Shown in pieces: positions 1 to 64,000 of a DNA stretch of 64,000 bases. A program made the translations under genes and the position numbers. Within the stretch, counting starts at the first letter, position 1, and every line of letters starts with the position of its first letter. Location of the stretch: positions 1 to 64,000 of the forward strand of contig CANJBX010000002.1 in NCBI GenBank assembly GCA_947472885.1. Reading direction: 5' to 3'. A model generated the notes under the pieces. The model was not told where the DNA came from. It searched no databases and saw only the letters and a program-made list of their open reading frames with translations. The stretch is from Hyphomicrobiaceae bacterium (GTDB lineage: Bacteria; Pseudomonadota; Alphaproteobacteria; Rhizobiales; Xanthobacteraceae).

Positions 1-66
1 CGGAATCCGCCCTTCAAGATCGACGTATGAAAACAGCGACCCCGATCTCTCATCCATCCCGCGCAT
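1..66 (-). CDS. Transposase, N-terminal 22 codons only (runs off the left edge)
   Basis: On the minus strand an ATG at 66-64 opens a frame that is still open at base 1. The visible residues include ERSGSLFSYVDLE, which resembles the conserved N-terminus of IS5/IS1182-group DDE transposases common in Bradyrhizobium relatives. GGAGG sits 6 bases upstream (minus strand), a good ribosome binding site. Catalytic residues lie outside the window, so intactness is unknown. The family assignment is from memory of this N-terminal signature. Confidence 0.65.
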   Translation of the reverse strand, partial: MRGMDERSGSLFSYVDLEGRIP

Positions 67-146
67 CGCTCACCTCCGTCCTGCGTTAACAAGACGGAAT
101 CACGCTAGCGGGCCCAAGGGAAGACCCTTTTTCAACATCCTGCTAA
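1..146 (-). mobile_element. Edge of an insertion sequence (IS5/IS1182-like), truncated by the window
   Basis: The minus strand from about 146 down to 1 looks like the left end of an insertion sequence. A Phe-rich-looking terminal stretch (minus strand TTAGCAGGATGTTGAAAAAG, 146-127) resembles the terminal inverted repeats of IS1182-type elements. It is followed by a ribosome binding site and a transposase start. Only one end is in the window, so the inverted repeat pair and target duplication cannot be checked. The boundary at 146 is an estimate. Confidence 0.55.
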
Positions 147-245
147 TGGCGCTCTCGGGCAAATGCCCTCGAACTTCATGAAAACATGAAGCTTGAAAAG
201 CCTATAGCCAAAAAGGCAAGAAGTCCCACCAAGAACTGCTGAAAC

Positions 246-323
246 GTAGGGCGGATTAGCGTAGCGTAATCCGCCATTCAAAAATACATGCGGCGGGTTA
301 CGCCTTCGGCTAACCCGCCCTAC
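246..323. repeat. Palindromic intergenic repeat, 'GTAGGGCGGATTA' family, copy 1
   Basis: The unit starts GTAGGGCGG and ends CCGCCCTAC. Inside are two hairpins: GCGGATTA/TAATCCGC and CGGGTTA/TAACCCG. It lies just downstream of the transglutaminase gene. A second copy is at 2038-2120. Bases 147-245, between the IS end and this repeat, hold nothing recognisable. Confidence 0.85.
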
Positions 324-332
324 AAAAACTTC

Positions 333-1145
333 TCAAACCGCCGGCGCTTCCTCGGTCGTCACGCGGAAATCCAGCAGCGTGTTCGGCCCGAACGTCAGCG
401 TCAGCGGCACGTCGGCGGCATCGCGCCCATAGGCAATCAGAATTCTGCCGATGCGCGGATCGTTGTTGCGCGGATCGAACAGGTGCCACTGGCCGCCGAG
501 GAACACTTCCATCCAGGCCGCGAAGTCGCCCGGCGCATGCGGCAGCGGCAGGCCGATGTCGCTGACATAGCCCGTGCAATAGCGCGCCGGAATGTTGAGG
601 CTGCGGCAGAACGCGATGGCGAGATGCGCGTAATCGCGGCAGACGCCGCGCTTTTCCTCGAACGCCTCGAACGCGGTGCGGGTCGGGCGCGAATGCTCGT
701 AGCCGAACTTGATGTGGTCGTGGACGTAATCGCAGATCGCCTTGACGCGCGGCGCGCCCAGCGGCGTCTTGCCAAACAGATTCCAAGCAATCTCGGTGAG
801 GCGATCCGTCTCACAATAGCGGCTGCCGAGCAGGAACTGCAGCGTGTCCGACGGCAGGTTCTGAACCGTGAACTGCTCCGCCTGCTGCACGTACTGGTCC
901 CATAGCCCGTCGTCGCGCACCACCGTTTCCGTGCGCAGCTTGAAGCGGCCGATGGGAGCGACGAAGCGGTTGCACCAGTTGCCGAACACATCGCGATAGC
1001 CGGTGACGAATACCGACGGGGACGTGACGAGGTTATCCGGCCTTTCAAGGTCGGACACGCGCGAGGAGTGAACGTTGAGAATGGTGATGACCGGCGTGAC
1101 CTGCGGAAACGCGTAGGTCATTTCGCAGCCGACCAGAATTCGCAT
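333..1145 (-). CDS. Transglutaminase-like cysteine peptidase family protein
   Basis: A 270-residue protein of the bacterial transglutaminase-like superfamily. The papain-like triad is visible: Cys in RGVCRDYAHLA, His in LPHAPGDFAAW, and Asp in WHLFDPRN. The family includes peptidases and amidases acting on peptide bonds; the substrate here is unknown. No signal peptide is seen, so it is probably cytoplasmic. A longer frame reaches 1217, but its first 24 codons run through a palindromic repeat, so the ATG at 1145 (MRILVGCEM) is preferred. It is transcribed toward the IS edge and has no evident operon partner. Confidence 0.85.
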   Translation of the reverse strand: MRILVGCEMTYAFPQVTPVITILNVHSSRVSDLERPDNLVTSPSVFVTGYRDVFGNWCNRFVAPIGRFKLRTETVVRDDGLWDQYVQQAEQFTVQNLPSDTLQFLLGSRYCETDRLTEIAWNLFGKTPLGAPRVKAICDYVHDHIKFGYEHSRPTRTAFEAFEEKRGVCRDYAHLAIAFCRSLNIPARYCTGYVSDIGLPLPHAPGDFAAWMEVFLGGQWHLFDPRNNDPRIGRILIAYGRDAADVPLTLTFGPNTLLDFRVTTEEAPAV

Positions 1146-1162
1146 CGCCAGCACCTGTCCTG

Positions 1163-1260
1163 GGGCATGATCCCGAAAAGTGGGACCCGGTTTTCGGACC
1201 AGATCATGCCCAACCAAATAGATAAACGACGGGTCTGATCCAACGCAGTTGGATCAGACC
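1163..1260. repeat. Composite palindromic repeat (Rhizobiales GGGCATGATC type)
   Basis: Two adjacent foldbacks. At 1163-1211, GGGCATGATC pairs with GATCATGCCC around CCGAAAA...TTTTCGG. At 1232-1260, GGTCTGATCCAAC pairs perfectly with GTTGGATCAGACC across a 3-base loop. This looks like the dispersed intergenic element frequent in Bradyrhizobium-type genomes. It lies upstream of the transglutaminase gene and would be part of its leader if transcription starts beyond it. Confidence 0.8.
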
Positions 1261-1318
1261 ATGGTGTCGGGTTCTTTCACGCGTCTGCGCGCCGGCCAAC
1301 GCGGCGTGCGCGCCGAAA

Positions 1319-1579
1319 TCACGGAAGCTGGCTGAGGTTGCAGATCGACCGGCTCACTGCAACGTTCGGCATCTCATTTCGTTCAAATGATTTTCCGTTC
1401 GGGCACCAGATCCGCGCCTTTGCATCGGCAGTCGCGCACATGCCCGGGCCGTTGGTGACTTTCCTGTACGGCTCGCCGCAGCCCTCGCCGGCCTTGACGT
1501 TCTTCATTTCGATCATCGGCGAGGCGGAAGCGGCGGTGCACAACGCGAGCAGCAGGATGGACGCTGAAAGGCGCAGCAT
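1319..1579 (-). CDS. Small secreted cysteine-containing protein, function unknown
   Basis: An 86-residue protein starting at ATG 1579 (MLRLSASILLL), with GAGGAG about 6 bases upstream. Residues 1-20 form a Sec-type signal peptide ending near ASAS. The mature part is about 65 residues with four Cys (in GEGCGEP, GMCAT, IWCPNG, SICN), which suggests two disulfides in the periplasm. I recognise no family. An in-frame codon 12 positions upstream lacks a comparable ribosome binding site. Transcription is toward the transglutaminase gene, about 170 bases away, with the composite repeat between. Confidence 0.6.
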   Translation of the reverse strand: MLRLSASILLLALCTAASASPMIEMKNVKAGEGCGEPYRKVTNGPGMCATADAKARIWCPNGKSFERNEMPNVAVSRSICNLSQLP

Positions 1580-1674
1580 GCGGACTCCTCGCTTTGCAAG
1601 GATGACACAAGGCACTCTTTATTGATGCCGTACAATGGATAACTGCGTTGCCGGGCTATGGCGCAGCATTCCGT

Positions 1675-1887
1675 TCAGGAAAAGCGCGGCAAACCTTCTT
1701 TTTTTTGCCGCGCGTCGATGAAGTTTTGAGCAGCCGTGATGGCCGCCCCCTCGCCCAGTGCAATCGGCGATTTCGGCGAGTCCGACAAGGCGCAGTTGGT
1801 GTTGCCGTTTTCGTAGATCTTGCTGACGAACTGGCTGCCGAGTTCGGTCAGCGAGATGATGCAGCCCTGATAATAGCTGGTGCTCAT
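1675..1887 (-). CDS. Small hypothetical protein
   Basis: A 70-residue frame starting MSTSYYQGCIISLTELG. A GTG 26 codons upstream (1965) would extend it. There is no signal peptide or membrane segment, and the C-terminal third is helical and charged (ARQKKEGLPRFS). No family is recognised. It is transcribed in the same direction as the small secreted protein gene downstream. Neither start has a convincing ribosome binding site, so it is a tentative gene. Confidence 0.4.
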   Translation of the reverse strand: MSTSYYQGCIISLTELGSQFVSKIYENGNTNCALSDSPKSPIALGEGAAITAAQNFIDARQKKEGLPRFS

Positions 1888-2037
1888 GGCGCGGCCGCCA
1901 GCACGCTGGCGGTGCGGACCAGATTGGGCGTCGAAAATGGAGGTGCGGGAAATTTCATGTGTCACCCTAGGCCTTATGGGCGGGGGCTACAATTGATGAA
2001 ATGAGGCAAACGGCAGCACAGGGTGAGGTCTTAATCC

Positions 2038-2120
2038 GTAGGGCGGATTAGCCAAAGGCGTAATCCGCCGCCTCATTTTTACGACAAGCTGGCGGATTAC
2101 GCTTCGCTCATCCGCCCTAC
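2038..2120. repeat. Palindromic intergenic repeat, 'GTAGGGCGGATTA' family, copy 2
   Basis: Same architecture as 246-323: outer arms GTAGGGCGG and CCGCCCTAC enclose GCGGATTA/TAATCCGC-type hairpins, and the middle differs. It sits about 24 bases downstream of the serA stop and may act as a transcription end or mRNA stabiliser (inference). Confidence 0.85.
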
Positions 2121-2143
2121 GCCGCCTCAGCTTTAACAGCGTT

Positions 2144-3730
2144 CTAGAACTTCAACGGCCGTGCCGACTGCACCTGCGGGAGCGCCTGCACCTTGGCGAG
2201 CAGCTCCGGCGACATTTCGCCGTCGATCTCGATCAGCGCAATGGCGTTGCCGCCCGGCTGCTCGCGGCCGACATGGAACGTCGCGATGTTGATGCCTGCC
2301 TCGCCCATCGTGCCGGAGAACTTGCCGATGAAGCCCGGCTTGTCGAGGTTGGTGATGTAGACCATCGACGGACCGAATTCCGCGTCCATGCGGATGCCCT
2401 TGATATTGAGGATACGCGGCTTGCCGTCGGCGAACACCGTGCCGGAAATCCAGCGCGTCTGCTGGTCGGTGATGACCGTCACCGTGATGAGGCTTTCGTA
2501 GTCGCCGGCGGCTTCGCGGGTGGCTTCCTCGACGACGATGCCGCGCTCCTTGGCGATCACCGGCGCGGAGACGACATTCACCGTGCCGAGCATCGGGCGC
2601 AGGAAGCCGGCGAGCGCGGCAGACGTCAGCGCCTTGGTCTTCATGTGCGAGACGCCGCCTTCGTAGGCGATCTGCACCTTGCTGATGTTGGAATCCGTGA
2701 GCTGGCCCGCGAACGAGCCGAGCTTCTCGGCGAGCGCGATGAAGGGCTTGAGCTTGGGCGCTTCGTCCGCGGTGATCGACGGGAAGTTGACGGCGTTGGA
2801 AATCGCGCCCTGCAACAGATAGTCCGACATCTGCTCGGCGACCTGCAGCGCGACATTTTCCTGCGCTTCGGTCGTGGCCGCGCCGAGATGCGGCGTGCAG
2901 ACGACGTTCGGATGGTTGAACAGCACGTTCTCGGTCGCCGGTTCATTGACGAACACGTCGAAGGCCGCGCCCGCGACCTGGCCTGAATCGAGCGCAGCGC
3001 GCAGCGCGGCTTCATCAACCAGACCGCCACGCGCGCAGTTGACGATGCGCACGCCCTTCTTCATCGCAGCAATCGCCTTGGCGTCGATGACGTTCTTCGT
3101 CTTGTCGGTGAGCGGCGTGTGCAGCGTGATGAAGTCGGCGCGCCTGAACAGCTCCGCAAGCTCGACCTTCTCGACGCCGAGATCGACGGCGCGCTCAGGA
3201 GAGAGGAACGGATCGTAGGCGATCACCTTCATGCGCAGCCCGATGCCGCGGTCCGCGACGATGGAGCCGATGTTGCCGCAGCCGATCACGCCAAGCGTCT
3301 TGGCAGTGATCTCGACGCCCATGAAGCGGTTTTTCTCCCACTTGCCGGCCTGCGTCGAGGCGTCCGCCGCCGGGATCTGGCGCGCCAGCGACAGCATCAG
3401 CGTGATGGCGTGTTCGGCGGTGGTGATCGAATTGCCGAACGGCGTGTTCATCACAATGATGCCCTTCGCCGTCGCCGCCGGAATATCGACATTGTCGACG
3501 CCGATGCCGGCGCGGCCGATCACCTTCAGCTTCGTGGCCTTCTCGAGAATCTTCGGCGTGACTTTCGTGGCCGAACGGATCGCGAGGCCGTCGTAGTTGC
3601 CGATGATCTCGGCGAGCTTGTCCTTGTCGGCGCCGAGCTTGGGCTGGAAATCGACGTCGATGCCGCGGTCCTTGAAAATCTGCACGGCGGCGGGCGATAG
3701 CGAGTCGGAAATGAGAACCTTGGGGGGCAT
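2144..3730 (-). CDS. serA: D-3-phosphoglycerate dehydrogenase
   Basis: Catalyses the NAD-dependent oxidation of 3-phosphoglycerate, the first step of serine synthesis, in the cytoplasm. The 528 residues match the long (type I) form: substrate-binding lobe, Rossmann domain with GCGNIG (about 150-155), Arg in NCARGG (234), Glu in VNEP (263), His in PHLG (281), an intervening ASB domain, and a C-terminal ACT domain (from about 455) that usually binds serine for feedback control. The start MPPKVLISD at 3730 has AGGATT upstream and fits the family length better than the in-frame codon at 3793. It lies downstream of serC in the same direction. Confidence 0.95.
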   Translation of the reverse strand: MPPKVLISDSLSPAAVQIFKDRGIDVDFQPKLGADKDKLAEIIGNYDGLAIRSATKVTPKILEKATKLKVIGRAGIGVDNVDIPAATAKGIIVMNTPFGNSITTAEHAITLMLSLARQIPAADASTQAGKWEKNRFMGVEITAKTLGVIGCGNIGSIVADRGIGLRMKVIAYDPFLSPERAVDLGVEKVELAELFRRADFITLHTPLTDKTKNVIDAKAIAAMKKGVRIVNCARGGLVDEAALRAALDSGQVAGAAFDVFVNEPATENVLFNHPNVVCTPHLGAATTEAQENVALQVAEQMSDYLLQGAISNAVNFPSITADEAPKLKPFIALAEKLGSFAGQLTDSNISKVQIAYEGGVSHMKTKALTSAALAGFLRPMLGTVNVVSAPVIAKERGIVVEEATREAAGDYESLITVTVITDQQTRWISGTVFADGKPRILNIKGIRMDAEFGPSMVYITNLDKPGFIGKFSGTMGEAGINIATFHVGREQPGGNAIALIEIDGEMSPELLAKVQALPQVQSARPLKF

Positions 3731-3771
3731 GGGAATAATCCTGATCGTCGAAATGAAATGATGTGGGGTGG

Positions 3772-3793
3772 ATGCCCCGCTCGCGCGGGGCAT
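3772..3793. repeat. Intercistronic hairpin between serC and serA
   Basis: ATGCCCCGC pairs with GCGGGGCAT (9 bp, 4-base loop) in the 78-base gap between the serC stop and the serA start. There is no T tract, so it is more likely an mRNA-processing or stabilising hairpin, or a short dispersed repeat, than a terminator. Confidence 0.6.
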
Positions 3794-3808
3794 GACAACA
3801 CTTAGCTC

Positions 3809-4981
3809 TTACGCCGCCTTTGGCAGCGCGGCCTTGGCGGTCTGGAACGCCCAGTCGAGCCAGGCGGTGAGCGCCTCGACGTCGCTTGCCTCAACCGTGG
3901 CGCCGCACCAAATGCGCAGACCGGGCGGCGCATCGCGGTAATGACCGAGGTCGTAACCGGCGCCTTCCTTCTCGACGAGCGAAGCAAGGTTCTTGGCGAA
4001 CGCCGCCTGCGCATCGACCGGCAGCGCCACGATCGCCGGATCGACGACCTTGAGGCACACCGACGTGTTCGAGCGGATCTCGGCCTTTGCCGCAAGAAAA
4101 TCCACCCACGGGGTGCGCGCGGCCCAGTCGGCCAGCACCCTGGTGTTGGCATCGGCACGCGCGATCAGCGCATTGAGACCGCCGATGGATTTTGCCCAGC
4201 TGAGCGCGTCGAGATAATCCTCGACGCACAGCATCGACGGCGTGTTGATCGTCTCGCCCTCGAAGATGCCTTCGTTGATCTTGCCGCCCTTGGTGAGACG
4301 GAAAATCTTTGGCAGCGGCCACGCCGGCTTGTGGCTCTCAAGCCGAGCCACCGCACGCGGCGAAAGAATGAGCATCCCGTGTGCGGCTTCGCCGCCGAGC
4401 GCCTTCTGCCATGAGAAGGTGACAACATCGAGCTTGGCGAAATCGAGCTTCTGCGCGAACGCGGCGGAAGTCGCGTCGCAGATCGTCAGGCCTTCGCGGT
4501 CAGCCGGAATGAAATCGCCATTCGGCACGCGCACGCCCGAGGTCGTGCCGTTCCAGGTGAACACCACGTCGGATTTGAAATCGATCTTGGAAAGATCCGG
4601 CAATTCGCCGTAGCCGCTCTTGAGCGTCGTGACGTCCTTGAGCTTCAATTCCTTGACGACATCCGCGACCCAACCTTCGCCGAAGGATTCCCACGCGACG
4701 GTGGTTACGGCGCGCGCGCCCAGCAGCGACCACAGCGCCATTTCGACGGCGCCGGTATCGGAGGCCGGCACGATGCCGATGCGGTAATCCGCCGGCACCT
4801 GCAGCACGTCGCGCGTCATGTCGATGGCGCGCTTGAGCTTCGCCTTGCCGACCTTCGCGCGATGCGAACGGCCGAGGGCTGAATCTGTGAGGGCTTGTAA
4901 GGACCAGCCGGGGCGCTTGGCGCAGGGGCCGGACGAAAAGTGCGGGGTAACCGGGCGCACGCAGGGCTTCATGTCTGTCAT
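3809..4981 (-). CDS. serC: Phosphoserine aminotransferase
   Basis: A PLP-dependent class V aminotransferase converting 3-phosphohydroxypyruvate and glutamate to phosphoserine, the second step of serine synthesis. About 390 residues, the usual length of the alphaproteobacterial form. The PLP lysine lies in [13 protein letters not shown], and [11 protein letters not shown] near the N-terminus is typical of this SerC group. Three ATGs lie close together (4990, 4981, 4972); GGAAGG is 9 bases before 4981, so that one is chosen. First gene of the serC-serA operon, behind a two-hairpin leader. Confidence 0.93.
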
Positions 4982-5010
4982 CGCATCCATCCTTCCAGAT
5001 GGTTGCCCTT

Positions 5011-5075
5011 CGGTGGGGAAGGGTGTCCCACCGCCGGAGATAGGCAAACGGACGCGCTTCGTCAAGCGCGTCCGT
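5011..5075 (-). promoter_or_regulatory. Two-hairpin serC leader RNA (candidate serC motif)
   Basis: Reading the minus strand toward serC: hairpin 1 has a perfect 12-bp stem (ACGGACGCGCTT/AAGCGCGTCCGT, 5075-5048) with a 4-base loop. Hairpin 2 is CGGTGGG/CCCACCG (5033-5011) with a 9-base loop and ends about 21-29 bases before the start codon. A conserved 'serC' cis-regulatory RNA motif upstream of serC in alphaproteobacteria is established (Rfam serC family). Position and two-hairpin layout match; membership was not tested. Confidence 0.65.
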
Positions 5076-5141
5076 TGTTGCTACTCCCCTCGCCCGCGCC
5101 GCTGCAGGCGCTAAGACAATGAGGCTACTGGATTTATCGGA

Positions 5142-5843
5142 CTACTGGATGAGGTAACGCAGACCGAGGCGAAACTCGTTCGCGGTCCAGCTGCCATAGT
5201 TCACATTGCCGCCGTTCGGCACGTTGGTCGTCGTCTCGCCCATGTCAAGATAACGGTAATTCAGGTCGATCAGCAGATTCGACGACAGCGAAATCGTCGT
5301 GCCTGCCATCGCGGCCCAGCTGAAATTCCAGGTGTTATTGGTGACGGTCTGCATCACGCCCGACCGCGTGAGCTCCGCCGGCTTGAGATAGGTGTAGCCC
5401 GCACCGAGACCGACATAGGGCGTGAAGCCCCACCAGGTGCCGAGATCGAGATAGCCGTTCGCCAGTGTGGTGAGGTTCTGCATGCGCTGGATCACTTCCG
5501 GCGCGCCGAGCGACGTCGTGCCGAGGAATTTCGTCTGCCCGCCGTAATCGACGGTGAGGTCGGCGCGCAGCCAGTTCCACTTGGCGCCAAAGCCGCCGCC
5601 GATGGTCGGCGAGTCTTCGATCTTGGTCGATCTGATCGGATTGCCGAACGCAATGCCGCCCGACGCTTCGCTGGAGCGATAGCCGGCATCGACGCGCACG
5701 TACCAGGGCGAGAAGAATTCCTGCACCGGCTTTGGCGCGCGCCACTCCGGCAGATCGAGCGGCGGAAGATCCGCCGCATCCGCGGTCGCGATGAATGCGA
5801 GGCTCGCGGCACAAACAAGGCCCGGCAGCTTGTAACTCTTCAT
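5142..5843 (-). CDS. Outer-membrane beta-barrel protein (Omp25/31-like)
   Basis: 233 residues with a clear signal peptide (residues 1-23, cut at ADA/ADLPP) and a small beta-barrel of alternating aromatic strands (YVRVDAGYR, WNLRADLTVDYGG-like, TPYVGLGAGYTYL, LRYLIQ at the end). This resembles the porin/Opa-like family that Rhizobiales carry in many copies. The role is structural or a small-solute channel in the outer membrane. AAGGA lies about 9 bases before the ATG. Its neighbour at 5894-7022 is a relative with the same middle motif (TPFVGVGLG), so the pair looks like a tandem duplication. Confidence 0.8.
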   Translation of the reverse strand: MKSYKLPGLVCAASLAFIATADAADLPPLDLPEWRAPKPVQEFFSPWYVRVDAGYRSSEASGGIAFGNPIRSTKIEDSPTIGGGFGAKWNWLRADLTVDYGGQTKFLGTTSLGAPEVIQRMQNLTTLANGYLDLGTWWGFTPYVGLGAGYTYLKPAELTRSGVMQTVTNNTWNFSWAAMAGTTISLSSNLLIDLNYRYLDMGETTTNVPNGGNVNYGSWTANEFRLGLRYLIQ

Positions 5844-5893
5844 AACGCTTGTCCTTCCTAACTAAACACAACGCAACGTGTGGCTGTCTGCGA

Positions 5894-7022
5894 CTAGCCC
5901 CGGCGCATCAATGGCGGCGGCTGATAAACCGGCGGCGGCTGATAGACGACCGGCGGTTGCGGCGGCGCCACGTCGCAGCAGTCGAACATCCAGCGGAATC
6001 CGAGCCTGATGTCCTGCGAGGTGATTTCCTTGAACTCCATCGGATTCTTGATGTTGTTCGTTCCCTGATAGGTCGTCAGATCGCCGGTGATGCCATCGCC
6101 GAGACGGACGTAGCGATAGGACAGTTCGAGTTTCAGCGTGCTTGAAACTTCGTATGCGACGCCGGCATGAACCGCCCATGCGACGTTCCACTTGGAAGCA
6201 TCGCGGCCGAAGGCAACGCCGCCGGTCGGCACGTTGACGTCACGGAAGTCGAAGATGTTGGCCTTGGCCGTGCCAAGACCGACGCCGACGAACGGCGTCA
6301 GGCACCACCAGGTGCCGAGATCGGCATACAGGTTCAGGAGGTACAGCCATTCCGACTTCGATGCGTAGTAGTCATCGACGCCCGAACCGCCGCCGTAAGT
6401 GTCGAGCCCGCGGAAATTGGTCTTGCCGCGATATTCACCCGTCACGTCGGCGCGCAGCCACTTGTTGAGTTCATAGCCAACACCGATGCCGAACAGCGCC
6501 GCTGTCGAAACCCTTGTTGACGCTGACAACATTGGCTCCCGGATCGTCGTAAAGGACGTTGTAGAGATGATCGACCTTCTGGTTGGTCATGCCGATATCG
6601 CCGCGCAGATACCAGCCGCTGCAATTGGTGCACGCAACGCCACCCCGGTAGCCTGCCTGATAGCTGCCCTGATAATTCACCTGGTGAACGATCGGCGACG
6701 GCGGCACATAAATTTGCGGCAGTGGCGGTGGCGGCTGATAGGCAACCGGCGGCGGCGCGTACACCGGCGGCGGCTGATAGTATTGCTGCGGCGGTGGTGG
6801 CGGCTGATAGACCGGCTGCGGCGGCTGATACACCGGCTGCTGCTGATAGACGGGCTGCTGCTGGTAGATCGGCTGCGGCGGATAGTATGGCTGTGGCGGC
6901 GGCGGATAGTATTGCGGCGGCGGTGGCGGCTGCATCGGATAGTCTGCGCTCAACGCAACACTATCCATCGCAAGCACTGCAACACCGCTGAGCAAAAACA
7001 GTTTCGCTCGGCCCAACCCCAT
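5894..7022 (-). pseudogene. Pro/Tyr/Gln-rich outer-membrane barrel protein, interrupted by a frameshift
   Basis: The first part (7022 to about 6512) encodes a signal peptide (MGLGRAKLFLLSGVAVLAMD...) and about 90 residues of Pro-Tyr-Gln repeats (YQQQPVYQPP units), then NCSGWYLRGDIGM, the start of the barrel. That frame ends in a stop at 6471. The rest of the barrel (AALFGIGVGYELNKW to LSYRYVRLGDG, with a second Pro-rich tail PPVYQPPPLMRRG) continues one base out of frame, down to 5894. Removing one G of the GGG on the minus strand near 6512 restores one continuous protein of about 375 residues. It may be a real mutation or a base-calling error. Confidence 0.75.
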
Positions 7023-7341
7023 AACTCAACCCATCTGTCTGACCGGCGCAAGAACGCCGGGCACACCACCGAATGGTTGGACGGTCGCAAAAAACCCTTA
7101 AGGGCGGCTTAACCTTACTTCTTAACCGCGAATTTTAAGACCCGTTAGTATTTGCGGCGACACCGGCACTTCTGCGCCTGCGGCGGAGCGGACAATGCTT
7201 GTTAAGACTCTGTTGAGGATCGCAAAGCGCACCTGCGCAAGGTCGCATTTTCGCGCCATGGCGCGCGAATAAGCTGCGCAGGCAACGCACGAGCTGCGAT
7301 GAAATTAAGGAATTGTTTACCGGACGGCCGCTGTCAGGAAA
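7023..7341. other. 319-base intergenic region between glmM and the Pro-rich OMP gene
   Basis: No convincing gene. The part next to 7022 is A/T-rich with several TTAA half-sites (7098-7126) and is the likely promoter region of the outer-membrane gene. The part near 7342 lies downstream of glmM and shows no clear terminator hairpin with a T tract. Confidence 0.6.
7098..7113. promoter_or_regulatory. CtrA-type box TTAA-N7-TTAAC
   Basis: TTAAGGGCGGCTTAAC is an exact match to the alphaproteobacterial CtrA consensus (TTAA, 7 bases, TTAAC). It lies 76 bases upstream of the Pro-rich outer-membrane gene, with further TTAA half-sites at 7122-7126 and 7134-7137. CtrA is the cell-cycle response regulator. 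Binding here is inferred from the motif only. Confidence 0.5.
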
Positions 7342-8685
7342 TTACGCGGCGACCTCGTTGAGTACATCGACGATCCCGTCAACGACGTCCTCGACCAGAA
7401 CCTTGTCGTCGCCTTCCGCCATGACGCGAATCACAGGCTCGGTGCCGGAGGCGCGCACCAGTACCCGGCCGTGGCCGTTCAGCCGCTGCTCGCCGGCGCT
7501 GATCGCCTTGATGACCTTGGAGTCCTCGTGCGGCTTGCCGTTGCGATAGCGCACGTTCTTCATGATCTGCGGCAGCGGATCGTAGCGATGGCAGATTTCC
7601 GAGACCGGGCGGCCGCGCTTCTTCACGACTGCCAGCACCTGCAGTGCCGCGACAAAGCCGTCGCCGGTCGTGGTGTGATCGGACAGGATGATGTGGCCGG
7701 AAGGCTCGCCGCCGATATTGTAGCCATGCTCGCGCATCTGCTCGAGTACATAGCGGTCGCCGACCTGCGTGCGGATGAGTTCGATGCCGATGGAATTGAG
7801 ATAACGCTCGAAGCCGTAGTTCGACATCACGGTGGCGACGATGCCGGGCTTCGACAGCCGGCCGTCTTCCTGCCAGCTTTCCGCGATCACCGCGAGGATC
7901 TGGTCGCCATCGACGACATGGCCGAGTTCATCGACGATCACGACGCGGTCGGCGTCGCCATCGAGCGCAATGCCGATGTCGGCGCGCATCTCGCGCACTT
8001 TGGCGGAAAGCGCGGCGGGCGAAGTCGAGCCGCAATCCTTGTTGATGTTGAAGCCGTCCGGCTCGACGCCGACGGAAAATACTTCCGCGCCGAGTTCCCA
8101 CAGCGCGGCGGGGGCAACGCTGTAAGCCGCGCCGTTGGCGCAATCGACGACGACGCGCAGGCCATCGAGCGAAAGGTTTTTCGGCAGGGTGCGCTTGGCG
8201 AATTCAATGTAACGGTCGTGCACGCCGTCGATGCGCTTGGCGCGGCCGAGATCGGCCGAGGCCGCAAGCCGCTTGGACAGATCGGTGTCGATCAATTCCT
8301 CGATCTGGGCCTGGTCCTCGTCGGTCAGCTTGAAACCGTCGGGCGCAAACAGCTTGATGCCGTTGTCGTCATAGAGATTGTGCGAGGCAGAAATCATCAC
8401 GCCAAGGTCGGCGCGCATCGAGCGCGTCAGCATCGCGACGGCCGGCGTCGGCATCGGGCCAAGCAGCATCACGTCCATGCCGACCGAGGTGAAACCCGCG
8501 ACCAGCGCGGTTTCGATCATGTAGCCCGACAGACGCGTATCCTTGCCGATGACGACGCGATGGCGATGGTCGCCGCGCTGGAACACAAGGCCGGTCGCCT
8601 GACCGACGCGCAGCGCGAGATCCGGCGTGATTACGCCGTTTGCACGACCGCGAATGCCGTCGGTACCAAAATACTTGCGCGCCAT
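7342..8685 (-). CDS. glmM: Phosphoglucosamine mutase
   Basis: Converts glucosamine-6-phosphate to glucosamine-1-phosphate on the route to UDP-GlcNAc for peptidoglycan and LPS, in the cytoplasm. 447 residues, normal for the family. It starts [13 protein letters not shown], has the phosphoserine loop ISASHN (Ser about 101), the metal loop LDGDADR (about 245) and the sugar-binding GEPSGHI. The C-terminal phosphate-binding loop is [12 protein letters not shown]. In many relatives glmM follows ftsH and folP; here it stands alone, with the lut operon upstream in the same direction after a gap of about 140 bases. Confidence 0.96.
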
Positions 8686-8824
8686 AATGTTCCTGTCAGC
8701 CCCGAATTCACCGGCGTTTTACACCAGGATTTTGGGTGAACGTACCCGCAAATGCTTCAAATAGTGTGTGCAATCGTAACCGGCTGCCCGGCTATGGTTA
8801 ACACCATTCAATCAATGGCTTGGC

Positions 8825-9502
8825 TCAAGGCTCGCCAACCACGACCACATGCAGGCGGCGCGGGCCATGGGCGCCGAGGATCAGGGTCTGCTCGATATCG
8901 GCCGAGCGTGACGGGCCGGTAATCATGTTAACGACGCGCGGCAGCGCCCCCGCCCCGTACTTCTCGCGCAGCTTTCCAATCGAGGTTTCGAAGTCACCGC
9001 TGACATCCTTGGCGTCGAGCACGACGATGTGGTTATCGGGCAGGAAATTCAGCGTGGTCGGATTATCCGGGCTTGCGGTCATCACCAGCGTGCCGGTTTC
9101 CGCCACCGCACCGAACGCATGGGACACCGAGGTGAGCTGCGCACCATCCGACGGGCCGACCGACATTTCGAGCGCAGGTTCGTTCGACCACGGCACGCCG
9201 CCAAGTTTTTCATCGCCGCCGCGGCGCACGGCGAGCGGCAGATTGTAACGGCGCAGGAATGTGCCGACAGCAGCCGGCACTTCGTCGATACTGGCAACGG
9301 CCGTCACCGTTCCCGCCGCGGCTTCCATCATTTTCACGAACAGCGCGAGACGCGCTTGCGGCGGCAGGTTGCCACGCTGCGGCACGACGCCGGCCGGATG
9401 ACCGGCGAGGCGGTCCGCAACTTCCCGGCGGCGCGGCGCTTCCTGGCCGTTGACGGCAAGCGCGCTGCGGATCGACGCGAAGACGGTATCGCGCGCGTTC
9501 AT
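8825..9502 (-). CDS. lutC: Lactate utilization protein C (LUD domain)
   Basis: 225 residues with the LUD (LutB/LutC) domain: TGTLVMTASPDNPTTLNFLPDNH and the C-terminal ITGPSRSADIEQTLILGAHGP, which is diagnostic. With LutA and LutB it forms a cytoplasmic iron-sulfur complex oxidising L-lactate to pyruvate. The ATG at 9502 overlaps the lutB stop (ATGA), so the two are translationally coupled. A longer frame upstream to 9703 overlaps lutB and is rejected. Last gene of lutABC. Confidence 0.9.
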   Translation of the reverse strand: MNARDTVFASIRSALAVNGQEAPRRREVADRLAGHPAGVVPQRGNLPPQARLALFVKMMEAAAGTVTAVASIDEVPAAVGTFLRRYNLPLAVRRGGDEKLGGVPWSNEPALEMSVGPSDGAQLTSVSHAFGAVAETGTLVMTASPDNPTTLNFLPDNHIVVLDAKDVSGDFETSIGKLREKYGAGALPRVVNMITGPSRSADIEQTLILGAHGPRRLHVVVVGEP

Positions 9503-10929
9503 GGCCGGCGCTCCATGCGGCGCTGCCATTGCGCCTGAAACGTCTTGCCCTGCGGCGAGGGGAATTCGCGATGCTTCGTCCAGCCACCCGCAAGCGGCAG
9601 CCAGCCAAAGCGTCCGCGCGAGCGGCCAAAGAACGTGAGAACCCGCGCGGCGATTCCGGTTGCGAAGCCATAGAGGCGCGGACGCCGGGCGAAGAAAGCC
9701 CACAAGCCAAGTCCGGCGCGCACCGTGCCGGGCGACAGGTGCCGCTCGAATTCGCGTTCGCGCCAGTGCCGCATCAATTTCGGCAGCGGAATGCGGACCG
9801 GGCAGACTTCCTCGCAGCGGCCGCAGAACGTCGAGGCGTTCGGCAGGTTGCCGGCTTTATCAACTCCAATCAGGCTTGGCGTCAGCACCGCGCCCATCGG
9901 GCCGGGATAGACCCAGCCATAGGCGTGGCCGCCGACCGCATGATAGACCGGGCAATGGTTCATGCAGGCGCCGCAGCGGATGCAGCGGAGCATGTCGCGG
10001 AATTGCCCGCCCAGCATCGCCGAGCGGCCATTGTCCAGAATGATGACGTGATATTCGCCGGGACCGTCGAGATCTTCCGCACGGCGCGGGCCGGTCGAGA
10101 GCGTCGTGTAGACCGACATTTCCTGGCCCGTCGCCGAACGCGCCAGCACGCGCAGCATCTGGGCTGCGTCTTCGAGCGTCGGCACCAGTTTTTCAATCGA
10201 CGCCAGCACGATATGCGCCTTGGGCAAGGTCTGCGTCAGGTCGCCATTGCCTTCGTTGGTGACGATAATCGACGAGCCGGTTTCCGCGATCAGGAAATTC
10301 GCGCCGGTGATGCCGACATCGGCGGCGAGAAATTTCTCGCGCAGCACGGCGCGCGCTTCGGCCAGCATGGTTTCCGGCTCGGCCATGTTGCGGTCATGCG
10401 GCAGGTGGGTATGGACGCGGCGGAAATCCGCCTCGACCTGCGCCTTGGTGAGATGCACCGCCGGCGCGATGATGTGCGAGGGCAGCTCTCCACGCAGCTG
10501 GATGATGTATTCGCCGAGATCGGTTTCGACCGGCGTCACGCCATTGGCTTCGAGGAAGGCATTGATGCCGATTTCCTCGCCGATCATCGACTTGCCCTTG
10601 GTCACGGTCTTCGCGCCAAGCTGGCGGCAAAGGTCGAGCGCGATCTTGCAGGCGTCGTCTGCCGTCACGGCGTAGTGCACCTTGCCGCCCTGGGCGACGA
10701 CGCGCTGCTCGTAGGCTTCAAGATAGAGATCGAGATGCGCCAGCGTGTGGTTCTTGATGTCGCGCGCACTGTCGCGCAACTGCTCGAATTCGGGGAGCTT
10801 GTCGGCGACTTCCTGCCGCCGCGCGATGAAGTTCACCTCGACGAAACTCAGCGCGGTCTGCAGGTTCGGATCGACCAGCGCCTCGCGCACGTTGTCCTTG
10901 AAGCGGGGTGAGGTCGCGACCGTCGTCAC
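9499..10929 (-). CDS. lutB: Lactate utilization iron-sulfur protein B
   Basis: 476 residues: an N-terminal LUD domain (KGKSMIGEEIGI, ETGSSIIVTNEGNGD) and then two 4Fe-4S ferredoxin motifs, CIRCGACMNHCPVY and CGRCEEVCPVRIP, which carry electrons from lactate oxidation. The start is GTG at 10929: its GTGA overlaps the lutA stop, the same coupled arrangement as lutB-lutC. A longer open frame reaching 11571 only shadows lutA. The C-terminal 80 residues are basic and less conserved. Confidence 0.92.
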   Translation of the reverse strand: MTTVATSPRFKDNVREALVDPNLQTALSFVEVNFIARRQEVADKLPEFEQLRDSARDIKNHTLAHLDLYLEAYEQRVVAQGGKVHYAVTADDACKIALDLCRQLGAKTVTKGKSMIGEEIGINAFLEANGVTPVETDLGEYIIQLRGELPSHIIAPAVHLTKAQVEADFRRVHTHLPHDRNMAEPETMLAEARAVLREKFLAADVGITGANFLIAETGSSIIVTNEGNGDLTQTLPKAHIVLASIEKLVPTLEDAAQMLRVLARSATGQEMSVYTTLSTGPRRAEDLDGPGEYHVIILDNGRSAMLGGQFRDMLRCIRCGACMNHCPVYHAVGGHAYGWVYPGPMGAVLTPSLIGVDKAGNLPNASTFCGRCEEVCPVRIPLPKLMRHWREREFERHLSPGTVRAGLGLWAFFARRPRLYGFATGIAARVLTFFGRSRGRFGWLPLAGGWTKHREFPSPQGKTFQAQWQRRMERRP

Positions 10930-11714
10930 TGGTTGCGCTCCGAGGCCGACGCGCCAATGGCGGGTTCGCCGGTCATGCCCGCCAGCACTTCGGCGACATG
11001 GCGCACGTCGATGTCCTTGCCTTCGCGCTGGATCTTGCCGGCCATGTTCATCAGGCAACCGAGATCGCCGGCGAGCAGCGTATGCGCGCCGGTCGCCGCG
11101 ACATTTTTCGCCTTCTTGGTGACGATGGCGTTGGAAATGTCGGGATACTTCACGCAGAACGTGCCGCCGAAACCGCAGCAGACGTCGGCGTCCTTCATCT
11201 CGGTCAGGGTCAGGCCCTTCACGGTGCCAAGGAGGCGGCGCGGCTGCGCGTGAATGTCGAGTTCGCGCAATCCCGAACACGAGTCGTGATAGGTCACGAG
11301 GCCGGGGAAATCCGCGGTGACGCGCTCGACGTGCAGCACATCGACCAGAAACGAAACGAGTTCGTAGCACCTGGCGGCAAACGCATCGGCGCGTCCGCGC
11401 CAGTTCGGATCGCCGGTGAACAGTTCGGGGTAATGCGCCTTCAGCATGCCGGTGCAGGAGCCCGACGGCGCAACGATATAGTCGTAGCCCTCGAACGCGT
11501 CGATCACCTGCTCGGCGATGGCGCGCGCGGATTGGCGGTCGCCGGAGTTGAACGCCGGTTGCCCGCAGCACGATTGCAGCGGAACCTCGACCGTGCAGCC
11601 GGCATCCTCCAGCAGCTTCACGGCAGCGAAGCCGACCGACGGGCGCATCAGATCGACGAGACAGGTCACGAACAGGCCGACGCGCAACCCGGCCGGTTTT
11701 CCGCTTTCAGCCAT
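10926..11714 (-). CDS. lutA: Lactate utilization protein A (CCG-domain heterodisulfide-reductase-like)
   Basis: 262 residues with two Cys-rich CCG domains: the first has SCCGQPAFNSGD, the second has DVCCGFGGTFCVKYPDIS. This is the GlcF/HdrB-like subunit of the LutABC L-lactate oxidation complex. It is the first gene of the operon and begins MAESGKPAGLRVGLFVTC. No lactate permease or LutR/LldR-type regulator is adjacent, so import and control must be encoded elsewhere. Confidence 0.92.
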   Translation of the reverse strand: MAESGKPAGLRVGLFVTCLVDLMRPSVGFAAVKLLEDAGCTVEVPLQSCCGQPAFNSGDRQSARAIAEQVIDAFEGYDYIVAPSGSCTGMLKAHYPELFTGDPNWRGRADAFAARCYELVSFLVDVLHVERVTADFPGLVTYHDSCSGLRELDIHAQPRRLLGTVKGLTLTEMKDADVCCGFGGTFCVKYPDISNAIVTKKAKNVAATGAHTLLAGDLGCLMNMAGKIQREGKDIDVRHVAEVLAGMTGEPAIGASASERNQ

Positions 11715-11849
11715 TCCACGCTCCGCACCGCGCCGTCGCGGTGTGCGACGACTTTGGCGGAAACGTGTTGCAGGTTCAACCCTTACAGGTTCAACCCTCG
11801 CAAACGACAGGGTGCGGCAACTACGCGTTATCCGCAGTGCCGTGCGGCA

Positions 11850-13568
11850 TCAGCGCTGCCACCGCACCCCGATCAGGAAGATGTCGGCGGTGTAATCGAC
11901 ACCCGCCGCCGTCGAATTGAGCCACTCGTGGCGAACCTCGCCCTTGACCTGCCACTCGCGCGACAGCTTGTAGACCAGCGCCGCCGACAGGAAGAACCGC
12001 TGGTCCTCGCGTGTCGGGCCGCTGGAAATATAGTGGTCGAAGCCCGCGCCCGCCTTGAGCGAACCCACCAGCCAGCGCCGGAACGACTGATCGACGCCGA
12101 CGGTAAAGTCGCGCCGCAGCGCGCCTGACACGTCAGCGATGATGCTTTCGTCCGCAGCCGATTTCGCGGTCAGCGTGTAGGTCGTCAGCGCGCTCTGCGT
12201 CCAGATCAGCGAAGCGTCGGCGACAAGGCCGGACACAGTCGGCAGGCTGGTGTCCTTGTATTGCCGCGTGGTGTAGCCGGCGGAGACTTCGCCGACCAGA
12301 TAGCGCGTCATCTCGAAGGTGGAACCCACGCGGCCGGTGACGCCATCGGAGTCGCGCTTCAATCCGTTGCGGTCGGCGACCTGGTCGTGCACGCGCTTGT
12401 CGACCGAGACTTCCGCAAACGGTTCGACGCCCGGCCGCAGCTGATAGCCGGCGCGGAACGCCATCGCATAGGCGTTGAAATCGCGGTCGGTATTGGTGGT
12501 CGATGAACCGTCCAGCAGCAACGATGGCTGATAGGCGATGCGGTCGATGCCGCCCTTCAGCGTGAGATCGAGACGGTTGAAGTTGCGCGTATAGCCAAGC
12601 GTGCCGCCGACCTGCGTATAGATCGGCAGGCGCGACAAGCCCGCCGTGATGTTTGGCGAGCCGGGATTGTCGGTGCCGACGATGAAGCGCGCTTCGGCGT
12701 CGGCGTGGCTGCCCTGATAGGTGTCGAGGCGGGTATTCACGCGCGCATTGAAGTCCGGGCGGTCGAGTTTGTTCGGGATGCCCGAATTGGTCAGCGCCAC
12801 AGCGGTCGCCGCGTCGCCAACGCAGTTGCAGTCGGCGGGATTGCTGGCGGAAGTACCGAAGTTACGCGAATAGGTCGTGTAGGAGCCGCGCAACTCGGCG
12901 CGCACTTCATGACGCTGCCATTCGGACTTCACGCGCAGTTCCGGCGCGACGATGAACAGGCCCGCCTCCGGGCCGGTCTTGCGCTTGAGCGGATTGGTGT
13001 CGTAGCCGCCGGTAAGTTCAACCGCCGGATAGAAACTGAAAGAGCCGCCGCGAATACCGACCGGGGCATAGACATCGACTTCCGGCAGCGGGCGGCGATG
13101 CACCGGCACCAGCACGGGCGGGCGGCCGAGATTTCCCGTCGCCGTGAGATCGACCGGCACGAACTGGCGCGTGTAGAGCTGCGGCGGCCCGCGCAAAATC
13201 GTGCGCGCGGTCGCGGCCTGTGCGGGATCGAGGAGCGGCGGCGGACGCAGCGCGGCCTTGCCCTTCTTTTTCTTCTTGCGTGCATTGCTGGAGTCGAAGC
13301 CCGAAACCGATGCCGCCTCGCCCATCGTGTCGGCAGTCTCCGACAACTTGAACCGCAAGGTGCTGCGCGGCTTGAGATCGCCGAATTTCGCCGGGCCGGA
13401 TTTCACCGGCGCCGTCTGCTGTTCGAATTTCGGTTTCGCGGGAGAGCCGGGATCGAGCACCGGCTGAAACTCGCTCGCCATCTGGGCAAGCGCCGGCAAG
13501 GACAGCAACGCGCTGGAAAGCGCGGCAAGCCCCGGCAGCAAGAGCGAACGCATGCGAAGACGCGGCAC
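11850..13568 (-). CDS. Outer-membrane beta-barrel protein, putative porin 2 family (BBP2_2)
   Basis: 572 residues. Residues 1-29 are a signal peptide (RSLLLPGLAALSSALLSLPALAQ). About 120 low-complexity residues follow, including a lysine run (ARKKKKKGK). From about residue 160 comes a large beta-barrel with alternating aromatic/polar strands (YTTYSRNFG, LGYTRNFNRLDLTL, FRAGYQLRPGVEPFAEVSVDKR), ending in FLIGVRWQR with an aromatic near the C-terminus. This fits the DUF2320/BBP2_2 barrel of Rhizobiales; function is uncharacterised. The start is GTG with GGA a few bases upstream; an ATG five codons in is possible. Confidence 0.75.
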   Translation of the reverse strand: MPRLRMRSLLLPGLAALSSALLSLPALAQMASEFQPVLDPGSPAKPKFEQQTAPVKSGPAKFGDLKPRSTLRFKLSETADTMGEAASVSGFDSSNARKKKKKGKAALRPPPLLDPAQAATARTILRGPPQLYTRQFVPVDLTATGNLGRPPVLVPVHRRPLPEVDVYAPVGIRGGSFSFYPAVELTGGYDTNPLKRKTGPEAGLFIVAPELRVKSEWQRHEVRAELRGSYTTYSRNFGTSASNPADCNCVGDAATAVALTNSGIPNKLDRPDFNARVNTRLDTYQGSHADAEARFIVGTDNPGSPNITAGLSRLPIYTQVGGTLGYTRNFNRLDLTLKGGIDRIAYQPSLLLDGSSTTNTDRDFNAYAMAFRAGYQLRPGVEPFAEVSVDKRVHDQVADRNGLKRDSDGVTGRVGSTFEMTRYLVGEVSAGYTTRQYKDTSLPTVSGLVADASLIWTQSALTTYTLTAKSAADESIIADVSGALRRDFTVGVDQSFRRWLVGSLKAGAGFDHYISSGPTREDQRFFLSAALVYKLSREWQVKGEVRHEWLNSTAAGVDYTADIFLIGVRWQR

Positions 13569-13739
13569 TTTCCGTCCTCACGGCCGACGAGCGGCAATCA
13601 CTTGGTTAACGGGAGTTAAATCACGATGGTTAACAACAGGTTGATACCGCCCGGCCGGACCCCTTGGAGGTCGCTTCGCCGGCCTCCCGCGTGCTAGGAT
13701 GGCCCAACACCCGCCTTATCCGGCGGACTCGGAGACGGA

Positions 13740-14780
13740 ATGCCCAACAGCGCCTCGACAACCAGCAAGCCGCAAATGACCGCTTCCGCCGATGCCGAAG
13801 GCCCAGCCCTGATCGCCTCGGCGCTGCGCACGCTGGAGGCTGAAGCCGGCGGCGTGGCCGCCCTTTCGGCAGCAATGCAGAACGGCCTGGGTGCACCCTT
13901 CATCGCCGCGGTCGAGACGATCCGCAACGCGAAAGGCCGCGTCATCGTCTCCGGCATGGGCAAGTCCGGCCACGTCGCCCACAAGATCGCGGCGACCATG
14001 GCTTCGACCGGCACACCGGCCTTCTTCGTCCATCCGGCGGAAGCCAGCCATGGCGACCTCGGCATGGTGACCAGCGACGACGTGATCCTGGCGCTGTCAT
14101 GGTCCGGCGAAACCGCCGAACTCAAGAACATGATCGACTATTCGCGCCGCTTCAAAATTCCACTGATCGCAATCACCGCAGAATCCGGCTCGACACTCGG
14201 CACCGCCGCCGATGTGACGCTGGCGCTGCCGGCCGCACGCGAAGCCTGCCCGCACAATCTCGCGCCGACGACCTCCTCGCTGATGCAGCTTGCGCTCGGC
14301 GATGCGCTGGCGATTGCGCTGCTCGAAAGCCGCGGCTTCACGGCGCTGCAATTCCGCGACCTGCATCCGGGCGGAAGACTCGGCGCGCTGCTGAAATTCG
14401 TGCGCGACTTCATGCACACCGGCGAGCCGGTGCCGCTGATGCAGACCGGCGCGCTGATGTCGGAAGCCATCGTGACCATGACGGCCAAGGGCTTTGGCTG
14501 CGTCGGTATCGCCGACGGCCAGGGCAAGCTGACCGGCATCATCACCGATGGCGATCTGCGCCGTCACATGCGATCCGACCTGCTGGAGCAGAAGGTCGAG
14601 GCGATCATGACTCCGAAGCCGATCACCGTGCGCGCCGATCAACTGGCGAGCGAAGTGCTGGAAATCATGAATTCCTCAAAAATCACGGCGCTGTTCGTGG
14701 TCGAGGGCCACAAGACCGCCGTCCAGAAGGTGATTGGCATCGTGCATCTGCATGATTTGCTGCGCGTGGGCGTGGCGTAG
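13740..14780 (+). CDS. kdsD: Arabinose-5-phosphate isomerase (KpsF/GutQ family)
   Basis: Interconverts ribulose-5-phosphate and arabinose-5-phosphate, the first step to Kdo for lipopolysaccharide. 346 residues: an SIS domain (residues about 50-195; VIVSGMGKSGHVAHK, LSWSGETAELKNMI) and two C-terminal CBS domains (about 225-345; KGFGCVGIADGQGKLTGIITDGDLRRHM). The family hallmark HPGGRLG follows the SIS domain. GGAGAC lies just upstream of the ATG. It faces away from the barrel gene and is not beside other Kdo or Lpt genes. Confidence 0.93.
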   Translation: MPNSASTTSKPQMTASADAEGPALIASALRTLEAEAGGVAALSAAMQNGLGAPFIAAVETIRNAKGRVIVSGMGKSGHVAHKIAATMASTGTPAFFVHPAEASHGDLGMVTSDDVILALSWSGETAELKNMIDYSRRFKIPLIAITAESGSTLGTAADVTLALPAAREACPHNLAPTTSSLMQLALGDALAIALLESRGFTALQFRDLHPGGRLGALLKFVRDFMHTGEPVPLMQTGALMSEAIVTMTAKGFGCVGIADGQGKLTGIITDGDLRRHMRSDLLEQKVEAIMTPKPITVRADQLASEVLEIMNSSKITALFVVEGHKTAVQKVIGIVHLHDLLRVGVA

Positions 14781-14814
14781 CGCACAACCGCCTGCATCGG
14801 CTCCTATTTTCAAT

Positions 14815-14896
14815 GATGGGTTTCGCTGCGCTCTACCCATCCTACAGGCAAAATGCGAGTCCGCCGTAGGATGGGTAGAGCGCAGCGAAACCCATC
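14815..14896. repeat. Long perfect inverted repeat (GATGGGTTTCGCTGCGCTC family)
   Basis: Arms 14815-14845 and 14866-14896 are exact reverse complements over 31 bases, with a 20-base centre. It lies 35 bases after kdsD and could fold into a very stable hairpin, ending or stabilising the kdsD transcript. A fragment of another dispersed repeat (CCTCGCAATGAC) follows at 14901-14912. Confidence 0.9.
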
Positions 14897-14992
14897 ACAT
14901 TCCTCGCAATGACAACCATCGGCGGACCCGCTAAACTCCCTCCCACCTGGCGGCAAAGAAGCCGCCGGAACAGGGTTCAGGGAGGATCGCAC

Positions 14993-15979
14993 ATGCTGTC
15001 TCGCCGCAAGCTGCTGGTGTCGTCTGCCGGAGCGGCGCTCGCCGCACCAACGATTCTCTCCTCGGCCTTCGCGCAGGATGCGTGGCCGGCAAAGGAAATC
15101 CACACCATCTGCATGTTTCCGGCAGGTTCCGGCGCGGACATCTACGTGCGTTTCTTCGCCAAGAAACTCCAGGACGCCATCGGCAAGACCGTCGTCGTGG
15201 AGAACAAGGTCGGCTCGTTCGGCAACATCGCCAACGAATACGTCGCGCGAAGCAAGCCTGACGGTTACACGATCTACATCGCGCCGACCAACCTCCTGGC
15301 CATCGCGCCGCATCTCTATTCCAAGCTCAACTACGACCCGCTCAACGATTTCGAACACGTCACGACACTGTTCAAGCTGCCGTTCATCCTGACGGTGCCG
15401 GCAAAGAGCCCGCACAAGACGGTCGCCGACCTGGCGGCATACCTGAAGACACAGGGCGACAAGGCATCCTACGGCTCGGTCTCGACGGTGAGCCTCGTCA
15501 GCGCCGAACTGTTCAAGCAGCAGTTCGGACTCAACACCGTCGAAATCAAATACAAGGAATCCCAGGCGGCGGTCCAGGAGATGACCGGCACCGACAATCT
15601 GGCGTTCATCTATATCGACCCCGCGGGCAGCGCCGCACCGATTGCCGCCGGCAGACTGCGGCCGCTGTGCGTGACGACCAAGGACCGCGTTGACGCGCTT
15701 CCCAATATTCCCGGCTCGGCCGAATCCGGCATCATGAACTCCGACGTGTTCTCGTGGTGGTCGGTGCATACGCCGAAGGGCGTACCGAAGCCGGTTCTCG
15801 ACAGGCTCGAAAAAGAGTTCAACGCGATCGTGCCGCAACCCGACGTCAAAACATTCCTGGCGAATACCGGCTCGTCCATTTTCCCCGGCAACGCCAAGCT
15901 CGCGCATCAATTGCTTGAGCAGGGCATCAAGGACTGGGGAAAGTACGTCGCGCTGGCGAAGATCGAGAAGCTGTCGTAG
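14993..15979 (+). CDS. Bug-family (TTT) periplasmic solute-binding protein
   Basis: 328 residues of the tripartite tricarboxylate receptor (TctC/Bug) family. It has a Tat-like signal peptide (SRRKLLVSSAGAALAAPTI, cut near AFA/QDAW), then WPAKEIHTICMFPAGSGADIY, the conserved first strand and P-loop-like carboxylate site, and KPDGYTIYIAPTNLLA. The ligand is normally a small organic acid. GGAGG is 8 bases before the ATG, which excludes an in-frame upstream start. No TctA/TctB membrane genes are adjacent: an orphan receptor, typical of genomes with many Bug copies. Confidence 0.88.
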   Translation: MLSRRKLLVSSAGAALAAPTILSSAFAQDAWPAKEIHTICMFPAGSGADIYVRFFAKKLQDAIGKTVVVENKVGSFGNIANEYVARSKPDGYTIYIAPTNLLAIAPHLYSKLNYDPLNDFEHVTTLFKLPFILTVPAKSPHKTVADLAAYLKTQGDKASYGSVSTVSLVSAELFKQQFGLNTVEIKYKESQAAVQEMTGTDNLAFIYIDPAGSAAPIAAGRLRPLCVTTKDRVDALPNIPGSAESGIMNSDVFSWWSVHTPKGVPKPVLDRLEKEFNAIVPQPDVKTFLANTGSSIFPGNAKLAHQLLEQGIKDWGKYVALAKIEKLS

Positions 15980-16007
15980 GGGCTGCTTTTATCGCATCAG
16001 TAAATGG

Positions 16008-16147
16008 TCTCGTGTCCCGGACGACAGAAGCGAGGCGCTTGCCGAGTGGATGGAGATCCGGGACCCAGCACTAAAAATCTCTAATCCGTATTGCAACCCT
16101 GGGTCCCGGATCATCGCGCGCGATGCGCGCTCGTCCGGGACAAGAGA
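16008..16147. repeat. Long foldback repeat (TCTCGTGTCCCGGACGA family)
   Basis: Outer arms TCTCGTGTCCCGGACGA (16008-16024) and TCGTCCGGGACAAGAGA (16131-16147) are nearly complementary. Inner arms GATCCGGGACCCAG and CTGGGTCCCGGATC are perfectly complementary. It lies between two convergent genes (the Bug protein and nfeD), so it may serve as a shared transcription end. Confidence 0.85.
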
Positions 16148-16190
16148 CCTGAGAACTGTCGCGCCAGATCAGTTTCCCGAAGGTCGCATA

Positions 16191-16640
16191 TCACGCGCCT
16201 GCCGGCTCGACGATCAGCATGACGCCGTCGGTCCGCGCGACGCGGACCCGGCCGCCCTCGGGCATGTCGGGTCCACTGACACGCCAGATCGTGTCGTCGA
16301 TGTTCATCGTGCCCGCGCCGGCGACAATCGGCTTGTCGAGCGTGAATGTCCGCCCGACAAGGACCGACGCACGCTGGTTGAGAAACGGCTGGTCGGTCGG
16401 CTTCGGCAGCGCACGTCCGACCCGCCGCCACAGCGGGAACGCCGCAGCCGACAAGACGACAAAGACGATGCACTGCGCCTGCCATGACCACACCATGAAG
16501 AGCGACACCGCGCCGACGGCAGTGGCCGCGAGGCCAAGCCACAGCATGAAGGCGCCGGGCGCAATCGCTTCCAGAATGAACAGCAGCACCGCCGCAACGA
16601 ACCAGCTCCAGGCGCCGAGCGAAGCGATGAGCGACAGCAT
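16191..16640 (-). CDS. NfeD family membrane protein
   Basis: 149 residues: two or three hydrophobic segments in residues 1-70 (WSWFVAAVLLFILEAIAPGA, LWLGLAATAVGAVSL, CIVFVVLSAAAF), then a small OB-fold C-terminal domain (VLVGRTFTLDKPIVAGAGTM to VRVARTDGVML). NfeD-type proteins pair with SPFH/stomatin proteins in membrane quality control. It starts only 3 bases after the stop of the stomatin gene upstream, so the two form one operon. The short NfeD form, lacking the ClpP-like domain, is seen here. Confidence 0.88.
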   Translation of the reverse strand: MLSLIASLGAWSWFVAAVLLFILEAIAPGAFMLWLGLAATAVGAVSLFMVWSWQAQCIVFVVLSAAAFPLWRRVGRALPKPTDQPFLNQRASVLVGRTFTLDKPIVAGAGTMNIDDTIWRVSGPDMPEGGRVRVARTDGVMLIVEPAGA

Positions 16641-16643
16641 GGC

Positions 16644-17651
16644 CTACCCCTGGCTTTTCGGCTGACCGAACCCGCCCATGACAGGCCCGGTCGGCCCGGA
16701 ACGCGGTGGTGGCGATGCAGGCTTCGGGCCTTCGTCGCCAAACGACGACTTGGCAATCTCGGCAATACCGGAGAGCGCGCCGAGAATGCTCGTCGCTTCT
16801 ATCGGCATCATCAGCACCTTCTGGTTTGGCGAGTGCGCGAACTCGGCAAAGGCCTTGATGTATTTGTCCGCGATGAAGTAGTTGAGCGCCTGCACGTTGC
16901 CGTTGGCGAGCGCGGCGCTGACCGCATTGGTCGCCATGGCTTCGGCCTCCGCCAGCCGCTCGCGCGCTTCAGCGTCACGGAAGGCTGCTTCCTTGCGGCC
17001 TTCGGCTTCGAGAATTTGCGACTGCTTCTGGCCTTCCGCTTTCAGGATGGCGGACTGGCGCAGACCCTCCGCCTGCAGGATGTCCGCGCGCTTGACGCGC
17101 TCGGCCTTCATCTGCCGTCCCATCGCCTCGACAAGATCGGCGGGCGGAACGATGTCCTTGATCTCGATGCGGTTGACCTTGACACCCCACGGCGAGACCG
17201 CCGCATCGACAACCCGCAGCAGCCGCTCGTTGATCTCGTCACGATGGGAAAGATTCTGGTCGAGGTCCATGCCGCCCATGACGGAGCGGATGTTCGTCAT
17301 CGTCAGCGTGAGAATCGCCTGACCGAGATTGGCGACTTCGTAACTCGCCTTGGCCGCATCGACGACCTGGAAGAACACGACGCCATCCACCGTGATCGAG
17401 GCGTTGTCCTTGGTGATGACTTCCTGCTGCGGAACATCGACCACCTGCTCCATCATGTTCATCTTCCGGCCGATGCCATCGACAAACGGAAAGATGAGAT
17501 TCAGTCCGGGCGAAAGAACATGGGTGTAACGGCCGAACCGCTCGACGGTCCAGGTGTAGCCCTGCGGCACCATCTTGACCCCGAGAAACAGCGCCAGCAC
17601 GGCAAGGAAAACCAGCAAGATCGTGAAAATATCGAAGCCGCCGAAGCCCAT
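16644..17651 (-). CDS. SPFH/Band 7 stomatin-like protein (QmcA/paraslipin type)
   Basis: 335 residues: one N-terminal membrane anchor (DIFTILLVFLAVLALFLGV, 5-23), then the Band 7 domain (VPQGYTWTVERFGRYTHVL, YEVANLGQAILTLTMTNIRSVMG), a helical coiled-coil region rich in Ala/Glu (AILKAEGQKQSQILEAEG-type repeats, about 185-250), and a Pro/Gly-rich tail. Such proteins oligomerise at the inner membrane and act with NfeD partners or FtsH-type proteases. GGGGAGG is 6 bases before the ATG. First gene of the two-gene operon. Confidence 0.92.
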   Translation of the reverse strand: MGFGGFDIFTILLVFLAVLALFLGVKMVPQGYTWTVERFGRYTHVLSPGLNLIFPFVDGIGRKMNMMEQVVDVPQQEVITKDNASITVDGVVFFQVVDAAKASYEVANLGQAILTLTMTNIRSVMGGMDLDQNLSHRDEINERLLRVVDAAVSPWGVKVNRIEIKDIVPPADLVEAMGRQMKAERVKRADILQAEGLRQSAILKAEGQKQSQILEAEGRKEAAFRDAEARERLAEAEAMATNAVSAALANGNVQALNYFIADKYIKAFAEFAHSPNQKVLMMPIEATSILGALSGIAEIAKSSFGDEGPKPASPPPRSGPTGPVMGGFGQPKSQG

Positions 17652-17886
17652 CGGAATCCTCCCCTGAGAAATTGCGACGACGCGACCGTTACACGCTTGC
17701 GCGCCATCCCGGGATTACGCCCGGTCATTCGATCCGTACTGTATATGGGTAATGGCGGATGGGGCCGCAATCCGGGCGGCGTACATGTTTTTTGCACGAT
17801 TTTTTTCGCGGCGTGCCAGCGCCCGCCACACAAAAGACGCTAAGGCGCACGTCGCAAAAAGCTGACTTTTATAAAATGCGCCGGGA

Positions 17887-18897
17887 TTAAACCCAGCCCT
17901 GCAATTCGCGCTTCACCACGGAGCCAATCGCCGCCATGCCGCCCGCGCTGTCGTTCAGGCACGGCACGACGGTGAACTGCTCGCCGCCATAGCGCTTGAA
18001 CACTTCCGCATTCTCGATGGCGATTTCTTCCAGCGTCTCAAGGCAGTCGGCGGCAAAACCCGGCATGACCAGCGCGATGCGCCGCACGCCCTTGCGCGCC
18101 AGCGCGCCAATGGTCTTGTCGGTGTAAGGCTTCAGCCATGCCGACGGCCCGAAGCGCGACTGGAACGTCATCATGAACTTGTCTTCTGAAAGCCCGAGCC
18201 GCTCGCGCAGCAGCCGCGCGGTTTCCATGCAGTGCACCGGATAGGGGTCGCCCCTGTCGGCGTATTTCTTCGGGATGCCGTGGAACGACGCGATAATCAT
18301 TTCCGGCGGCACCGGCAATCCGGCGAGCGACGCCGTCACCGAATTCGCCAGCGCCTCGATGTAGACCGGATCGTTGTAATAAGGATGCGCGATGCGCACG
18401 GACGGCTGCGCGCGCATCTTCATCAGCGAACGGAACACCTTGTCGGCGACGGTCGCGGTGGTGGCGGCGGCATACTGCGGATACAGCGGCATGACCAGAA
18501 TGCGGTCGCAGCCCTGCGCACGCAGCCGCTCGACGCGATCCGGGATCGACGGCAGGCCGTAACGCATCGCCCAGTCGACGGCGACGTTCTTGTGTTCGGT
18601 GGCAAGCGCCGCGGAAAGTTTCGAGGCCTGCGCGCGGGTGATGGTCTTGAGCGGCGACTCGTCCGCCGCCGTATTCCAGATTCTCGCATAGGCGTGCGCC
18701 TTGGTGCGCGGCCGCAGCGGCAGGATAATGCCATTGAGAATGAGCTTCCACAGCAGGCCCTGATTCTCGATCACCCGGCGGTCGGTGAGAAACTCGCGCA
18801 GGTAGCGCCGCACGGCGGGCGCCGTCGCGGCTTCGGGCGTTCCGAGATTGACCAGCAGCACGCCGATCTGGCCCGCCGCCGCAGTTACTTCACTCAT
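17887..18897 (-). CDS. hemH: Ferrochelatase
   Basis: Inserts ferrous iron into protoporphyrin IX, the last step of heme synthesis. About 336 residues, normal for the bacterial enzyme. It begins GVLLVNLGTPEA after a short leader, has the active-site His in IASFHGIPKKY and the Glu-containing CLETLEEIAIENAE segment. ATGs at 18921 and 18897 are both possible; the second (MSEVTAAAG) has a purine-rich stretch before it and fits the family better. It stands alone; the nucleotidase-like gene at 19001 is divergent. Confidence 0.94.
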   Translation of the reverse strand: MSEVTAAAGQIGVLLVNLGTPEAATAPAVRRYLREFLTDRRVIENQGLLWKLILNGIILPLRPRTKAHAYARIWNTAADESPLKTITRAQASKLSAALATEHKNVAVDWAMRYGLPSIPDRVERLRAQGCDRILVMPLYPQYAAATTATVADKVFRSLMKMRAQPSVRIAHPYYNDPVYIEALANSVTASLAGLPVPPEMIIASFHGIPKKYADRGDPYPVHCMETARLLRERLGLSEDKFMMTFQSRFGPSAWLKPYTDKTIGALARKGVRRIALVMPGFAADCLETLEEIAIENAEVFKRYGGEQFTVVPCLNDSAGGMAAIGSVVKRELQGWV

Positions 18898-19000
18898 GAC
18901 TTCCGTCCGCTGTTCCGCCATAGCGATAGCCCGAACCCGTGGCGCGTGCTAGGGGTACGCGCGCCGCACCGTCGGCGCCAGAAATTGTGAAGCAAGCCGG

Positions 19001-20542
19001 ATGAAGACGACCCGCCGCGCCATTTTCCGCCCCGTTCTTGCCTCGCTGGTCGTCGTCGCCACCGACCCGTTGCGCGCGCTCGCGCAGGGCCGGCGCATCA
19101 CATTCGTGCTGGTCAACGACATCTACCTGATGAGCGAGCAGGTACTGGCGGACGGCAAGGCGCGCGGCGGTTTCGCCCGGCTCGCCGCCGTGGTGAAGGC
19201 GGAACGCGCCAAGGGGACTGCAACGGGAAATCGGGTGATTTTCGCCCATGCCGGCGACACGATCTCGCCTTCGATCATGTCCGGGTTCGACCGCGGCGCG
19301 CATATCGTCGCACTCACCAACCTCGTCAAGCCGGACATTTTCACGCCGGGCAATCACGAATTCGATTTTGGCAAGAACGTGTTTTTCCAGCGCATGGGCG
19401 AAGCGAAATTTCCGCTGTTCGCCGCCAACCTGCGCCATGCGGACGGCAAGCCGCTGCCGGGTTTCGTCGACCGCACCATCCTGACCCACGATGGCGTCAG
19501 GATCGGCCTGACCGGCGCGGCCTTCGACGATTCGGCGCGCGCCTCAAACCCCGAAGACCTGAAATTTTCGCCTTCGGTCGCAACCCTGAAAAGCCAGGCC
19601 GATGCGCTGCGCGCCGAAGGCGCGGACTTCGTGGTCGGTGTTGCCCATGTGACCCGCGCGCAGGCCATGGAAATCGCCGCCACCCAGGCCGTCGATCTGC
19701 TGCTCACCGGCCATACCCACGACCTGTTCGCCTGGTTCGACGGCTGCAATGCGATTGTCGAATCGAACTACGATGCGAATTATGTCACCGCCATCGACGT
19801 CGATATCGACGTCAGCGAGAAGAACGGCAAGCGCACGGTGACATGGTGGCCGAACTTCCGCGTCATCGACACCGCGACCGTCACGCCGGACCCCGACATG
19901 CTTGCGGCGGTGGGCGTCTATGAGCGGGATTTGACGCGCGAGATGGACGTGCCACTCGGCACCACCGCCGTCGAACTCGACAGCCGCAACGCCACCGTGC
20001 GCACGCGCGAGGCCGCCATCGGCAATGTGATCGCCGACGCCATGCGCGACCTCACCGGCGCCGAAGTCGCCATCGTGAACGGCGGCGGCATTCGCGCCGG
20101 CAAGGTCTATCCGCCCGGCACGGCCATCACCCGCCGCGACGTGCTGGCGGAAATGCCGTTCGGCAACCGCACGGTCATGCTGGAAGTGCCCGGGCGCGAC
20201 TTGCGCGCCGCGCTGGAGAACGGCCTCGGCGTGCTGCCGCAAGGCGGCGGCCGGTTTCCGCAGGTGTCGGGGCTCACCATCGAAGCGGATATGCGCAAGC
20301 CCGCGGGCAGCCGCATTGTCTCGATCAAGGCAGGCGGTGTGCCGCTCGACGACGCCAGGGTCTATCGCGTATCAACCAACGACTTCATGGCGCGCGGCGG
20401 CGACGGCTATGTGCAGTTCCGCAACGCCAGACGCCTGCTGCGCGACGACGACTCGCCGATCCTCGCCAACGAGGTGATGGTCTATATCCGCAAGATCGGC
20501 ACGCTGAAGACGGGTGTCGAAGGACGGATTGTGGTGAAGTAG
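19001..20542 (+). CDS. Periplasmic 5'-nucleotidase/UDP-sugar hydrolase-like metallophosphoesterase
   Basis: 513 residues: signal peptide (1-28, ending RALAQ), an N-terminal calcineurin-like metallophosphoesterase domain (about 30-270) with AGDT, GNHEFDFG and the C-terminal metal site TGHTHD, then the 5'-nucleotidase substrate domain (about 320-495; GNVIADAMRDL, VNGGGIRAG, the aromatic clamp region FPQVSGLTIEAD, STNDFMARGGDGY). The first metal motif reads VNDIYL: the usual DxH has Tyr in place of His. This may mark a subfamily or altered metal use. Likely substrates are nucleotides or UDP-sugars in the periplasm. Monocistronic. Confidence 0.85.
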   Translation: MKTTRRAIFRPVLASLVVVATDPLRALAQGRRITFVLVNDIYLMSEQVLADGKARGGFARLAAVVKAERAKGTATGNRVIFAHAGDTISPSIMSGFDRGAHIVALTNLVKPDIFTPGNHEFDFGKNVFFQRMGEAKFPLFAANLRHADGKPLPGFVDRTILTHDGVRIGLTGAAFDDSARASNPEDLKFSPSVATLKSQADALRAEGADFVVGVAHVTRAQAMEIAATQAVDLLLTGHTHDLFAWFDGCNAIVESNYDANYVTAIDVDIDVSEKNGKRTVTWWPNFRVIDTATVTPDPDMLAAVGVYERDLTREMDVPLGTTAVELDSRNATVRTREAAIGNVIADAMRDLTGAEVAIVNGGGIRAGKVYPPGTAITRRDVLAEMPFGNRTVMLEVPGRDLRAALENGLGVLPQGGGRFPQVSGLTIEADMRKPAGSRIVSIKAGGVPLDDARVYRVSTNDFMARGGDGYVQFRNARRLLRDDDSPILANEVMVYIRKIGTLKTGVEGRIVVK

Positions 20543-20589
20543 CTCCGACCCGAGCCGTTCGCCAAAATAACGGTGTGCGGCTTGCTCGG

Positions 20590-20737
20590 ATACCCTCTCC
20601 CCTTGAGGGAGAGGGTATCCGAGCGCAGCGAGCGGGGTGAGGGGTTACGGTGTAAGCGGTAAGACCTGAACCCCTCACCCGGCTCGTTGCTCGCTCCGCT
20701 CACAACGATCCACCCTCTCCCTCAAGGGGAGAGGGTA
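20590..20737. repeat. CTCTCCC-type palindromic repeat, copy 1
   Basis: TACCCTCTCCCCTTGAGG at the left and its reverse complement CCTCAAGGGGAGAGGGTA at the right enclose inner arms (GGGGTGAGGGG / CCCCTCACCC). A second short dispersed element (GATTGCTTCGTCGCTTCGCT) follows at 20777-20796. Together they fill the gap between two convergent genes. Other copies are at 23101-23251, 26823-26970, 34738-34850 and 57851-57962. Confidence 0.85.
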
Positions 20738-20811
20738 TTCGAGTTCGCGGTGCGCTCGGCATCTCCCTGACCGGGATTGCTTCGTCGCTTCGCTCCTCGC
20801 AATGACAACAA

Positions 20812-22056
20812 CTAACCCACCGGCCGTTCGTCGGCGATCACCTTGCCGTCGTTCGGCAAGCTTCCCGGCTTCACGAAATCAATCGCGCCACGCAGTTTCG
20901 TCACCGCCTGCAACGTCACCGCGACGGCATCTGCCAGCGCCATGGTCGGCGCGGCACATTCGGCGCGCAGGGTCATCCAGTCCTGCTCTTCCTCACGCGC
21001 GATGACGAGCCGGACGCGGGAAATTTCAGGATGCCGGCTGGCGACTTCCGCGACCTGCTCCGGCCGCACGAACATGCCCTTCACTTTCGCGGTCTGGTCC
21101 GCGCGCCCCATCCAGCCCTTGATCCTCGTGTTGGTGCGCCCGCACGGTGACGCGCCGGCCATGATGGCGGACATGTCGCCGGTCGCAAGGCGGATCATCG
21201 GATAGTCGGCGTTGAACGACGTCACGACGACCTCGCCGACTTCGCCTTCCGCCACCGGGTCGCCGGTACCGGGCCGCACGATTTCGAGGATGATGTTTTC
21301 GTTCACGATCATCCCGCCACCATTCAGCGACGCTTTGCTCTCGTAGGCAATCACGCCGACTTCGGCGACGGCGTAGCATTGCAGCACCGTGACGCCGCGC
21401 CTGCCGAGTTCATCGCGCAGCGATGGCGGCAGCGCCGCGCCGGAAACAAGCCCGCGCCTGATCGAGGATGCGTCCTTGCCGGTTTTCTCCGCCGTATCGA
21501 GCAGGATTTTCAGAAAATCCGGCGTGCCGATGTAGCCCGTGGGTCTGAAATGCGCGATGGCGTCCAGTTGGGATTCCGTGTTGCCGGTGCCGCCGGGAAT
21601 AACCGCGCAGCCGAGCGCGTGCGCACCGGCTTCGAGAATGAACGCGCCCGGCGTCAGGTGATACGAGAACGAGTTGTGGACGATGTCACCGGCGCGGAAG
21701 CCCGCCGCGAACAATGCGCGCGCCACGCCGCCGATGTCTTCGCCTAAACCTTCCGGCTCAAAGATCGGACCGGGCGACATGAACAGCCGCTTGGCCTTGC
21801 CGGTGGCCGAGACGTTGAAGCCGGCGAACGGCGGATTTTCCTTTTGCAGCGCGACGAGATCGGATTTGCGCAGCAGCGGGAGTTTTGCGAGTGCGGCGCG
21901 GCTGGTGATTTTCACGGCGTCGATACCGGCGAGCTGCTTTGCCCAGCCGGACGCTTTCAACGCGTGCGCGATTTGCTGCGGCAGACGCGTGAACAGATCG
22001 GCTTCGCGGGCGGCAGGATCGCGGGTTTCAAGATCGTCGAAATATTCAGACGGCAA
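20812..22056 (-). CDS. Phenylacetate-CoA ligase-type AMP-forming ligase (PaaK family)
   Basis: About 414 residues with the PaaK architecture: EYFDDLETRDP at the N-terminus, a phosphate-binding region that lacks the classic SSGTTG (SATGKAKRLFMSP), the adenylate motif region (YAVAEVGVIAYES), MIRLATGDMSA, GRADQTAKVKGMFV and the C-terminal Lys in NDGKVIADE. It would activate an aryl or acyl acid to its CoA thioester. The preferred start is TTG at 22056, 7 bases after GGAG; a GTG at 22089 would begin inside a repeat. It is the last gene of the liv cluster. The substrate is not readable from sequence. Confidence 0.8.
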   Translation of the reverse strand: MPSEYFDDLETRDPAAREADLFTRLPQQIAHALKASGWAKQLAGIDAVKITSRAALAKLPLLRKSDLVALQKENPPFAGFNVSATGKAKRLFMSPGPIFEPEGLGEDIGGVARALFAAGFRAGDIVHNSFSYHLTPGAFILEAGAHALGCAVIPGGTGNTESQLDAIAHFRPTGYIGTPDFLKILLDTAEKTGKDASSIRRGLVSGAALPPSLRDELGRRGVTVLQCYAVAEVGVIAYESKASLNGGGMIVNENIILEIVRPGTGDPVAEGEVGEVVVTSFNADYPMIRLATGDMSAIMAGASPCGRTNTRIKGWMGRADQTAKVKGMFVRPEQVAEVASRHPEISRVRLVIAREEEQDWMTLRAECAAPTMALADAVAVTLQAVTKLRGAIDFVKPGSLPNDGKVIADERPVG

Positions 22057-22090
22057 TTCGCAACTCCATCGTACAGGCGAGGCTCTCACC

Positions 22091-22195
22091 CGGCCTCACC
22101 CTGAGGAGCCGCCGCAGGCGGCGTCTCGAAGGGCGAGGCCGCCTCGTCCTTCGAGACGGGCGCTACGCGCCCTCCTCAGGATGAGGCGGAGCAAA
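22091..22195. repeat. CCTCATCCTGAGGAGC-type palindromic repeat, copy 1
   Basis: CGGCCTCACCCTGAGGAGCCGCC...GCGTCTCGAAGGGCGAGGCC followed by GGCCTCGTCCTTCGAGACG...CTCCTCAGGATGAGGC forms a foldback. It occupies the gap between livF and the PaaK-type ligase gene. Related copies are at 37743-37838 and 43779-43873. Confidence 0.85.
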
Positions 22196-22230
22196 AGCCA
22201 GAACAGCCCAAGTTTTACATGATTGTCCAG

Positions 22231-23082
22231 CTACGCCAGCCACCGTTTCCGCCGCTTGTAATGCTTCAAGTCGCGGAACGACTTTTTCTTGCCCTCGGCG
22301 ATGCCGAGGTAAAACTCTTTCACGTCCTCGTTCTCGGCCAGCGCCCTCGCCTCGCCATCCATCACGACGCGGCCGTTTTCGAGAATATAGCCGTGGCGCG
22401 CGAACTTCAGCGCCATGTAAGTGTTCTGCTCGGCCAACAGGAACGACACGCCCTCCTTCTCGTTCAGCGTCTTCACGATACCGAAGATTTCCTCGACGAT
22501 CTGCGGCGCAAGGCCCATCGACGGTTCATCGAGCAGGATCATCTTCGGCTTGGACATCAGCGCGCGGCCGATGGCGCACATCTGCTGCTCGCCGCCGGAC
22601 GTATAGCCGACGATGTTGTGGCGGCGGTCGCGCAGGCGCGGGAAATAATTGTAGACAATCTCCATGTCGCGGGCGATGGCGGCCTTGCCGTCGCGCCGCG
22701 TGAATGCGCCGGTCAGGAGATTTTCCTCAACGGTGAGATGGGCGAAGCAGTGCCGCCCCTCCATTACCTGGATGCAGCCGCGCTTGACCAGCACGTCAGG
22801 AGACAGGTCCTGCACTTCCTTGCCGTCGAAAATAATCGAGCCCTTGGTGACTTCGCCGCGCTCGGCATGCAGCAGGTTCGAGATCGCCTTCAGCGTGGTC
22901 GTCTTGCCTGCGCCGTTGGCGCCCAGCAGCGCGACAATGCCGCCCTTGCGCACTTCGAGCGACACGCCCTTGAGCACCAGAATGACGTGGTCGTAGATGA
23001 CCTCGATGTTGTTGATCGCAAGAATGATCTCCGGCGCGGCGGCGGCGGAAATATTTTGCTCATTGGCAGTTGCAGTGGTCAC
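22231..23082 (-). CDS. livF: Branched-chain amino acid-type ABC transporter ATP-binding protein LivF
   Basis: 283 residues. P-loop GANGAGKTT (54-62), signature YTSGGEQQM (about 154-162), Walker B MILLDEPSMGL and the H-loop equivalent LLAEQNTYMAL. The last 25 residues are strongly basic (FRDLKHYKRRKRW). It pairs with LivG to power the LivHM permease. GTG start with GGAGG 6 bases upstream. A repeat of about 150 bases separates it from livK. In this HAAT subgroup the transported compound is often an aromatic or fatty acid derivative rather than leucine (family knowledge). Confidence 0.9.
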   Translation of the reverse strand: MTTATANEQNISAAAAPEIILAINNIEVIYDHVILVLKGVSLEVRKGGIVALLGANGAGKTTTLKAISNLLHAERGEVTKGSIIFDGKEVQDLSPDVLVKRGCIQVMEGRHCFAHLTVEENLLTGAFTRRDGKAAIARDMEIVYNYFPRLRDRRHNIVGYTSGGEQQMCAIGRALMSKPKMILLDEPSMGLAPQIVEEIFGIVKTLNEKEGVSFLLAEQNTYMALKFARHGYILENGRVVMDGEARALAENEDVKEFYLGIAEGKKKSFRDLKHYKRRKRWLA

Positions 23083-23100
23083 TCAGCGCCTCCAGCGTCA

Positions 23101-23251
23101 CCTCTCCCCAGCGAAAGGGCGTTCACGCCCGTCTTCGACGGGCTATGCGGGGAGAGGTCGGCCGCATGGCGGCCGGGTGAGGGGCAATTCAAACACACCA
23201 GAATTTGCGCGAGATGCCCCTCACCCCAACCCTCTCCCCATAAACGGGGAG
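23101..23251. repeat. CTCTCCCC-type palindromic repeat, copy 2
   Basis: Lies in the livK-livF gap. It contains CCTCTCCCCAGCG, GCGTTCACGCCCGTCTTCGACGGG, GCGGGGAGAGGTCGG, then CCCCTCACCCCAACCCTCTCCCC and ACGGGGAGAGGG, giving several pairing arms. It shares the internal block AAAGGGCGTTCACGCCCGTCTTCGACGG with the copy at 26823-26970, there in the other orientation. Confidence 0.85.
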
Positions 23252-23294
23252 AGGGAGCGCAGGGTGCGTAGCGCATCATCACGTTCTTCATCAC

Positions 23295-24620
23295 TTACTT
23301 GTCGCAGGCTTCCGTGCGCTTCGGCCAGCCGGCGTTCGACGTCGCATATTCCTTCGCGGCGGCGTCGCTCAGCGGAATGACCTTGTCCTTCATGGGCTCG
23401 ATCCAGTCAGACTTCTTGGTCCACTTCGCGCCATCCCATTCAGCGACATAGACGCTGTGATGGCCGTTGTGGTCCGCGCAGGTGACTTTCACCGGCGCGG
23501 CGAAGCCTTCCATGCCGAGTTCCTTGAGACGGGCTTCGGTGATGTTGAGAGACTCAAGTCCGCGGCGCATGTCCTCGCCGTTGATGAGCTTCTTGCCCGA
23601 GAGGCGCTGGGCGTTGCGGATGCCTTCCGCGATATAGACCGAGTTGAGAACGCCGCGGTTGTAGAAGTTCTCGCCAACCTTATCGACGCTCGTGACCTGG
23701 CTCTTCTTTTTTTCCACGACGTGCTTGATGATGTCCTGGATTATCGGGAAGTTCTGGCCGACCTGGTTGAAGTCGAGCGAGAGATAGCCCTTGCCGCCGG
23801 CGCCCGCGGGACGCGCGTCATCGTCGCTGCCGGCCCACCAGTTGCCGACAAGACGGCCGATCGGGAAGCCGGTCTTGGCGGCTTCAGACACCGCAGTCGG
23901 GTTCATCGAACCGAAGCCCTGCAGGTAGATCCAGTCCGGCCGGTCGCGGCGGATGTTGAGCCACAGCGACGACTGGTTCTGCATCTCGGCCGCAGGCACC
24001 GGATAGAGCTTGAGTTCAAAGCCGAAGTCCTTGGCGAGCGCTTCGAGAAGCGGGATCGGCTCCTTGCCATACGGCGCATCGAGGTACAGCAGGCCGAGCT
24101 TCTTGCCCTTGAGCTTGTCGAGGCCGCCTTCCACCTGCGCGGCGTATTTCACGAACACCGAAGCGCCATCCCAGTAGGTCGATGGCGGATTGAAGATCCA
24201 CGGGAACGTGTTGCCGTCGGCGGAAGCCGACAGACCGTAGGAGAACGACAGAACGGGAACCTTATCGACGGCAGCCTTCGGGATGAGCTGCAGCGTGATG
24301 CCGGTCGAATAAGGATTGGTGACGACCGGGTTCTTGCCCTTGATCGACTCGTAGCATTCGACGCCCTTCTTGGTGTCGTAGCTGGTTTCGCATTCCGCGA
24401 CTTCCAGCTTGACGCCGCCGATGCCGCCATCGCGCTCGTTGAGCATGTTGAGATAGTCGGCCATGCCGTTGGCAATCGGAATGCCGGAGCCCGCGAACGG
24501 GCCCGTGCGGTAGCTGAACAACGGAATGTAGATCGTGTCCGCCGCCTGCGCGACGGTGACTGCCGGCAGACCCGCCATGGTGGCAAGCGCCGTTCCAAGA
24601 ACGATATGCTTGAGTTGCAT
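23295..24620 (-). CDS. livK: ABC transporter substrate-binding protein (LivK/HAAT family)
   Basis: 441 residues: signal peptide (1-26, cut at AQA/ADTIY), then a type I periplasmic binding fold with the opening motif IPLFSYRTGPFAGSGIPIANGM and NERDGGIGGVKLEVAECE. The length (about 440) and motifs fit the larger 'urea/aromatic-type' receptors of Rhizobiales rather than the E. coli LivJ class. GGGAGG is 7 bases before the ATG. It delivers ligand to LivHM. It lies between livM and livF. Confidence 0.9.
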   Translation of the reverse strand: MQLKHIVLGTALATMAGLPAVTVAQAADTIYIPLFSYRTGPFAGSGIPIANGMADYLNMLNERDGGIGGVKLEVAECETSYDTKKGVECYESIKGKNPVVTNPYSTGITLQLIPKAAVDKVPVLSFSYGLSASADGNTFPWIFNPPSTYWDGASVFVKYAAQVEGGLDKLKGKKLGLLYLDAPYGKEPIPLLEALAKDFGFELKLYPVPAAEMQNQSSLWLNIRRDRPDWIYLQGFGSMNPTAVSEAAKTGFPIGRLVGNWWAGSDDDARPAGAGGKGYLSLDFNQVGQNFPIIQDIIKHVVEKKKSQVTSVDKVGENFYNRGVLNSVYIAEGIRNAQRLSGKKLINGEDMRRGLESLNITEARLKELGMEGFAAPVKVTCADHNGHHSVYVAEWDGAKWTKKSDWIEPMKDKVIPLSDAAAKEYATSNAGWPKRTEACDK

Positions 24621-24766
24621 CGCCTTTCCTCCCTTTAATATCCAAGCCCTTTAGCATCCCGGCTGCGATCACCCGGACGCTAATTCTTGTCCCTGCTTGT
24701 GCAGGGCTTATTATCCGTGTGCGGAACGAAACCATCCGCCGCCGGAATTGCCAATAGTCTGCCCTA

Positions 24767-25843
24767 TCAATAGGGAAACGGCCACACCCTCAGTTTCTGC
24801 TTCGCAATCGACCACAGCCGCGCCAGACCGGCCGGCTCCAGGATCAAAAAGACGATAATCAGCGTTCCCACGACCAGAAATTGCACATGGTCGATCATTG
24901 CCGAGTGAATCTGGAAGCCGAGCTTGGGCGGCAGGAACCGCAGGACGATCGGCAGCAGGAAAATCAGTGCCGCGCCAAAGAACGAGCCGAGCAGGCTGCC
25001 AAGTCCGCCGATAATCACCATGAACAGGATGAAGAAGCTCTGGTTGACGTCGAACACCGCCGGTTCCGCGCCGCCATACCACAGGAACACCAAGAGCGCG
25101 CCGGAGACGCCGCAGTAGAACGACGACACCGCGAAGGCGAACAGCTTGGTCGGCAGCAGGCGAATGCCGATCAGCTCCGCCGCGATGTCCATGTCGCGCA
25201 CCGCCATCCACATGCGGCCGATGCGGCCATGCACGAGGTTGGACGCCAGCCACGTCATCGCCACGACGATGCTGAGTACGACGAAGTAGCGCGTCATCGG
25301 CGTCGCATTCGGGCCGGTGATGGGAATGCCGAAGAACGTGCGCAGCGGCACTTCAATCGCGCCCGACGAATTGTTGTTGTAGAGCCACGGCACGCGGATG
25401 AAGCACCACGACAGGAAGAACTGCGCGGCGAGCGTCGCGACCGCGAGGTAGAAGCCCTTGATGCGCAATGACGGCAGGCCGAACAGCACGCCGACGGCGG
25501 CAGATGCAAAGCCGGAACAGATCACCCAAACAATAATGTTCACGTTCGGGAAATACGTCGTCAGCTTGTAGCAGGCATAGGCCCCCACCCCCATGAATGC
25601 GCCGGTGCCGAGCGAAATGAGGCCGGTGTAGCCGGTGAGGATGTTCAGGCCGATGGAGGCGAGCGAGAAGATCAGGAACGGGATCATCATCGCCTGCAGG
25701 ACGAACGAATTTCCCGTCAGCGGAATAAGGACGAACGCTACCGCGAGGATGACGCCGATGCCGATGCGATCCTGCAGCAGCGGGAACACCGCCTGGTCGG
25801 CGGCGTAGCTGGTCTTGAATTGTCCGGCCTCGCGGTAAAACAT
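24767..25843 (-). CDS. livM: Branched-chain amino acid-type ABC transporter permease LivM
   Basis: 358 residues, about 8-10 hydrophobic segments. Contains GYTGLISLGTGAFMGVGAYA, the LivM-type motif, and the cytoplasmic coupling loop TWLASNLVHGRIGRMWMAVRDMDIAAELIGI. It sits in the inner membrane and forms the channel with LivH. Its ATG is 3 bases after the livH stop. There is a 146-base gap before livK with no repeat or gene. Confidence 0.92.
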   Translation of the reverse strand: MFYREAGQFKTSYAADQAVFPLLQDRIGIGVILAVAFVLIPLTGNSFVLQAMMIPFLIFSLASIGLNILTGYTGLISLGTGAFMGVGAYACYKLTTYFPNVNIIVWVICSGFASAAVGVLFGLPSLRIKGFYLAVATLAAQFFLSWCFIRVPWLYNNNSSGAIEVPLRTFFGIPITGPNATPMTRYFVVLSIVVAMTWLASNLVHGRIGRMWMAVRDMDIAAELIGIRLLPTKLFAFAVSSFYCGVSGALLVFLWYGGAEPAVFDVNQSFFILFMVIIGGLGSLLGSFFGAALIFLLPIVLRFLPPKLGFQIHSAMIDHVQFLVVGTLIIVFLILEPAGLARLWSIAKQKLRVWPFPY

Positions 25844-25846
25844 CGG

Positions 25847-26803
25847 TCAGATCCGTTCGATGATACGTTCACCGAACAGACCTTGCGGCCTGAACAGCAG
25901 GAAAATGAGCGCGATGACATAGGCGAGCCAGCTCTCGATGCCGGAGCCGAGCAGCGGGCCCCAGTAGAACTCGCCGATCTTCTCGCCGACGCCGATGATG
26001 ACGCCGCCGACAATCGCGCCGGGGATAGAGGTGAAGCCGCCGAGGATCAGCACCGGCAGTGCCTTGAGCGCGATGATCTCAAGCGCGAAATCGACCTGCG
26101 ACTTCGCCCCCCACATGATGCCGGTGGCGAGCGCGACGATGCCGGAGGTGAACCACACCACCACCCAGATATATTCAAGCGAGATGCCAACCGAGAGCGC
26201 GGCCTTGTGGCTGTCGGCCACCGCACGCAGCGCGCGGCCGATGCGGGTCTTCTGGAAAAAGACTGCAAGCCCGGCGACCATGATGGAAGCAATGATCGCG
26301 GCCGCAATGTCGATTTTCTGCAGTTGCACGAAGCCGCCAAGGATCTTGAACTCGATGGCGCCCTTGGGAAGATAGAGCGCCTCGGTAATCATCACCTTGG
26401 GTTCGCCGCCGAACACCAGTTCGCCAAACCCGATCAGCAGGTACGTCAGCCCGAACGTCGCCATGAAGAGAATAATGTCGGGCTGGTTGACCAGCGGCCG
26501 CAATATCAGCCGCTCGATACCGAACGCCAGCACAAACATCACGCCAATCGTCAGCGCCAGCGCGAGGAACGCCGGCACCCCAAGCTGGTAAAGGCCGACC
26601 AGCGTCAGCGCCGAGAACACCACCATGATGCCCTGCGCGAAATTGAACACGCCGGACGCCTTGAAGATCAGCACGTAGCCCAGCGCGATCAGCGAATAGA
26701 GGACGCCGGCGACGAGGCCCTCCCACAGCGTCTGCACCAGCAGATCGGGCGCGGCGCCCATCTGCACAAACGGATCGAGGAAGATTTTATAGAGGAGATC
26801 CAT
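25847..26803 (-). CDS. livH: Branched-chain amino acid-type ABC transporter permease LivH
   Basis: 318 residues from ATG 26803 (MDLLYKIFLDPFVQM). Motifs: LYSLIALGYVLIFKASGVFNFAQG, typical of LivH, and the coupling loop KTRIGRALRAVADSHKAALSVGI. A longer open frame to 27094 only runs through a repeat and is rejected. About eight membrane segments. Forms the permease with LivM. The 205-base gap to livG upstream is filled with a palindromic repeat. Confidence 0.92.
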   Translation of the reverse strand: MDLLYKIFLDPFVQMGAAPDLLVQTLWEGLVAGVLYSLIALGYVLIFKASGVFNFAQGIMVVFSALTLVGLYQLGVPAFLALALTIGVMFVLAFGIERLILRPLVNQPDIILFMATFGLTYLLIGFGELVFGGEPKVMITEALYLPKGAIEFKILGGFVQLQKIDIAAAIIASIMVAGLAVFFQKTRIGRALRAVADSHKAALSVGISLEYIWVVVWFTSGIVALATGIMWGAKSQVDFALEIIALKALPVLILGGFTSIPGAIVGGVIIGVGEKIGEFYWGPLLGSGIESWLAYVIALIFLLFRPQGLFGERIIERI

Positions 26804-26822
26804 CAGCGCGGCCCCGCGAGCG

Positions 26823-26970
26823 GTGCGCTCCCTCTCCCCGCAAAGTCCGTCGAAGACGGGCGTGAACGCCCTTTTGCTGGGGAGAGGGTTGGGGTGAGGG
26901 GCAACCTCGAACGGCCCCTCACCCGGATTGCTGCGCAATCCGACCTCTCCCCGCGCGCGGGGAGAGGTAA
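26823..26970. repeat. CTCTCCCC-type palindromic repeat, copy 3
   Basis: Lies in the livG-livH gap. Pairing arms include CCCTCTCCCCGC...GGGGAGAGGG and CCCCTCACCCGG / GGTGAGGGGC, with GTCGAAGACGGGCGTGAACGCCC inside. It would be transcribed within the operon and may form a strong hairpin between two translated genes. Confidence 0.85.
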
Positions 26971-27008
26971 ATGGAGAGACTGCCCATTGTTCATTGCGAT
27001 TCTCATCT

Positions 27009-27809
27009 TCAATGCGCCACGCCGAGATAGGCGTCGATGACTTTCTGGTTCGCCATGATTTCGGTTGGCGTGCCGTCGGCGATCTTGCGGCCATAGTCGA
27101 GGACGACGACGCGGTCCGACAGGTCCATCACCACGCCCATGTCATGCTCGATCAGCGCAATGGTCGTGCCGAACTGGTGGTTCACGTCGATGATGAAGCG
27201 CGACATGTCCTCTTTTTCTTCGAGGTTCATGCCGGCCATCGGCTCGTCGAGCAGCAGCAGTTGCGGCTCCATGGCGAGCGCGCGGCCAAGCTCGACACGC
27301 TTCTGCAGGCCATAGGGCAGCCGCCCGACCGGCGTTTTGCGGATCGCCGCGATCTCGAGGAAGTCGATGATTTCCTCAACGCGGCGGCGATGCACGACTT
27401 CTTCCTGCATCGCCGGGCCGTAGCGCAACAACTGCCAGAAGAAATTGGAATGCATCGCCAGCGTGCGGCCCGCCATGATGTTGTCGAGCGCACTCATGCC
27501 GCGAAACAGCGCGACGTTCTGGAACGTGCGCGCGATGCCGCCCGCCGCCGCCTCGTGCGGGCGCATCTTGGCGCGCGTCCTGCCCTGGAACAGGATGCGG
27601 CCCTGCTGCGGGTGATAGAAACCGTTGATGACGTTGAGCATCGACGTCTTGCCGGCGCCGTTCGGGCCGATAATGGCGCGGATCTCGCCCTTGCGGATGT
27701 CGAAGGAAATATCCGAGAGCGCCTTCACGCCGCCGAACGCCAGCGAAACGTTTTCGATCGACAACAACGTATCGCCTTTGGCGACAATGGCGGGATTATG
27801 CGCGTTCAC
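27009..27809 (-). CDS. livG: Branched-chain amino acid-type ABC transporter ATP-binding protein LivG
   Basis: 266 residues. P-loop GPNGAGKTS (48-56), the LivG-type signature LPYGLQKRVELGRAL, Walker B LLLLDEPMAGMN and H-loop IALIEHDMGVV. Partner ATPase of LivF. It starts with GTG whose GTGA overlaps the stop of the long-chain acyl-CoA ligase upstream, so the two are translationally coupled and the ligase belongs to the transporter operon. Confidence 0.92.
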   Translation of the reverse strand: MNAHNPAIVAKGDTLLSIENVSLAFGGVKALSDISFDIRKGEIRAIIGPNGAGKTSMLNVINGFYHPQQGRILFQGRTRAKMRPHEAAAGGIARTFQNVALFRGMSALDNIMAGRTLAMHSNFFWQLLRYGPAMQEEVVHRRRVEEIIDFLEIAAIRKTPVGRLPYGLQKRVELGRALAMEPQLLLLDEPMAGMNLEEKEDMSRFIIDVNHQFGTTIALIEHDMGVVMDLSDRVVVLDYGRKIADGTPTEIMANQKVIDAYLGVAH

Positions 27810-29821
27810 GCCGCCTGCCCCATCGGATTGACAGCGCCCACCACCGGCATATCGCGCACCGCGACACGCGCGGAGATCGAACCCTTGCGGCCGTCCTCGA
27901 ACGTCATTTCGGTCGAGATCGCGGCTTCCTTCGACCCGTCGTAGAGCGCGGTGATGAGCGAGGCATAGCGATCCGAGATCAGGCTGCGCCGCACCTTCAT
28001 GGTGCGCGTGAGTTCGCCATCGTCGGCGTCGAGTTCTTTTGGCAGGATCAGGAAGCGGCGGATTTGCGCGCCCGCCATCGCCTTTTCGCCAGCAAGCGAG
28101 CGGTTCACCTCGGCGACGTGTTCGGCCAGCATGTCGTAAACCTGACGGTGGCCGGCGAGTTCCTGATAGGTGCCGTAGACGATATTGTTGCGCTCGGCCC
28201 AGCTTCCGACCGCGACGAGGTCGATGTTCAGCATCGCCGTGACAAAACCCTGCTTGTCGCCGACCGCCACGGCTTCCTTGATGTTGGGATAGAACTTCAA
28301 TTTGTTCTCAAGATATTTCGGCGCGAACAGCGTGCCGTCGGACAATTTGCCGACGTCCTTGGCGCGGTCGATGATCTTGAGGTGCCCGGTCTTGTCGTCG
28401 ATGAACCCGGCGTCGCCGGTGCGGACCCAGCCGTCCGCCGTCTTGGTTTCCGCCGTGCGCTCCGGGTCCTTGAAATAGCCGACGAACACGCCGGGCGACT
28501 TGAACAGCACCTCGCCTGAGTCCGCGATCTTGATATCGACGCCGATGTTGGGCTTGCCGACCGTGTCGGCGTAGATCTCGCCATCGGGCTGCGCGGTGAT
28601 GTAGACCGACGCTTCGGTCTGGCCGTAGAGCTGCTTCAGGTTGATGCCGAGCGAGCGATAGAAGCGGAAGATTTCTGGGCCGATGGCCTCGCCCGCTGTG
28701 TAGCCGACGCGGATGCGCGAGAGGCCATAGCGGTTCTTCAGCGGCGCATAGACGAGCGCGTCTCCGAGCCAGTAGACAAACCGCGCATGGAACGGCACCG
28801 GCTCCCGGTCGAGGATTTTCTCGCCCCAGCGCCGTGCGTGTTCGATGAAGAAGTTGAACATGCGCCGCTTGAGTTTGCTGGCGTCTTCCATGCGCACCAT
28901 GGTGAGCGTCAGCAGGTTCTCATAAACGCGCGGCGGAGCAAACGCATACGTCGTGCCGACCTCGCGGCGGTCTTCCACCACCGTCTCGCCGGCTTCCGGG
29001 CAGTTCACGCAGTAGCCGGCGACGTAGCTTTGCCCATAGGAGAACACATGGTCGCCAACCCACGCGAGCGGCAGATAGGCGATGACTTCCTCGTTGGCGC
29101 CGAGGTTGTCGAACAGGTTGCCGTTGTGGACGGAGACGATGAGGTTGTCGAACGACAGCATCACGCCCTTGGGGCGGCCGGTCGTGCCTGACGTATAGAG
29201 AATGACGGCAAGGTCCGCGCCCTTGCCCTGATCGACCGATGCCTGCCAGTTCGCGCTGGCAGCGGAATCTTCCGCAAACAGCTTGCGGCCGATGTCCTGC
29301 ACATCGGCAAATGATTTCAGCCGCGTGTGATCGTAATCGCGCAGGCCGCGCTGCTCGTCGTAAATCACATACGAAAGGCGTGGCTCGCGCTCGGATACCG
29401 AAAGAATTTTATCGACCTGTTCCTGATCCTCGACGACCGCAATCGAGATTTCGGCGTGTTCCAGCACATAGGCCATCTCGTCGGCGACGGAGTCCGCATA
29501 GATCGGGACCGGAATGCCACCAAGCGCCTGCACCGCACACATGGTCCAGTAAAGCCGCGGGCGGTTGGCGCCGATGACGGCAACCTTTTCGCCGCGCTGG
29601 AGGCCGAGCGTGGACAGCCCGGCCGAGAACGCACGCACTTCCTCCAGCACCTGATCCCAGTTCCAGGTGTGCCAGATCCCCAGATCCTTGTGACGGATAG
29701 CCGGACGGCCACGCAGCGCGGCGGCGTTGTGGATCAACAGCTTGGGAAAGGTATCGGCGAGGCCGGCCTCAGCCGCCGTGGTCGCCATCGCAGCCTTGTC
29801 CGCACGAGCGGCCGGTTGCAT
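27806..29821 (-). CDS. Long-chain acyl-CoA synthetase-type AMP-binding ligase
   Basis: 671 residues of the ANL superfamily: the AMP/phosphate loop YTSGTTGRPKGV, YGQTEASVY, TGDAGFID and the C-terminal region around IDRAKDVGKLSDGTLFAPKYLEN, matching the FadD15/long-chain class. It activates a fatty or aryl-alkyl acid with ATP and CoA in the cytoplasm. The ATG at 29821 has GGAGG 8 bases upstream; an in-frame codon at 29896 lacks one. First gene of the livGHMKF operon and overlapping livG, so it probably traps the imported acid as a CoA ester. Confidence 0.88.
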   Translation of the reverse strand: MQPAARADKAAMATTAAEAGLADTFPKLLIHNAAALRGRPAIRHKDLGIWHTWNWDQVLEEVRAFSAGLSTLGLQRGEKVAVIGANRPRLYWTMCAVQALGGIPVPIYADSVADEMAYVLEHAEISIAVVEDQEQVDKILSVSEREPRLSYVIYDEQRGLRDYDHTRLKSFADVQDIGRKLFAEDSAASANWQASVDQGKGADLAVILYTSGTTGRPKGVMLSFDNLIVSVHNGNLFDNLGANEEVIAYLPLAWVGDHVFSYGQSYVAGYCVNCPEAGETVVEDRREVGTTYAFAPPRVYENLLTLTMVRMEDASKLKRRMFNFFIEHARRWGEKILDREPVPFHARFVYWLGDALVYAPLKNRYGLSRIRVGYTAGEAIGPEIFRFYRSLGINLKQLYGQTEASVYITAQPDGEIYADTVGKPNIGVDIKIADSGEVLFKSPGVFVGYFKDPERTAETKTADGWVRTGDAGFIDDKTGHLKIIDRAKDVGKLSDGTLFAPKYLENKLKFYPNIKEAVAVGDKQGFVTAMLNIDLVAVGSWAERNNIVYGTYQELAGHRQVYDMLAEHVAEVNRSLAGEKAMAGAQIRRFLILPKELDADDGELTRTMKVRRSLISDRYASLITALYDGSKEAAISTEMTFEDGRKGSISARVAVRDMPVVGAVNPMGQAA

Positions 29822-30019
29822 CCCTTGATCCTCCACACCGCCGCGAATGCTTGCGGCGAACGCTTCCTCTGGCCGCCTTTTCCGGCGGTGTTTCATGGAT
29901 TTGAGAGTACCGGCGGGAGTCGGTCAAGTCGCCGAAGGATCAATACTTTGTCGCATAGGAGGGAATACGTCGCTGTTATTGCGAGAAGAGCCGGCGGCGC
30001 TGGTTATCGGTTACTTGTC

Positions 30020-30850
30020 CTAGGTGGCGTCGTTGTGACCGTTGCCCCAAGTCCAAACCCAGCCTGGGCGAGCCTTCCCATCGGTCCCCAATTTCCCTTT
30101 TCGGAAATTACTGGTCGTCAAAGCGAAGTCCGGCCCCCCGAAAGGTGTTCGCATTTTTGTGGTTTGGACTTTTCCGAAGGCGTCACGATAACTGGTGACG
30201 CCCCAGAAATGGAATCGTTGGGTATCCTTCTCAATCAAATCCACTTCGTCGTCAGACAGGTCGGCGCTGTGGAAGAACCTTACTGGCAGAATGGATCCCG
30301 GAAAGAGTGTGCTGTTCGTATCAAATTGATCAGTTGTTTCTGGATAGACGAAATCAGTGGGCAAAGGATTCGGGAGCAACCCCATGGAAAAGTCATGCGA
30401 AAGCTCACTCGCCGGAGTACCGCCATGATTTTTCAAGTGAACAGAGATCCCGACACGCTCTTTAGTCCCGAAGTTAAAGACATCTGTGGGTTCTACAGAA
30501 ACATAAGCTCGCAACTGCCTTCGCGTAGCTTCTTCAGCACCTTTAACAATTTTGTCGGTGGCTCCAGCCAAATTCACGGTGAAAAGACCCAAGACTATCG
30601 TGAAGATGGCGATAAAGACGGTTCCCACCGCAATCACTTCTTCATGGTAGTGATGAATGAAATCTCCAGTCGCGCTAAGACCAACTTTGAAAATAGCGTT
30701 CGGCGCGGAACAGTAGTTCTTGTTGGGCTTGGCTGTTTCGCCACCTTCAACTGTATTTATTTGTGGCTTATCACAAGAGGTAAGCCCGACGACGAAAATG
30801 CCCCCGAGAATAACGACAAGGCAAATAACGAAAACAAAAAATGCCTTCAT
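30020..30850 (-). CDS. Orphan membrane-anchored protein, function unknown
   Basis: 276 residues. Two N-terminal hydrophobic segments (FFVFVICLVVILGGIFVVGL, 4-23, and VIAVGTVFIAIFTIVLGLF, about 73-91) enclose a short periplasmic loop. The C-terminal 180 residues are soluble, starting with a polar helix (IVKGAEEATRRQLRAYVSVEP) and continuing as a beta-rich domain. The RQLRAYVSVEP pattern recurs in many uncharacterised bacterial membrane proteins. Base composition is clearly more A/T-rich than its neighbours, with many codons ending in A or T, pointing to horizontal transfer. No operon partner. Confidence 0.7.
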   Translation of the reverse strand: MKAFFVFVICLVVILGGIFVVGLTSCDKPQINTVEGGETAKPNKNYCSAPNAIFKVGLSATGDFIHHYHEEVIAVGTVFIAIFTIVLGLFTVNLAGATDKIVKGAEEATRRQLRAYVSVEPTDVFNFGTKERVGISVHLKNHGGTPASELSHDFSMGLLPNPLPTDFVYPETTDQFDTNSTLFPGSILPVRFFHSADLSDDEVDLIEKDTQRFHFWGVTSYRDAFGKVQTTKMRTPFGGPDFALTTSNFRKGKLGTDGKARPGWVWTWGNGHNDAT

Positions 30851-31001
30851 CGCCTCCCCCGTAGCGATTAAATTTCCCCCAATGCTACGCTCTCCAATTC
30901 CGAGGCCGCAAGGCGCGCCGGAAAGAACGTCACCACAAAAGGCCTTGTTTCAGCTTGTTTGTAGTGGATTATCGCTTGTAGGGCTTGCGTCGTAACACCA
31001 C

Positions 31002-34000
31002 TTATTCCGCCGCCTTCAACAGCGGTGTCGGCGAGGCCCGGAACTGCTCCAGCAGCGCCACTTCCTCAGCTTTGGCGGCCTTGAGGTGGCGCAGCTTGAC
31101 GTGGCCAAAGCCGCGGATTTTTTCCGGGATCGCCGCAAGCCCGACCGCGAGCGGATGGTTCTCCGCCGTCAGCTTGCCTTCGATCTCGCCGAGCAGCGCC
31201 GTGTAGTCCGTAACGAGCTGACGCTCGATCTTGCGCTCCGCCGTGTAGCCGAACGGATCGAGCGCGCCGCCGCGCAGAAATTTGAACTTCGCCAGCGCCC
31301 TGAACACCGGGAAAATCCACGGTCCGAACATGGTCTTCTTCGGCTCGCCGGTGATCTTGTCGCGGCGCGCGAACAGCGGCGGCGCGAGATGGACATGCAG
31401 GCGCAGCTTGTTGCCGCCGACCTCGTTGCCGACCTGCGCGCGGAACGCATCGGTCGAATAAAGCCTGGCGACTTCGTATTCGTCCTTGTAGGCCATCAGC
31501 TTGAACAGATAGCGCGCGACGGCTTCCGACAGTCCGGTCTTGCCCGGTGCCTTCACGTTCTCGATTGTCCTGATCTTCTCGACCAGCGACCTGTAGCGCG
31601 CAGCGTAATTCGCATCCTGATAATCGGTGAGGAACGTCACGCGGCGCGCGACGGTCTCCTCGAACGACTCCGACAGCTTGCGATCCGGATCGCTCACCTT
31701 CGGCGCGGCGAGCTTTTCGATTGCGGTAAGATCGACGGCAGCGCGGCGACCCCAGCGGAACGCCGTGATGTTCATCTTCACGGCTTCGCCGTTGAGTTCG
31801 AGCGCACGCTCGATGGCTTCCGACGACAGCGGCAACGCACCGATCTGGTAGGCGTAACCCAGCATGAACAGGTTTGCGCCGATGGACTGGCCGAGCAACG
31901 CCGTCGCAATGCGCGAGGCGTCGATGAAGTGGCTGTTGTCCGCACCGGCGATGCCGGTGATGGCGCGCTTGAGCCGTTCGACCGGCAGCGAGAATTCCGT
32001 GTTGCGCGTGAAATCGCCGGGCAGCACTTCGGCGGTGTTCACCACCATGCGGGTTGCGCCGGGGCGCACCGCGGCGAGAACCTTTTTATTACCCGCAACG
32101 ACGATGTCGCCGCCCAATACGAGGTCCGCGCGCCGCGCCGCAACGCGAATGGCATGGATATCTTCCGGTCTGTGCGCGATGCGGATATGGCTTTGCACCG
32201 CGCCGCCCTTCTGCGCGAGGCCCGCCATGTCGAGTACGCCGACGCCCTTGCCTTCAAGGTTCGCCGCCATGCCGATGATCGCACCGACCGTCACGATGCC
32301 GGTGCCGCCGACGCCGGTGACGATGATGCCGAAGGTCTGGTCGATGGACGGCAGCACGGGATCGGGCGGCAGCGGCATGTCCGCCGGCACCGCAGCGCCG
32401 TTGCCCCTCTTGAGCGTCGCGCCCTCGACCGTCACGAACGACGGACAGAAGCCGTTGAGGCAGGAGAAATCCTTGTTGCAGCTCGACTGGTCGATGGTGC
32501 GCTTGCGGCCGAATTCGGTTTCAAGCGGCTGCACCGAGACGCAGTTGGATTTCGTGCCGCAGTCGCCGCAGCCTTCGCACACGAGTTCGTTGATGATGAC
32601 GCGCTTCTGCGGATCGGGGAACTGGCCGCGCTTCCTGCGGCGGCGCTTCTCGGCGGCGCAGGTCTGGTCGTAGATCAGGACCGTACAGCCCTCGATCTCC
32701 GCAAGTTCGCGCTGCACGGCGTCAAGTTCGTCGCGGTGATGGATCGTGATGCCCCTGGGCCATTCGGTGCCCCTGGGATATTTCAACGGCTCGTCGGTGA
32801 CGATGGTGACTTTCCTGGCGCCTTCGGCGGCAACCTGCCGCGCGATCTGCGGCACGGTCAGTCCGCCGTCGTTTTTCTGGCCGCCGGTCATGGCGACGGC
32901 GTCGTTGAACAGGATCTTGTAGGTAATGTTGACGTTCGAGGCGATGGCGGCGCGGATCGCCATGTAGCCGGAATGGTTGTAGGTGCCATCGCCGAGATTC
33001 TGGAACACATGGCCACGTTTGGAGAACGGCGCTTCGCCGATCCAGTTGGCGCCCTCGCCGCCCATCTGCGTGAAGCCGGAGGTCGAGCGGTCCATCCACT
33101 GCACCATGAAGTGACAGCCGATGCCGGCATAGGCGCGCATGCCTTCCGGCACGACGGTGGACGAGTTGTGCGGGCAGCCCGAACAGAAATACGGCGAACG
33201 CACCGCGACGTCCTGCGTCTCGGCCAGCACGCGCTGGGCTTCCTTGAGCTTCGTCACGCGGGCGGCAAGTTCCTCGCCCGGCGCATACTTGAGAATGCGA
33301 TCTCCGATACAGATCGCGACATCGTTGGGATCGAGCGCGCCCTTGACCGGGAACAGCCAGTCGCCCTTCTCGTCGCGCTTGCCGATGCAGACCGGCTGGT
33401 TCGCCGTGCCGTAAAGTTCCTCGCGGACCTGCACTTCGATCAGCGAACGCTTTTCCTCGACCACGATGATGAGTTCGAGGCCCTTGGCGAATTCCGCCAG
33501 TTCCTGCCGGCTGATCGGCCACGGACAGCCGATCTTGTGAATGCGCAGGCCGAGGTCGTTGGCGCGCACCTCGTCGATGCCGAGTTCGTCGAGCGCCTGG
33601 CGCACGTCGAGGTACGCTTTACCCGTCGTGATGATGCCGATGCGCGGCGTGCGTCCGCCGGTGGTAATGACCTTGTTGATCTTGTTGGCGCGGATGAACG
33701 CCAGCATGGCGTCGCGCTTGTAGTCGTGCAGCCGCGCTTCCATGCCGAGAATGGAATCACCCAAGCGGATATTCAGCCCGCCCGGCGGCATCATGAAGTC
33801 GGTCGGCTGGATAATCTCGATGCGTTCGGGATGACCTTCGATGACGGCGGTCGATTCCACCGTCTCGTGCATGCATTTGAGGCCGACCCACGCGCCAGTG
33901 TAGCGCGACATTGCCCAGCCGAGGATGCCGTAGTCGATGATCTCCTGCACGCCGGCCGGATTGAGAATCGGGATCATGACGTCGAGAAAATTGAATTCGC

Positions 34001-34490
34001 TTTGATGCGCGGTGGTGGAGGATTCCGCCGTATGGTCGTCGCCCATCAGCGCAAGAATACCGCCATGCTGCGAAGTGCCGGCCGAATTGGCGTGGCGCAG
34101 CACGTCGCCGGAGCGGTCGACACCCGGCCCCTTGCCGTACCAGATGCCAAACACGCCGTCGTATTTGCCTTCGCCGCGCAATTCCGCCTGCTGGGAACCC
34201 CACAACGCCGTGGCCGCGAGGTCCTCGTTGATGCCGCTCTGGAACACGATGTCGTTGGGGCGAAGGAGCCCCTCCGCACGCTGGAACTGGTTGTCGAGGC
34301 CGCCGAGCGGCGAGCCGCGGTAGCCGGTGACGTAACCCGCGGTATTGAGGCCGGCCGCGCGGTCGCGGGCCTTCTGCATCAGGGTCATGCGGACGAGCGC
34401 CTGATAGCCGGTGACGAACACACGGCTCTGGGCGAGGTCGTACTTGTCCGCCAGGGAAACGTCCCGCAACGGCGTGTTCCGCAGTACCAT
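31002..34490 (-). CDS. Indolepyruvate ferredoxin oxidoreductase family protein, fused alpha/beta/gamma
   Basis: 1162 residues joining all catalytic parts of an arylpyruvate:ferredoxin oxidoreductase: an N-terminal pyrimidine-binding domain (GYRGSPLGGLD), a TPP-binding domain (about 430-590; GGEGANWIGEAPF, LGDGTYNHSGY), a Cys-rich ferredoxin-like segment (about 633-673; CEGCGDCGTKSNC and CNKDFSCLNGFC) and a C-terminal gamma domain (about 720-900; GVGGTGIVTVGAIIG, GLAQKGGAVQSH). It decarboxylates indolepyruvate or phenylpyruvate to arylacetyl-CoA and reduces ferredoxin. Start chosen at MVLRNTPLRD. Monocistronic here; a similar gene in other proteobacteria serves aromatic amino acid breakdown. 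Confidence 0.93.
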   Translation of the reverse strand: MVLRNTPLRDVSLADKYDLAQSRVFVTGYQALVRMTLMQKARDRAAGLNTAGYVTGYRGSPLGGLDNQFQRAEGLLRPNDIVFQSGINEDLAATALWGSQQAELRGEGKYDGVFGIWYGKGPGVDRSGDVLRHANSAGTSQHGGILALMGDDHTAESSTTAHQSEFNFLDVMIPILNPAGVQEIIDYGILGWAMSRYTGAWVGLKCMHETVESTAVIEGHPERIEIIQPTDFMMPPGGLNIRLGDSILGMEARLHDYKRDAMLAFIRANKINKVITTGGRTPRIGIITTGKAYLDVRQALDELGIDEVRANDLGLRIHKIGCPWPISRQELAEFAKGLELIIVVEEKRSLIEVQVREELYGTANQPVCIGKRDEKGDWLFPVKGALDPNDVAICIGDRILKYAPGEELAARVTKLKEAQRVLAETQDVAVRSPYFCSGCPHNSSTVVPEGMRAYAGIGCHFMVQWMDRSTSGFTQMGGEGANWIGEAPFSKRGHVFQNLGDGTYNHSGYMAIRAAIASNVNITYKILFNDAVAMTGGQKNDGGLTVPQIARQVAAEGARKVTIVTDEPLKYPRGTEWPRGITIHHRDELDAVQRELAEIEGCTVLIYDQTCAAEKRRRRKRGQFPDPQKRVIINELVCEGCGDCGTKSNCVSVQPLETEFGRKRTIDQSSCNKDFSCLNGFCPSFVTVEGATLKRGNGAAVPADMPLPPDPVLPSIDQTFGIIVTGVGGTGIVTVGAIIGMAANLEGKGVGVLDMAGLAQKGGAVQSHIRIAHRPEDIHAIRVAARRADLVLGGDIVVAGNKKVLAAVRPGATRMVVNTAEVLPGDFTRNTEFSLPVERLKRAITGIAGADNSHFIDASRIATALLGQSIGANLFMLGYAYQIGALPLSSEAIERALELNGEAVKMNITAFRWGRRAAVDLTAIEKLAAPKVSDPDRKLSESFEETVARRVTFLTDYQDANYAARYRSLVEKIRTIENVKAPGKTGLSEAVARYLFKLMAYKDEYEVARLYSTDAFRAQVGNEVGGNKLRLHVHLAPPLFARRDKITGEPKKTMFGPWIFPVFRALAKFKFLRGGALDPFGYTAERKIERQLVTDYTALLGEIEGKLTAENHPLAVGLAAIPEKIRGFGHVKLRHLKAAKAEEVALLEQFRASPTPLLKAAE

Positions 34491-34737
34491 CGCCCACTCT
34501 CTCCGCGGCGGGTACAAGGTCCGCCGCTTTCGCAACCCCCTTATAGCTGCCGCATCCAGCGTTAGGAAGGCCGCTATTTCAGTAAGATAGGGTCAATTTG
34601 GCACGCCAGCCAGCGGTTGCCGGAGGGCTGGCCGCAGAAATTTTCTCATGGGCTCGCCAGAAGGGCATTTCCAGCCCTCGGAACCACAAAAGCTATCGCG
34701 AATGGAAGCGGTGCAGGTAGCGGCATCGGCAGCGCGC

Positions 34738-34850
34738 TCCCTCTCCCCGTTGGGGAGAGGGTTGGGGTGAGGGTTCTAAATCTCTCGATAAACCGGAACC
34801 CCTCACCCGCTCGCTATGCTCGCGACCTCTCCCCATGGGAGAGGTGAACC
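34738..34850. repeat. CTCTCCCC-type palindromic repeat, copy 4
   Basis: CCCTCTCCCCGTTGGGGAGAGGGTTGGGGTGAGGG at the left and CCCTCACCC...ACCTCTCCCCATGGGAGAGGT at the right form two local hairpins and an outer pairing. It lies between the divergently placed ends of the oxidoreductase start region and the acyl-CoA dehydrogenase stop. Confidence 0.85.
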
Positions 34851-34891
34851 GAACGTGTTGCTGCCACCAACTCAACCCTACACAGGCTGAA

Positions 34892-36103
34892 CTACACCTT
34901 GTTGCCGCCGCTCCAGTTCCAGAACTCTCTCCCCTCCTCGCGCATGAACCGCGCCAGCACCATCTTGTGGACTTCCGATGCGCCATCGACGAGGCGCGCG
35001 GCGCGCGCCGCGCGGTAGACCCACTCCAGGATCGTGTCCTTGGAATAGCCGCGCGCACCGTTGAGCTGGATCGCCACATCGGCGGCATTGTGCAGCGTGT
35101 CGGCGACATGCAGCTTCGCCATCGAGACTTCCTTGCGCGCGCGGTCGCCCTGATCGAGCTTCCATGCCGCGTGCATCGTCAGCAGGCGGCCAATGGCAAT
35201 CTGGTGCGCGACCTCGCCGAGCTTCATCTGCACGCTTTCGCGATCTGCCAGACGGATGCCGAAGCCGGTGCGTTCGTTGACATAGGCCTGCGCGATTTCC
35301 ATGCAGCGTTTGGACAGACCCAGCCAGCGCATGCAATGCGTCAGCCGCGCCGGGCCAAGCCGGATCTGCGTGGCGCGCAAGCCATCGCCCGGCTTCATCA
35401 GCACGTCTTCGTCGGCGACTTCGAGGCCGTCGAATGTCAGCTCGCAATGGCCGCCGTGTTCCTCCGGCCCCATGATCTCGATGCGGCGGTCGATGTTCCA
35501 GCCCGGCTGGTCCTTGTGGAACAGAAATGCCGTCAGGCCGTTGCGCGGATCGTCGGAAGTCTTTGCCACCAGAATGAAATGCGCGGCTTCGCCCGCGCCG
35601 GTGATGAACCACTTTTTCCCGGTGATGACCCACTTGTTGCCGCGCTTCTCGGCACGGGTGCGGATCATCGATGGGTCGGAGCCGCCGCCCGGCGCAGGTT
35701 CGGTCATCGCAAACGACGACTTCACCTTGCCGTCCACAATCGGCCGCAGCCATTTTTCTTTCTGGTACGACGTACCGACCTTGGCGAGCAAATTCATGTT
35801 GCCGTCGTCGGGCGCGCTGCAGTTGAACGCCAGCGCGCCGAACACCGAACGCCCGGCCTCCTCGTACATCGCCGCCCAGGCCACCATCGGCAGCGCCATG
35901 CCGCCGAATTCCTTAGGGCTTTGCGGCGCCCACAGGCCGGCGGCTTTCGCCTTGGCCTGCAAAACGGCCAGCCGGTCCAAGGGTATGTTTTCATGGTCGG
36001 CGAAATTCGCCGGGTCTTTTTCCAGCGGCAGCACATGCTGCTCGATGAATTCGCGGGTCCGCAGGCGGATGGCTTCGTGTTCGGGGGATAGCGTGAAATC
36101 CAT
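34892..36103 (-). CDS. Acyl-CoA dehydrogenase
   Basis: 403 residues. Flavin enzyme introducing a double bond next to the CoA thioester. Motifs: FAMTEPAPGGGSDPSMIRT (FAD/substrate binding), GNKWVITGKKWFITGAGEA, VHQIAIGR-type helix, and the C-terminal LNGARGYSKDTILEWVYRAARAARLVDGASEVHKM. The C-terminus resembles the ACAD10/11-like group. Start at MDFTLSPEH (36103), with CAGGAAA 9 bases upstream; an upstream frame to 36208 overlaps the divergent lyase gene. Monocistronic; it fits beta-oxidation-like steps for acids activated by the neighbouring CoA ligases. Confidence 0.9.
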   Translation of the reverse strand: MDFTLSPEHEAIRLRTREFIEQHVLPLEKDPANFADHENIPLDRLAVLQAKAKAAGLWAPQSPKEFGGMALPMVAWAAMYEEAGRSVFGALAFNCSAPDDGNMNLLAKVGTSYQKEKWLRPIVDGKVKSSFAMTEPAPGGGSDPSMIRTRAEKRGNKWVITGKKWFITGAGEAAHFILVAKTSDDPRNGLTAFLFHKDQPGWNIDRRIEIMGPEEHGGHCELTFDGLEVADEDVLMKPGDGLRATQIRLGPARLTHCMRWLGLSKRCMEIAQAYVNERTGFGIRLADRESVQMKLGEVAHQIAIGRLLTMHAAWKLDQGDRARKEVSMAKLHVADTLHNAADVAIQLNGARGYSKDTILEWVYRAARAARLVDGASEVHKMVLARFMREEGREFWNWSGGNKV

Positions 36104-36207
36104 TGTCTGCGTTTCCTGAGTTGCTGGCATTCCCGCGCGCGGGAGCTTTTCGGTTGGCGATAGGCTAAAACACTTTCCAACCAAAAGCACCGACGGGAGA
36201 AACGCCA

Positions 36208-37740
36208 ATGCGGACCTTGCAAACCTTTCGCAATGCGGCTTGGCTGGCCGCCATCAGCGGAACCCTGGTCATGAGCGCGCAGGCGGCAGAACAAAAACGC
36301 GATCCGTTTTACTGGTTGAGCGAGATGAACAAGGCGTCCGCCGTGATGGTGGTCGAGCAGAACATCGTCCCGAAGGAGCTTGGCGCCAGGATCGCCGATG
36401 CGGTGTCGCAGGTCATTGCCGACGGCGACAAGCCGGGCGCGGGCCGTTCCGGCAACTACCTCATCGTCGAGCGCGACCTCGTCAAGGTGGGCGGGCCGGA
36501 TATCACGCGGCTGCATTCCGGCCGCAGCCGGCAGGACATCGGCTCGACCGCGCAGCGGCTCGCCATGCGCGACGACCTCCTTGCCGCCTTCGACAAACTG
36601 AATGCTGCGCGTGACGTGCTGCTGGCGCTGGCCGCGAAACACCCCGATGCGATCATCCCCGCTTACACCTGGGGCGTGCAGGCGCAGCCCGTAACGCTCG
36701 GCCATTATATCCTTGCCTATTCGTCGGCCTTCGCACGCACCGCCGAGCGGATGCGCGAGGCTTACGCGCGGCTCAACCGTTCGCCGTTTGGCGCAGCGGC
36801 GCTTGGCACATCGAGCTTTCCGGTCAATCGCCCGCGCCTTGCCGAATTGCTTGGCTTCGACGGGCTGATCGAGAATTCGCTCGACGCCAACCAGATTTCT
36901 CCGATCGACAGCGGCGCGGAACTCGTGAGCCTCGCGGAAGCGGGCGCGCTCACCATCGGCACGCTGATTGCGGACATTACCCAGCAATATTCCCAATCCC
37001 AGCCGTGGTTCCTGATGACCGAGGGTGAACTCACCGGCACGTCGAGCATCATGCCGCAGAAGCGCAATCCTTCCGGCCTCGTGTTCCTGCGCGCGCAGGC
37101 ATCGACCGTCATCGGTCACGCGCAGACCTTCGTGATGGTCGCGCATAACGTCGCCGCCGGCATGAGCGACTACAAGCCGTCCATCAATCCGTTGCAGGGC
37201 AACCAGCCCAACAACGTGATGCGCGAGGCGGCGGCGCTGTACGACCAGTTCGCCGCGATCATGAAGACGATTGTGTTCAATCCGCCGCGCGCGCTCGCGG
37301 AAGTCGATGGCGATTATTCGACGACCACGGAACTTGCCGACACCTTGCAGCGCGTCGCCGACGTCCCGTTCCGCGTTGGGCATCATTTCGCATCGGAGGT
37401 GGTGAACTACGGGCGCGGCAATAATCTGAAACCCTCGGAAATTCCCTATGCCGAAGCGCAGCGCATCTACACCGAGGCGGCGAAGGGCGCAAAACTCGCC
37501 GACGACAAGCTGCCACTCACCGAAGAACAGTTCCGCAAGTCGCTGACCGCGCAGAACATGGTGGAGGCGAGCCAGGGCATCGGCGGGCCGCAGCCATCGG
37601 AAGTCGCGCGCATGTTGAAGGCCGAACAGATCAAGTTGATGAATGACCGCAAGTGGCTCGACGACCGCCGCAACAGCCTTGCGGCAGCGGCGAAGAATCT
37701 CGACATGGTGTTTGCGAAGCTGAAGGCGAATGCAAAGTAG
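36208..37740 (+). CDS. Exported argininosuccinate lyase-like protein of the fumarase/aspartase superfamily
   Basis: 510 residues. Residues 1-27 form a Sec signal peptide (AWLAAISGTLVMSAQA), unusual for this cytoplasmic enzyme superfamily. The body carries ASL motifs: LHSGRSRQD (102-110), QAQPVTLGHYILAY (158-171), SPFGAAALGTSSFP and the superfamily signature GTSSIMPQKRNP (277-288) with its catalytic Ser. Where ASL has Thr-His in the THLQ motif, this protein has Thr-Trp (YTWGVQ, Trp 155). GGGAG is 9 bases before the ATG. Divergent from the acyl-CoA dehydrogenase with a 104-base gap. True substrate unknown; it probably acts in the periplasm. Confidence 0.8.
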   Translation: MRTLQTFRNAAWLAAISGTLVMSAQAAEQKRDPFYWLSEMNKASAVMVVEQNIVPKELGARIADAVSQVIADGDKPGAGRSGNYLIVERDLVKVGGPDITRLHSGRSRQDIGSTAQRLAMRDDLLAAFDKLNAARDVLLALAAKHPDAIIPAYTWGVQAQPVTLGHYILAYSSAFARTAERMREAYARLNRSPFGAAALGTSSFPVNRPRLAELLGFDGLIENSLDANQISPIDSGAELVSLAEAGALTIGTLIADITQQYSQSQPWFLMTEGELTGTSSIMPQKRNPSGLVFLRAQASTVIGHAQTFVMVAHNVAAGMSDYKPSINPLQGNQPNNVMREAAALYDQFAAIMKTIVFNPPRALAEVDGDYSTTTELADTLQRVADVPFRVGHHFASEVVNYGRGNNLKPSEIPYAEAQRIYTEAAKGAKLADDKLPLTEEQFRKSLTAQNMVEASQGIGGPQPSEVARMLKAEQIKLMNDRKWLDDRRNSLAAAAKNLDMVFAKLKANAK

Positions 37741-37742
37741 GC

Positions 37743-37838
37743 CTCATCCTGAGGAGCGATGCGCAGCATCGCGTCTCGAAGGATCGAGGCCGTTCAAAGA
37801 ATATCGAGACGCCGCCTGCGGCGGCTCTTCAGGATGAG
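37743..37838. repeat. CCTCATCCTGAGGAGC-type palindromic repeat, copy 2
   Basis: TCATCCTGAGGAGCGATGCGCAGCATCGCGTCTCGAAGGATCGAGGCC at the left pairs with GAGACGCCGCCTGCGGCGGCTCTTCAGGATGAGG at the right. It lies 2 bases after the lyase stop, between convergent genes, and may end both transcripts. Confidence 0.85.
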
Positions 37839-37870
37839 GGCTTCGATAGACAAAAGCCAGTCAAAGACAA

Positions 37871-38647
37871 TCAGCCTTTGATCGCGACGATCTGCCCGCC
37901 ATCGACCACCACGGTCGCGCCCGTCATGTAAGCGCCAGCGTCGGACGCCAGCAGCAGCAGCGCGCCATCGAGATCGCCCGCGTTGCCGAAGCGGCCCATG
38001 GGAATATCGCGCTTCATGTTCTGGCCGATGTCGCTGTTGAGAAAGTCGTGGTTGATCTCGGTATCGAACCAGCCCGGCGCAATCGCATTGACGCGCACGC
38101 CCTTGAACGCGAGTTCGAGCGCCAGCGCCTTGGTTGCCTGCACGACGCCGGCCTTGGCGATGGCGTAAGCCGCCGTACCCTTGGACACGTTGAGCGCCAG
38201 CACGGACGCGGTGTTGACGATCGCGCCCCTGGCGTTGGCGGCGAGCATCCGCCGCGCGCCTTCCTGCGCGGTGAAGAAAACCGCATCGAGGTTGGTGCCG
38301 ACGACGCGACGGTATTCCTCTTCCGTGATGTCGAGCGCGCGCGTCGAATGCGCGACGCCGGCGTTGTTGACGAGGATCGTCACCGTGCCGAAGGCTTTTT
38401 CGGCGGCATCGAATGCGCGTGACATGCTGGCGCGGTCGGTGACGTCGCCCTCGATGGCCGTGGCGACACCGCCCGCGGCTTCAATCTTCGCCTTCAAGGC
38501 TTCGATACGATCCTTGCGGCGCGCGACCAGTGCGACCTTTGCGCCGTTCGCGGCCAGCACCTGCGCAAAGCGTGCACCCAATCCGCTCGATGCGCCGGTG
38601 ACCAGCGCGACCTTGCCGGTGAGATCGAAGATGTTTGCGGCTTTCAT
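37871..38647 (-). CDS. SDR-family NAD(P)-dependent oxidoreductase
   Basis: 258 residues of the classical short-chain dehydrogenase family. Cofactor motif TGASSGLG (about 14-21), NNAG, catalytic Ser in NTASVL, Tyr and Lys in YAIAK, and WFDTEINHDFLNS after the active site. The Arg pair in VARRKDR after beta-2 favours NADP. The substrate is not predictable; relatives are annotated as 3-oxoacyl-ACP reductase or sorbitol dehydrogenase. Starts at 38662 and 38647 are both possible; the second (MKAANIFDL) fits the family. No operon partner. Confidence 0.85.
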   Translation of the reverse strand: MKAANIFDLTGKVALVTGASSGLGARFAQVLAANGAKVALVARRKDRIEALKAKIEAAGGVATAIEGDVTDRASMSRAFDAAEKAFGTVTILVNNAGVAHSTRALDITEEEYRRVVGTNLDAVFFTAQEGARRMLAANARGAIVNTASVLALNVSKGTAAYAIAKAGVVQATKALALELAFKGVRVNAIAPGWFDTEINHDFLNSDIGQNMKRDIPMGRFGNAGDLDGALLLLASDAGAYMTGATVVVDGGQIVAIKG

Positions 38648-38771
38648 GGACAAAATCACCATTGGCTCTTCGTGAGGCAGATAGCCGCCCTACAAAAGCC
38701 AATGACAGTCAAAGACGCAATCGGTTTCACTGTCTCTTTTTGTGCTTGCGGGCTTTGGCGCGCCTCATGAC

Positions 38772-39809
38772 CTACATTCTCGGAATGAACCAAGCTCTGC
38801 CGGGTACCGGATCGACATAATTTTGCAGCCGCGGCTGTATGTCGTCGGGCGCGTCACCCGCAAGTACCTGACGAATATCCGCGATGACTTTGGGTGCCGT
38901 GCGCAAATAGCCATGCCCTGTATCGTCCTCGGCATTTTCCAGCGCAACCCTGGAACAGTCGATCGACGTAATTTGCCCGGGGAGGTTGGCGAGATCTCTG
39001 GGTCCCCATATGCCGAGAGGTGCCCATCCTTTGTTCACGATCCTGCTCGCTGTCAGCGCCCAGTCAGAGCCGTAATAGTAGACAGCCACCTTCTTGGCGA
39101 GTTTGAGAAGCGGTGCGAGCGGCTTTCCTCTGGAAAGTGCATTATCGGCCTCGTCGGCCGCGATCAGGATAGCGCCTTCGAACAGGTCCGATTTCACAAT
39201 ATTACTGTTCTTCGCATTTATGCGCTGAACAGCTTGCCCAAGGACATAGTTACCCATCGAATGGGCGACGATCTGCAGTATCGGTAATTCCGCTTTTTTC
39301 CGACTCACGAGAAATGTCAGCAGCTCGCGCAAAGCTGAAAGTGCAAACTGCGCCGACGCGGTCGCTTTTCGCTTGTCTGCTCTGTAATGGTCGATAGATA
39401 TTTTTTCTACGTGCAAGGCCGGCCATGAAACGCAATATGCGCCGCTGACTTCATAAAGGTGCGCAAGGCGCGCGGTATCTTCAATCGCTTCCCTGAAATC
39501 GGTGTTGAACCCGTGAATGAATACAAGTCCGCGGCCCGGCGCGGATTTACGTTTCGAAGACGAGCCGGGCCCGCTGAGTTTACGCGCGTAGGCCGAGATG
39601 CCGTTTTCATCAACGAACTTACCTGAGCCCGGCCTGATCGGCGGTCCGATGATGATCGTCCCCACGTCGATGCGCCACTGACCGCCGTATCGCACGACAT
39701 CGACGGAGCCGTTCACATATTCCGTGTTGCCTCGCACCTCCGAACCGAAAATGTCCAACCCGCCGACGTAATTGCGATTGGTCGAAAACTGAACCTTGAT
39801 GGTTGTCAC
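38772..39809 (-). CDS. Alpha/beta hydrolase, DUF900 type (putative esterase)
   Basis: 345 residues. The opening VQFSTNRNYVGG is typical of DUF900 proteins. Oxyanion region VFIHGFNTDFREAIEDTARLAH, nucleophile elbow VAHSMGNYVLG (Ser), a probable acidic residue in YGSDWALT, and His in DTGHGYL. No signal peptide is visible, so it is probably cytoplasmic. The natural ester substrate is unknown. Base composition is somewhat more A/T-rich than its neighbours, suggesting later acquisition. It stands alone between an SDR gene and TRAP transporter genes. Confidence 0.78.
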   Translation of the reverse strand: MTTIKVQFSTNRNYVGGLDIFGSEVRGNTEYVNGSVDVVRYGGQWRIDVGTIIIGPPIRPGSGKFVDENGISAYARKLSGPGSSSKRKSAPGRGLVFIHGFNTDFREAIEDTARLAHLYEVSGAYCVSWPALHVEKISIDHYRADKRKATASAQFALSALRELLTFLVSRKKAELPILQIVAHSMGNYVLGQAVQRINAKNSNIVKSDLFEGAILIAADEADNALSRGKPLAPLLKLAKKVAVYYYGSDWALTASRIVNKGWAPLGIWGPRDLANLPGQITSIDCSRVALENAEDDTGHGYLRTAPKVIADIRQVLAGDAPDDIQPRLQNYVDPVPGRAWFIPRM

Positions 39810-39884
39810 AGGCCCCTCCCCGATGATCGAAGGCCGCAGGATTACACAACCTATGGTTTTGTAAAAGGTATCCTGCTAGGGGCG

Positions 39885-41282
39885 TTACAACCGATGCGGC
39901 AACCAGGTCGCAAGCCCCGGCAGGAACCACAGCGCCACCAGCGCCAGCATCTGGATCAGCACGAACGGAATGATCCCGAGATAAATATCCATCGTGGTGA
40001 TTTCCTTTGGCGCGACGCCGCGCAGGTAGAACAGCGTCGGGCCGAGCGGCGGATGGATGTAGGACATCTGCAGGTTCATCGCGATCATGATGCCGAGCCA
40101 GACCGGATCGACGCCGGGCATCTTCAGCAATATCGGCGCGACAATCGGCACCACCACGAAGATGATCTCGAAGGCGTCCATCACGAAGCCAAGCAGGAAC
40201 AGCGCGAGCATCACGGCCAGCACCGCGCCTGACGTGCCGCCCGGCAGATCGGTCAGTGCGCGGTTGACGAGATCGTCGCCGCCGAAGCCGCGGAACACCA
40301 GGCTGAACAGGGTCGCGCCGATGAGAATGAGAAAGATCATGCTGGAAATCTGCGCCGTGCGTTGCAGCACCGGCACCATGACCTCGTTGATCCATGACGA
40401 CTTCGCACCGGACCTGAAAACAGCGAGCAAAATCGCACCGACGGCGCCGATGGACGCCGACTCCGATGGCGTCGCGATGCCGCCCAGAATAGATCCCAGC
40501 ACCGCGAGGATCAGCAGCAGCGGCGCGACCATGACGGCAGCGAGCCGCCGCGCCAGCGCGAAGCCATGCGGCGCATCCGGTTCGGGCGGAATCGCCGGCG
40601 AACTCTTGGGAAACAGCACCGCGACCGCGATCAAGAACAGCAGATACAGAAACACGAGCCCGAACGCAGGAATGATCGCACCGGCGAACAGGTCGCTGAC
40701 CGTCACCGTCTGCGGCGAGAACACGCCCTTCGACAATTGCGCCGCCTGATAGGCGTTGCTGAGTTGGTCGCCGAGCAACACCAGCACCGTTGCGGGCGGA
40801 AAAATCTGCGCCAGCGTCGCGGTCGCGGCGACCGTGCCTGCCGCCAGCCTTTTGTCATAGCCGTGCCGCAGCATGGTCGGCAGCACGATCAACCCCATCG
40901 TCACGGTCGTTGCGCCGACAATGCCCTTCGCCGCAGCGAGCAATACGCCGACCAGCAGCACCGCAATCGCAAGCCCGCCGGTGAACGTGCCGAACAGCCG
41001 GGCCATGGTCTCAAGCAAATCCTCCGCGATGCGCGAGCGTTCCAGCATCACGCCCATGAACACAAACAGCGGGATAGCGATCAGCACATCGTTGGTGACG
41101 ACGCCGAACACGCGCGGCGGCAATGCAAGCAGCAGCGAGATCGGAAAGATGCCGAACGCATCGCCGAGCAGCGCGAAGATGAGCGAAGTGCCGCCCAGGG
41201 TCAGCGCAACCGGGTAGCCGGCCATCAGCGCGGCGCACATGGCGGCGACCATGACGATAGCTAGGATTTCGGGAAGCGGCAT
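39885..41282 (-). CDS. dctM: TRAP transporter large permease subunit (DctM)
   Basis: 465 residues, about 12 hydrophobic segments. The DctM/DedA-like motifs FVFMGVMLERSRIAEDLLETM and AAAKGIVGATTVTMGLIVLPTML are visible. It exchanges a small organic acid with sodium or protons across the inner membrane. Its ATG follows the dctQ stop by 13 bases. Length is somewhat above the usual 425; an extra 40 residues lie in the loop around FPKSSPAIPPEPDAPHG (about 215-240). Confidence 0.9.
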   Translation of the reverse strand: MPLPEILAIVMVAAMCAALMAGYPVALTLGGTSLIFALLGDAFGIFPISLLLALPPRVFGVVTNDVLIAIPLFVFMGVMLERSRIAEDLLETMARLFGTFTGGLAIAVLLVGVLLAAAKGIVGATTVTMGLIVLPTMLRHGYDKRLAAGTVAATATLAQIFPPATVLVLLGDQLSNAYQAAQLSKGVFSPQTVTVSDLFAGAIIPAFGLVFLYLLFLIAVAVLFPKSSPAIPPEPDAPHGFALARRLAAVMVAPLLLILAVLGSILGGIATPSESASIGAVGAILLAVFRSGAKSSWINEVMVPVLQRTAQISSMIFLILIGATLFSLVFRGFGGDDLVNRALTDLPGGTSGAVLAVMLALFLLGFVMDAFEIIFVVVPIVAPILLKMPGVDPVWLGIMIAMNLQMSYIHPPLGPTLFYLRGVAPKEITTMDIYLGIIPFVLIQMLALVALWFLPGLATWLPHRL

Positions 41283-41295
41283 GGCTATTCCGCCG

Positions 41296-41808
41296 TTATT
41301 CTGGCTTGGCCGACAACACGCGGCACGCGCGGATCGCCTGCGCGAGCACCTGCAACGCCAGCAGAAGCGCGAATAACGGAATAAGCGTCTTCAAAAGCCA
41401 GACCAGCGGCAGGCCGCCGACCTCGCGCGACCGCTCGAGAATGGCCCATGACCGTGTGACATAAGGCAGCGAAAGCCAGATCAGCGCCGCCATGAACGGC
41501 AGCAGCAGCAGAATGGCGCCCAGAAGATCGACGCGCGCCTTCGCCCGTTCGGACATGCCGGAATAGCAGATGTCGACGCGGACATGACCACCCGCCCACA
41601 GCGTCCACGCCGCCGTCATCAGGATCAACACTGCGTGAGCGTAAACGACTGATTCCTGAAGCCAAATCGAGCCAGTGCCGAACACATAGCGCAGCACGAC
41701 CACCAGAAACTGCACGGCCACCATGACAAGTACGGCCCACGCCGCACCGCGGCCAACGGCGGCGTTCAGGCGGTCAATACGGTCGGCAACTGTGGTCAGC
41801 GGCATCAT
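41296..41808 (-). CDS. dctQ: TRAP transporter small permease subunit (DctQ)
   Basis: 170 residues with four membrane segments (AAWAVLVMVAVQFLVVVLRYV, VLILMTAAWTLWAGG, LLGAILLLLPFMAALIWLSL, WLLKTLIPLFALLLALQVLAQ). HVRVDICYSGMSERAKARVDLLG is the conserved small-subunit loop. It is the membrane partner of DctM. No DctP-type substrate-binding gene is found in the window, so the receptor is encoded elsewhere or the system uses another one. Confidence 0.88.
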   Translation of the reverse strand: MMPLTTVADRIDRLNAAVGRGAAWAVLVMVAVQFLVVVLRYVFGTGSIWLQESVVYAHAVLILMTAAWTLWAGGHVRVDICYSGMSERAKARVDLLGAILLLLPFMAALIWLSLPYVTRSWAILERSREVGGLPLVWLLKTLIPLFALLLALQVLAQAIRACRVLSAKPE

Positions 41809-41822
41809 GACTTCATCTTAGC

Positions 41823-41860
41823 CTTTTTGCGCGGGCGATGGATGTCTATAAGGTGCCGCG
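41823..41860 (+). promoter_or_regulatory. Twin 38-bp promoter-like element, copy 1 (before the L,D-transpeptidase)
   Basis: CCTTTTTGCGCGGGCGATGG followed by ATGTCTATAAGGTGCCGC, ending 51 bases before the first ATG of the L,D-transpeptidase gene. It matches the element at 42593-42630 in 33 of 38 positions. CTATAA with a T-rich block 17 bases upstream resembles a -10/-35 arrangement (inference). Confidence 0.6.
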
Positions 41861-41911
41861 CAATGAAGTTCCCCCCAAGCCTGCCCTCCCACATCCGAAG
41901 GCTGTATCCCG

Positions 41912-42535
41912 ATGAGTGATCGCGAAGAATCCATGACCCACAAGCTGAGCCGCCGCACGATCCTCGCCGGCCTGCCGCTGCTGATGGCCGGTTGTGCCGG
42001 CGGCTATGGCCCGGTCAACGATGGCGGCTTCGCCACCCCGGCAGTCGATACTTCCAACCTCGACTCCAGCCTGTTGCGTCAGGAAGTGGCGTGGAAGGGC
42101 GACGAGAAGCCCGGCAACATCGTCGTGAACATCCCGGAACGCCGGCTCTATCTGGTCATGGCGGGCGGGCGCGCCATGCGCTACGGCGTCGGCGTCGGCC
42201 GCTCCGAAGGCATGAACTTCCGCGGCAGCGCCATCGTCGGCCGCAAGGAGAAGTGGCCGCGCTGGACCCCGACAGCGAACATGATGGAGCACATCCCGCG
42301 CTACCGGAAGTTTGCCGGCGGCATGGGCGGCGGTCCCGACAATCCGCTTGGACCCCGCGCGCTCTATCTCTACCGCGACGGCGCGGACACCCACTTCCGC
42401 CTGCACGGCACCACCGAGCCGCAGACCATCGGCCAGGCCGTCTCGTCTGGCTGCATCCGCCTGTTCAACCAGGACATCATCGATCTCTATGATCGCGTCC
42501 CGGTCGGCGCGCGCGTGACGGTGATTCAGGCATAA
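41912..42535 (+). CDS. L,D-transpeptidase (YkuD/ErfK family), predicted lipoprotein
   Basis: 207 residues: a Tat-like twin-Arg stretch (SRRTILAG), lipobox LLMAGC with Cys 28, then a YkuD domain whose active site is HGTTEPQTIGQAVSSGCIRL (His 165, Cys 181, Arg 183). It forms 3-3 peptidoglycan cross-links or anchors proteins to the wall, at the periplasmic side of a membrane. A second ATG at 41933 gives a shorter leader that keeps the twin-Arg motif. The promoter-like element is shared with the next gene (CobW), but the genes are separated by 138 bases and have separate copies. Confidence 0.9.
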   Translation: MSDREESMTHKLSRRTILAGLPLLMAGCAGGYGPVNDGGFATPAVDTSNLDSSLLRQEVAWKGDEKPGNIVVNIPERRLYLVMAGGRAMRYGVGVGRSEGMNFRGSAIVGRKEKWPRWTPTANMMEHIPRYRKFAGGMGGGPDNPLGPRALYLYRDGADTHFRLHGTTEPQTIGQAVSSGCIRLFNQDIIDLYDRVPVGARVTVIQA

Positions 42536-42592
42536 AGCCAGCCACTACAAGCGTCTAGCGAAGCTATCGCGGCTTAACGGGCCAATCATGGC

Positions 42593-42630
42593 CCCTTTTG
42601 CGCGGGCGGCGGATGTCTATATGTTGCCGC
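42593..42630 (+). promoter_or_regulatory. Twin 38-bp promoter-like element, copy 2 (before cobW)
   Basis: CCCTTTTGCGCGGGCGGCGG followed by ATGTCTATATGTTGCCGC, ending 49 bases before the cobW ATG. It is the second copy of the element at 41823-41860, and the spacing to the start codon is nearly the same in both. Confidence 0.6.
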
Positions 42631-42679
42631 AACAGGCCGCCCCGGAATACGGGGCTCCGCAGCAGTTCAGAGTGTGACC

Positions 42680-43744
42680 ATGTCCGACAACAGCACCGCA
42701 GAAGCCGGCTCCGGCAAAATCCCCGTTACCGTCCTGACCGGCTATCTCGGCGCGGGCAAGACCACCCTGCTCAACCGGATTTTGTCGGAACCGCACGGGC
42801 AGAAGTATGCGGTGATCGTCAACGAGTTCGGCGAGATCGGCATCGACAACGACCTCGTGGTCGGCGCCGACGAAGAAATCTTCGAAATGAACAACGGCTG
42901 CATCTGCTGCACCGTGCGCGGCGACCTCATCCGCATCATCGAAGGCCTGATGCGCCGCAAGGGCAAATTCGACGCCATCATCGTCGAGACCACCGGCCTC
43001 GCCGATCCGGCGCCCGTCGCGCAGACATTCTTTGTCGATGACGACGTCAAGGAGAAGGCGCGGCTCGATGCGGTCGTCACCGTCGCCGACGCGCTGTGGC
43101 TCAAGGACCGTCTCAAGGATGCACCGGAAGCCAAGAACCAGATCGCCTTTGCCGATGTGATCCTGCTCAACAAGACCGACCTCGTGGACGAGGGCGGATT
43201 GCGCGAAGTCGAGGCGCGCATTCGCGCCATCAACCCCTATGCGAAAATCCACCGCACCGAGCGTTCCAACATCGCGCTCGACAAGGTGCTGGGACAAAAC
43301 GCCTTCGATCTCGACCGCATTCTCGACATCGAGCCGCAGTTCCTGAAGAGCGGCGACGATGAAGGTCATTCGCATGGTCACGATCATCACGATCACGCGC
43401 ATGGCCATGACCACGATCACGGCGGCCTCAAGCACTATCACGACGAAGACATGCAATCGATGTCGCTCAGGACCGACAAGCCACTGGACCCGGACAAATT
43501 CCTCCCGTGGATGCAGGACCTTGTCGCCAAGGACGGGCCGAGCATCCTGCGCTGCAAGGGCATTCTCTCGTTCAAGGATGACCCGGACCGCTTTGTGCTG
43601 CAGGGCGTCCACATGATCCTCGACGGCGATCACCAGCGGGCCTGGAAGGATGGCGAGAAGCGCGACAGCCGCCTCGTATTCATCGGCCGCGAATTGCCGC
43701 AGGACAGAATTCGCGAAGGCTTCGAAGCGTGCATCGCGCAGTGA
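42680..43744 (+). CDS. CobW/COG0523-family GTPase, putative metallochaperone
   Basis: 354 residues from ATG 42680. G3E GTPase: P-loop GYLGAGKTT (21-29), the metal motif GCICC (73-77), DP/ETTGLADP (102-110), and NKTD (164-167). A His-rich metal-binding loop of about 12 His spans 230-254. A CobW C-terminal domain follows. Such proteins insert zinc (or cobalt) into client proteins; several are induced by zinc limitation. No Zur-type palindrome is seen here. A GTG two codons upstream is an alternative start. Confidence 0.92.
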   Translation: MSDNSTAEAGSGKIPVTVLTGYLGAGKTTLLNRILSEPHGQKYAVIVNEFGEIGIDNDLVVGADEEIFEMNNGCICCTVRGDLIRIIEGLMRRKGKFDAIIVETTGLADPAPVAQTFFVDDDVKEKARLDAVVTVADALWLKDRLKDAPEAKNQIAFADVILLNKTDLVDEGGLREVEARIRAINPYAKIHRTERSNIALDKVLGQNAFDLDRILDIEPQFLKSGDDEGHSHGHDHHDHAHGHDHDHGGLKHYHDEDMQSMSLRTDKPLDPDKFLPWMQDLVAKDGPSILRCKGILSFKDDPDRFVLQGVHMILDGDHQRAWKDGEKRDSRLVFIGRELPQDRIREGFEACIAQ

Positions 43745-43778
43745 CGTTGTTTTGTTGTTCCAATCTCAAATCTCACTC

Positions 43779-43873
43779 GGCCTCATGCTGAGGAGCCCGC
43801 ATAGCGGGCGTCTCGAAGCACGAGGCCGCCCATCCTTCGAGACGCAGCGCTTCGCGCTGCTCCTCAGGATGAG
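43779..43873. repeat. CCTCATCCTGAGGAGC-type palindromic repeat, copy 3
   Basis: GGCCTCATGCTGAGGAGC...GCGTCTCGAAGCACGAGGCC at the left and CCTTCGAGACGC...CTGCTCCTCAGGATGAGGC at the right form a foldback between the cobW and WD40 genes. It could separate their transcripts. Confidence 0.85.
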
Positions 43874-43906
43874 GCGGAACTAACAACGGTGAAGTAGAAC
43901 AAGAAC

Positions 43907-44908
43907 ATGACCGACGTTCCCGCCGACACCCCTTCCGTCATCGACCGCACGCAGCCCGTCGCCGTCGGCGAGCCAATCATCGCGGCGCATTTCATCGGCG
44001 ACACCGCCGTGTTCGTGCTGGCGGAGGAAGCACTGGTATTCGCCGGCTCCAATGGCACGCAGCGCGTCGCGGTCCATGGCGGCGGCATCCTGGAAAGCGC
44101 AAGCGACGGCAAGCGCATCGTCACCGGCGGCGACGACGGCAAGGTCGTGGTCACGGACGGCAAGGGCGCCAGCATAACGATTGTCACGGATGCCAAGCGC
44201 CGCTGGATCGACCATGTCGCGGTCAACGCCGGCGCAATCGCGTGGTCGGCCGGCAAGCAGGCGTTCGCCAAGGCTGCAAAGGGCGACGAGAAGACGGTCG
44301 AGGCGCCCTCCTCCGTTGGCGGACTGGCATTCGCACCCAAGGGATTCCGCCTCGCCATCGCACATTACAACGGCGCGTCGCTGTGGTTTCCCAACGTCGC
44401 CGCAAAGCCGGAACTGCACGAATGGAAAGGCTCGCATGTCGGCGTGACCTTCAGCCCGGACGGCAAATTCCTTGTCACCGCGATGCAGGAGCCGGCCTTG
44501 CATGGCTGGCGGCTTGCCGACGACAAGCACATGCGGATGACCGGCTATTCCGCCAAGGTGCGCTCGCTGTCGTGGACGCCGGGCGGCAAATGGCTCGCCA
44601 CGTCGGGTTCCACCCAGCTGATCCTGTGGCCGTTCGCGAGCAAGGACGGCCCGATGGGCAAACAGCCGCAACTGCTGGCGCCGCGCGATACCAAGGTTGT
44701 GGTCGTTGCAGCGCATCCGACACAGGAAGTTGTCGCTGTCGGCTTCGACGATGGCGTCATCCTGCTGGTGCGGCTTGGCGACGGCGCGGAGGTGCTGGCG
44801 CGCAAGCCCGGTAATGCGGCAGTGTCGGCGCTGGCATGGAATACCACCGGCGCTATCGTCGTGTTCGGCACCGCCGACGGCGAAGCCGGCATCATCGACC
44901 TTACATAG
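43907..44908 (+). CDS. WD40-repeat protein
   Basis: 333 residues predicted as a WD40 beta-propeller of about seven short blades. Recognisable blade ends include KRIVTGGDDGKVVVTD, VGVTFSPDGKFLVTAMQEPALHGW, VRSLSWTPGGKWLATSGSTQLILW and VSALAWNTTGAIVVFGTADGEAGIIDL. No signal peptide. Propellers are protein-interaction platforms, so the partner is what matters, and it is not evident. It lies 160 bases after cobW in the same direction, with a repeat between, so they may or may not be co-transcribed. Confidence 0.85.
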   Translation: MTDVPADTPSVIDRTQPVAVGEPIIAAHFIGDTAVFVLAEEALVFAGSNGTQRVAVHGGGILESASDGKRIVTGGDDGKVVVTDGKGASITIVTDAKRRWIDHVAVNAGAIAWSAGKQAFAKAAKGDEKTVEAPSSVGGLAFAPKGFRLAIAHYNGASLWFPNVAAKPELHEWKGSHVGVTFSPDGKFLVTAMQEPALHGWRLADDKHMRMTGYSAKVRSLSWTPGGKWLATSGSTQLILWPFASKDGPMGKQPQLLAPRDTKVVVVAAHPTQEVVAVGFDDGVILLVRLGDGAEVLARKPGNAAVSALAWNTTGAIVVFGTADGEAGIIDLT

Positions 44909-45107
44909 GGTACGGCCGTAACATTATTGCCCCGGCGGCGGCGTTCCCTGGGCATAAGTTTTGCCGCACCTTTAAATAAAATTGCCCCGTGAGACCGCAA
45001 TCATTGACCGCGAGGCGCAAAAAAGCTTCATCTAGCGCGCGGTGGATTCCTGCATCGGATTCCTCTGGGGGCCTCTGGTGGATCTGGACACGTCCAAACG
45101 GATAAGA

Positions 45108-47471
45108 ATGGGCGACGACCTGCATGCCGACCCTATTGCGCTGGCGCGCAAGGGTTCCGGGCTGGCGCTGGGTCTTGAGCGTATTGGCCTCGTCACGCTG
45201 CGATTTCCGGTTTTTTTCACGGTGCTGCTGGCGGCGCTGACCATTGCCGCCGTGTTCGGCATCGGGCGCATCAAGGTCGATGATTCGCTCAGCCAGCTGT
45301 TCCGTTCCAACAGCGCCGAATTCAAGCAGTACGAGCAGGTCGTGCAGCGATTCCCGTCGAGCGAGTTCGACGTGCTGGTGGTGGTCGAAGGCAAGACGCT
45401 CCTCAAGCGCGAGTCGATCGAACACCTGCGCGACCTCACCGCCGACCTGCAACTGATCGACGGCACGCGCGGCATCATCTCGCTGTTCTCCGCGCGCCAG
45501 CCGCCGGAAGGCAACAGCATACCTGCGCCGCTATTTCCCTCCGACCTGCCGCAGGGCGCGGCCTACGACCAGCTGATCCAGCGCGTGCTGGCCAACGAGG
45601 TCATTCGCGGAAAGCTGTTGTCGGAGGACGGCGAGCTTGCGCTGTTCGTGCTGGCGCTCGATCCCAAGACCGTCAGCAGCAAGGGCCTGTTCGACACCAT
45701 CGGCGAGATCCGCAAGACACTCGCCACATCGCTGAAGGAGACGAGCCTGAGCGGACAGCTCGCCGGCGTGCCGGTGATGCAGCTTGAAATCCGCAACGCG
45801 GTCGAGCGCGACCGGCTGATCTACAACGCCGCCGGTTTCATGGCGGGCTGCCTGATCGCCATCCTGTTCTTCCGGCGCGTGTCGTTCATGATTATCGCGG
45901 CCGGCCCGCCGCTGATCGCGATCATGCTGGCGCTCGGCACGCTCGGCTGGCTCGACTTCCAGCTCAACATGTTCCTGAACGTGATGACGCCACTCATCAT
46001 GGTCATCAGTTTTTCCGACACCATGCAGCTGACGTTCGCGGCGCGCGACCGCCTGCTCAACCGCGACAGCAAGGTCGCGGCGCTGCATGGCGCCATCGTG
46101 GTCGTAGGTCCCGCCTGCGTGCTGACCCACGGCACCGCGGCGGTGTCGTTCATCGCGTTATTGTTTTCCGACTCCAAGCTGATCCAGACCTTCGGCGCAG
46201 CGGGCCTGATTGCCACCGTGATCGCGCTCGTTGCCGTGCTGATGCTGGTGCCGCTCCTTGGCGTACTGCTGCTGCGCAAGGACGAAAACTTCACCCGGAA
46301 GGCCAGCGGCGGCGATGCCGCTGTCGATGCGCTGCGCCGCATCTGCGGCTGGATCGCCGAACGCATGGTGCGCCATGCCGGCCTCTACAGCGTGCTGAGC
46401 GTGGTGGTCGTGATCGCGCTCGCGCTCGCCTATGCCAACCTCGATCCGCGCTATCGCCTTGCCGATCAGGTGCCTGACAAGCAGCAGGCGGTGGCAGCCT
46501 CTGGCCGGCTCGATGCCAAGCTCACCGGCGCGAACCCGATCGATATCCTGGTCGAACTGCCCAAGGGCGCCTCGCTCTATTCGCCCGAAACCCTGCAGGT
46601 GATCGCGGAAGTCCATGCCATCGTCGAGAAGCAGGCCGGCGTCGGCAACGTGTGGTCGATTGAAACGCTGCGGCGCTGGATCGCTGAAAAAGCCGGCAAG
46701 ACCGATATCGCGAGCCTCAAGCAGTACGTCGAACTGCTGCCGACGCACCTGTCACGGCGCTTCATCTCGGAAACGCAGGACGCCGCCATCGTGTCCGGCC
46801 GCATTCCCGATGTGGACGTGAGCGAACTCCTGCCGGTCATCGAGAAGCTCGACCAGACGCTCAATGCGGTACGCGCCGCGCACAACGGCTATACGCTGTC
46901 CGTGACCGGGCTTTCCGCCGTCGCTGCGCGCAACAGCGCCAACATGATCGGCAAGCTCTCGACCGCGCTGACCATCGAGATCGTGTTCGTGGCGGCGCTG
47001 ATCGGCCTCGCGTTCCGTTCGTGGTTCGTGATGATCGTCAGCATCCTGCCCGGCGTATTTCCGATCCTGGTATCAGGCACGCTGCTGTGGCTGATGGGCG
47101 AAGGATTGCAGTTCGCCAGCGTCGTCGCGCTCACGGTGTCGTTCGGCCTCGCGCTGTCGGCGACGATCCACTACCTCAATCGCCTGCAGCTCGAATATCG
47201 CCACGGCGAGTCGCCTGAACTCGGCGTCATGCGGCCGACGGTACTGGTAGGCCCGGCGCTGATCCTGACCTCGATGGTGCTGGCCTGCGGCCTCGCGGTG
47301 ACGGTGTTCTCGGATCTGCCGTCGCTGCGGCTGTTCGGCTGGCTGAGTGCATTCGCAATGATCGCGGCGCTGGTCGGCGATCTGCTGATCCTGCCAGCGA
47401 CCGTGATGTCGCTGCGCGAAGTGATCCGCTATTTCCGCGAACGCCGGGCGGCCAAGACCCCGGCGGAATAG
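45108..47471 (+). CDS. RND/MMPL-family exporter
   Basis: About 787 residues with two similar halves. Each has a single membrane segment, a large periplasmic loop (about 60-205 and 420-590) and a block of five more membrane segments. The blocks contain IAAGPPLIAIMLALGTLGWLDFQLN, LMVISFSDTMQLTFAARDRLLNR (sterol-sensing-like region), and FPILVSGTLLWLMGEGLQFASVVALTVSFGLALSATIHY. It belongs to the RND superfamily (COG1033); it probably exports lipids or hydrophobic compounds. The preferred start is ATG 45108, with GGATAAG upstream; GTG 45042 is in frame. The secreted protein gene at 47484-47981 is convergent. Confidence 0.85.
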   Translation: MGDDLHADPIALARKGSGLALGLERIGLVTLRFPVFFTVLLAALTIAAVFGIGRIKVDDSLSQLFRSNSAEFKQYEQVVQRFPSSEFDVLVVVEGKTLLKRESIEHLRDLTADLQLIDGTRGIISLFSARQPPEGNSIPAPLFPSDLPQGAAYDQLIQRVLANEVIRGKLLSEDGELALFVLALDPKTVSSKGLFDTIGEIRKTLATSLKETSLSGQLAGVPVMQLEIRNAVERDRLIYNAAGFMAGCLIAILFFRRVSFMIIAAGPPLIAIMLALGTLGWLDFQLNMFLNVMTPLIMVISFSDTMQLTFAARDRLLNRDSKVAALHGAIVVVGPACVLTHGTAAVSFIALLFSDSKLIQTFGAAGLIATVIALVAVLMLVPLLGVLLLRKDENFTRKASGGDAAVDALRRICGWIAERMVRHAGLYSVLSVVVVIALALAYANLDPRYRLADQVPDKQQAVAASGRLDAKLTGANPIDILVELPKGASLYSPETLQVIAEVHAIVEKQAGVGNVWSIETLRRWIAEKAGKTDIASLKQYVELLPTHLSRRFISETQDAAIVSGRIPDVDVSELLPVIEKLDQTLNAVRAAHNGYTLSVTGLSAVAARNSANMIGKLSTALTIEIVFVAALIGLAFRSWFVMIVSILPGVFPILVSGTLLWLMGEGLQFASVVALTVSFGLALSATIHYLNRLQLEYRHGESPELGVMRPTVLVGPALILTSMVLACGLAVTVFSDLPSLRLFGWLSAFAMIAALVGDLLILPATVMSLREVIRYFRERRAAKTPAE

Positions 47472-47483
47472 TTTTCAGTTGGA

Positions 47484-47981
47484 TTACTGCTTCGCGAGCG
47501 TAATTACGGTTTCCTGGAGCGAACTGCCGGGCGACTTGATCGAGATCGACTGGCTCGATCCGCGAGTGGTGATGTTCAGGAACGCCGCAAAGGTCTGACT
47601 TACCGCGCGCACTTCGATCTTGCCGGGCGAAGCCGTGCCCGTGACGTTGCCCGCAGCGCTGCTGGTCGTTTCGTTCCACATGCCGGTGATTTCACCGCCG
47701 TTGTAGACGAGGTTGCTGTGTAGCTCGAACTTGTAGCTGTCGCTGGCGCAGCGCAGTTCGAGCTTCAGGTTGTTGCCGGCGGCGTCCGGCGTGTAGCTCG
47801 AACGGCAGCGGATACGTTCCTTGGTGCCGTCCAGGAAATTGATGGTGCCATTGCCGGTCCAGTTGCCGCCGAGCGCGAGCAGCGGGCTTTCCTTGGGCTG
47901 CGCGCCAGCTTCGGGTGCAAATGACCACAGTGCCGCTGCAAGCATCGTCAGCGTCACAAAAATTCTGACCGGCTTCGACAT
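47484..47981 (-). CDS. Small secreted protein, function unknown
   Basis: 165 residues: signal peptide (1-27, cut near AGA/QPKES), then a beta-rich domain beginning LLALGGNWTGNGTINFLDGTKERIRC. Two Cys (IRCRSS and LRCASDS) may form a disulfide in the periplasm. The sequence has lipocalin-like features (GNWTGNGTI, GMWNETTSS), but I do not recognise a named family. The start at 47981 is chosen for the signal peptide; a longer frame to 48068 is rejected. Convergent with the RND exporter. Confidence 0.65.
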   Translation of the reverse strand: MSKPVRIFVTLTMLAAALWSFAPEAGAQPKESPLLALGGNWTGNGTINFLDGTKERIRCRSSYTPDAAGNNLKLELRCASDSYKFELHSNLVYNGGEITGMWNETTSSAAGNVTGTASPGKIEVRAVSQTFAAFLNITTRGSSQSISIKSPGSSLQETVITLAKQ

Positions 47982-48098
47982 GGCTCGATATCCCGTGAAA
48001 CGTACCGCACCTGCAAGATAGAGGCTGGCCGGGTTAATTTCACTGGGCCAGTCCCGATCCCCGGTCACAATGCACGGTAGGGTTAAAGCCCCTCCGCC

Positions 48099-49535
48099 TT
48101 ACCCGACCAGCACGTTCTTGAACTGCCACGGATCGCTGGTATCGATATCTTCCGGAAACAGGCCCGGACGGCCCGCGAGAGGGGTCCAGTCGGTATAAAA
48201 CCCCTTCACCGGGCCAAGATAAGGCCGCTGGATTTCCAGCAGGCGATGGAAATCCATCTCGTCTGCCTCAACGATACCCTCATGCGGATGCTCCAGCGCC
48301 CAGACCATGCCGCCGAGCACGGCGGAAGTCACCTGCAGGCCGGTGGCATTCTGGTAGGGCGCGAGTTCCCGTGTCTCCTCGATGGAGAGCTGCGAGCCGA
48401 ACCAGTAGGCATTCTTGCCGTGGCCGTAGAGCAGCACACCGAGTTCGTCGATGCCGTCGACGATTTCGTTCTCGTCGAGGATGTGATGCTGCTCCTGCAT
48501 CTTGCCGGAGCCGAACATCTCGTGCAGCGACAGCACCGCGTCATCCGCAGGGTGATACGCATAGTGGCAGGTCGGCCGGTAGATCACCGCGCCCGATGCG
48601 TCGCGCGCCGTGAAATAGTCGGCAATCGAGATCGACTCGTTGTGGGTGACGAGGAAGCCGTACTGCGCGCCGCGCGTCGGGCACCAGGTGCGCACGCGGG
48701 TGTTGGCGCCGGGCTGCATCAGATAGATCGCCGCGCCGCTGCCGGTCTCGTGGGTATACGCGTTCGCCGGCATCCATTTTTCATGGGTGCCCCAGCCGAG
48801 TTCGGACGGCTGCACGCCTTCCGACAGGAAGCCCTCGACCGACCAGGTGTTGACGAAGACCTCCGGCGGCTTCGGCGACCTGGAGCGCTGCGTGTCCCGC
48901 TCGGCGATGTGGATGCCCTTGACGCCGGTCTGCCGCATCAGGTCCGCCCATTCGGCCTTGGTTTTCGGCTCGCGGGTGTTGAGCTTCAGGTCCGCTGCGA
49001 CATCGAGCAGCGCCTGCTTGACGAAAAAGGAGACCATGCCGGGGTTGGCGCCACAGCAAGATACGGCCGTCGTCGAGCCGGGGCGGCGTGCCTTCTTGGC
49101 GGCGAGCGTATTCTCGCGCAGCGCGTAGTTGGAGCGCGCGGCCGCGCCCTTCGAATTGTCGAAATAAAACCCGAGCCAGGGCTCATTGACCGTGTCGATG
49201 TAGAGCGCGCCGAGCTCATTGCAGAGCTCCATGATGTCGGTCGAGCCGGTATCGACCGACAGGTTGACGCAGAAGCCCTGGCCGCCGCCTGCGGTGAGCA
49301 GCGGCGTCAGCACTTCGCGATAATTTTCCCGGGTCAGGCCCTGCTGGATGAAGCGCACGCCGTGCTTGTCGCAGAGCGCCTTGCGGCCCTCGTCCTTGGG
49401 ATCGAGCACGGTGATGCGCGACTTGTCGTAGTTGAGATGCCGCTCAAGCAGCGGCAGCGTGCCTTTGCCGATGGAGCCGAAGCCGACCATGACAATCGGG
49501 CCGGTAATGGTGGCGTAAACGGGCCAGTCGGTCAT
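48099..49535 (-). CDS. hss: Homospermidine synthase
   Basis: 478 residues. NAD-dependent enzyme joining two putrescines (or spermidine and putrescine) into homospermidine, cytoplasmic. It has an N-terminal Rossmann fold (ITGPIVMVGFGSIGKGTLPLLERHL) like saccharopine dehydrogenase, VNLSVDTGSTDIM, NEPWLGFYFDN, and SCCGANPGMVSFFVKQAL, characteristic of bacterial Hss. GGAG lies 9 bases before the ATG. It is downstream of the ornithine decarboxylase and an acetyltransferase in the same direction, so the putrescine substrate is made nearby. Confidence 0.93.
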   Translation of the reverse strand: MTDWPVYATITGPIVMVGFGSIGKGTLPLLERHLNYDKSRITVLDPKDEGRKALCDKHGVRFIQQGLTRENYREVLTPLLTAGGGQGFCVNLSVDTGSTDIMELCNELGALYIDTVNEPWLGFYFDNSKGAAARSNYALRENTLAAKKARRPGSTTAVSCCGANPGMVSFFVKQALLDVAADLKLNTREPKTKAEWADLMRQTGVKGIHIAERDTQRSRSPKPPEVFVNTWSVEGFLSEGVQPSELGWGTHEKWMPANAYTHETGSGAAIYLMQPGANTRVRTWCPTRGAQYGFLVTHNESISIADYFTARDASGAVIYRPTCHYAYHPADDAVLSLHEMFGSGKMQEQHHILDENEIVDGIDELGVLLYGHGKNAYWFGSQLSIEETRELAPYQNATGLQVTSAVLGGMVWALEHPHEGIVEADEMDFHRLLEIQRPYLGPVKGFYTDWTPLAGRPGLFPEDIDTSDPWQFKNVLVG

Positions 49536-49630
49536 CGCAAAAACTCCACAGGGTCGAATGCAAGAAATCGAATAACGAGAAAACTCGCCCGGCTGCGGAC
49601 GGCGCCTTCATACGGTTTTCTACGGCTTCT

Positions 49631-50200
49631 TTAAGCCGCGTGTGACACGCGCACGAGGTCTTCCACAGCAATGGCCGGGATAAACCGCGGACGGCGGGAC
49701 GGAACCGGCTTGCCGGCGGCGACAATTGCGCCACGGGCGCCATCGAGTGCGCCTTCGGCCAGTTCCAGCGCCAGCAGCCGGTGCGCCGGGCAATCGCCCG
49801 GCATCGCCAGATTGCCGGTCTTTTCGGCGGAAAAGCCAAAGCGACCGTAGTAATCCGCGTCACCGACCAGCAGCACGGCCTTGTGGCCGCGCATCCGCGC
49901 ATTACGGATCGCACGCTGCATCAGTTGCGCGCCGAGACCCTTGCAGCGGTAGCCGGGATGGACCGCCAGCGGGCCGAGGAGGAGCGCAGAGACGCCCTCA
50001 CCCGCCGCGACATGCCAAAGGCGCACGGTCCCGACCATGCGGCCGTTTTCGGTCGCGACCAGCGACAGCCCTTCGGCAGCCTGGCGGTCACGACGGATCT
50101 GCTCCGACGGCTTGGCAAAGCGCACGCGGCCATAGGCAACGTCGAGCAGGTGCTCACGCGCGGCAACGTCGGTGGTTTTTTCATTCCGGATCGAGATCAT
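49631..50200 (-). CDS. GNAT-family N-acetyltransferase
   Basis: 189 residues of the YhbS-like GNAT group (COG3153). Acetyl-CoA binding motif A is visible as LLLGPLAVHPGYRCKGLGAQLMQRAI, with AVLLVGDADYYGRFGF after it. The acceptor is unknown; position between the decarboxylase and homospermidine synthase genes makes a polyamine or amino acid acceptor possible (inference). GGAGG is 9 bases before ATG 50200; an upstream open frame to 50311 is rejected. The gap to hss is 95 bases. Confidence 0.82.
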   Translation of the reverse strand: MISIRNEKTTDVAAREHLLDVAYGRVRFAKPSEQIRRDRQAAEGLSLVATENGRMVGTVRLWHVAAGEGVSALLLGPLAVHPGYRCKGLGAQLMQRAIRNARMRGHKAVLLVGDADYYGRFGFSAEKTGNLAMPGDCPAHRLLALELAEGALDGARGAIVAAGKPVPSRRPRFIPAIAVEDLVRVSHAA

Positions 50201-50322
50201 GGTCAAGGCCCTCCACGCCGGACGCGCGCTTACACGCGCAGCCTGACGCTGCAAACTTGAACTGGCATTTGGAAGGTGGAGCCGGCTGTGCCGGCTCCCG
50301 GGAGCTTTCAAGGCTCGGAGCT

Positions 50323-50340
50323 AAGCGCGAAATCGCGCTT
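50323..50340. terminator. Hairpin at the ODC stop (possible terminator)
   Basis: AAGCGCG/CGCGCTT with a 4-base loop (50323-50340), directly after the ODC stop. On the plus strand it is followed by TTT. A second hairpin (GGAGCCGG/CCGGCTCC, 50278-50298) follows farther on. Neither has a clear minus-strand T tract, so termination toward the acetyltransferase gene is uncertain. Confidence 0.35.
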
Positions 50341-50341
50341 T

Positions 50342-51484
50342 TTAGATATGGTAGCTCTTCAAGGGCGCGAAGCCGTTGAACGCCACCGCCGAGTAGGTCG
50401 TCGTATAGGCGCCCGTGCCTTCGATCAGCAGCTTGTCGCCGATCTCAAGGCTTACCGGGAGCGGGTACGGCGTCTTCTCGTACATCACGTCGGCCGAGTC
50501 GCAGGTCGGGCCGGCGAGTACGCAGGGGGCCATCGCATCGCCGTCCCGCGGGGTGCGGATCGGATAGCGGATGGACTCGTCCATCGTCTCGGCGAGACCG
50601 CCGAACTTGCCGATGTCCAGGTAGACCCAGCGCACGTCGTCTTCCTCGCTCTTCTTCGAGACAAGGACGACCTCGGTTTCGATCAGGCCAGCGTTGCCGA
50701 CCATGCCGCGGCCCGGTTCGATGATCGTTTCCGGGATGCGGTTGCCGAAGTGCTTGCGCAGTGCCTTGAAGATCGCCGAGCCGTAGGTCTTCACCGACGG
50801 AACATTCTTCAGGTACTTCGTCGGGAAACCGCCGCCGAGGTTGACCATCGCGAGGTTGATGCCGCGCTCGCCGCATTCCTTGAACACGGTCGCCGCCGAA
50901 GCGAGGGCACGGTCCCAGGCATGCTGGTTGCGCTGCTGCGAACCGACATGGAACGACACGCCATAGGGCTCAAGGCCGAGCTTGAGCGCATGCTCCAGCA
51001 CGTCCACGGCCATCGACGGCTCGCAGCCAAACTTGCGCGACAACGGCCATTCCGCACCGACGCAGTCGGAGAGGATGCGGCAGAATACGCGCGAGCCGGG
51101 AGCGGCACGGGCAACCTTCTCGACTTCGGCATTGCAATCGACCGCGAACAGCCGGATGCCCAGTTCGAAGGCGCGCGCAATGTCACGCTCCTTCTTGATG
51201 GTGTTGCCGTAGGAGATACGGTCCGGCGTTGCGCCAGCCGCGAGCGCCATTTCAATCTCGGCGACCGAAGCGGTGTCGAAGCAGGAGCCGAGCCTGGCCA
51301 GCAGCGAAAGCACCTCCGGCGACGGGTTGGCCTTCACGGCGTAGAACACGCGCGTGTCGGGCAACGCCTTCGCGAAGTTGGTGTAGTTGTCCTTCACGAC
51401 GTCGAGATCGACGACGAGAACAGGACCTTCATCCACGCCACGCTCGTGGCGGTCACGCAGGAATTCTCGGATGCGCTCAGTCAT
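50342..51484 (-). CDS. Ornithine/lysine-type decarboxylase (group IV, alanine racemase fold)
   Basis: 380 residues of the eukaryotic-type ODC family: PLP lysine in YAVKANP (K51), HVGSQ (His 179), GGGFP (217-221), EPGRG (256-260), the active-site Cys in GPTCDSADV (C328) and GAYTTTY (358-364). It makes putrescine (or cadaverine) with PLP in the cytoplasm. The ornithine specificity is likely but dual ornithine/lysine forms exist. GGGGAGAG is upstream of the ATG. A long structured leader precedes it. Head of the polyamine cluster. Confidence 0.93.
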   Translation of the reverse strand: MTERIREFLRDRHERGVDEGPVLVVDLDVVKDNYTNFAKALPDTRVFYAVKANPSPEVLSLLARLGSCFDTASVAEIEMALAAGATPDRISYGNTIKKERDIARAFELGIRLFAVDCNAEVEKVARAAPGSRVFCRILSDCVGAEWPLSRKFGCEPSMAVDVLEHALKLGLEPYGVSFHVGSQQRNQHAWDRALASAATVFKECGERGINLAMVNLGGGFPTKYLKNVPSVKTYGSAIFKALRKHFGNRIPETIIEPGRGMVGNAGLIETEVVLVSKKSEEDDVRWVYLDIGKFGGLAETMDESIRYPIRTPRDGDAMAPCVLAGPTCDSADVMYEKTPYPLPVSLEIGDKLLIEGTGAYTTTYSAVAFNGFAPLKSYHI

Positions 51485-51910
51485 GGCGCTCTCCCCACAG
51501 CTAAAAGGACGCGCAAACGTCCGATGATGCGGATTAGCGAGCCCACTATCAGCGCGCTATGGAAACGCGCCGGATAGCAAAACCCGTTACCGCTAAGCTG
51601 CCTTGGATTGGATTGGGAAGAATCCCCGCCCCGCCCGGTCGGCAATGATGAACAAGCCTCTACGGTGACCCGCGCCGGTGATGGAAACCGGCAGAGACGA
51701 TAGAAGCTCATTCCGTCGTTGCTTTAAGGCGCGTCCCCTGTTTGAGAGCAGGGTTTGCCGGTTTCGCCTCCGGCTGCCAGTCGAATGTTCGGAGCTAGTA
51801 GCGACCGAAAAGTCTTGCGACTTCTTGATCTCACTCCGGGCGGCTGTCCGGCCTCTTGTCCGGATGCCCACCGACTGACACACGCCCACAGGCACGTGCG
51901 AAATTGAGCA
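51485..51910 (-). promoter_or_regulatory. Long structured leader of the ODC gene (candidate speF RNA motif)
   Basis: About 430 bases without an ordinary gene, holding a series of hairpins on the minus strand. Examples: GCCGG/CCGGC at 51757-51774, CCCCTG/CAGGG at 51735-51753, GCCGG/CCGGC at 51674-51692, and GGACG/CGTCC at 51507-51522 just before the ribosome binding site. A conserved speF RNA element in front of ornithine decarboxylase genes of alphaproteobacteria is established. Membership is inferred from gene identity and structure. Bases 51911-52041 hold the palindrome TTAACAGCTGTTAA (51984-51997) and likely the promoter. Confidence 0.6.
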
Positions 51911-52041
51911 ATTGTGCAACTAAGTAATTTTTACCCGCGATGCAAGAGTTTTTTTCAAAATCTCGCGCGAACGTCACCAGACGTTAACAGCTGTTAAACT
52001 TTTGGCGCGGACTGCGCACACGTGGAGCGCTGTGTGAGCGC

Positions 52042-52299
52042 TCAGACGCGGTGCGTGAAGGGCTCGATGCGCATGCCGTTACGGATGAACGCGGCCATCA
52101 CCGCCACACCGCCGAGGAAGAAGATTCCCGTCAGCACGTACTCGCCGTAGAGGCCGAGGCCGAACAGGTTGGCGAGCGCCCAGCCGCCGGCGAACGCTGC
52201 GCCGAATACTTCGGCGCCGATGAGTACGGCGGCGGAGATCACGGTCGAGACATTGTCCCAATGGATACGGGTTTGCTTGGTTGAAGCGGCGTCAGACAT
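52042..52299 (-). CDS. Small two-segment membrane protein, function unknown
   Basis: 85 residues with two hydrophobic segments (VSTVISAAVLIGAEVFGAAFAGGWALANLF and YVLTGIFFLGGVAVMAAF) and a basic C-terminus (RNGMRIEPFTHRV). It is a conserved-looking inner-membrane protein of unknown role. It starts divergently from the M3 peptidase with about 70 bases between the start codons. Confidence 0.65.
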   Translation of the reverse strand: MSDAASTKQTRIHWDNVSTVISAAVLIGAEVFGAAFAGGWALANLFGLGLYGEYVLTGIFFLGGVAVMAAFIRNGMRIEPFTHRV

Positions 52300-52370
52300 T
52301 GCTTACCTCACTGAATGGCCGCACTCTTTACGATCTGTTGGACGAGATCAAGGCACCCGAGGGACCTCAA

Positions 52371-54461
52371 ATGGCCGCAGTTTCGACCGCTTCCACCGCC
52401 TCCAACCCCCTCCTCGCCGACTGGAAGACGCCGTTTGGCGCGCCGCCGTTCGGCGAAATCCAGCCCGAGCATTTCGGCCCGGCTTTCGAGGCCGCGCTGG
52501 CGGCCCACCGTCGCGAGATCGACGCCATCACCGGCGATCCGGCAGCCGCCACCTTCGAGAATACCATCACCGCCATGGAGCGCGCGGGCCGCCTGCTCGA
52601 CCGGGTCTCGGCGGTCTTCCACGGCCTCGCCAGCGCACACACCAATGACGAACTTCTGAAGCTGGAGCGGGAGCTGTCGCCCAAGCTGGCCGCGCACGGC
52701 AACACCATCCGCCTCAACGACAGCCTGTTCGCCCGGATCGATACGCTCTGGCAGCAGCGCGAGACGCTTGGCCTCGACCCGGAGCAGGCGCGGGTGCTGG
52801 AGCGCTACCACACCAATTTCCGCCGCTCAGGGGCTGGCCTCGACAAGGCGAAGAAGGACCGCCTGGCCGAAATCGGCGAGCGGCTGGCGACGCTGGGCAC
52901 CACGTTCAGCCAGCATGTGCTGGCCGACGAGCAGAGCTGGACCCTGACGCTCGATGGCGAGGAGGACCTCGCCGGCCTCCCCGATTTCCTGCGTACCGCG
53001 GCAGAGGAAGCCGCCAGGGAGCGTCATCAGGACGGCAAGCACGTCATCACGCTGTCGCGCTCCAGCGTCGAGCCGTTCCTGCAATCCTCCCGCCGCCGCG
53101 ACCTGCGCGAGAAGGCCTACCGGGCCTGGATCGCCCGCGGCGACAACAACGACAAGACTGACAACAAGGCGATCATCGCCGAGACCACGGCGTTGCGGGC
53201 CGAGCGGGCGCACCTCCTGGGCTACAACAGCTTCGCGGCGTACCGCCACGCCGACGCCATGGCCAAGACGCCTGCCAACGTCCGCGGCCTCCTTGAGCGG
53301 GTCTGGCCGCCGGCGCGCCGGCGTGCCCTCGCCGACCGCGACGCCATGCAGGAGATCATACGCAACGAGGGTGGCAACTTCAGGCTCGCCGCCTGGGACT
53401 GGCGCCACTACGCCGAGAAGCTGCGCAAGGCGCACTTCGACCTCGACGAGGCCGAGATCAAGCCCTACCTCGCGCTCGACAACGTCATCGCCGCCGCCTT
53501 CGACTGCGCCAACCGGCTGTTCGGCCTGACCTTCACCGAGGTGAAGGACATCCCGGTCTGGCACCCGGATGTGCGGACCTTCGAGGTCAAGGACGCTGCC
53601 GGGAAACATGTCGGCGTGTTCTTCGGCGATTACTTCGCGCGCTCGTCCAAGCGCAGCGGCGCCTGGATGACGACCTTCCGCGACCAGAACAAGCTGGAGG
53701 GCCAAGGTCCTTTGGAAGTCCGCCCGCTGGTCATCAACGTCATGAACTTCTCCAAGGCAGCGCCGGGCCAGCACACGCTGCTGTCGTTCGACGATGCCCG
53801 GACCCTGTTCCACGAACTCGGCCACGGCCTGCACGGACTATTGTCGGATGTGACCTATCCGTCGATCTGCGGCACGCGGGTCGCGACCGACTTCGTGGAA
53901 CTGCCCTCGCAGCTTTACGAACACTGGCTGGAGCGCCCCGAGGTGCTGCGGAAATTTGCCTTGCATCATGAAACAGGCCGGCCGATGCCGGACACGCTGC
54001 TCGCCAAGCTGAAGGCGGCGCGGACATTCAACCAGGGCTTTGCCACGGTGGAATACGTCGCCTCCGCGCTGGTCGATCTGGATTTTCACGAACTCGCCGC
54101 CGCCGACAAGCTGGACGTCGCGGCGTTTGAGGCGAAGTCGCTCGCCAAGATCGAAATGCCGGAAGAAATCGCCATGCGGCACCGCCCGACGCATTTCACC
54201 CACGTCTTCTCGGGCGGCGGCTATGCGGCGGCCTACTACAGCTACATGTGGTCGGAGGTGCTGGATGCCGACGCGTTCGATGCCTTTGCCGAGACCGGCG
54301 ACGATTTCGACCCGGCGACCGCACAGCGGCTCAAGGAGTTTGTCTATTCGGCGGGCAACACCCGCGATCCCGCCGAGGCCTATACGAAGTTTCGCGGCCG
54401 GCTGCCGACCGTCGATGCGCTGTTGAAGAAACGCGGACTAACGGAAGCGGCGGCAGTTTAG
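52371..54461 (+). CDS. M3-family oligopeptidase (peptidyl-dipeptidase Dcp/oligopeptidase A type)
   Basis: 696 residues. Zinc metallopeptidase with the HELGHGLHG active site (HExxH; position about 490) and the downstream Glu in DFVELPSQLYEHW. C-terminal substrate-binding motif HVFSGGGYAAAYYSYMWSEVLDADAFDAF is typical of the M3 clan. It degrades short peptides in the cytoplasm (no signal peptide). Start ATG 52371 has GAGG about 8 bases upstream; in-frame codons farther up lie in the divergent gene. Likely monocistronic; the Bug gene starts 68 bases after the stop. Confidence 0.93.
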   Translation: MAAVSTASTASNPLLADWKTPFGAPPFGEIQPEHFGPAFEAALAAHRREIDAITGDPAAATFENTITAMERAGRLLDRVSAVFHGLASAHTNDELLKLERELSPKLAAHGNTIRLNDSLFARIDTLWQQRETLGLDPEQARVLERYHTNFRRSGAGLDKAKKDRLAEIGERLATLGTTFSQHVLADEQSWTLTLDGEEDLAGLPDFLRTAAEEAARERHQDGKHVITLSRSSVEPFLQSSRRRDLREKAYRAWIARGDNNDKTDNKAIIAETTALRAERAHLLGYNSFAAYRHADAMAKTPANVRGLLERVWPPARRRALADRDAMQEIIRNEGGNFRLAAWDWRHYAEKLRKAHFDLDEAEIKPYLALDNVIAAAFDCANRLFGLTFTEVKDIPVWHPDVRTFEVKDAAGKHVGVFFGDYFARSSKRSGAWMTTFRDQNKLEGQGPLEVRPLVINVMNFSKAAPGQHTLLSFDDARTLFHELGHGLHGLLSDVTYPSICGTRVATDFVELPSQLYEHWLERPEVLRKFALHHETGRPMPDTLLAKLKAARTFNQGFATVEYVASALVDLDFHELAAADKLDVAAFEAKSLAKIEMPEEIAMRHRPTHFTHVFSGGGYAAAYYSYMWSEVLDADAFDAFAETGDDFDPATAQRLKEFVYSAGNTRDPAEAYTKFRGRLPTVDALLKKRGLTEAAAV

Positions 54462-54529
54462 ATGCGCCAAAACATTCCCTGCTATCCTGGCCGGCAACGA
54501 ATGCCTATAAACACGCAAGGAGCGAAGCA

Positions 54530-55504
54530 ATGGTAAACTGCAGAAGATTTTTCGCGTGGCCAGTTGCCGCCATCGGCCTCCTGGCCGCTCAGCCCGCGCA
54601 GGCGCAGGACTGGCCGACCAAACCCGTGACCTTCATCACACCCGCTGCGGCAGGCAACAGTCCGGATGTGCTGACGCGCGTCGTCGCCGACCGGCTATCG
54701 CAAATCTGGAAACAGCAGATCGTGGTGCTGAACCGCCCCGGCGCCGGCGGGTTGATCGCGGCGCAGGCCGCCGCCAATGTCGAGAAGGACGGTCATTCGC
54801 TTTATATGACCCAGGCCTCGACCTACACCGTTTTGCCGATCGAGCAGGAAGGCAAGATGACGGTCGATCTTCAAAAGGCGTTTGTTCCGATCGGCACGGT
54901 CGGCGAACAGCCGATCGCGGTTGCGGTCAATAAGGATATTCCCGCCAACTCGGTCGCCGAGCTGATCGCACTCGCCAACAAAACACAGGGCGGCATGCTG
55001 TTTGGCGCGACCAATCGCGGCGGCCAGTCGCATCTCACCGGCGAATTGTTTCGCGAAAAATCGAAAGCCAACATCGCGTTCGTTCACGCCGCCGGCGCCG
55101 CGGTGTCGCTCAATGACGTGATCGCCGGCCGCATTCCCATCATGTTTGAGGGGCTTGCCGGTCTCGCGCCGGGCATTCAGGGCGGCGGCATCCGCGTCCT
55201 TGGTATCGCGACCCAGAAGCGTCCGCCGAATCTCCCGGACATGCCGACCATTGATGAAACCGTGCCGGGCGTGGTCTCGAGCGGCTGGCTCATCCTGATG
55301 GCGCCGGCGGGAACGCCCAACAGCATTGTCGACAAGATCAATGCGGATATCCGCAAGGTGATTGCCGAACCCGACGTCATCGCGCGTTTCGCGCAGCTCG
55401 GCACCTATACCCGCGACATGACCCCCGCGCAGACGGAAGCCTTCATGCGCAGCGAGGAGCGGCTGTGGTGGCCGATCGCGCGACAGATCAGGGCGCAGCC
55501 GTAA
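54530..55504 (+). CDS. Bug-family (TTT) periplasmic solute-binding protein
   Basis: 324 residues: signal peptide (1-25, cut at AQA/QDWPT), WPTKPVTFITPAAAGNSPDVL, NRPGAGGLIAAQAAANVEKDG, and a C-terminal VPGVVSSGWLILMAPAGTPNSIV. Receptor of the tripartite tricarboxylate family; the ligand is a small carboxylate. AAGGAG is 8 bases before the ATG. It heads a three-gene operon: the aldolase starts 1 base after its stop. No TctAB genes nearby. Confidence 0.88.
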   Translation: MVNCRRFFAWPVAAIGLLAAQPAQAQDWPTKPVTFITPAAAGNSPDVLTRVVADRLSQIWKQQIVVLNRPGAGGLIAAQAAANVEKDGHSLYMTQASTYTVLPIEQEGKMTVDLQKAFVPIGTVGEQPIAVAVNKDIPANSVAELIALANKTQGGMLFGATNRGGQSHLTGELFREKSKANIAFVHAAGAAVSLNDVIAGRIPIMFEGLAGLAPGIQGGGIRVLGIATQKRPPNLPDMPTIDETVPGVVSSGWLILMAPAGTPNSIVDKINADIRKVIAEPDVIARFAQLGTYTRDMTPAQTEAFMRSEERLWWPIARQIRAQP

Positions 55505-55505
55505 C

Positions 55506-56207
55506 ATGAGCCACACTGCGCTACGCGAAAAAATGATCCTGGCCGGCAAGGTGCTGGTCAATGAAGGGCAGGACGATTTCACGCGCGGACATATTTCCGT
55601 GCGCCTGCCCGATAATTCCGGGTTGTTTTACATGAAGGCCCACAGCACCGGCCTCGATGAAATCACGCAAGAAAACATTTTGACCATCGATCTCGACGGC
55701 AAGGTCGTGGCCGGCACCGCGCGCCGCCACAGCGAGGTCTTCATCCATTCGGAAATCTTTCGCGCGCGGGCGGATGTTGCCTGCGTTATTCACACCCATC
55801 CGCCCTATGCCACTGCGCTGTCCGCAAGCGGCCGCCCGATCCGCGCCTACAGTCAGCCGGGCGCGTTGTTTCACGATTCGCTCGGCACCTATACCGACAG
55901 CATGAAGTTGATCCGCGATCCGGACATGGGCGCGGGCGTCGCGCGCGCCTTGGCCGGTCACCGCGCCGTTCTTCTCAAGAACCATGGCATTGTCGTCACC
56001 GGCGCGACCATGGAGGAAGCCGTCATCGGCACGGTGATGCTCGAAAATGCGGCAATGATTCAGATGATAGCCGAAGCCGCCGGCACTCCCGCGCCTGAAC
56101 TTCCGAAAGACGATATCTTGCAGCTCCAGCGCGAAATCAGCCAACCCGACCAGTTCGCTGTCAATTTCGACTATCTGGTGCGGCGCGTGAAACGTCTTGG
56201 TATGTAG
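55506..56207 (+). CDS. Class II aldolase/adducin family protein
   Basis: 233 residues. Metal-dependent aldolase fold: Glu in HSEVFIHSEIF, zinc His pair in IHTHPPYATAL, and His in LLKNHGIVVTGATMEEAV. Such enzymes cleave or decarboxylate sugar acids and related compounds in the cytoplasm. It follows the Bug gene by 1 base and precedes a gamma-glutamyltransferase-like gene by 5 bases, so it is part of one transcript. The substrate is not predictable from sequence. Confidence 0.88.
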   Translation: MSHTALREKMILAGKVLVNEGQDDFTRGHISVRLPDNSGLFYMKAHSTGLDEITQENILTIDLDGKVVAGTARRHSEVFIHSEIFRARADVACVIHTHPPYATALSASGRPIRAYSQPGALFHDSLGTYTDSMKLIRDPDMGAGVARALAGHRAVLLKNHGIVVTGATMEEAVIGTVMLENAAMIQMIAEAAGTPAPELPKDDILQLQREISQPDQFAVNFDYLVRRVKRLGM

Positions 56208-56212
56208 AGAGA

Positions 56213-57808
56213 ATGGACCTCTACACCGCCGGACACAGCCGTGGCGTCACTTCCGCACCGCATTACCTCGCCGCCGAAGCCGGCCGTGAAATCCTCGCCG
56301 AAGGCGGCAACGCGCTCGAAGCCATGATCGCCATGGCGGCGACCATCGCCGCCGTCTATCCGCACATGAACCATGTCGGCGGCGACGGCTTCTGGCTGGT
56401 GCGCGAGCCCAATGGCCGCGTGCGGGCCATCATGGCCGCAGGCCCCGCCGGCGCGAAGGCGACGCCGGCGTTCTATTGGGACCGCCAGCACGACGAAATC
56501 CCGACGCGCGGACCGCTCGCGGCGCTGACCGTGCCCGGCGCCGTCGGCGGCTGGATCGCAGCGCTCGAAGGCGCGCAGTCGCTCGGCGGCCGTCTGCCGT
56601 CCGACATGCTGCTCAACGCCGCGATCCGGCACGCCCACGAAGGCGTCGCGGTGACGCGCAGCCAGGAGCAACTCTCGAACGAGAAATTCGCCGAACTGAA
56701 AGACGCGCCCGGCTTCGCCGCGCAGTTCCTGCCCGGCGGCAAGACGCCCAAGACCGGCGACATTCTCAAGCAGTCCGCGCTTGCGGCGACGCTCGACCAG
56801 CTTGCCAATGCCGGCCTCGACGATTTCTATCGCGGCGATGTCGGCCTGGAGATTGCCGCCGACCTCGAACGCATCGGCAGCCCGGTGACGCGCGCCGACC
56901 TCGAAAGCTATTTCGCAAAGATCGCCGACCCGCTCAGCGTGAAGATTTCCACCGGCACGCTCTATAACGCGCCGCTGCCGACGCAAGGGCTGGCTTCGCT
57001 GATGCTTCTGGCGCTCTACGACCGCCTCGACATCAAGGAGCCGGAAGGCTTCGCACATATTCACGGCCTCGTTGAAGCAACCAAACGCGCGTTCCTCGTG
57101 CGCGACCGCATCGTCACCGATCCGACCCATGCGTCCGAGACGCCGGCGAACTTCCTCGAGAAGAAATTTCTCGACGCCGACGTGCGCAATATCGACGCCA
57201 GACGCGCCGCGCCGTGGCCGCAGCCCGGAAAGAAGGGCGACACCGTCTGGATGGGCGCGGCGGACAAGAACGGCCTCGTCGTTTCCTATATCCAGTCGAT
57301 CTTCTGGGAATTCGGCTCCGGCTGCGTGCTGCCGAAGACCGGCGTGCTGATGCAGAACCGCGGTGCGAGTTTCTCGCTCGATCCCAAGGCGCTCAACACG
57401 CTGGCGCCCGGCCGCCTGCCGTTCCACACGCTCAATCCCGCGCTGGCCGTGCTGCGCGACGGGCGCATCATGGCCTATGGCACCATGGGCGGCGAAGGCC
57501 AGCCGCAATCGCAGGCCGCGTTCTTCACGCGCCATGTGATGTATGGCCAGCCGATGGACGTGGCGCTCGACCGGCCGCGCTGGCTCCTCGGCCGCACCTG
57601 GGGTTCGTCGCACACCAACCTGCGGATGGAAAACCGTTTCGACGGCGGCGTGATCGACCGCATGCTGTCGGCGGGCCACGACATCGACGTGCTGGACGAA
57701 GGCTATTCGGACACGATGGGTCATGCCGGGGCCGTGACGTTATATCCTAACGGCGAACTTGAAGGCGCGCACGATCCGCGTGCCGACGGCGGCGCGGCGG
57801 GGGTTTAG
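56213..57808 (+). CDS. Gamma-glutamyltransferase family protein
   Basis: 531 residues, single Ntn-hydrolase precursor of the YwrD/GGT-like group. N-terminal HYLAAEAGREILAEGGNALEAMIAMAA, the likely autocleavage Thr in GDTVWM (T344), FGSGCVLPKTGVLMQNRG, and PFHTLNPA near the C-terminal half. There is no signal peptide, so it may be cytoplasmic, unlike classic periplasmic GGT. It hydrolyses or transfers gamma-glutamyl groups or acylases related amides. Last gene of the Bug-aldolase-GGT operon. The stop is followed by a repeat. Confidence 0.88.
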   Translation: MDLYTAGHSRGVTSAPHYLAAEAGREILAEGGNALEAMIAMAATIAAVYPHMNHVGGDGFWLVREPNGRVRAIMAAGPAGAKATPAFYWDRQHDEIPTRGPLAALTVPGAVGGWIAALEGAQSLGGRLPSDMLLNAAIRHAHEGVAVTRSQEQLSNEKFAELKDAPGFAAQFLPGGKTPKTGDILKQSALAATLDQLANAGLDDFYRGDVGLEIAADLERIGSPVTRADLESYFAKIADPLSVKISTGTLYNAPLPTQGLASLMLLALYDRLDIKEPEGFAHIHGLVEATKRAFLVRDRIVTDPTHASETPANFLEKKFLDADVRNIDARRAAPWPQPGKKGDTVWMGAADKNGLVVSYIQSIFWEFGSGCVLPKTGVLMQNRGASFSLDPKALNTLAPGRLPFHTLNPALAVLRDGRIMAYGTMGGEGQPQSQAAFFTRHVMYGQPMDVALDRPRWLLGRTWGSSHTNLRMENRFDGGVIDRMLSAGHDIDVLDEGYSDTMGHAGAVTLYPNGELEGAHDPRADGGAAGV

Positions 57809-57850
57809 TGATTTCCTTTATTAGAGCAAGGACCGCGGCATCGGCGGTCT

Positions 57851-57962
57851 GCCCCCTCTCCCCGTTGGGGAGAGGGTTGGGGTGAGGGGCGCTAAAACTA
57901 TCGTTGGCCCTTAACCCCTCACCCGACGTGCTTCGCACATCGACCTCTCCCAAAGGGAGAGG
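57851..57962. repeat. CTCTCCCC-type palindromic repeat, copy 5
   Basis: CCCCTCTCCCCGTTGGGGAGAGGGTTGGGGTGAGGG at the left and CCCCTCACCC...GACCTCTCCCAAAGGGAGAGGT at the right. It lies in the 242-base gap between the gamma-glutamyltransferase gene and the DUF1007 gene and probably separates the two transcription units. Confidence 0.85.
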
Positions 57963-58050
57963 TGAAAAAAGAGAACGCCGCGACGGTGTGCCATGCTGCG
58001 TTACCGGCCACACCTTCGTTCCGCCTTACTCCGTGCTATCCTGCACGCGC

Positions 58051-58698
58051 ATGAAGCATCACCTTGCCGCGATCCTCGCTGTCATATTCGCAAGCCTTAC
58101 GCCCATCGCGCCGGCCTCGGCGCATCCGCATGTGTGGGTGACGATCCAGACCGACATCCTGTTCGACAAGGATGGCGCGGCGACCGGCGTGCGTCATAGC
58201 TGGAGCTTCGACGACGCCTTCTCGGTCTATGCCACGCAGGGCATTGCGCAGAATATCAAGGGCACGTTCACGCGCGAGGAACTCGCCCCGCTCGCGCAGG
58301 AAAACGTCACCGCGCTGAAGGAATACAAATATTACACCATGGCGCGCGCGGACGGGAAACGCCTGCGTGAACCTTTCGCCGACGTCACCGACTACTGGCT
58401 CGACTACAAGGACGACATCCTGACGCTGAACTACACTTTGCCGTTCAAGACGCCGGTGAAGGCAAAGGACCTCGTCGTCGAAATCTACGACCCGGAGTTT
58501 TTCACCTATCTGGCGTTTGCGGCAAAAGATCCGGCGAAGCTCACCAATGCGCCGGCGAACTGCAGCTTCACCGTCAGCAATCCCGGCGAGGGACAGTTCC
58601 CGTCGTCGCAACGGCTCGACAAGTCGTTTCAGGCCTCCGAAGCCAACGCCGGCTCCGGTGCACGCTATGCCAGCAAGGTGCTGGTGAAATGCAAATGA
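58051..58698 (+). CDS. DUF1007 family periplasmic protein, metal-transport associated
   Basis: 215 residues: signal peptide (1-24, cut at ASA/HPHVW), then HPHVWVTIQTDILFDKDG, the diagnostic start of DUF1007, with the His residues near the new N-terminus available for metal. WSFDDAFSVYATQGI and DYWLDYKDDILTLNY follow. DUF1007 genes are often next to NicO/RcnA-type nickel-cobalt transporters, as here, and may hold metal in the periplasm. Its stop overlaps the start of the next gene (ATGA). Confidence 0.85.
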   Translation: MKHHLAAILAVIFASLTPIAPASAHPHVWVTIQTDILFDKDGAATGVRHSWSFDDAFSVYATQGIAQNIKGTFTREELAPLAQENVTALKEYKYYTMARADGKRLREPFADVTDYWLDYKDDILTLNYTLPFKTPVKAKDLVVEIYDPEFFTYLAFAAKDPAKLTNAPANCSFTVSNPGEGQFPSSQRLDKSFQASEANAGSGARYASKVLVKCK

Positions 58699-59816
58699 AG
58701 CTGCGTCGCTTGCTGACTTCCTCGACGATTCTGAAAATCGCGATCGTGGGCATGGTGGCACTCATCGCGTTCGATGCTGCGTTTGCCCAGAACAATCCAT
58801 TCAACGCGCCACGCCCGGCCGCAGCCGATCCGCACGATGGCATCGTCGGCTGGATACTGGCGAAGCAATCCGAATTCTATCGCCAGCTCACCGGCCTCGT
58901 GCGCGCCGCCAAGGCCGATGGCAACGCCGCGTGGACGCTGTTCGGCGTGTCGTTCCTCTACGGCGCGTTTCACGCCGCCGGACCCGGCCACGGCAAGGCG
59001 GTGATCTCATCCTATCTCGTTGCCAATAACGAAACCTGGAAGCGCGGCGTCGTGCTGGCGGCGGTATCGGCGATGTTACAGGCGGTTGTCGCGGTTGCGC
59101 TGGTCGCCATCGCGGCGGGTTTTATCGGCGTCACCTCGCGCAGCATGAACGGCGCTATCCGCTGGATCGAGATTGCAAGCTATGCGCTGATTGCACTGAT
59201 GGGCCTGCGGCTGACCTTCATCAAGGGCCGTGAATTCATCGCGGCGCTGCGTGCGCAAAATTCCTCACCCGCCGATGCGGAGCATCACCACCATGGACCC
59301 GGTCAGCTTCATCTTCACGAAGATCATCGGCGCGATGCTGGGGGCGATTATCGGCACACTCACGGTGCCGCCGCCACCGGAGAAGCCGTCCACCACCACG
59401 CAGCGCATGAACACACGCACGGCGAACACTGCGGCCACGCGGGACACGCGCATGGACCCACGCCGTCGGAACTCTCAGGCCCCGGCGGCTGGAAGCGAGG
59501 ACTATCTGCGGTCGTCGCGGTAGGCGCACGGCCCTGTTCCGGCGCCATCCTCGTGCTGGTGTTCTCGCTGGCGCAGGGCATGTTCTGGGCCGGCGTGATC
59601 GCGACCTTCGTCATGGGCATCGGCACCGCACTGACCACAGCGGTCATCGCAACCCTGGCCGTGACCGCGAGAAATATTGCCGCGCGCCTTGCGGCGCACC
59701 GCGAAGGCGGCGGCGCGTTATTGCTGCGCGGCGTTGAAGCCGGCGCGGCGGTTATCGTGCTGGTGTTCGGTGTGGCGCTACTCGCGGGTTATATCGCGAC
59801 CGAGCGGATGTTTTGA
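58689..59816 (+). CDS. NicO/RcnA-family nickel/cobalt transporter
   Basis: 375 residues. Signal-like segment at the N-terminus, then the family motif YGAFHAAGPGHGKAVISSYLV (about 97-117), a His-rich cytoplasmic-type loop (about 198-256; HHHHGPGQLHLHEDH, HHHAAHEHTHGEHCGHAGHAHG) and VGARPCSGAILVLVFSLAQGMFWAG (about 277-300), with six or seven membrane segments. It exports nickel and cobalt or moves another divalent metal. The ATG at 58689 is followed two codons later by another ATG that overlaps the DUF1007 stop. Confidence 0.9.
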   Translation: MQMKLRRLLTSSTILKIAIVGMVALIAFDAAFAQNNPFNAPRPAAADPHDGIVGWILAKQSEFYRQLTGLVRAAKADGNAAWTLFGVSFLYGAFHAAGPGHGKAVISSYLVANNETWKRGVVLAAVSAMLQAVVAVALVAIAAGFIGVTSRSMNGAIRWIEIASYALIALMGLRLTFIKGREFIAALRAQNSSPADAEHHHHGPGQLHLHEDHRRDAGGDYRHTHGAAATGEAVHHHAAHEHTHGEHCGHAGHAHGPTPSELSGPGGWKRGLSAVVAVGARPCSGAILVLVFSLAQGMFWAGVIATFVMGIGTALTTAVIATLAVTARNIAARLAAHREGGGALLLRGVEAGAAVIVLVFGVALLAGYIATERMF

Positions 59817-59823
59817 TCCAACG

Positions 59824-60822
59824 TTATTGCGGATCGATCTTCGCGTTGATCATCATCTCACGATACCGGACCTTTTCCTCGGCCAGCACTTTCTTCAGCA
59901 GTTCCTTCGATCCGGGATACGGGTCGGTGGCGACGTTGGCGAGAAACGTGCGGGTTTCTTCCGAACGCACCGTCGCGTTGAACCAGCCTTCGAGCTTGGC
60001 GATGATATCCGGCGGCGTGCCCGCAGGCGCGTAGACCGAGAAAGTCGCGACAATGTCGAAATCCTTGATGCCCTGGTCATGCAACGTCGGCAATTCCGGC
60101 AGCAGCGGCGAGCGCGTTTTCGACGTGGCGACCAGCAGCTTCACGCGGCCCTGTTTGGCCTGACCGACGAGCAACGTCGAGTCGCCATTGATAAGATCGA
60201 GCGTGCCGTTGGCGACATCCGGGATGGTGTCGAGCAGCGACTTGTAGGGCACGCGCGTCATGCTGGTTCCGGCGAGCTTCATCAAGGTCTCGATGCTCAT
60301 CGTCGCCGTCGTGGTGTTGCCGGCGTAGGTCGCCTTGCCGCCCTTGCCTTTCACGTAGTCGATGAACTCGGCATATGTCTTGGCCGGATTCGCGGGCGGG
60401 ATCGCGAGGATGAACGGCAGGCTGGTGAGCGTCGTGATCGGATCGAAACTCTTGACCGGATCGTAGGGCACATCCTTGTAGAGATAGGCGTTGCCGGCGA
60501 ACGCGACATTCGGCGCAATCAGCAGCGTGTAGCCGTCGGGCTTCGATTGCGCAGCGGCGGCAGCGCCGAAGTTTCCGCCCGCACCCGGACGATTGATAAC
60601 GACGACGGTCTGGCCGGATTGTTCCTGCAGCTTGCTGGCGAAGTAGCGCGTGATGATGTCCGCGCCGCCACCGGCGGCAAGGCCGCTGAAAATGCGGATC
60701 TGCTGGTTGGGATACGTCGGGTCGGCTTGCGCGGGCACGGCGACGAAGGCCAGCGCGAGCGCCGCAGAAACGGCTGCCATACGCGGCAAGATTGCGCCAA
60801 ACGCGAATTTCACGGATTTCAT
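59824..60822 (-). CDS. Bug-family (TTT) periplasmic solute-binding protein
   Basis: 332 residues: signal peptide (1-33, cut at AQA/DPTYP), NQQIRIFSGLAAGGGADIITR, NRPGAGGNFGAAAAAQSKPDGYT, and DPVKSFDPITTLTSLPFILAIPP. Tripartite tricarboxylate receptor. GAGGAAAG lies about 8 bases before the ATG. It is convergent with the NicO gene (only 7 bases apart) and separate from the zinc genes. The third orphan Bug receptor of the window. Confidence 0.88.
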   Translation of the reverse strand: MKSVKFAFGAILPRMAAVSAALALAFVAVPAQADPTYPNQQIRIFSGLAAGGGADIITRYFASKLQEQSGQTVVVINRPGAGGNFGAAAAAQSKPDGYTLLIAPNVAFAGNAYLYKDVPYDPVKSFDPITTLTSLPFILAIPPANPAKTYAEFIDYVKGKGGKATYAGNTTTATMSIETLMKLAGTSMTRVPYKSLLDTIPDVANGTLDLINGDSTLLVGQAKQGRVKLLVATSKTRSPLLPELPTLHDQGIKDFDIVATFSVYAPAGTPPDIIAKLEGWFNATVRSEETRTFLANVATDPYPGSKELLKKVLAEEKVRYREMMINAKIDPQ

Positions 60823-60951
60823 CGGGCTTTCCTCAACGGCAATGTTTTTTAAGTTGGAGAAAGCCTAGAGCATCTTGGCTCGGCATTCGAGGGGGAAGAA
60901 GTTGCGGGCGCATGCGGCGAATTTGCATGGCGCAAAGGCATCAGGCTCAAA

Positions 60952-61818
60952 CTACGCCTCGAGATGTTTGCCCTGAAACAGCCGCCGCAACACCCCACCG
61001 ACGCGCCCGAACAGCACCGAGCCGACATAGATCGCGCCTGTCACCAGAATGATCGACGGGCTGGCGGACGCACCTGAATGGACCGAAATCAGCAATCCCA
61101 TGTAGCCGGAGAAAATGCCGATCAGGATGGCGAGGACGCAGATCGCGGAAATATCGCGCGCCCAGAACCGCGCCGCGACCGCGGGCAAGGTCATCAGGCC
61201 GACGGCCAGCAACGTGCCGAGCGCCTGAAAACCGGCAACGAGGTTGAGAACCACCAAGGCGAGGAATACGAGATGCACCGGCCCGCCTGCGCCTGAGACC
61301 GAGCGCAGGAATTGCGGATCGACACATTCGAGCACCAGCGGCCGCCAGATCAGCGCCAAAATGAAGATCGACACGGTCGAGATCGCGGCAATCAGCATCA
61401 GCTTGCGGGCATCGAGCCCCAGCACGTCGCCGAACAGCACATGCACGATCTCGGCGTCGCCGCCACGCGCCGACAGCAGCACCAGTCCGAGCGCGAGTGA
61501 AATCAGGAAGAACGCCGCGAGCGAGGCATCCTCTTTCAAGGGCGTGACGCGCGCGACGATGCCGGCCAGTACCGCAACAATGATGCCGGCGATCAGGCCA
61601 CCGAATGTCATCGCGAACACATCCGCGCCCCCAACCAGGAACCCGACCGCGACGCCGGGCAGGATTGCATGCGCCATGGTATCGCCCATCAGGCTCATGC
61701 GGCGCAGCATCAGAAACACGCCGACAGGCCCCGCACCAAGCGAAAGCGAGACGACGGCGATCAGCGCCGCGCGCGTCGCAACATCGCCGAAAGGAGCCAG
61801 GAAGAAGTTGTAAAACAT
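60952..61818 (-). CDS. znuB: Zinc ABC transporter permease
   Basis: 288 residues of the ABC-3 metal permease family: MLRRMSLMGDTMAHAILPGVAVGFLVGG and RDISAICVLAILIGIFSGYMGLLISV are the typical motifs, with about eight membrane segments. It is the inner-membrane channel that takes zinc from the periplasmic ZnuA. The start MFYNFFLAPFGD fits the family; ATG 61836, six codons upstream, is in frame and overlaps the end of znuC. No ZnuA binding protein is in the window. Zinc rather than manganese is inferred from the Zur-type box upstream of the operon. Confidence 0.9.
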   Translation of the reverse strand: MFYNFFLAPFGDVATRAALIAVVSLSLGAGPVGVFLMLRRMSLMGDTMAHAILPGVAVGFLVGGADVFAMTFGGLIAGIIVAVLAGIVARVTPLKEDASLAAFFLISLALGLVLLSARGGDAEIVHVLFGDVLGLDARKLMLIAAISTVSIFILALIWRPLVLECVDPQFLRSVSGAGGPVHLVFLALVVLNLVAGFQALGTLLAVGLMTLPAVAARFWARDISAICVLAILIGIFSGYMGLLISVHSGASASPSIILVTGAIYVGSVLFGRVGGVLRRLFQGKHLEA

Positions 61819-61825
61819 CAGCGCA

Positions 61826-62569
61826 TCACGCTGCATCGACGCGGCACGCGGCGGCGTCTTCGTCGAAGGCCTCGCACATGTGGCGCGCCTTCAGGAGATT
61901 TTCGGCGGTCAGCACATCGCCCGTTTTTCCCCACGCGACGAGTTCGCGCGCGAGCAACAAGGCATCGGGAAATGTCGTGCGGACAAGATCGAGGTCATGC
62001 AGCGCCGCGATGATGGTGCGCTGCTCGCCATGCCAGCGCTGCACCAGTGCGACGAGATCGTTGATCGTCCTGGTATCGACCGCGTTGAACGGCTCATCGA
62101 GCACGATCACACGGGCATCCTGCAGCAGCAGCCGCGCGAACAGCGCGCGCTGCATCTGCCCTGCCGAGAGCGTACCGATGGCGCGCTCCTCAAAGCCGGT
62201 CAGGCCGACGGCTTCGATGGCGTGTTCGATGGTGGCGCGATGTTTCCTGCCGATGCCGCCCAGCAGGCCCGTGGATCGCCACAGGCCGACGGCGACCATG
62301 TCGTAGAGATTGATCGGGAAATCGGCGTTGATATCGGCGGCCTGCGGGAGGTACGCGATGTCGGCGCGCCTGAGCCCGGAGAATTCCACCGAGCCTGAAA
62401 GCGGTTTGATGAGGCCGAGCATGCCCTTGAACAGCGTGGACTTGCCCGCGCCGTTCGGCCCGACCACCGCCAGCAGGTCGCCGGCCTTCACCGCACCCGA
62501 CAGATGATGCACCGCCGGATGGCGTTCATAACCGAGGGTCAGGTCCCGGAACTGCACCAGCGCAGTCAT
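61826..62569 (-). CDS. znuC: Zinc ABC transporter ATP-binding protein
   Basis: 247 residues. P-loop GPNGAGKST, Q-loop IAYLPQAAD, signature LSAGQMQRALFARLL, Walker B VIVLDEPFNAVD and H-loop ALHDLDLV. Powers ZnuB. Its ATG (62569) shares a base with the stop of the 51-residue His-rich microprotein upstream (TGATG), so it is coupled to it. The frame continuing to 62776 is discarded because it only overlaps that small gene. Second gene of a Zur-type regulated operon. Confidence 0.92.
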   Translation of the reverse strand: MTALVQFRDLTLGYERHPAVHHLSGAVKAGDLLAVVGPNGAGKSTLFKGMLGLIKPLSGSVEFSGLRRADIAYLPQAADINADFPINLYDMVAVGLWRSTGLLGGIGRKHRATIEHAIEAVGLTGFEERAIGTLSAGQMQRALFARLLLQDARVIVLDEPFNAVDTRTINDLVALVQRWHGEQRTIIAALHDLDLVRTTFPDALLLARELVAWGKTGDVLTAENLLKARHMCEAFDEDAAACRVDAA

Positions 62570-62724
62570 CAATGCACCGCCCAGAACACGGCCGACCACA
62601 GAAGAACCGCGCAGATTCCGGCCGCCAGCAGCCGCTGCAAGGCGGACGCCCGCAGAATCGACGGCGACATCCGCGCAGGCGGCGGATGGGCGTGGCCCGG
62701 ATGATGGTGGTGGTGAACGGTCAT
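62569..62724 (-). CDS. Predicted His-rich single-membrane-segment microprotein, first gene of the zinc operon
   Basis: 51 residues. It begins MTVHHHHHPGHAHPPP, with seven His in the first 13 residues. A hydrophobic segment runs from about residue 33 to 50 (LLAAGICAVLLWSAVFWAV). G and C dominate third codon positions, as in real genes here. Its stop overlaps the znuC start (TGATG). A perfect 15-base Zur-type palindrome ends 7 bases before the ATG, and there is no ribosome binding site, which suggests a leaderless or nearly leaderless mRNA. I know no named family. It may bind zinc beside the ZnuBC transporter (inference). Confidence 0.6.
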   Translation of the reverse strand: MTVHHHHHPGHAHPPPARMSPSILRASALQRLLAAGICAVLLWSAVFWAVH

Positions 62725-62731
62725 CTGGAGA

Positions 62732-62746
62732 TGTTATAATATAACA
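62732..62746. promoter_or_regulatory. Zur-type operator
   Basis: TGTTATAATATAACA, a 15-base palindrome that is perfect around its centre base and matches the known alphaproteobacterial Zur consensus GTTATAATATAAC. It is 8 bases from the ATG of the microprotein gene, and its TATAAT-like core could also be the promoter -10 element. Zur with zinc would repress microprotein-znuC-znuB when zinc is plentiful (family knowledge). Confidence 0.75.
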
Positions 62747-62803
62747 GGTGCGGGAGTCTACCGGAGCGGCGAACACTTATATGGGGCGAAGCCAGGTCCG
62801 GGT

Positions 62804-64000
62804 TCACACCTTCGCCGCCCGCAGCCGCAGCGCATTGCCGACCACGCTGACCGACGACAGTGCCATCGCGGCGGCCGCGACCATCGGCGAGAGCAATAGC
62901 CCGAACACCGGATAGAGAACGCCAGCCGCAATCGGCACGCCGGCCGCGTTGTAGATGAAGGCGAACAGCAGGTTCTGCCGGATGTTGCGCATGGTCGCCT
63001 GCGAGAGCTTGCGTGCGCGCACGATGCCGGTGAGGTCGCCCTTCAGAAGCGTAATGCCGGCGCTCTCGATGGCGACGTCAGCGCCGGTACCCATGGCGAT
63101 GCCGACATCGGCAGCGACGAGCGCGGGCGCGTCGTTGACGCCGTCACCTGCCATCGCGACGACACGGCCCTCGCGGCGCAATTTTTCGATCACAGCACTC
63201 TTCTCGCCGGGCAGCACTTCAGCTTCGACCTCGTGGATGCCGAGCGTATGCGCGACCGCCTGCGCCGTCGTGTGATTGTCGCCGGTCAGCATCACGATGC
63301 GGATGCCATCGGCCTTGAGAGCCTTCAAGGCTTCCGGCGTCGTCGCCTTCACCGGGTCGGCAATGGCGATCATGCCGGCGAGCCCGCCGTCGATGGCGAT
63401 GAAGATCGCGGTTGCACCCTCGCCGCGCTTTTGTTCTGCGGCTTCGTCCAACGCCGCAATGCCGATGGAAAGTTCGCCCAGGTATTTCGCATTGCCAAGT
63501 ACGACACGCCGGCGCTCGACCATGCCGATGACGCCCTTGCCGGTCGGCGAATCGAAGCCGCGCACCGGCGCAAGCGCAATGTTCCTTTCCTTTGCCGCGG
63601 CAACGATGGCCTGCGCCAGCGGATGCTCGCTTGCGTGTTCGACACTGGCGGCGAATTTCAGGATTTCGTCTTCGGAAAACTCCACACCCCCTGCAGCCAC
63701 GACCGCAACAACCCTGGGCTTGCCCTCGGTCAGCGTCCCGGTCTTGTCAATCACCAGCGTATCGATCGCTTCCATGCGCTCCAGCGCTTCGGCATTCCTG
63801 ATCAGCACGCCAAGCTCCGCGCCGCGGCCAACGCCAACCATGATCGACATCGGCGTGGCGAGGCCAAGCGCACAGGGGCACGCGATGATGAGTACGCTCA
63901 CTGCCGCAACCAGCCCGAAGGCAAAGCGCGGCTCCGGCCCGAACGTCGCCCATACGGCGAAAGCAAACAGCGCCATCGCCATCACGACCGGCACGAACCA
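62804..64000 (-). CDS. Copper-transporting P1B-type ATPase, C-terminal part (truncated by the window)
   Basis: About 398 residues of the C-terminal half of a heavy-metal P-type ATPase; the frame is open at base 64,000 and the N-terminal metal-binding domains are off the window. The CPC metal site ([11 protein letters not shown]), phosphorylation site [24 protein letters not shown], and the copper-specific YN (FIYNAAGVP) and MALSS in the last membrane segments are visible, pointing to Cu(I) efflux (P1B-1). It is 80 bases upstream of the Zur box, in the same direction as the zinc genes but outside their regulated unit. Confidence 0.92.

Follow-up and report, generated by a model that had tools for sequence, protein, structure and literature searches.

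Locus and protein features

The window, a stretch of 64,000 nucleotides analysed as a whole, carries an open reading frame at 36208-37740 (plus strand) whose product, P0001, has Trp155 in the aligned catalytic-His column; both points of the original prediction were confirmed, the second by alignment. The features of the gene and protein are as follows.

36208-37740, plus strand: P0001, an exported protein of 510 residues resembling lyases of the argininosuccinate lyase (ASL) superfamily, with Lyase_1 and ASL_C2 domains and matching folds
36195-36199, plus strand: Shine-Dalgarno-like GGGAG, separated by 8 bases from the ATG, from the sequence
36208-36285, plus strand: Sec-type signal peptide, residues 1-26, read from the sequence, with pLDDT below 50 nearly throughout; relatives L013-L016 are without it
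36514-36537, plus strand: HSGRSRQD, residues 103-110 (H..RSRND in ASL, Gln109 replacing Asn), from the alignment
36667-36672, plus strand: Thr154-Trp155 at the Thr-His site of ASL (Gln159 in EDDS lyase), from the alignment
37033-37071, plus strand: SS loop, residues 276-288 TGTSSIMPQKRNP, with the presumed base Ser279; Ser279, Ser280, Lys285 and Asn287 are invariant (n = 54)
37081-37083, plus strand: Val292 at the relay-Glu site (E296 in duck and E294 in goose delta-crystallin), from the alignment; the role of the Glu is taken from PMC2779060
37144-37176, plus strand: HNxxxGMxDYK motif, residues 313-323, common to the clade and its sister, from the alignment

The start ATG has a good predicted ribosome-binding site. 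The gene is flanked by a divergent acyl-CoA dehydrogenase gene on one side and a convergent SDR gene on the other, and no transporter gene adjoins it, the nearest being TRAP DctM and DctQ genes (39885-41808, minus strand) 2 kb off on the opposite strand, with no DctP seen adjoining them. Elsewhere in the window, the minus strand carries a gene for a 1177-residue indolepyruvate ferredoxin oxidoreductase-like protein with POR, TPP and DUF6537 domains (31002-34535) and Rfam matches to a serC leader (4982-5033), a speF leader (51534-51693) and the sRNA ar45 (51702-51909), the last directly adjoining the speF leader.

The AlphaFold model of P0001 (pLDDT 83) has the ASL/EDDS lyase-like superfamily fold, and EDDS lyase provides its nearest solved structures (sequence E 1e-50; fold Z 37, versus Z 32-35 for ASL). 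The ASL signature GTSSIMPQKRNP corresponds to residues 277-288, an intact SS loop carrying the superfamily pattern GSSxxPxKxN with its catalytic Ser. This signature and HSGRSRQD had been described as kept, and both are indeed present, but the Asn of RSRND is Gln109, which is invariant across the clade. The KGLPLAYxKDMQ segment of ASL aligns with HNxxxGMxDYK in the P0001 clade and its sister.

Phylogeny and distribution

A scan of GTDB contigs identified 14 relatives of P0001 with 53-71% identity, 13 with Trp and one (L017) with Val in the relay-His column; L005/L027, a 72% relative, belongs to a different genome within the window's family. Over all 54 His-less members this column contains Asn in 39, Trp in 14 and Val in one. 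In the main tree, from which N-terminal extensions were excluded, the window's protein and the other Trp proteins, 14 in all, group together with support of 100/99, the Val protein L017 lying inside the supported branch. A second group (95/93) holds 25 Asn proteins, and the Trp and Asn groups together make a single His-less clade (100/96). The sister of this clade (98/91) is signal-less, belongs to Burkholderiales and keeps both His and Glu. A larger, quicker tree again recovered the His-less clade as a single branch and grouped the Asn proteins L056-L060 with the Trp proteins, and the Asn/Trp split is therefore less sure than the single loss of His.

The tree had been proposed as a means of seeing whether exported Trp155 forms make a clade, and the Trp forms do. 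The suggestion of altered chemistry also stands, although the defining change is the loss of the His-Glu pair in the wider clade and not the Trp itself. Trp as a change specific to export was considered and rejected, as Asn predominates in the exported clade and the signal is missing from some members of both the Trp and the Asn type.

The distribution is patchy. Among 149 genomes sampled from the family, 9 carry the gene (E 1e-50), as do 5 of the 397 from the order and 38 of the 349 from the order of Ramlibacter, while in the sample of 289 from the class the window's own copy is the sole one. The samples overlap, and the genome on which each was centred is counted in it. Searching plasmids with an ad hoc consensus fragment yielded nothing further.

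Relay loss and active site

The His-Glu relay is thought to protonate the leaving group. Every His-keeping row of the alignment has the relay Glu, and every Trp, Asn or Val row is without it, the Glu column of the 54 His-less members containing Asn (30), Val (14), Met (5), Ile (3), Gln (1) and Thr (1). Because the Glu partner is lost together with His in 54 of 54 members, the whole relay is gone; the pair is Trp155/Val292 here and mostly Asn/Asn elsewhere. The remainder of the active site, comprising the Ser pair of the SS loop and the conserved Thr, Lys and Asn, is kept: Ser279, Ser280, Lys285, Asn287, Thr154 and His103 never vary (n = 54), in a set whose majority identity averages 59%. The corresponding His of delta-crystallin forms a bond with the Glu (E294 in goose, E296 in duck) and the E294L variant keeps about 10% activity (PMC2779060), while H162N of duck delta-2 crystallin was deposited as inactive (title of 1dcn); Asn is the commonest state in the His-less clade.

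The same paired loss has occurred separately among PcaB relatives, where GRTHLQQA goes with E and GRSNLQQA with V or L, and PcaB members scoring above the TIGR02426 cut-off show it. The PcaB-type proteins examined (L086, L090, L092 and L093 versus L089 and L091) split into Asn/no-Glu and His/Glu kinds, and the window's genome itself carries an Asn-kind PcaB-type protein on contig C36. The relay His, described originally as an important catalytic residue, is so for ASL, but its loss has precedents elsewhere in the superfamily, namely EDDS lyase (Gln159), CreD (Leu170) and some PcaB proteins (Asn). Given the paired loss in the clade and among PcaB relatives, together with CreD working without the His, the simplest inference is that leaving-group protonation is not needed here. 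Another active-site His would have spoken against altered chemistry, and no compensating residue was identified; His313 was considered as a replacement acid and rejected, as it is no less invariant in the sister clade, where the relay is retained.

Signal peptide and export

The signal peptide of P0001, MRTLQTFRNAAWLAAISGTLVMSAQA followed by AEQ, has a basic n-region, an uncharged h-region and an A-x-A end. AlphaFold confidence stays below 50 across almost the whole of residues 1-26 and is about 90 at residue 31 and beyond, and the conserved core starts at about residue 32. The N-termini of most close relatives are unrelated in sequence yet equally signal-like, and in four relatives (L013-L016) the first residue stands directly at the conserved core. 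The mature core of P0001 has no Cys, as is the case for 34 of 40 signal-bearing His-less members and none of 14 signal-less ones, which contain 1-9 Cys each (1-5 in the sister clade); the contrast between signal-bearing and signal-less members has p ~1e-9, a value uncorrected for kinship. Export of the signal-bearing members is supported independently by these almost Cys-free mature cores, and the signal peptide of P0001 should direct its Cys-free mature form through Sec.

The Sec signal peptide was thus borne out by sequence make-up, low model confidence, the N-termini of relatives and the Cys-free core. Judged by its signal peptide and Cys-free core, P0001 departs from the cytoplasmic location expected of ASL. 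The broader claim that ASL-superfamily lyases are cytoplasmic needs qualifying too, as exported ‘argininosuccinate lyases’ have been listed before in Achromobacter (PMC11533796). The signal is a labile trait, with six gains or losses on the larger tree; the Trp-type L013-L016 and the Asn-type L122-L131 are without it. Five Asn-type proteins of one sub-branch (L021, L022, L028, L029 and L044) have an added two-Cys segment, PCKTTQEC, between signal and core, the cysteines of which perhaps form a disulfide.

Gene neighbourhood and transporters

The loci compared were 54 related loci, the window and 14 sister-clade loci, and DcuC and TctC were identified using Pfam and NCBIfam. DcuC lies directly downstream on the same strand, within 89 bases, in nine of the ten signal-less Asn-type loci L122-L131 (L122-L130) and at 2.8 kb in L131. 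TctC is found within 1.5 kb in 9 of 14 sister-clade loci, and a TctC gene precedes the signal-less Trp-type L016 within the same distance. By comparison, 5 of 39 signal-bearing loci have DcuC or TctC nearby (Fisher p 2.5e-5 overall and 4e-4 inside the His-less clade, two signal calls, L135 as signal-bearing and L112 as unresolved, being doubtful). A kinship-aware contrast of six independent pairs, of which 4-5 were as expected, was not significant (sign test p ~0.4). In four genomes with both kinds of paralogue, DcuC adjoins the signal-less copies only. The transporter linkage gives fair but not firm backing to a C4-dicarboxylate-like substrate or product.

The genomes carrying L122-L131 (G1164, G848, G939, G1015, G1076 and G978) are small Burkholderiales genomes with several lyase copies each, and their signal-less copies probably form operons with the DcuC gene that follows, with a LysR gene nearby. 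FAD reductases that bear a Tat signal or other signal lie near several lyases (L118:7599-9128, L123:1069-2778 and L124:10660-12198); two of them match flavocytochrome c (TIGR01813), and a flavocytochrome c of this fumarate-reductase type stands beside the signal-bearing L118. Within the Trp clade the neighbours vary, including luciferase-like monooxygenases, amidohydrolases, TPP enzymes, a Rieske oxygenase, TctC, a GMC oxidoreductase and PrpF, and no pathway could be fixed from them, as they differ from locus to locus.

Proposed function

Catalysis has most likely been kept in the exported branch, with changes to its acid-base apparatus. On balance P0001, which belongs to an uncharacterised clade of the aspartase/fumarase (ASL) superfamily, is probably an exported beta-eliminase. 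The best reading of the clade enzyme is a mostly periplasmic C4-dicarboxylate beta-eliminase in which the serine base is kept and the leaving-group acid is not needed. Ser279 would take the C-beta proton off a 2-substituted succinate, the resulting aci-carboxylate intermediate would collapse, and the substituent would depart without general-acid help, which implies a natural leaving group that is probably either weakly basic or protonated by solvent. The reaction would yield fumarate or a closely similar unsaturated dicarboxylate, freed in the periplasm and taken up via ordinary dicarboxylate carriers. In lineages without the signal, whether it was lost or never present, an importer (DcuC or TctC) is often found alongside, which would fit intracellular use of the same kind of substrate.

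More tentatively, these widespread proteobacterial periplasmic lyases without a leaving-group acid may as a whole convert an unrecognised environmental substituted succinate, outside the cytoplasm, to fumarate or a similar dicarboxylate, some lineages having returned the enzyme to the inside by dropping the signal and pairing it with DcuC or TctC. One lead, by annotation, to a possible substrate is mercaptosuccinate, on which the ‘putative argininosuccinate lyase’ MIM_c16970 of Advenella is upregulated 6.4-fold (PMC5373536). If active, the clade would provide superfamily lyases working outside the cytoplasm and a natural test of the debated need for leaving-group protonation, which was named as unresolved in a 2026 paper on CreD (PMC13411527). 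The paired exported and cytoplasmic forms, some of them in one genome, would make location and uptake testable side by side, and the enzyme may point to compounds of a new class that bacteria use.

Alternative explanations

Relatives of P0001 are named argininosuccinate lyase in public records, and argH (TIGR00838) is its best NCBIfam match at 228.8 bits. That score is nevertheless under the curated cut-off of 279.5 bits, the catalytic His and Glu are gone (Trp155, Val292), the KGLPLAYxKDMQ segment is replaced, and the genome already has a canonical argH on contig C83 with FTHLQ, HTARSRND and NPDAAE. Being below the cut-off, and with the canonical gene elsewhere, P0001 is not the genome's ASL; a true but exported argininosuccinate lyase is scarcely credible, and the database label is almost certainly wrong for the His-less clade.

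Reactions of the PcaB (CMLE) and trans-aconitate decarboxylase type do not require a leaving-group acid. An exported, non-eliminating enzyme with this fold, such as an isomerase, a lactonising cycloisomerase or a decarboxylase, would accord with the paired His/Glu loss in PcaB members above the cut-off, with the fold that Tad1 and CMLE share with P0001 by structure comparison, and with the neighbours of some relatives: PrpF for L013 and L014, and amidohydrolases or a Rieske oxygenase for L006, L007 and L010. Such an activity is unlikely, however, as the sequence is clearly nearer to ASL and EDDS lyase than to PcaB (TIGR02426 score 62.5 bits, cut-off 355.75) and the neighbours are not conserved. 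The chemistry of the aspartase/fumarase (ASL) superfamily is reversible, and the enzyme could instead work outside the cell in the direction of addition, joining a nucleophile (thiol, amine or sulfite) to fumarate or a comparable acceptor, just as EDDS lyase serves for adding amines (PMC12363623); the NCBIfam models for coenzyme-M synthesis enzymes also give scores (XcbC 178 and XcbD 38 bits), both far below their cut-offs. We consider this synthetic direction very unlikely, as biosynthetic neighbours are absent at the loci compared and the linkage to dicarboxylate uptake suggests catabolism. The absence of relay His and Glu, and the inactive H162N crystallin, would suit a non-catalytic periplasmic binding or sensing protein, akin to the ASL-derived binding protein of the original prediction. 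This proposal is weakened by the invariant SS loop and the other invariant active-site residues, and the signal-bearing copies show no steady transporter linkage; it is distinctly unlikely.

Comparison with known enzymes

No paper on a characterised exported member of the clade was found in literature searches. P0001 shares with ASL and delta-crystallin the fold, the SS loop, the H..RSR.D region and the ASL_C2 domain, and differs from them in the loss of the relay, RSRQD for RSRND, the replaced KGLPLAYxKDMQ segment, the signal peptide and the sub-threshold argH score. Several members of PcaB/CMLE are likewise without both His and Glu (Asn with Val or Leu); theirs is a separate family of cycloisomerases with no known export. 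Three Achromobacter xylosoxidans ‘argininosuccinate lyases’ (A0A0D6FWL1, A0A0D6I447 and A0A0D6IQY6) are predicted Tat substrates found in periplasmic fractions, which the authors warn were contaminated with cytosol (PMC11533796). Likened to P0001 by description only, they are exported and carry the same annotation, with Tat predicted instead of the Sec of P0001, and possibly belong to the Asn-type branch.

The nitrosuccinate lyase CreD, also of the superfamily, is active with Leu170 in place of the relay His (PMC13411527), but it is distant kin and acts in a different pathway, in which nitrosuccinate gives fumarate and nitrite. The EDDS lyase of Chelativorans sp. BNC1 (6g3d and related entries) resembles P0001 in its SS loop and in the replacement of the relay His by Gln159, an active-site residue at which an active engineered variant has Cys (PMC12363623); it has about 28% identity to P0001, keeps the relay Glu and has no known export. 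Of the six EDDS lyase residues picked for mutagenesis in PMC12363623, R112 and N288 are kept (R108 and N287 in P0001), whereas N113, Q159, D290 and Y320 are replaced by Q109, W155, S289 and M319, so that P0001 shares two of six positions of this active-site set.
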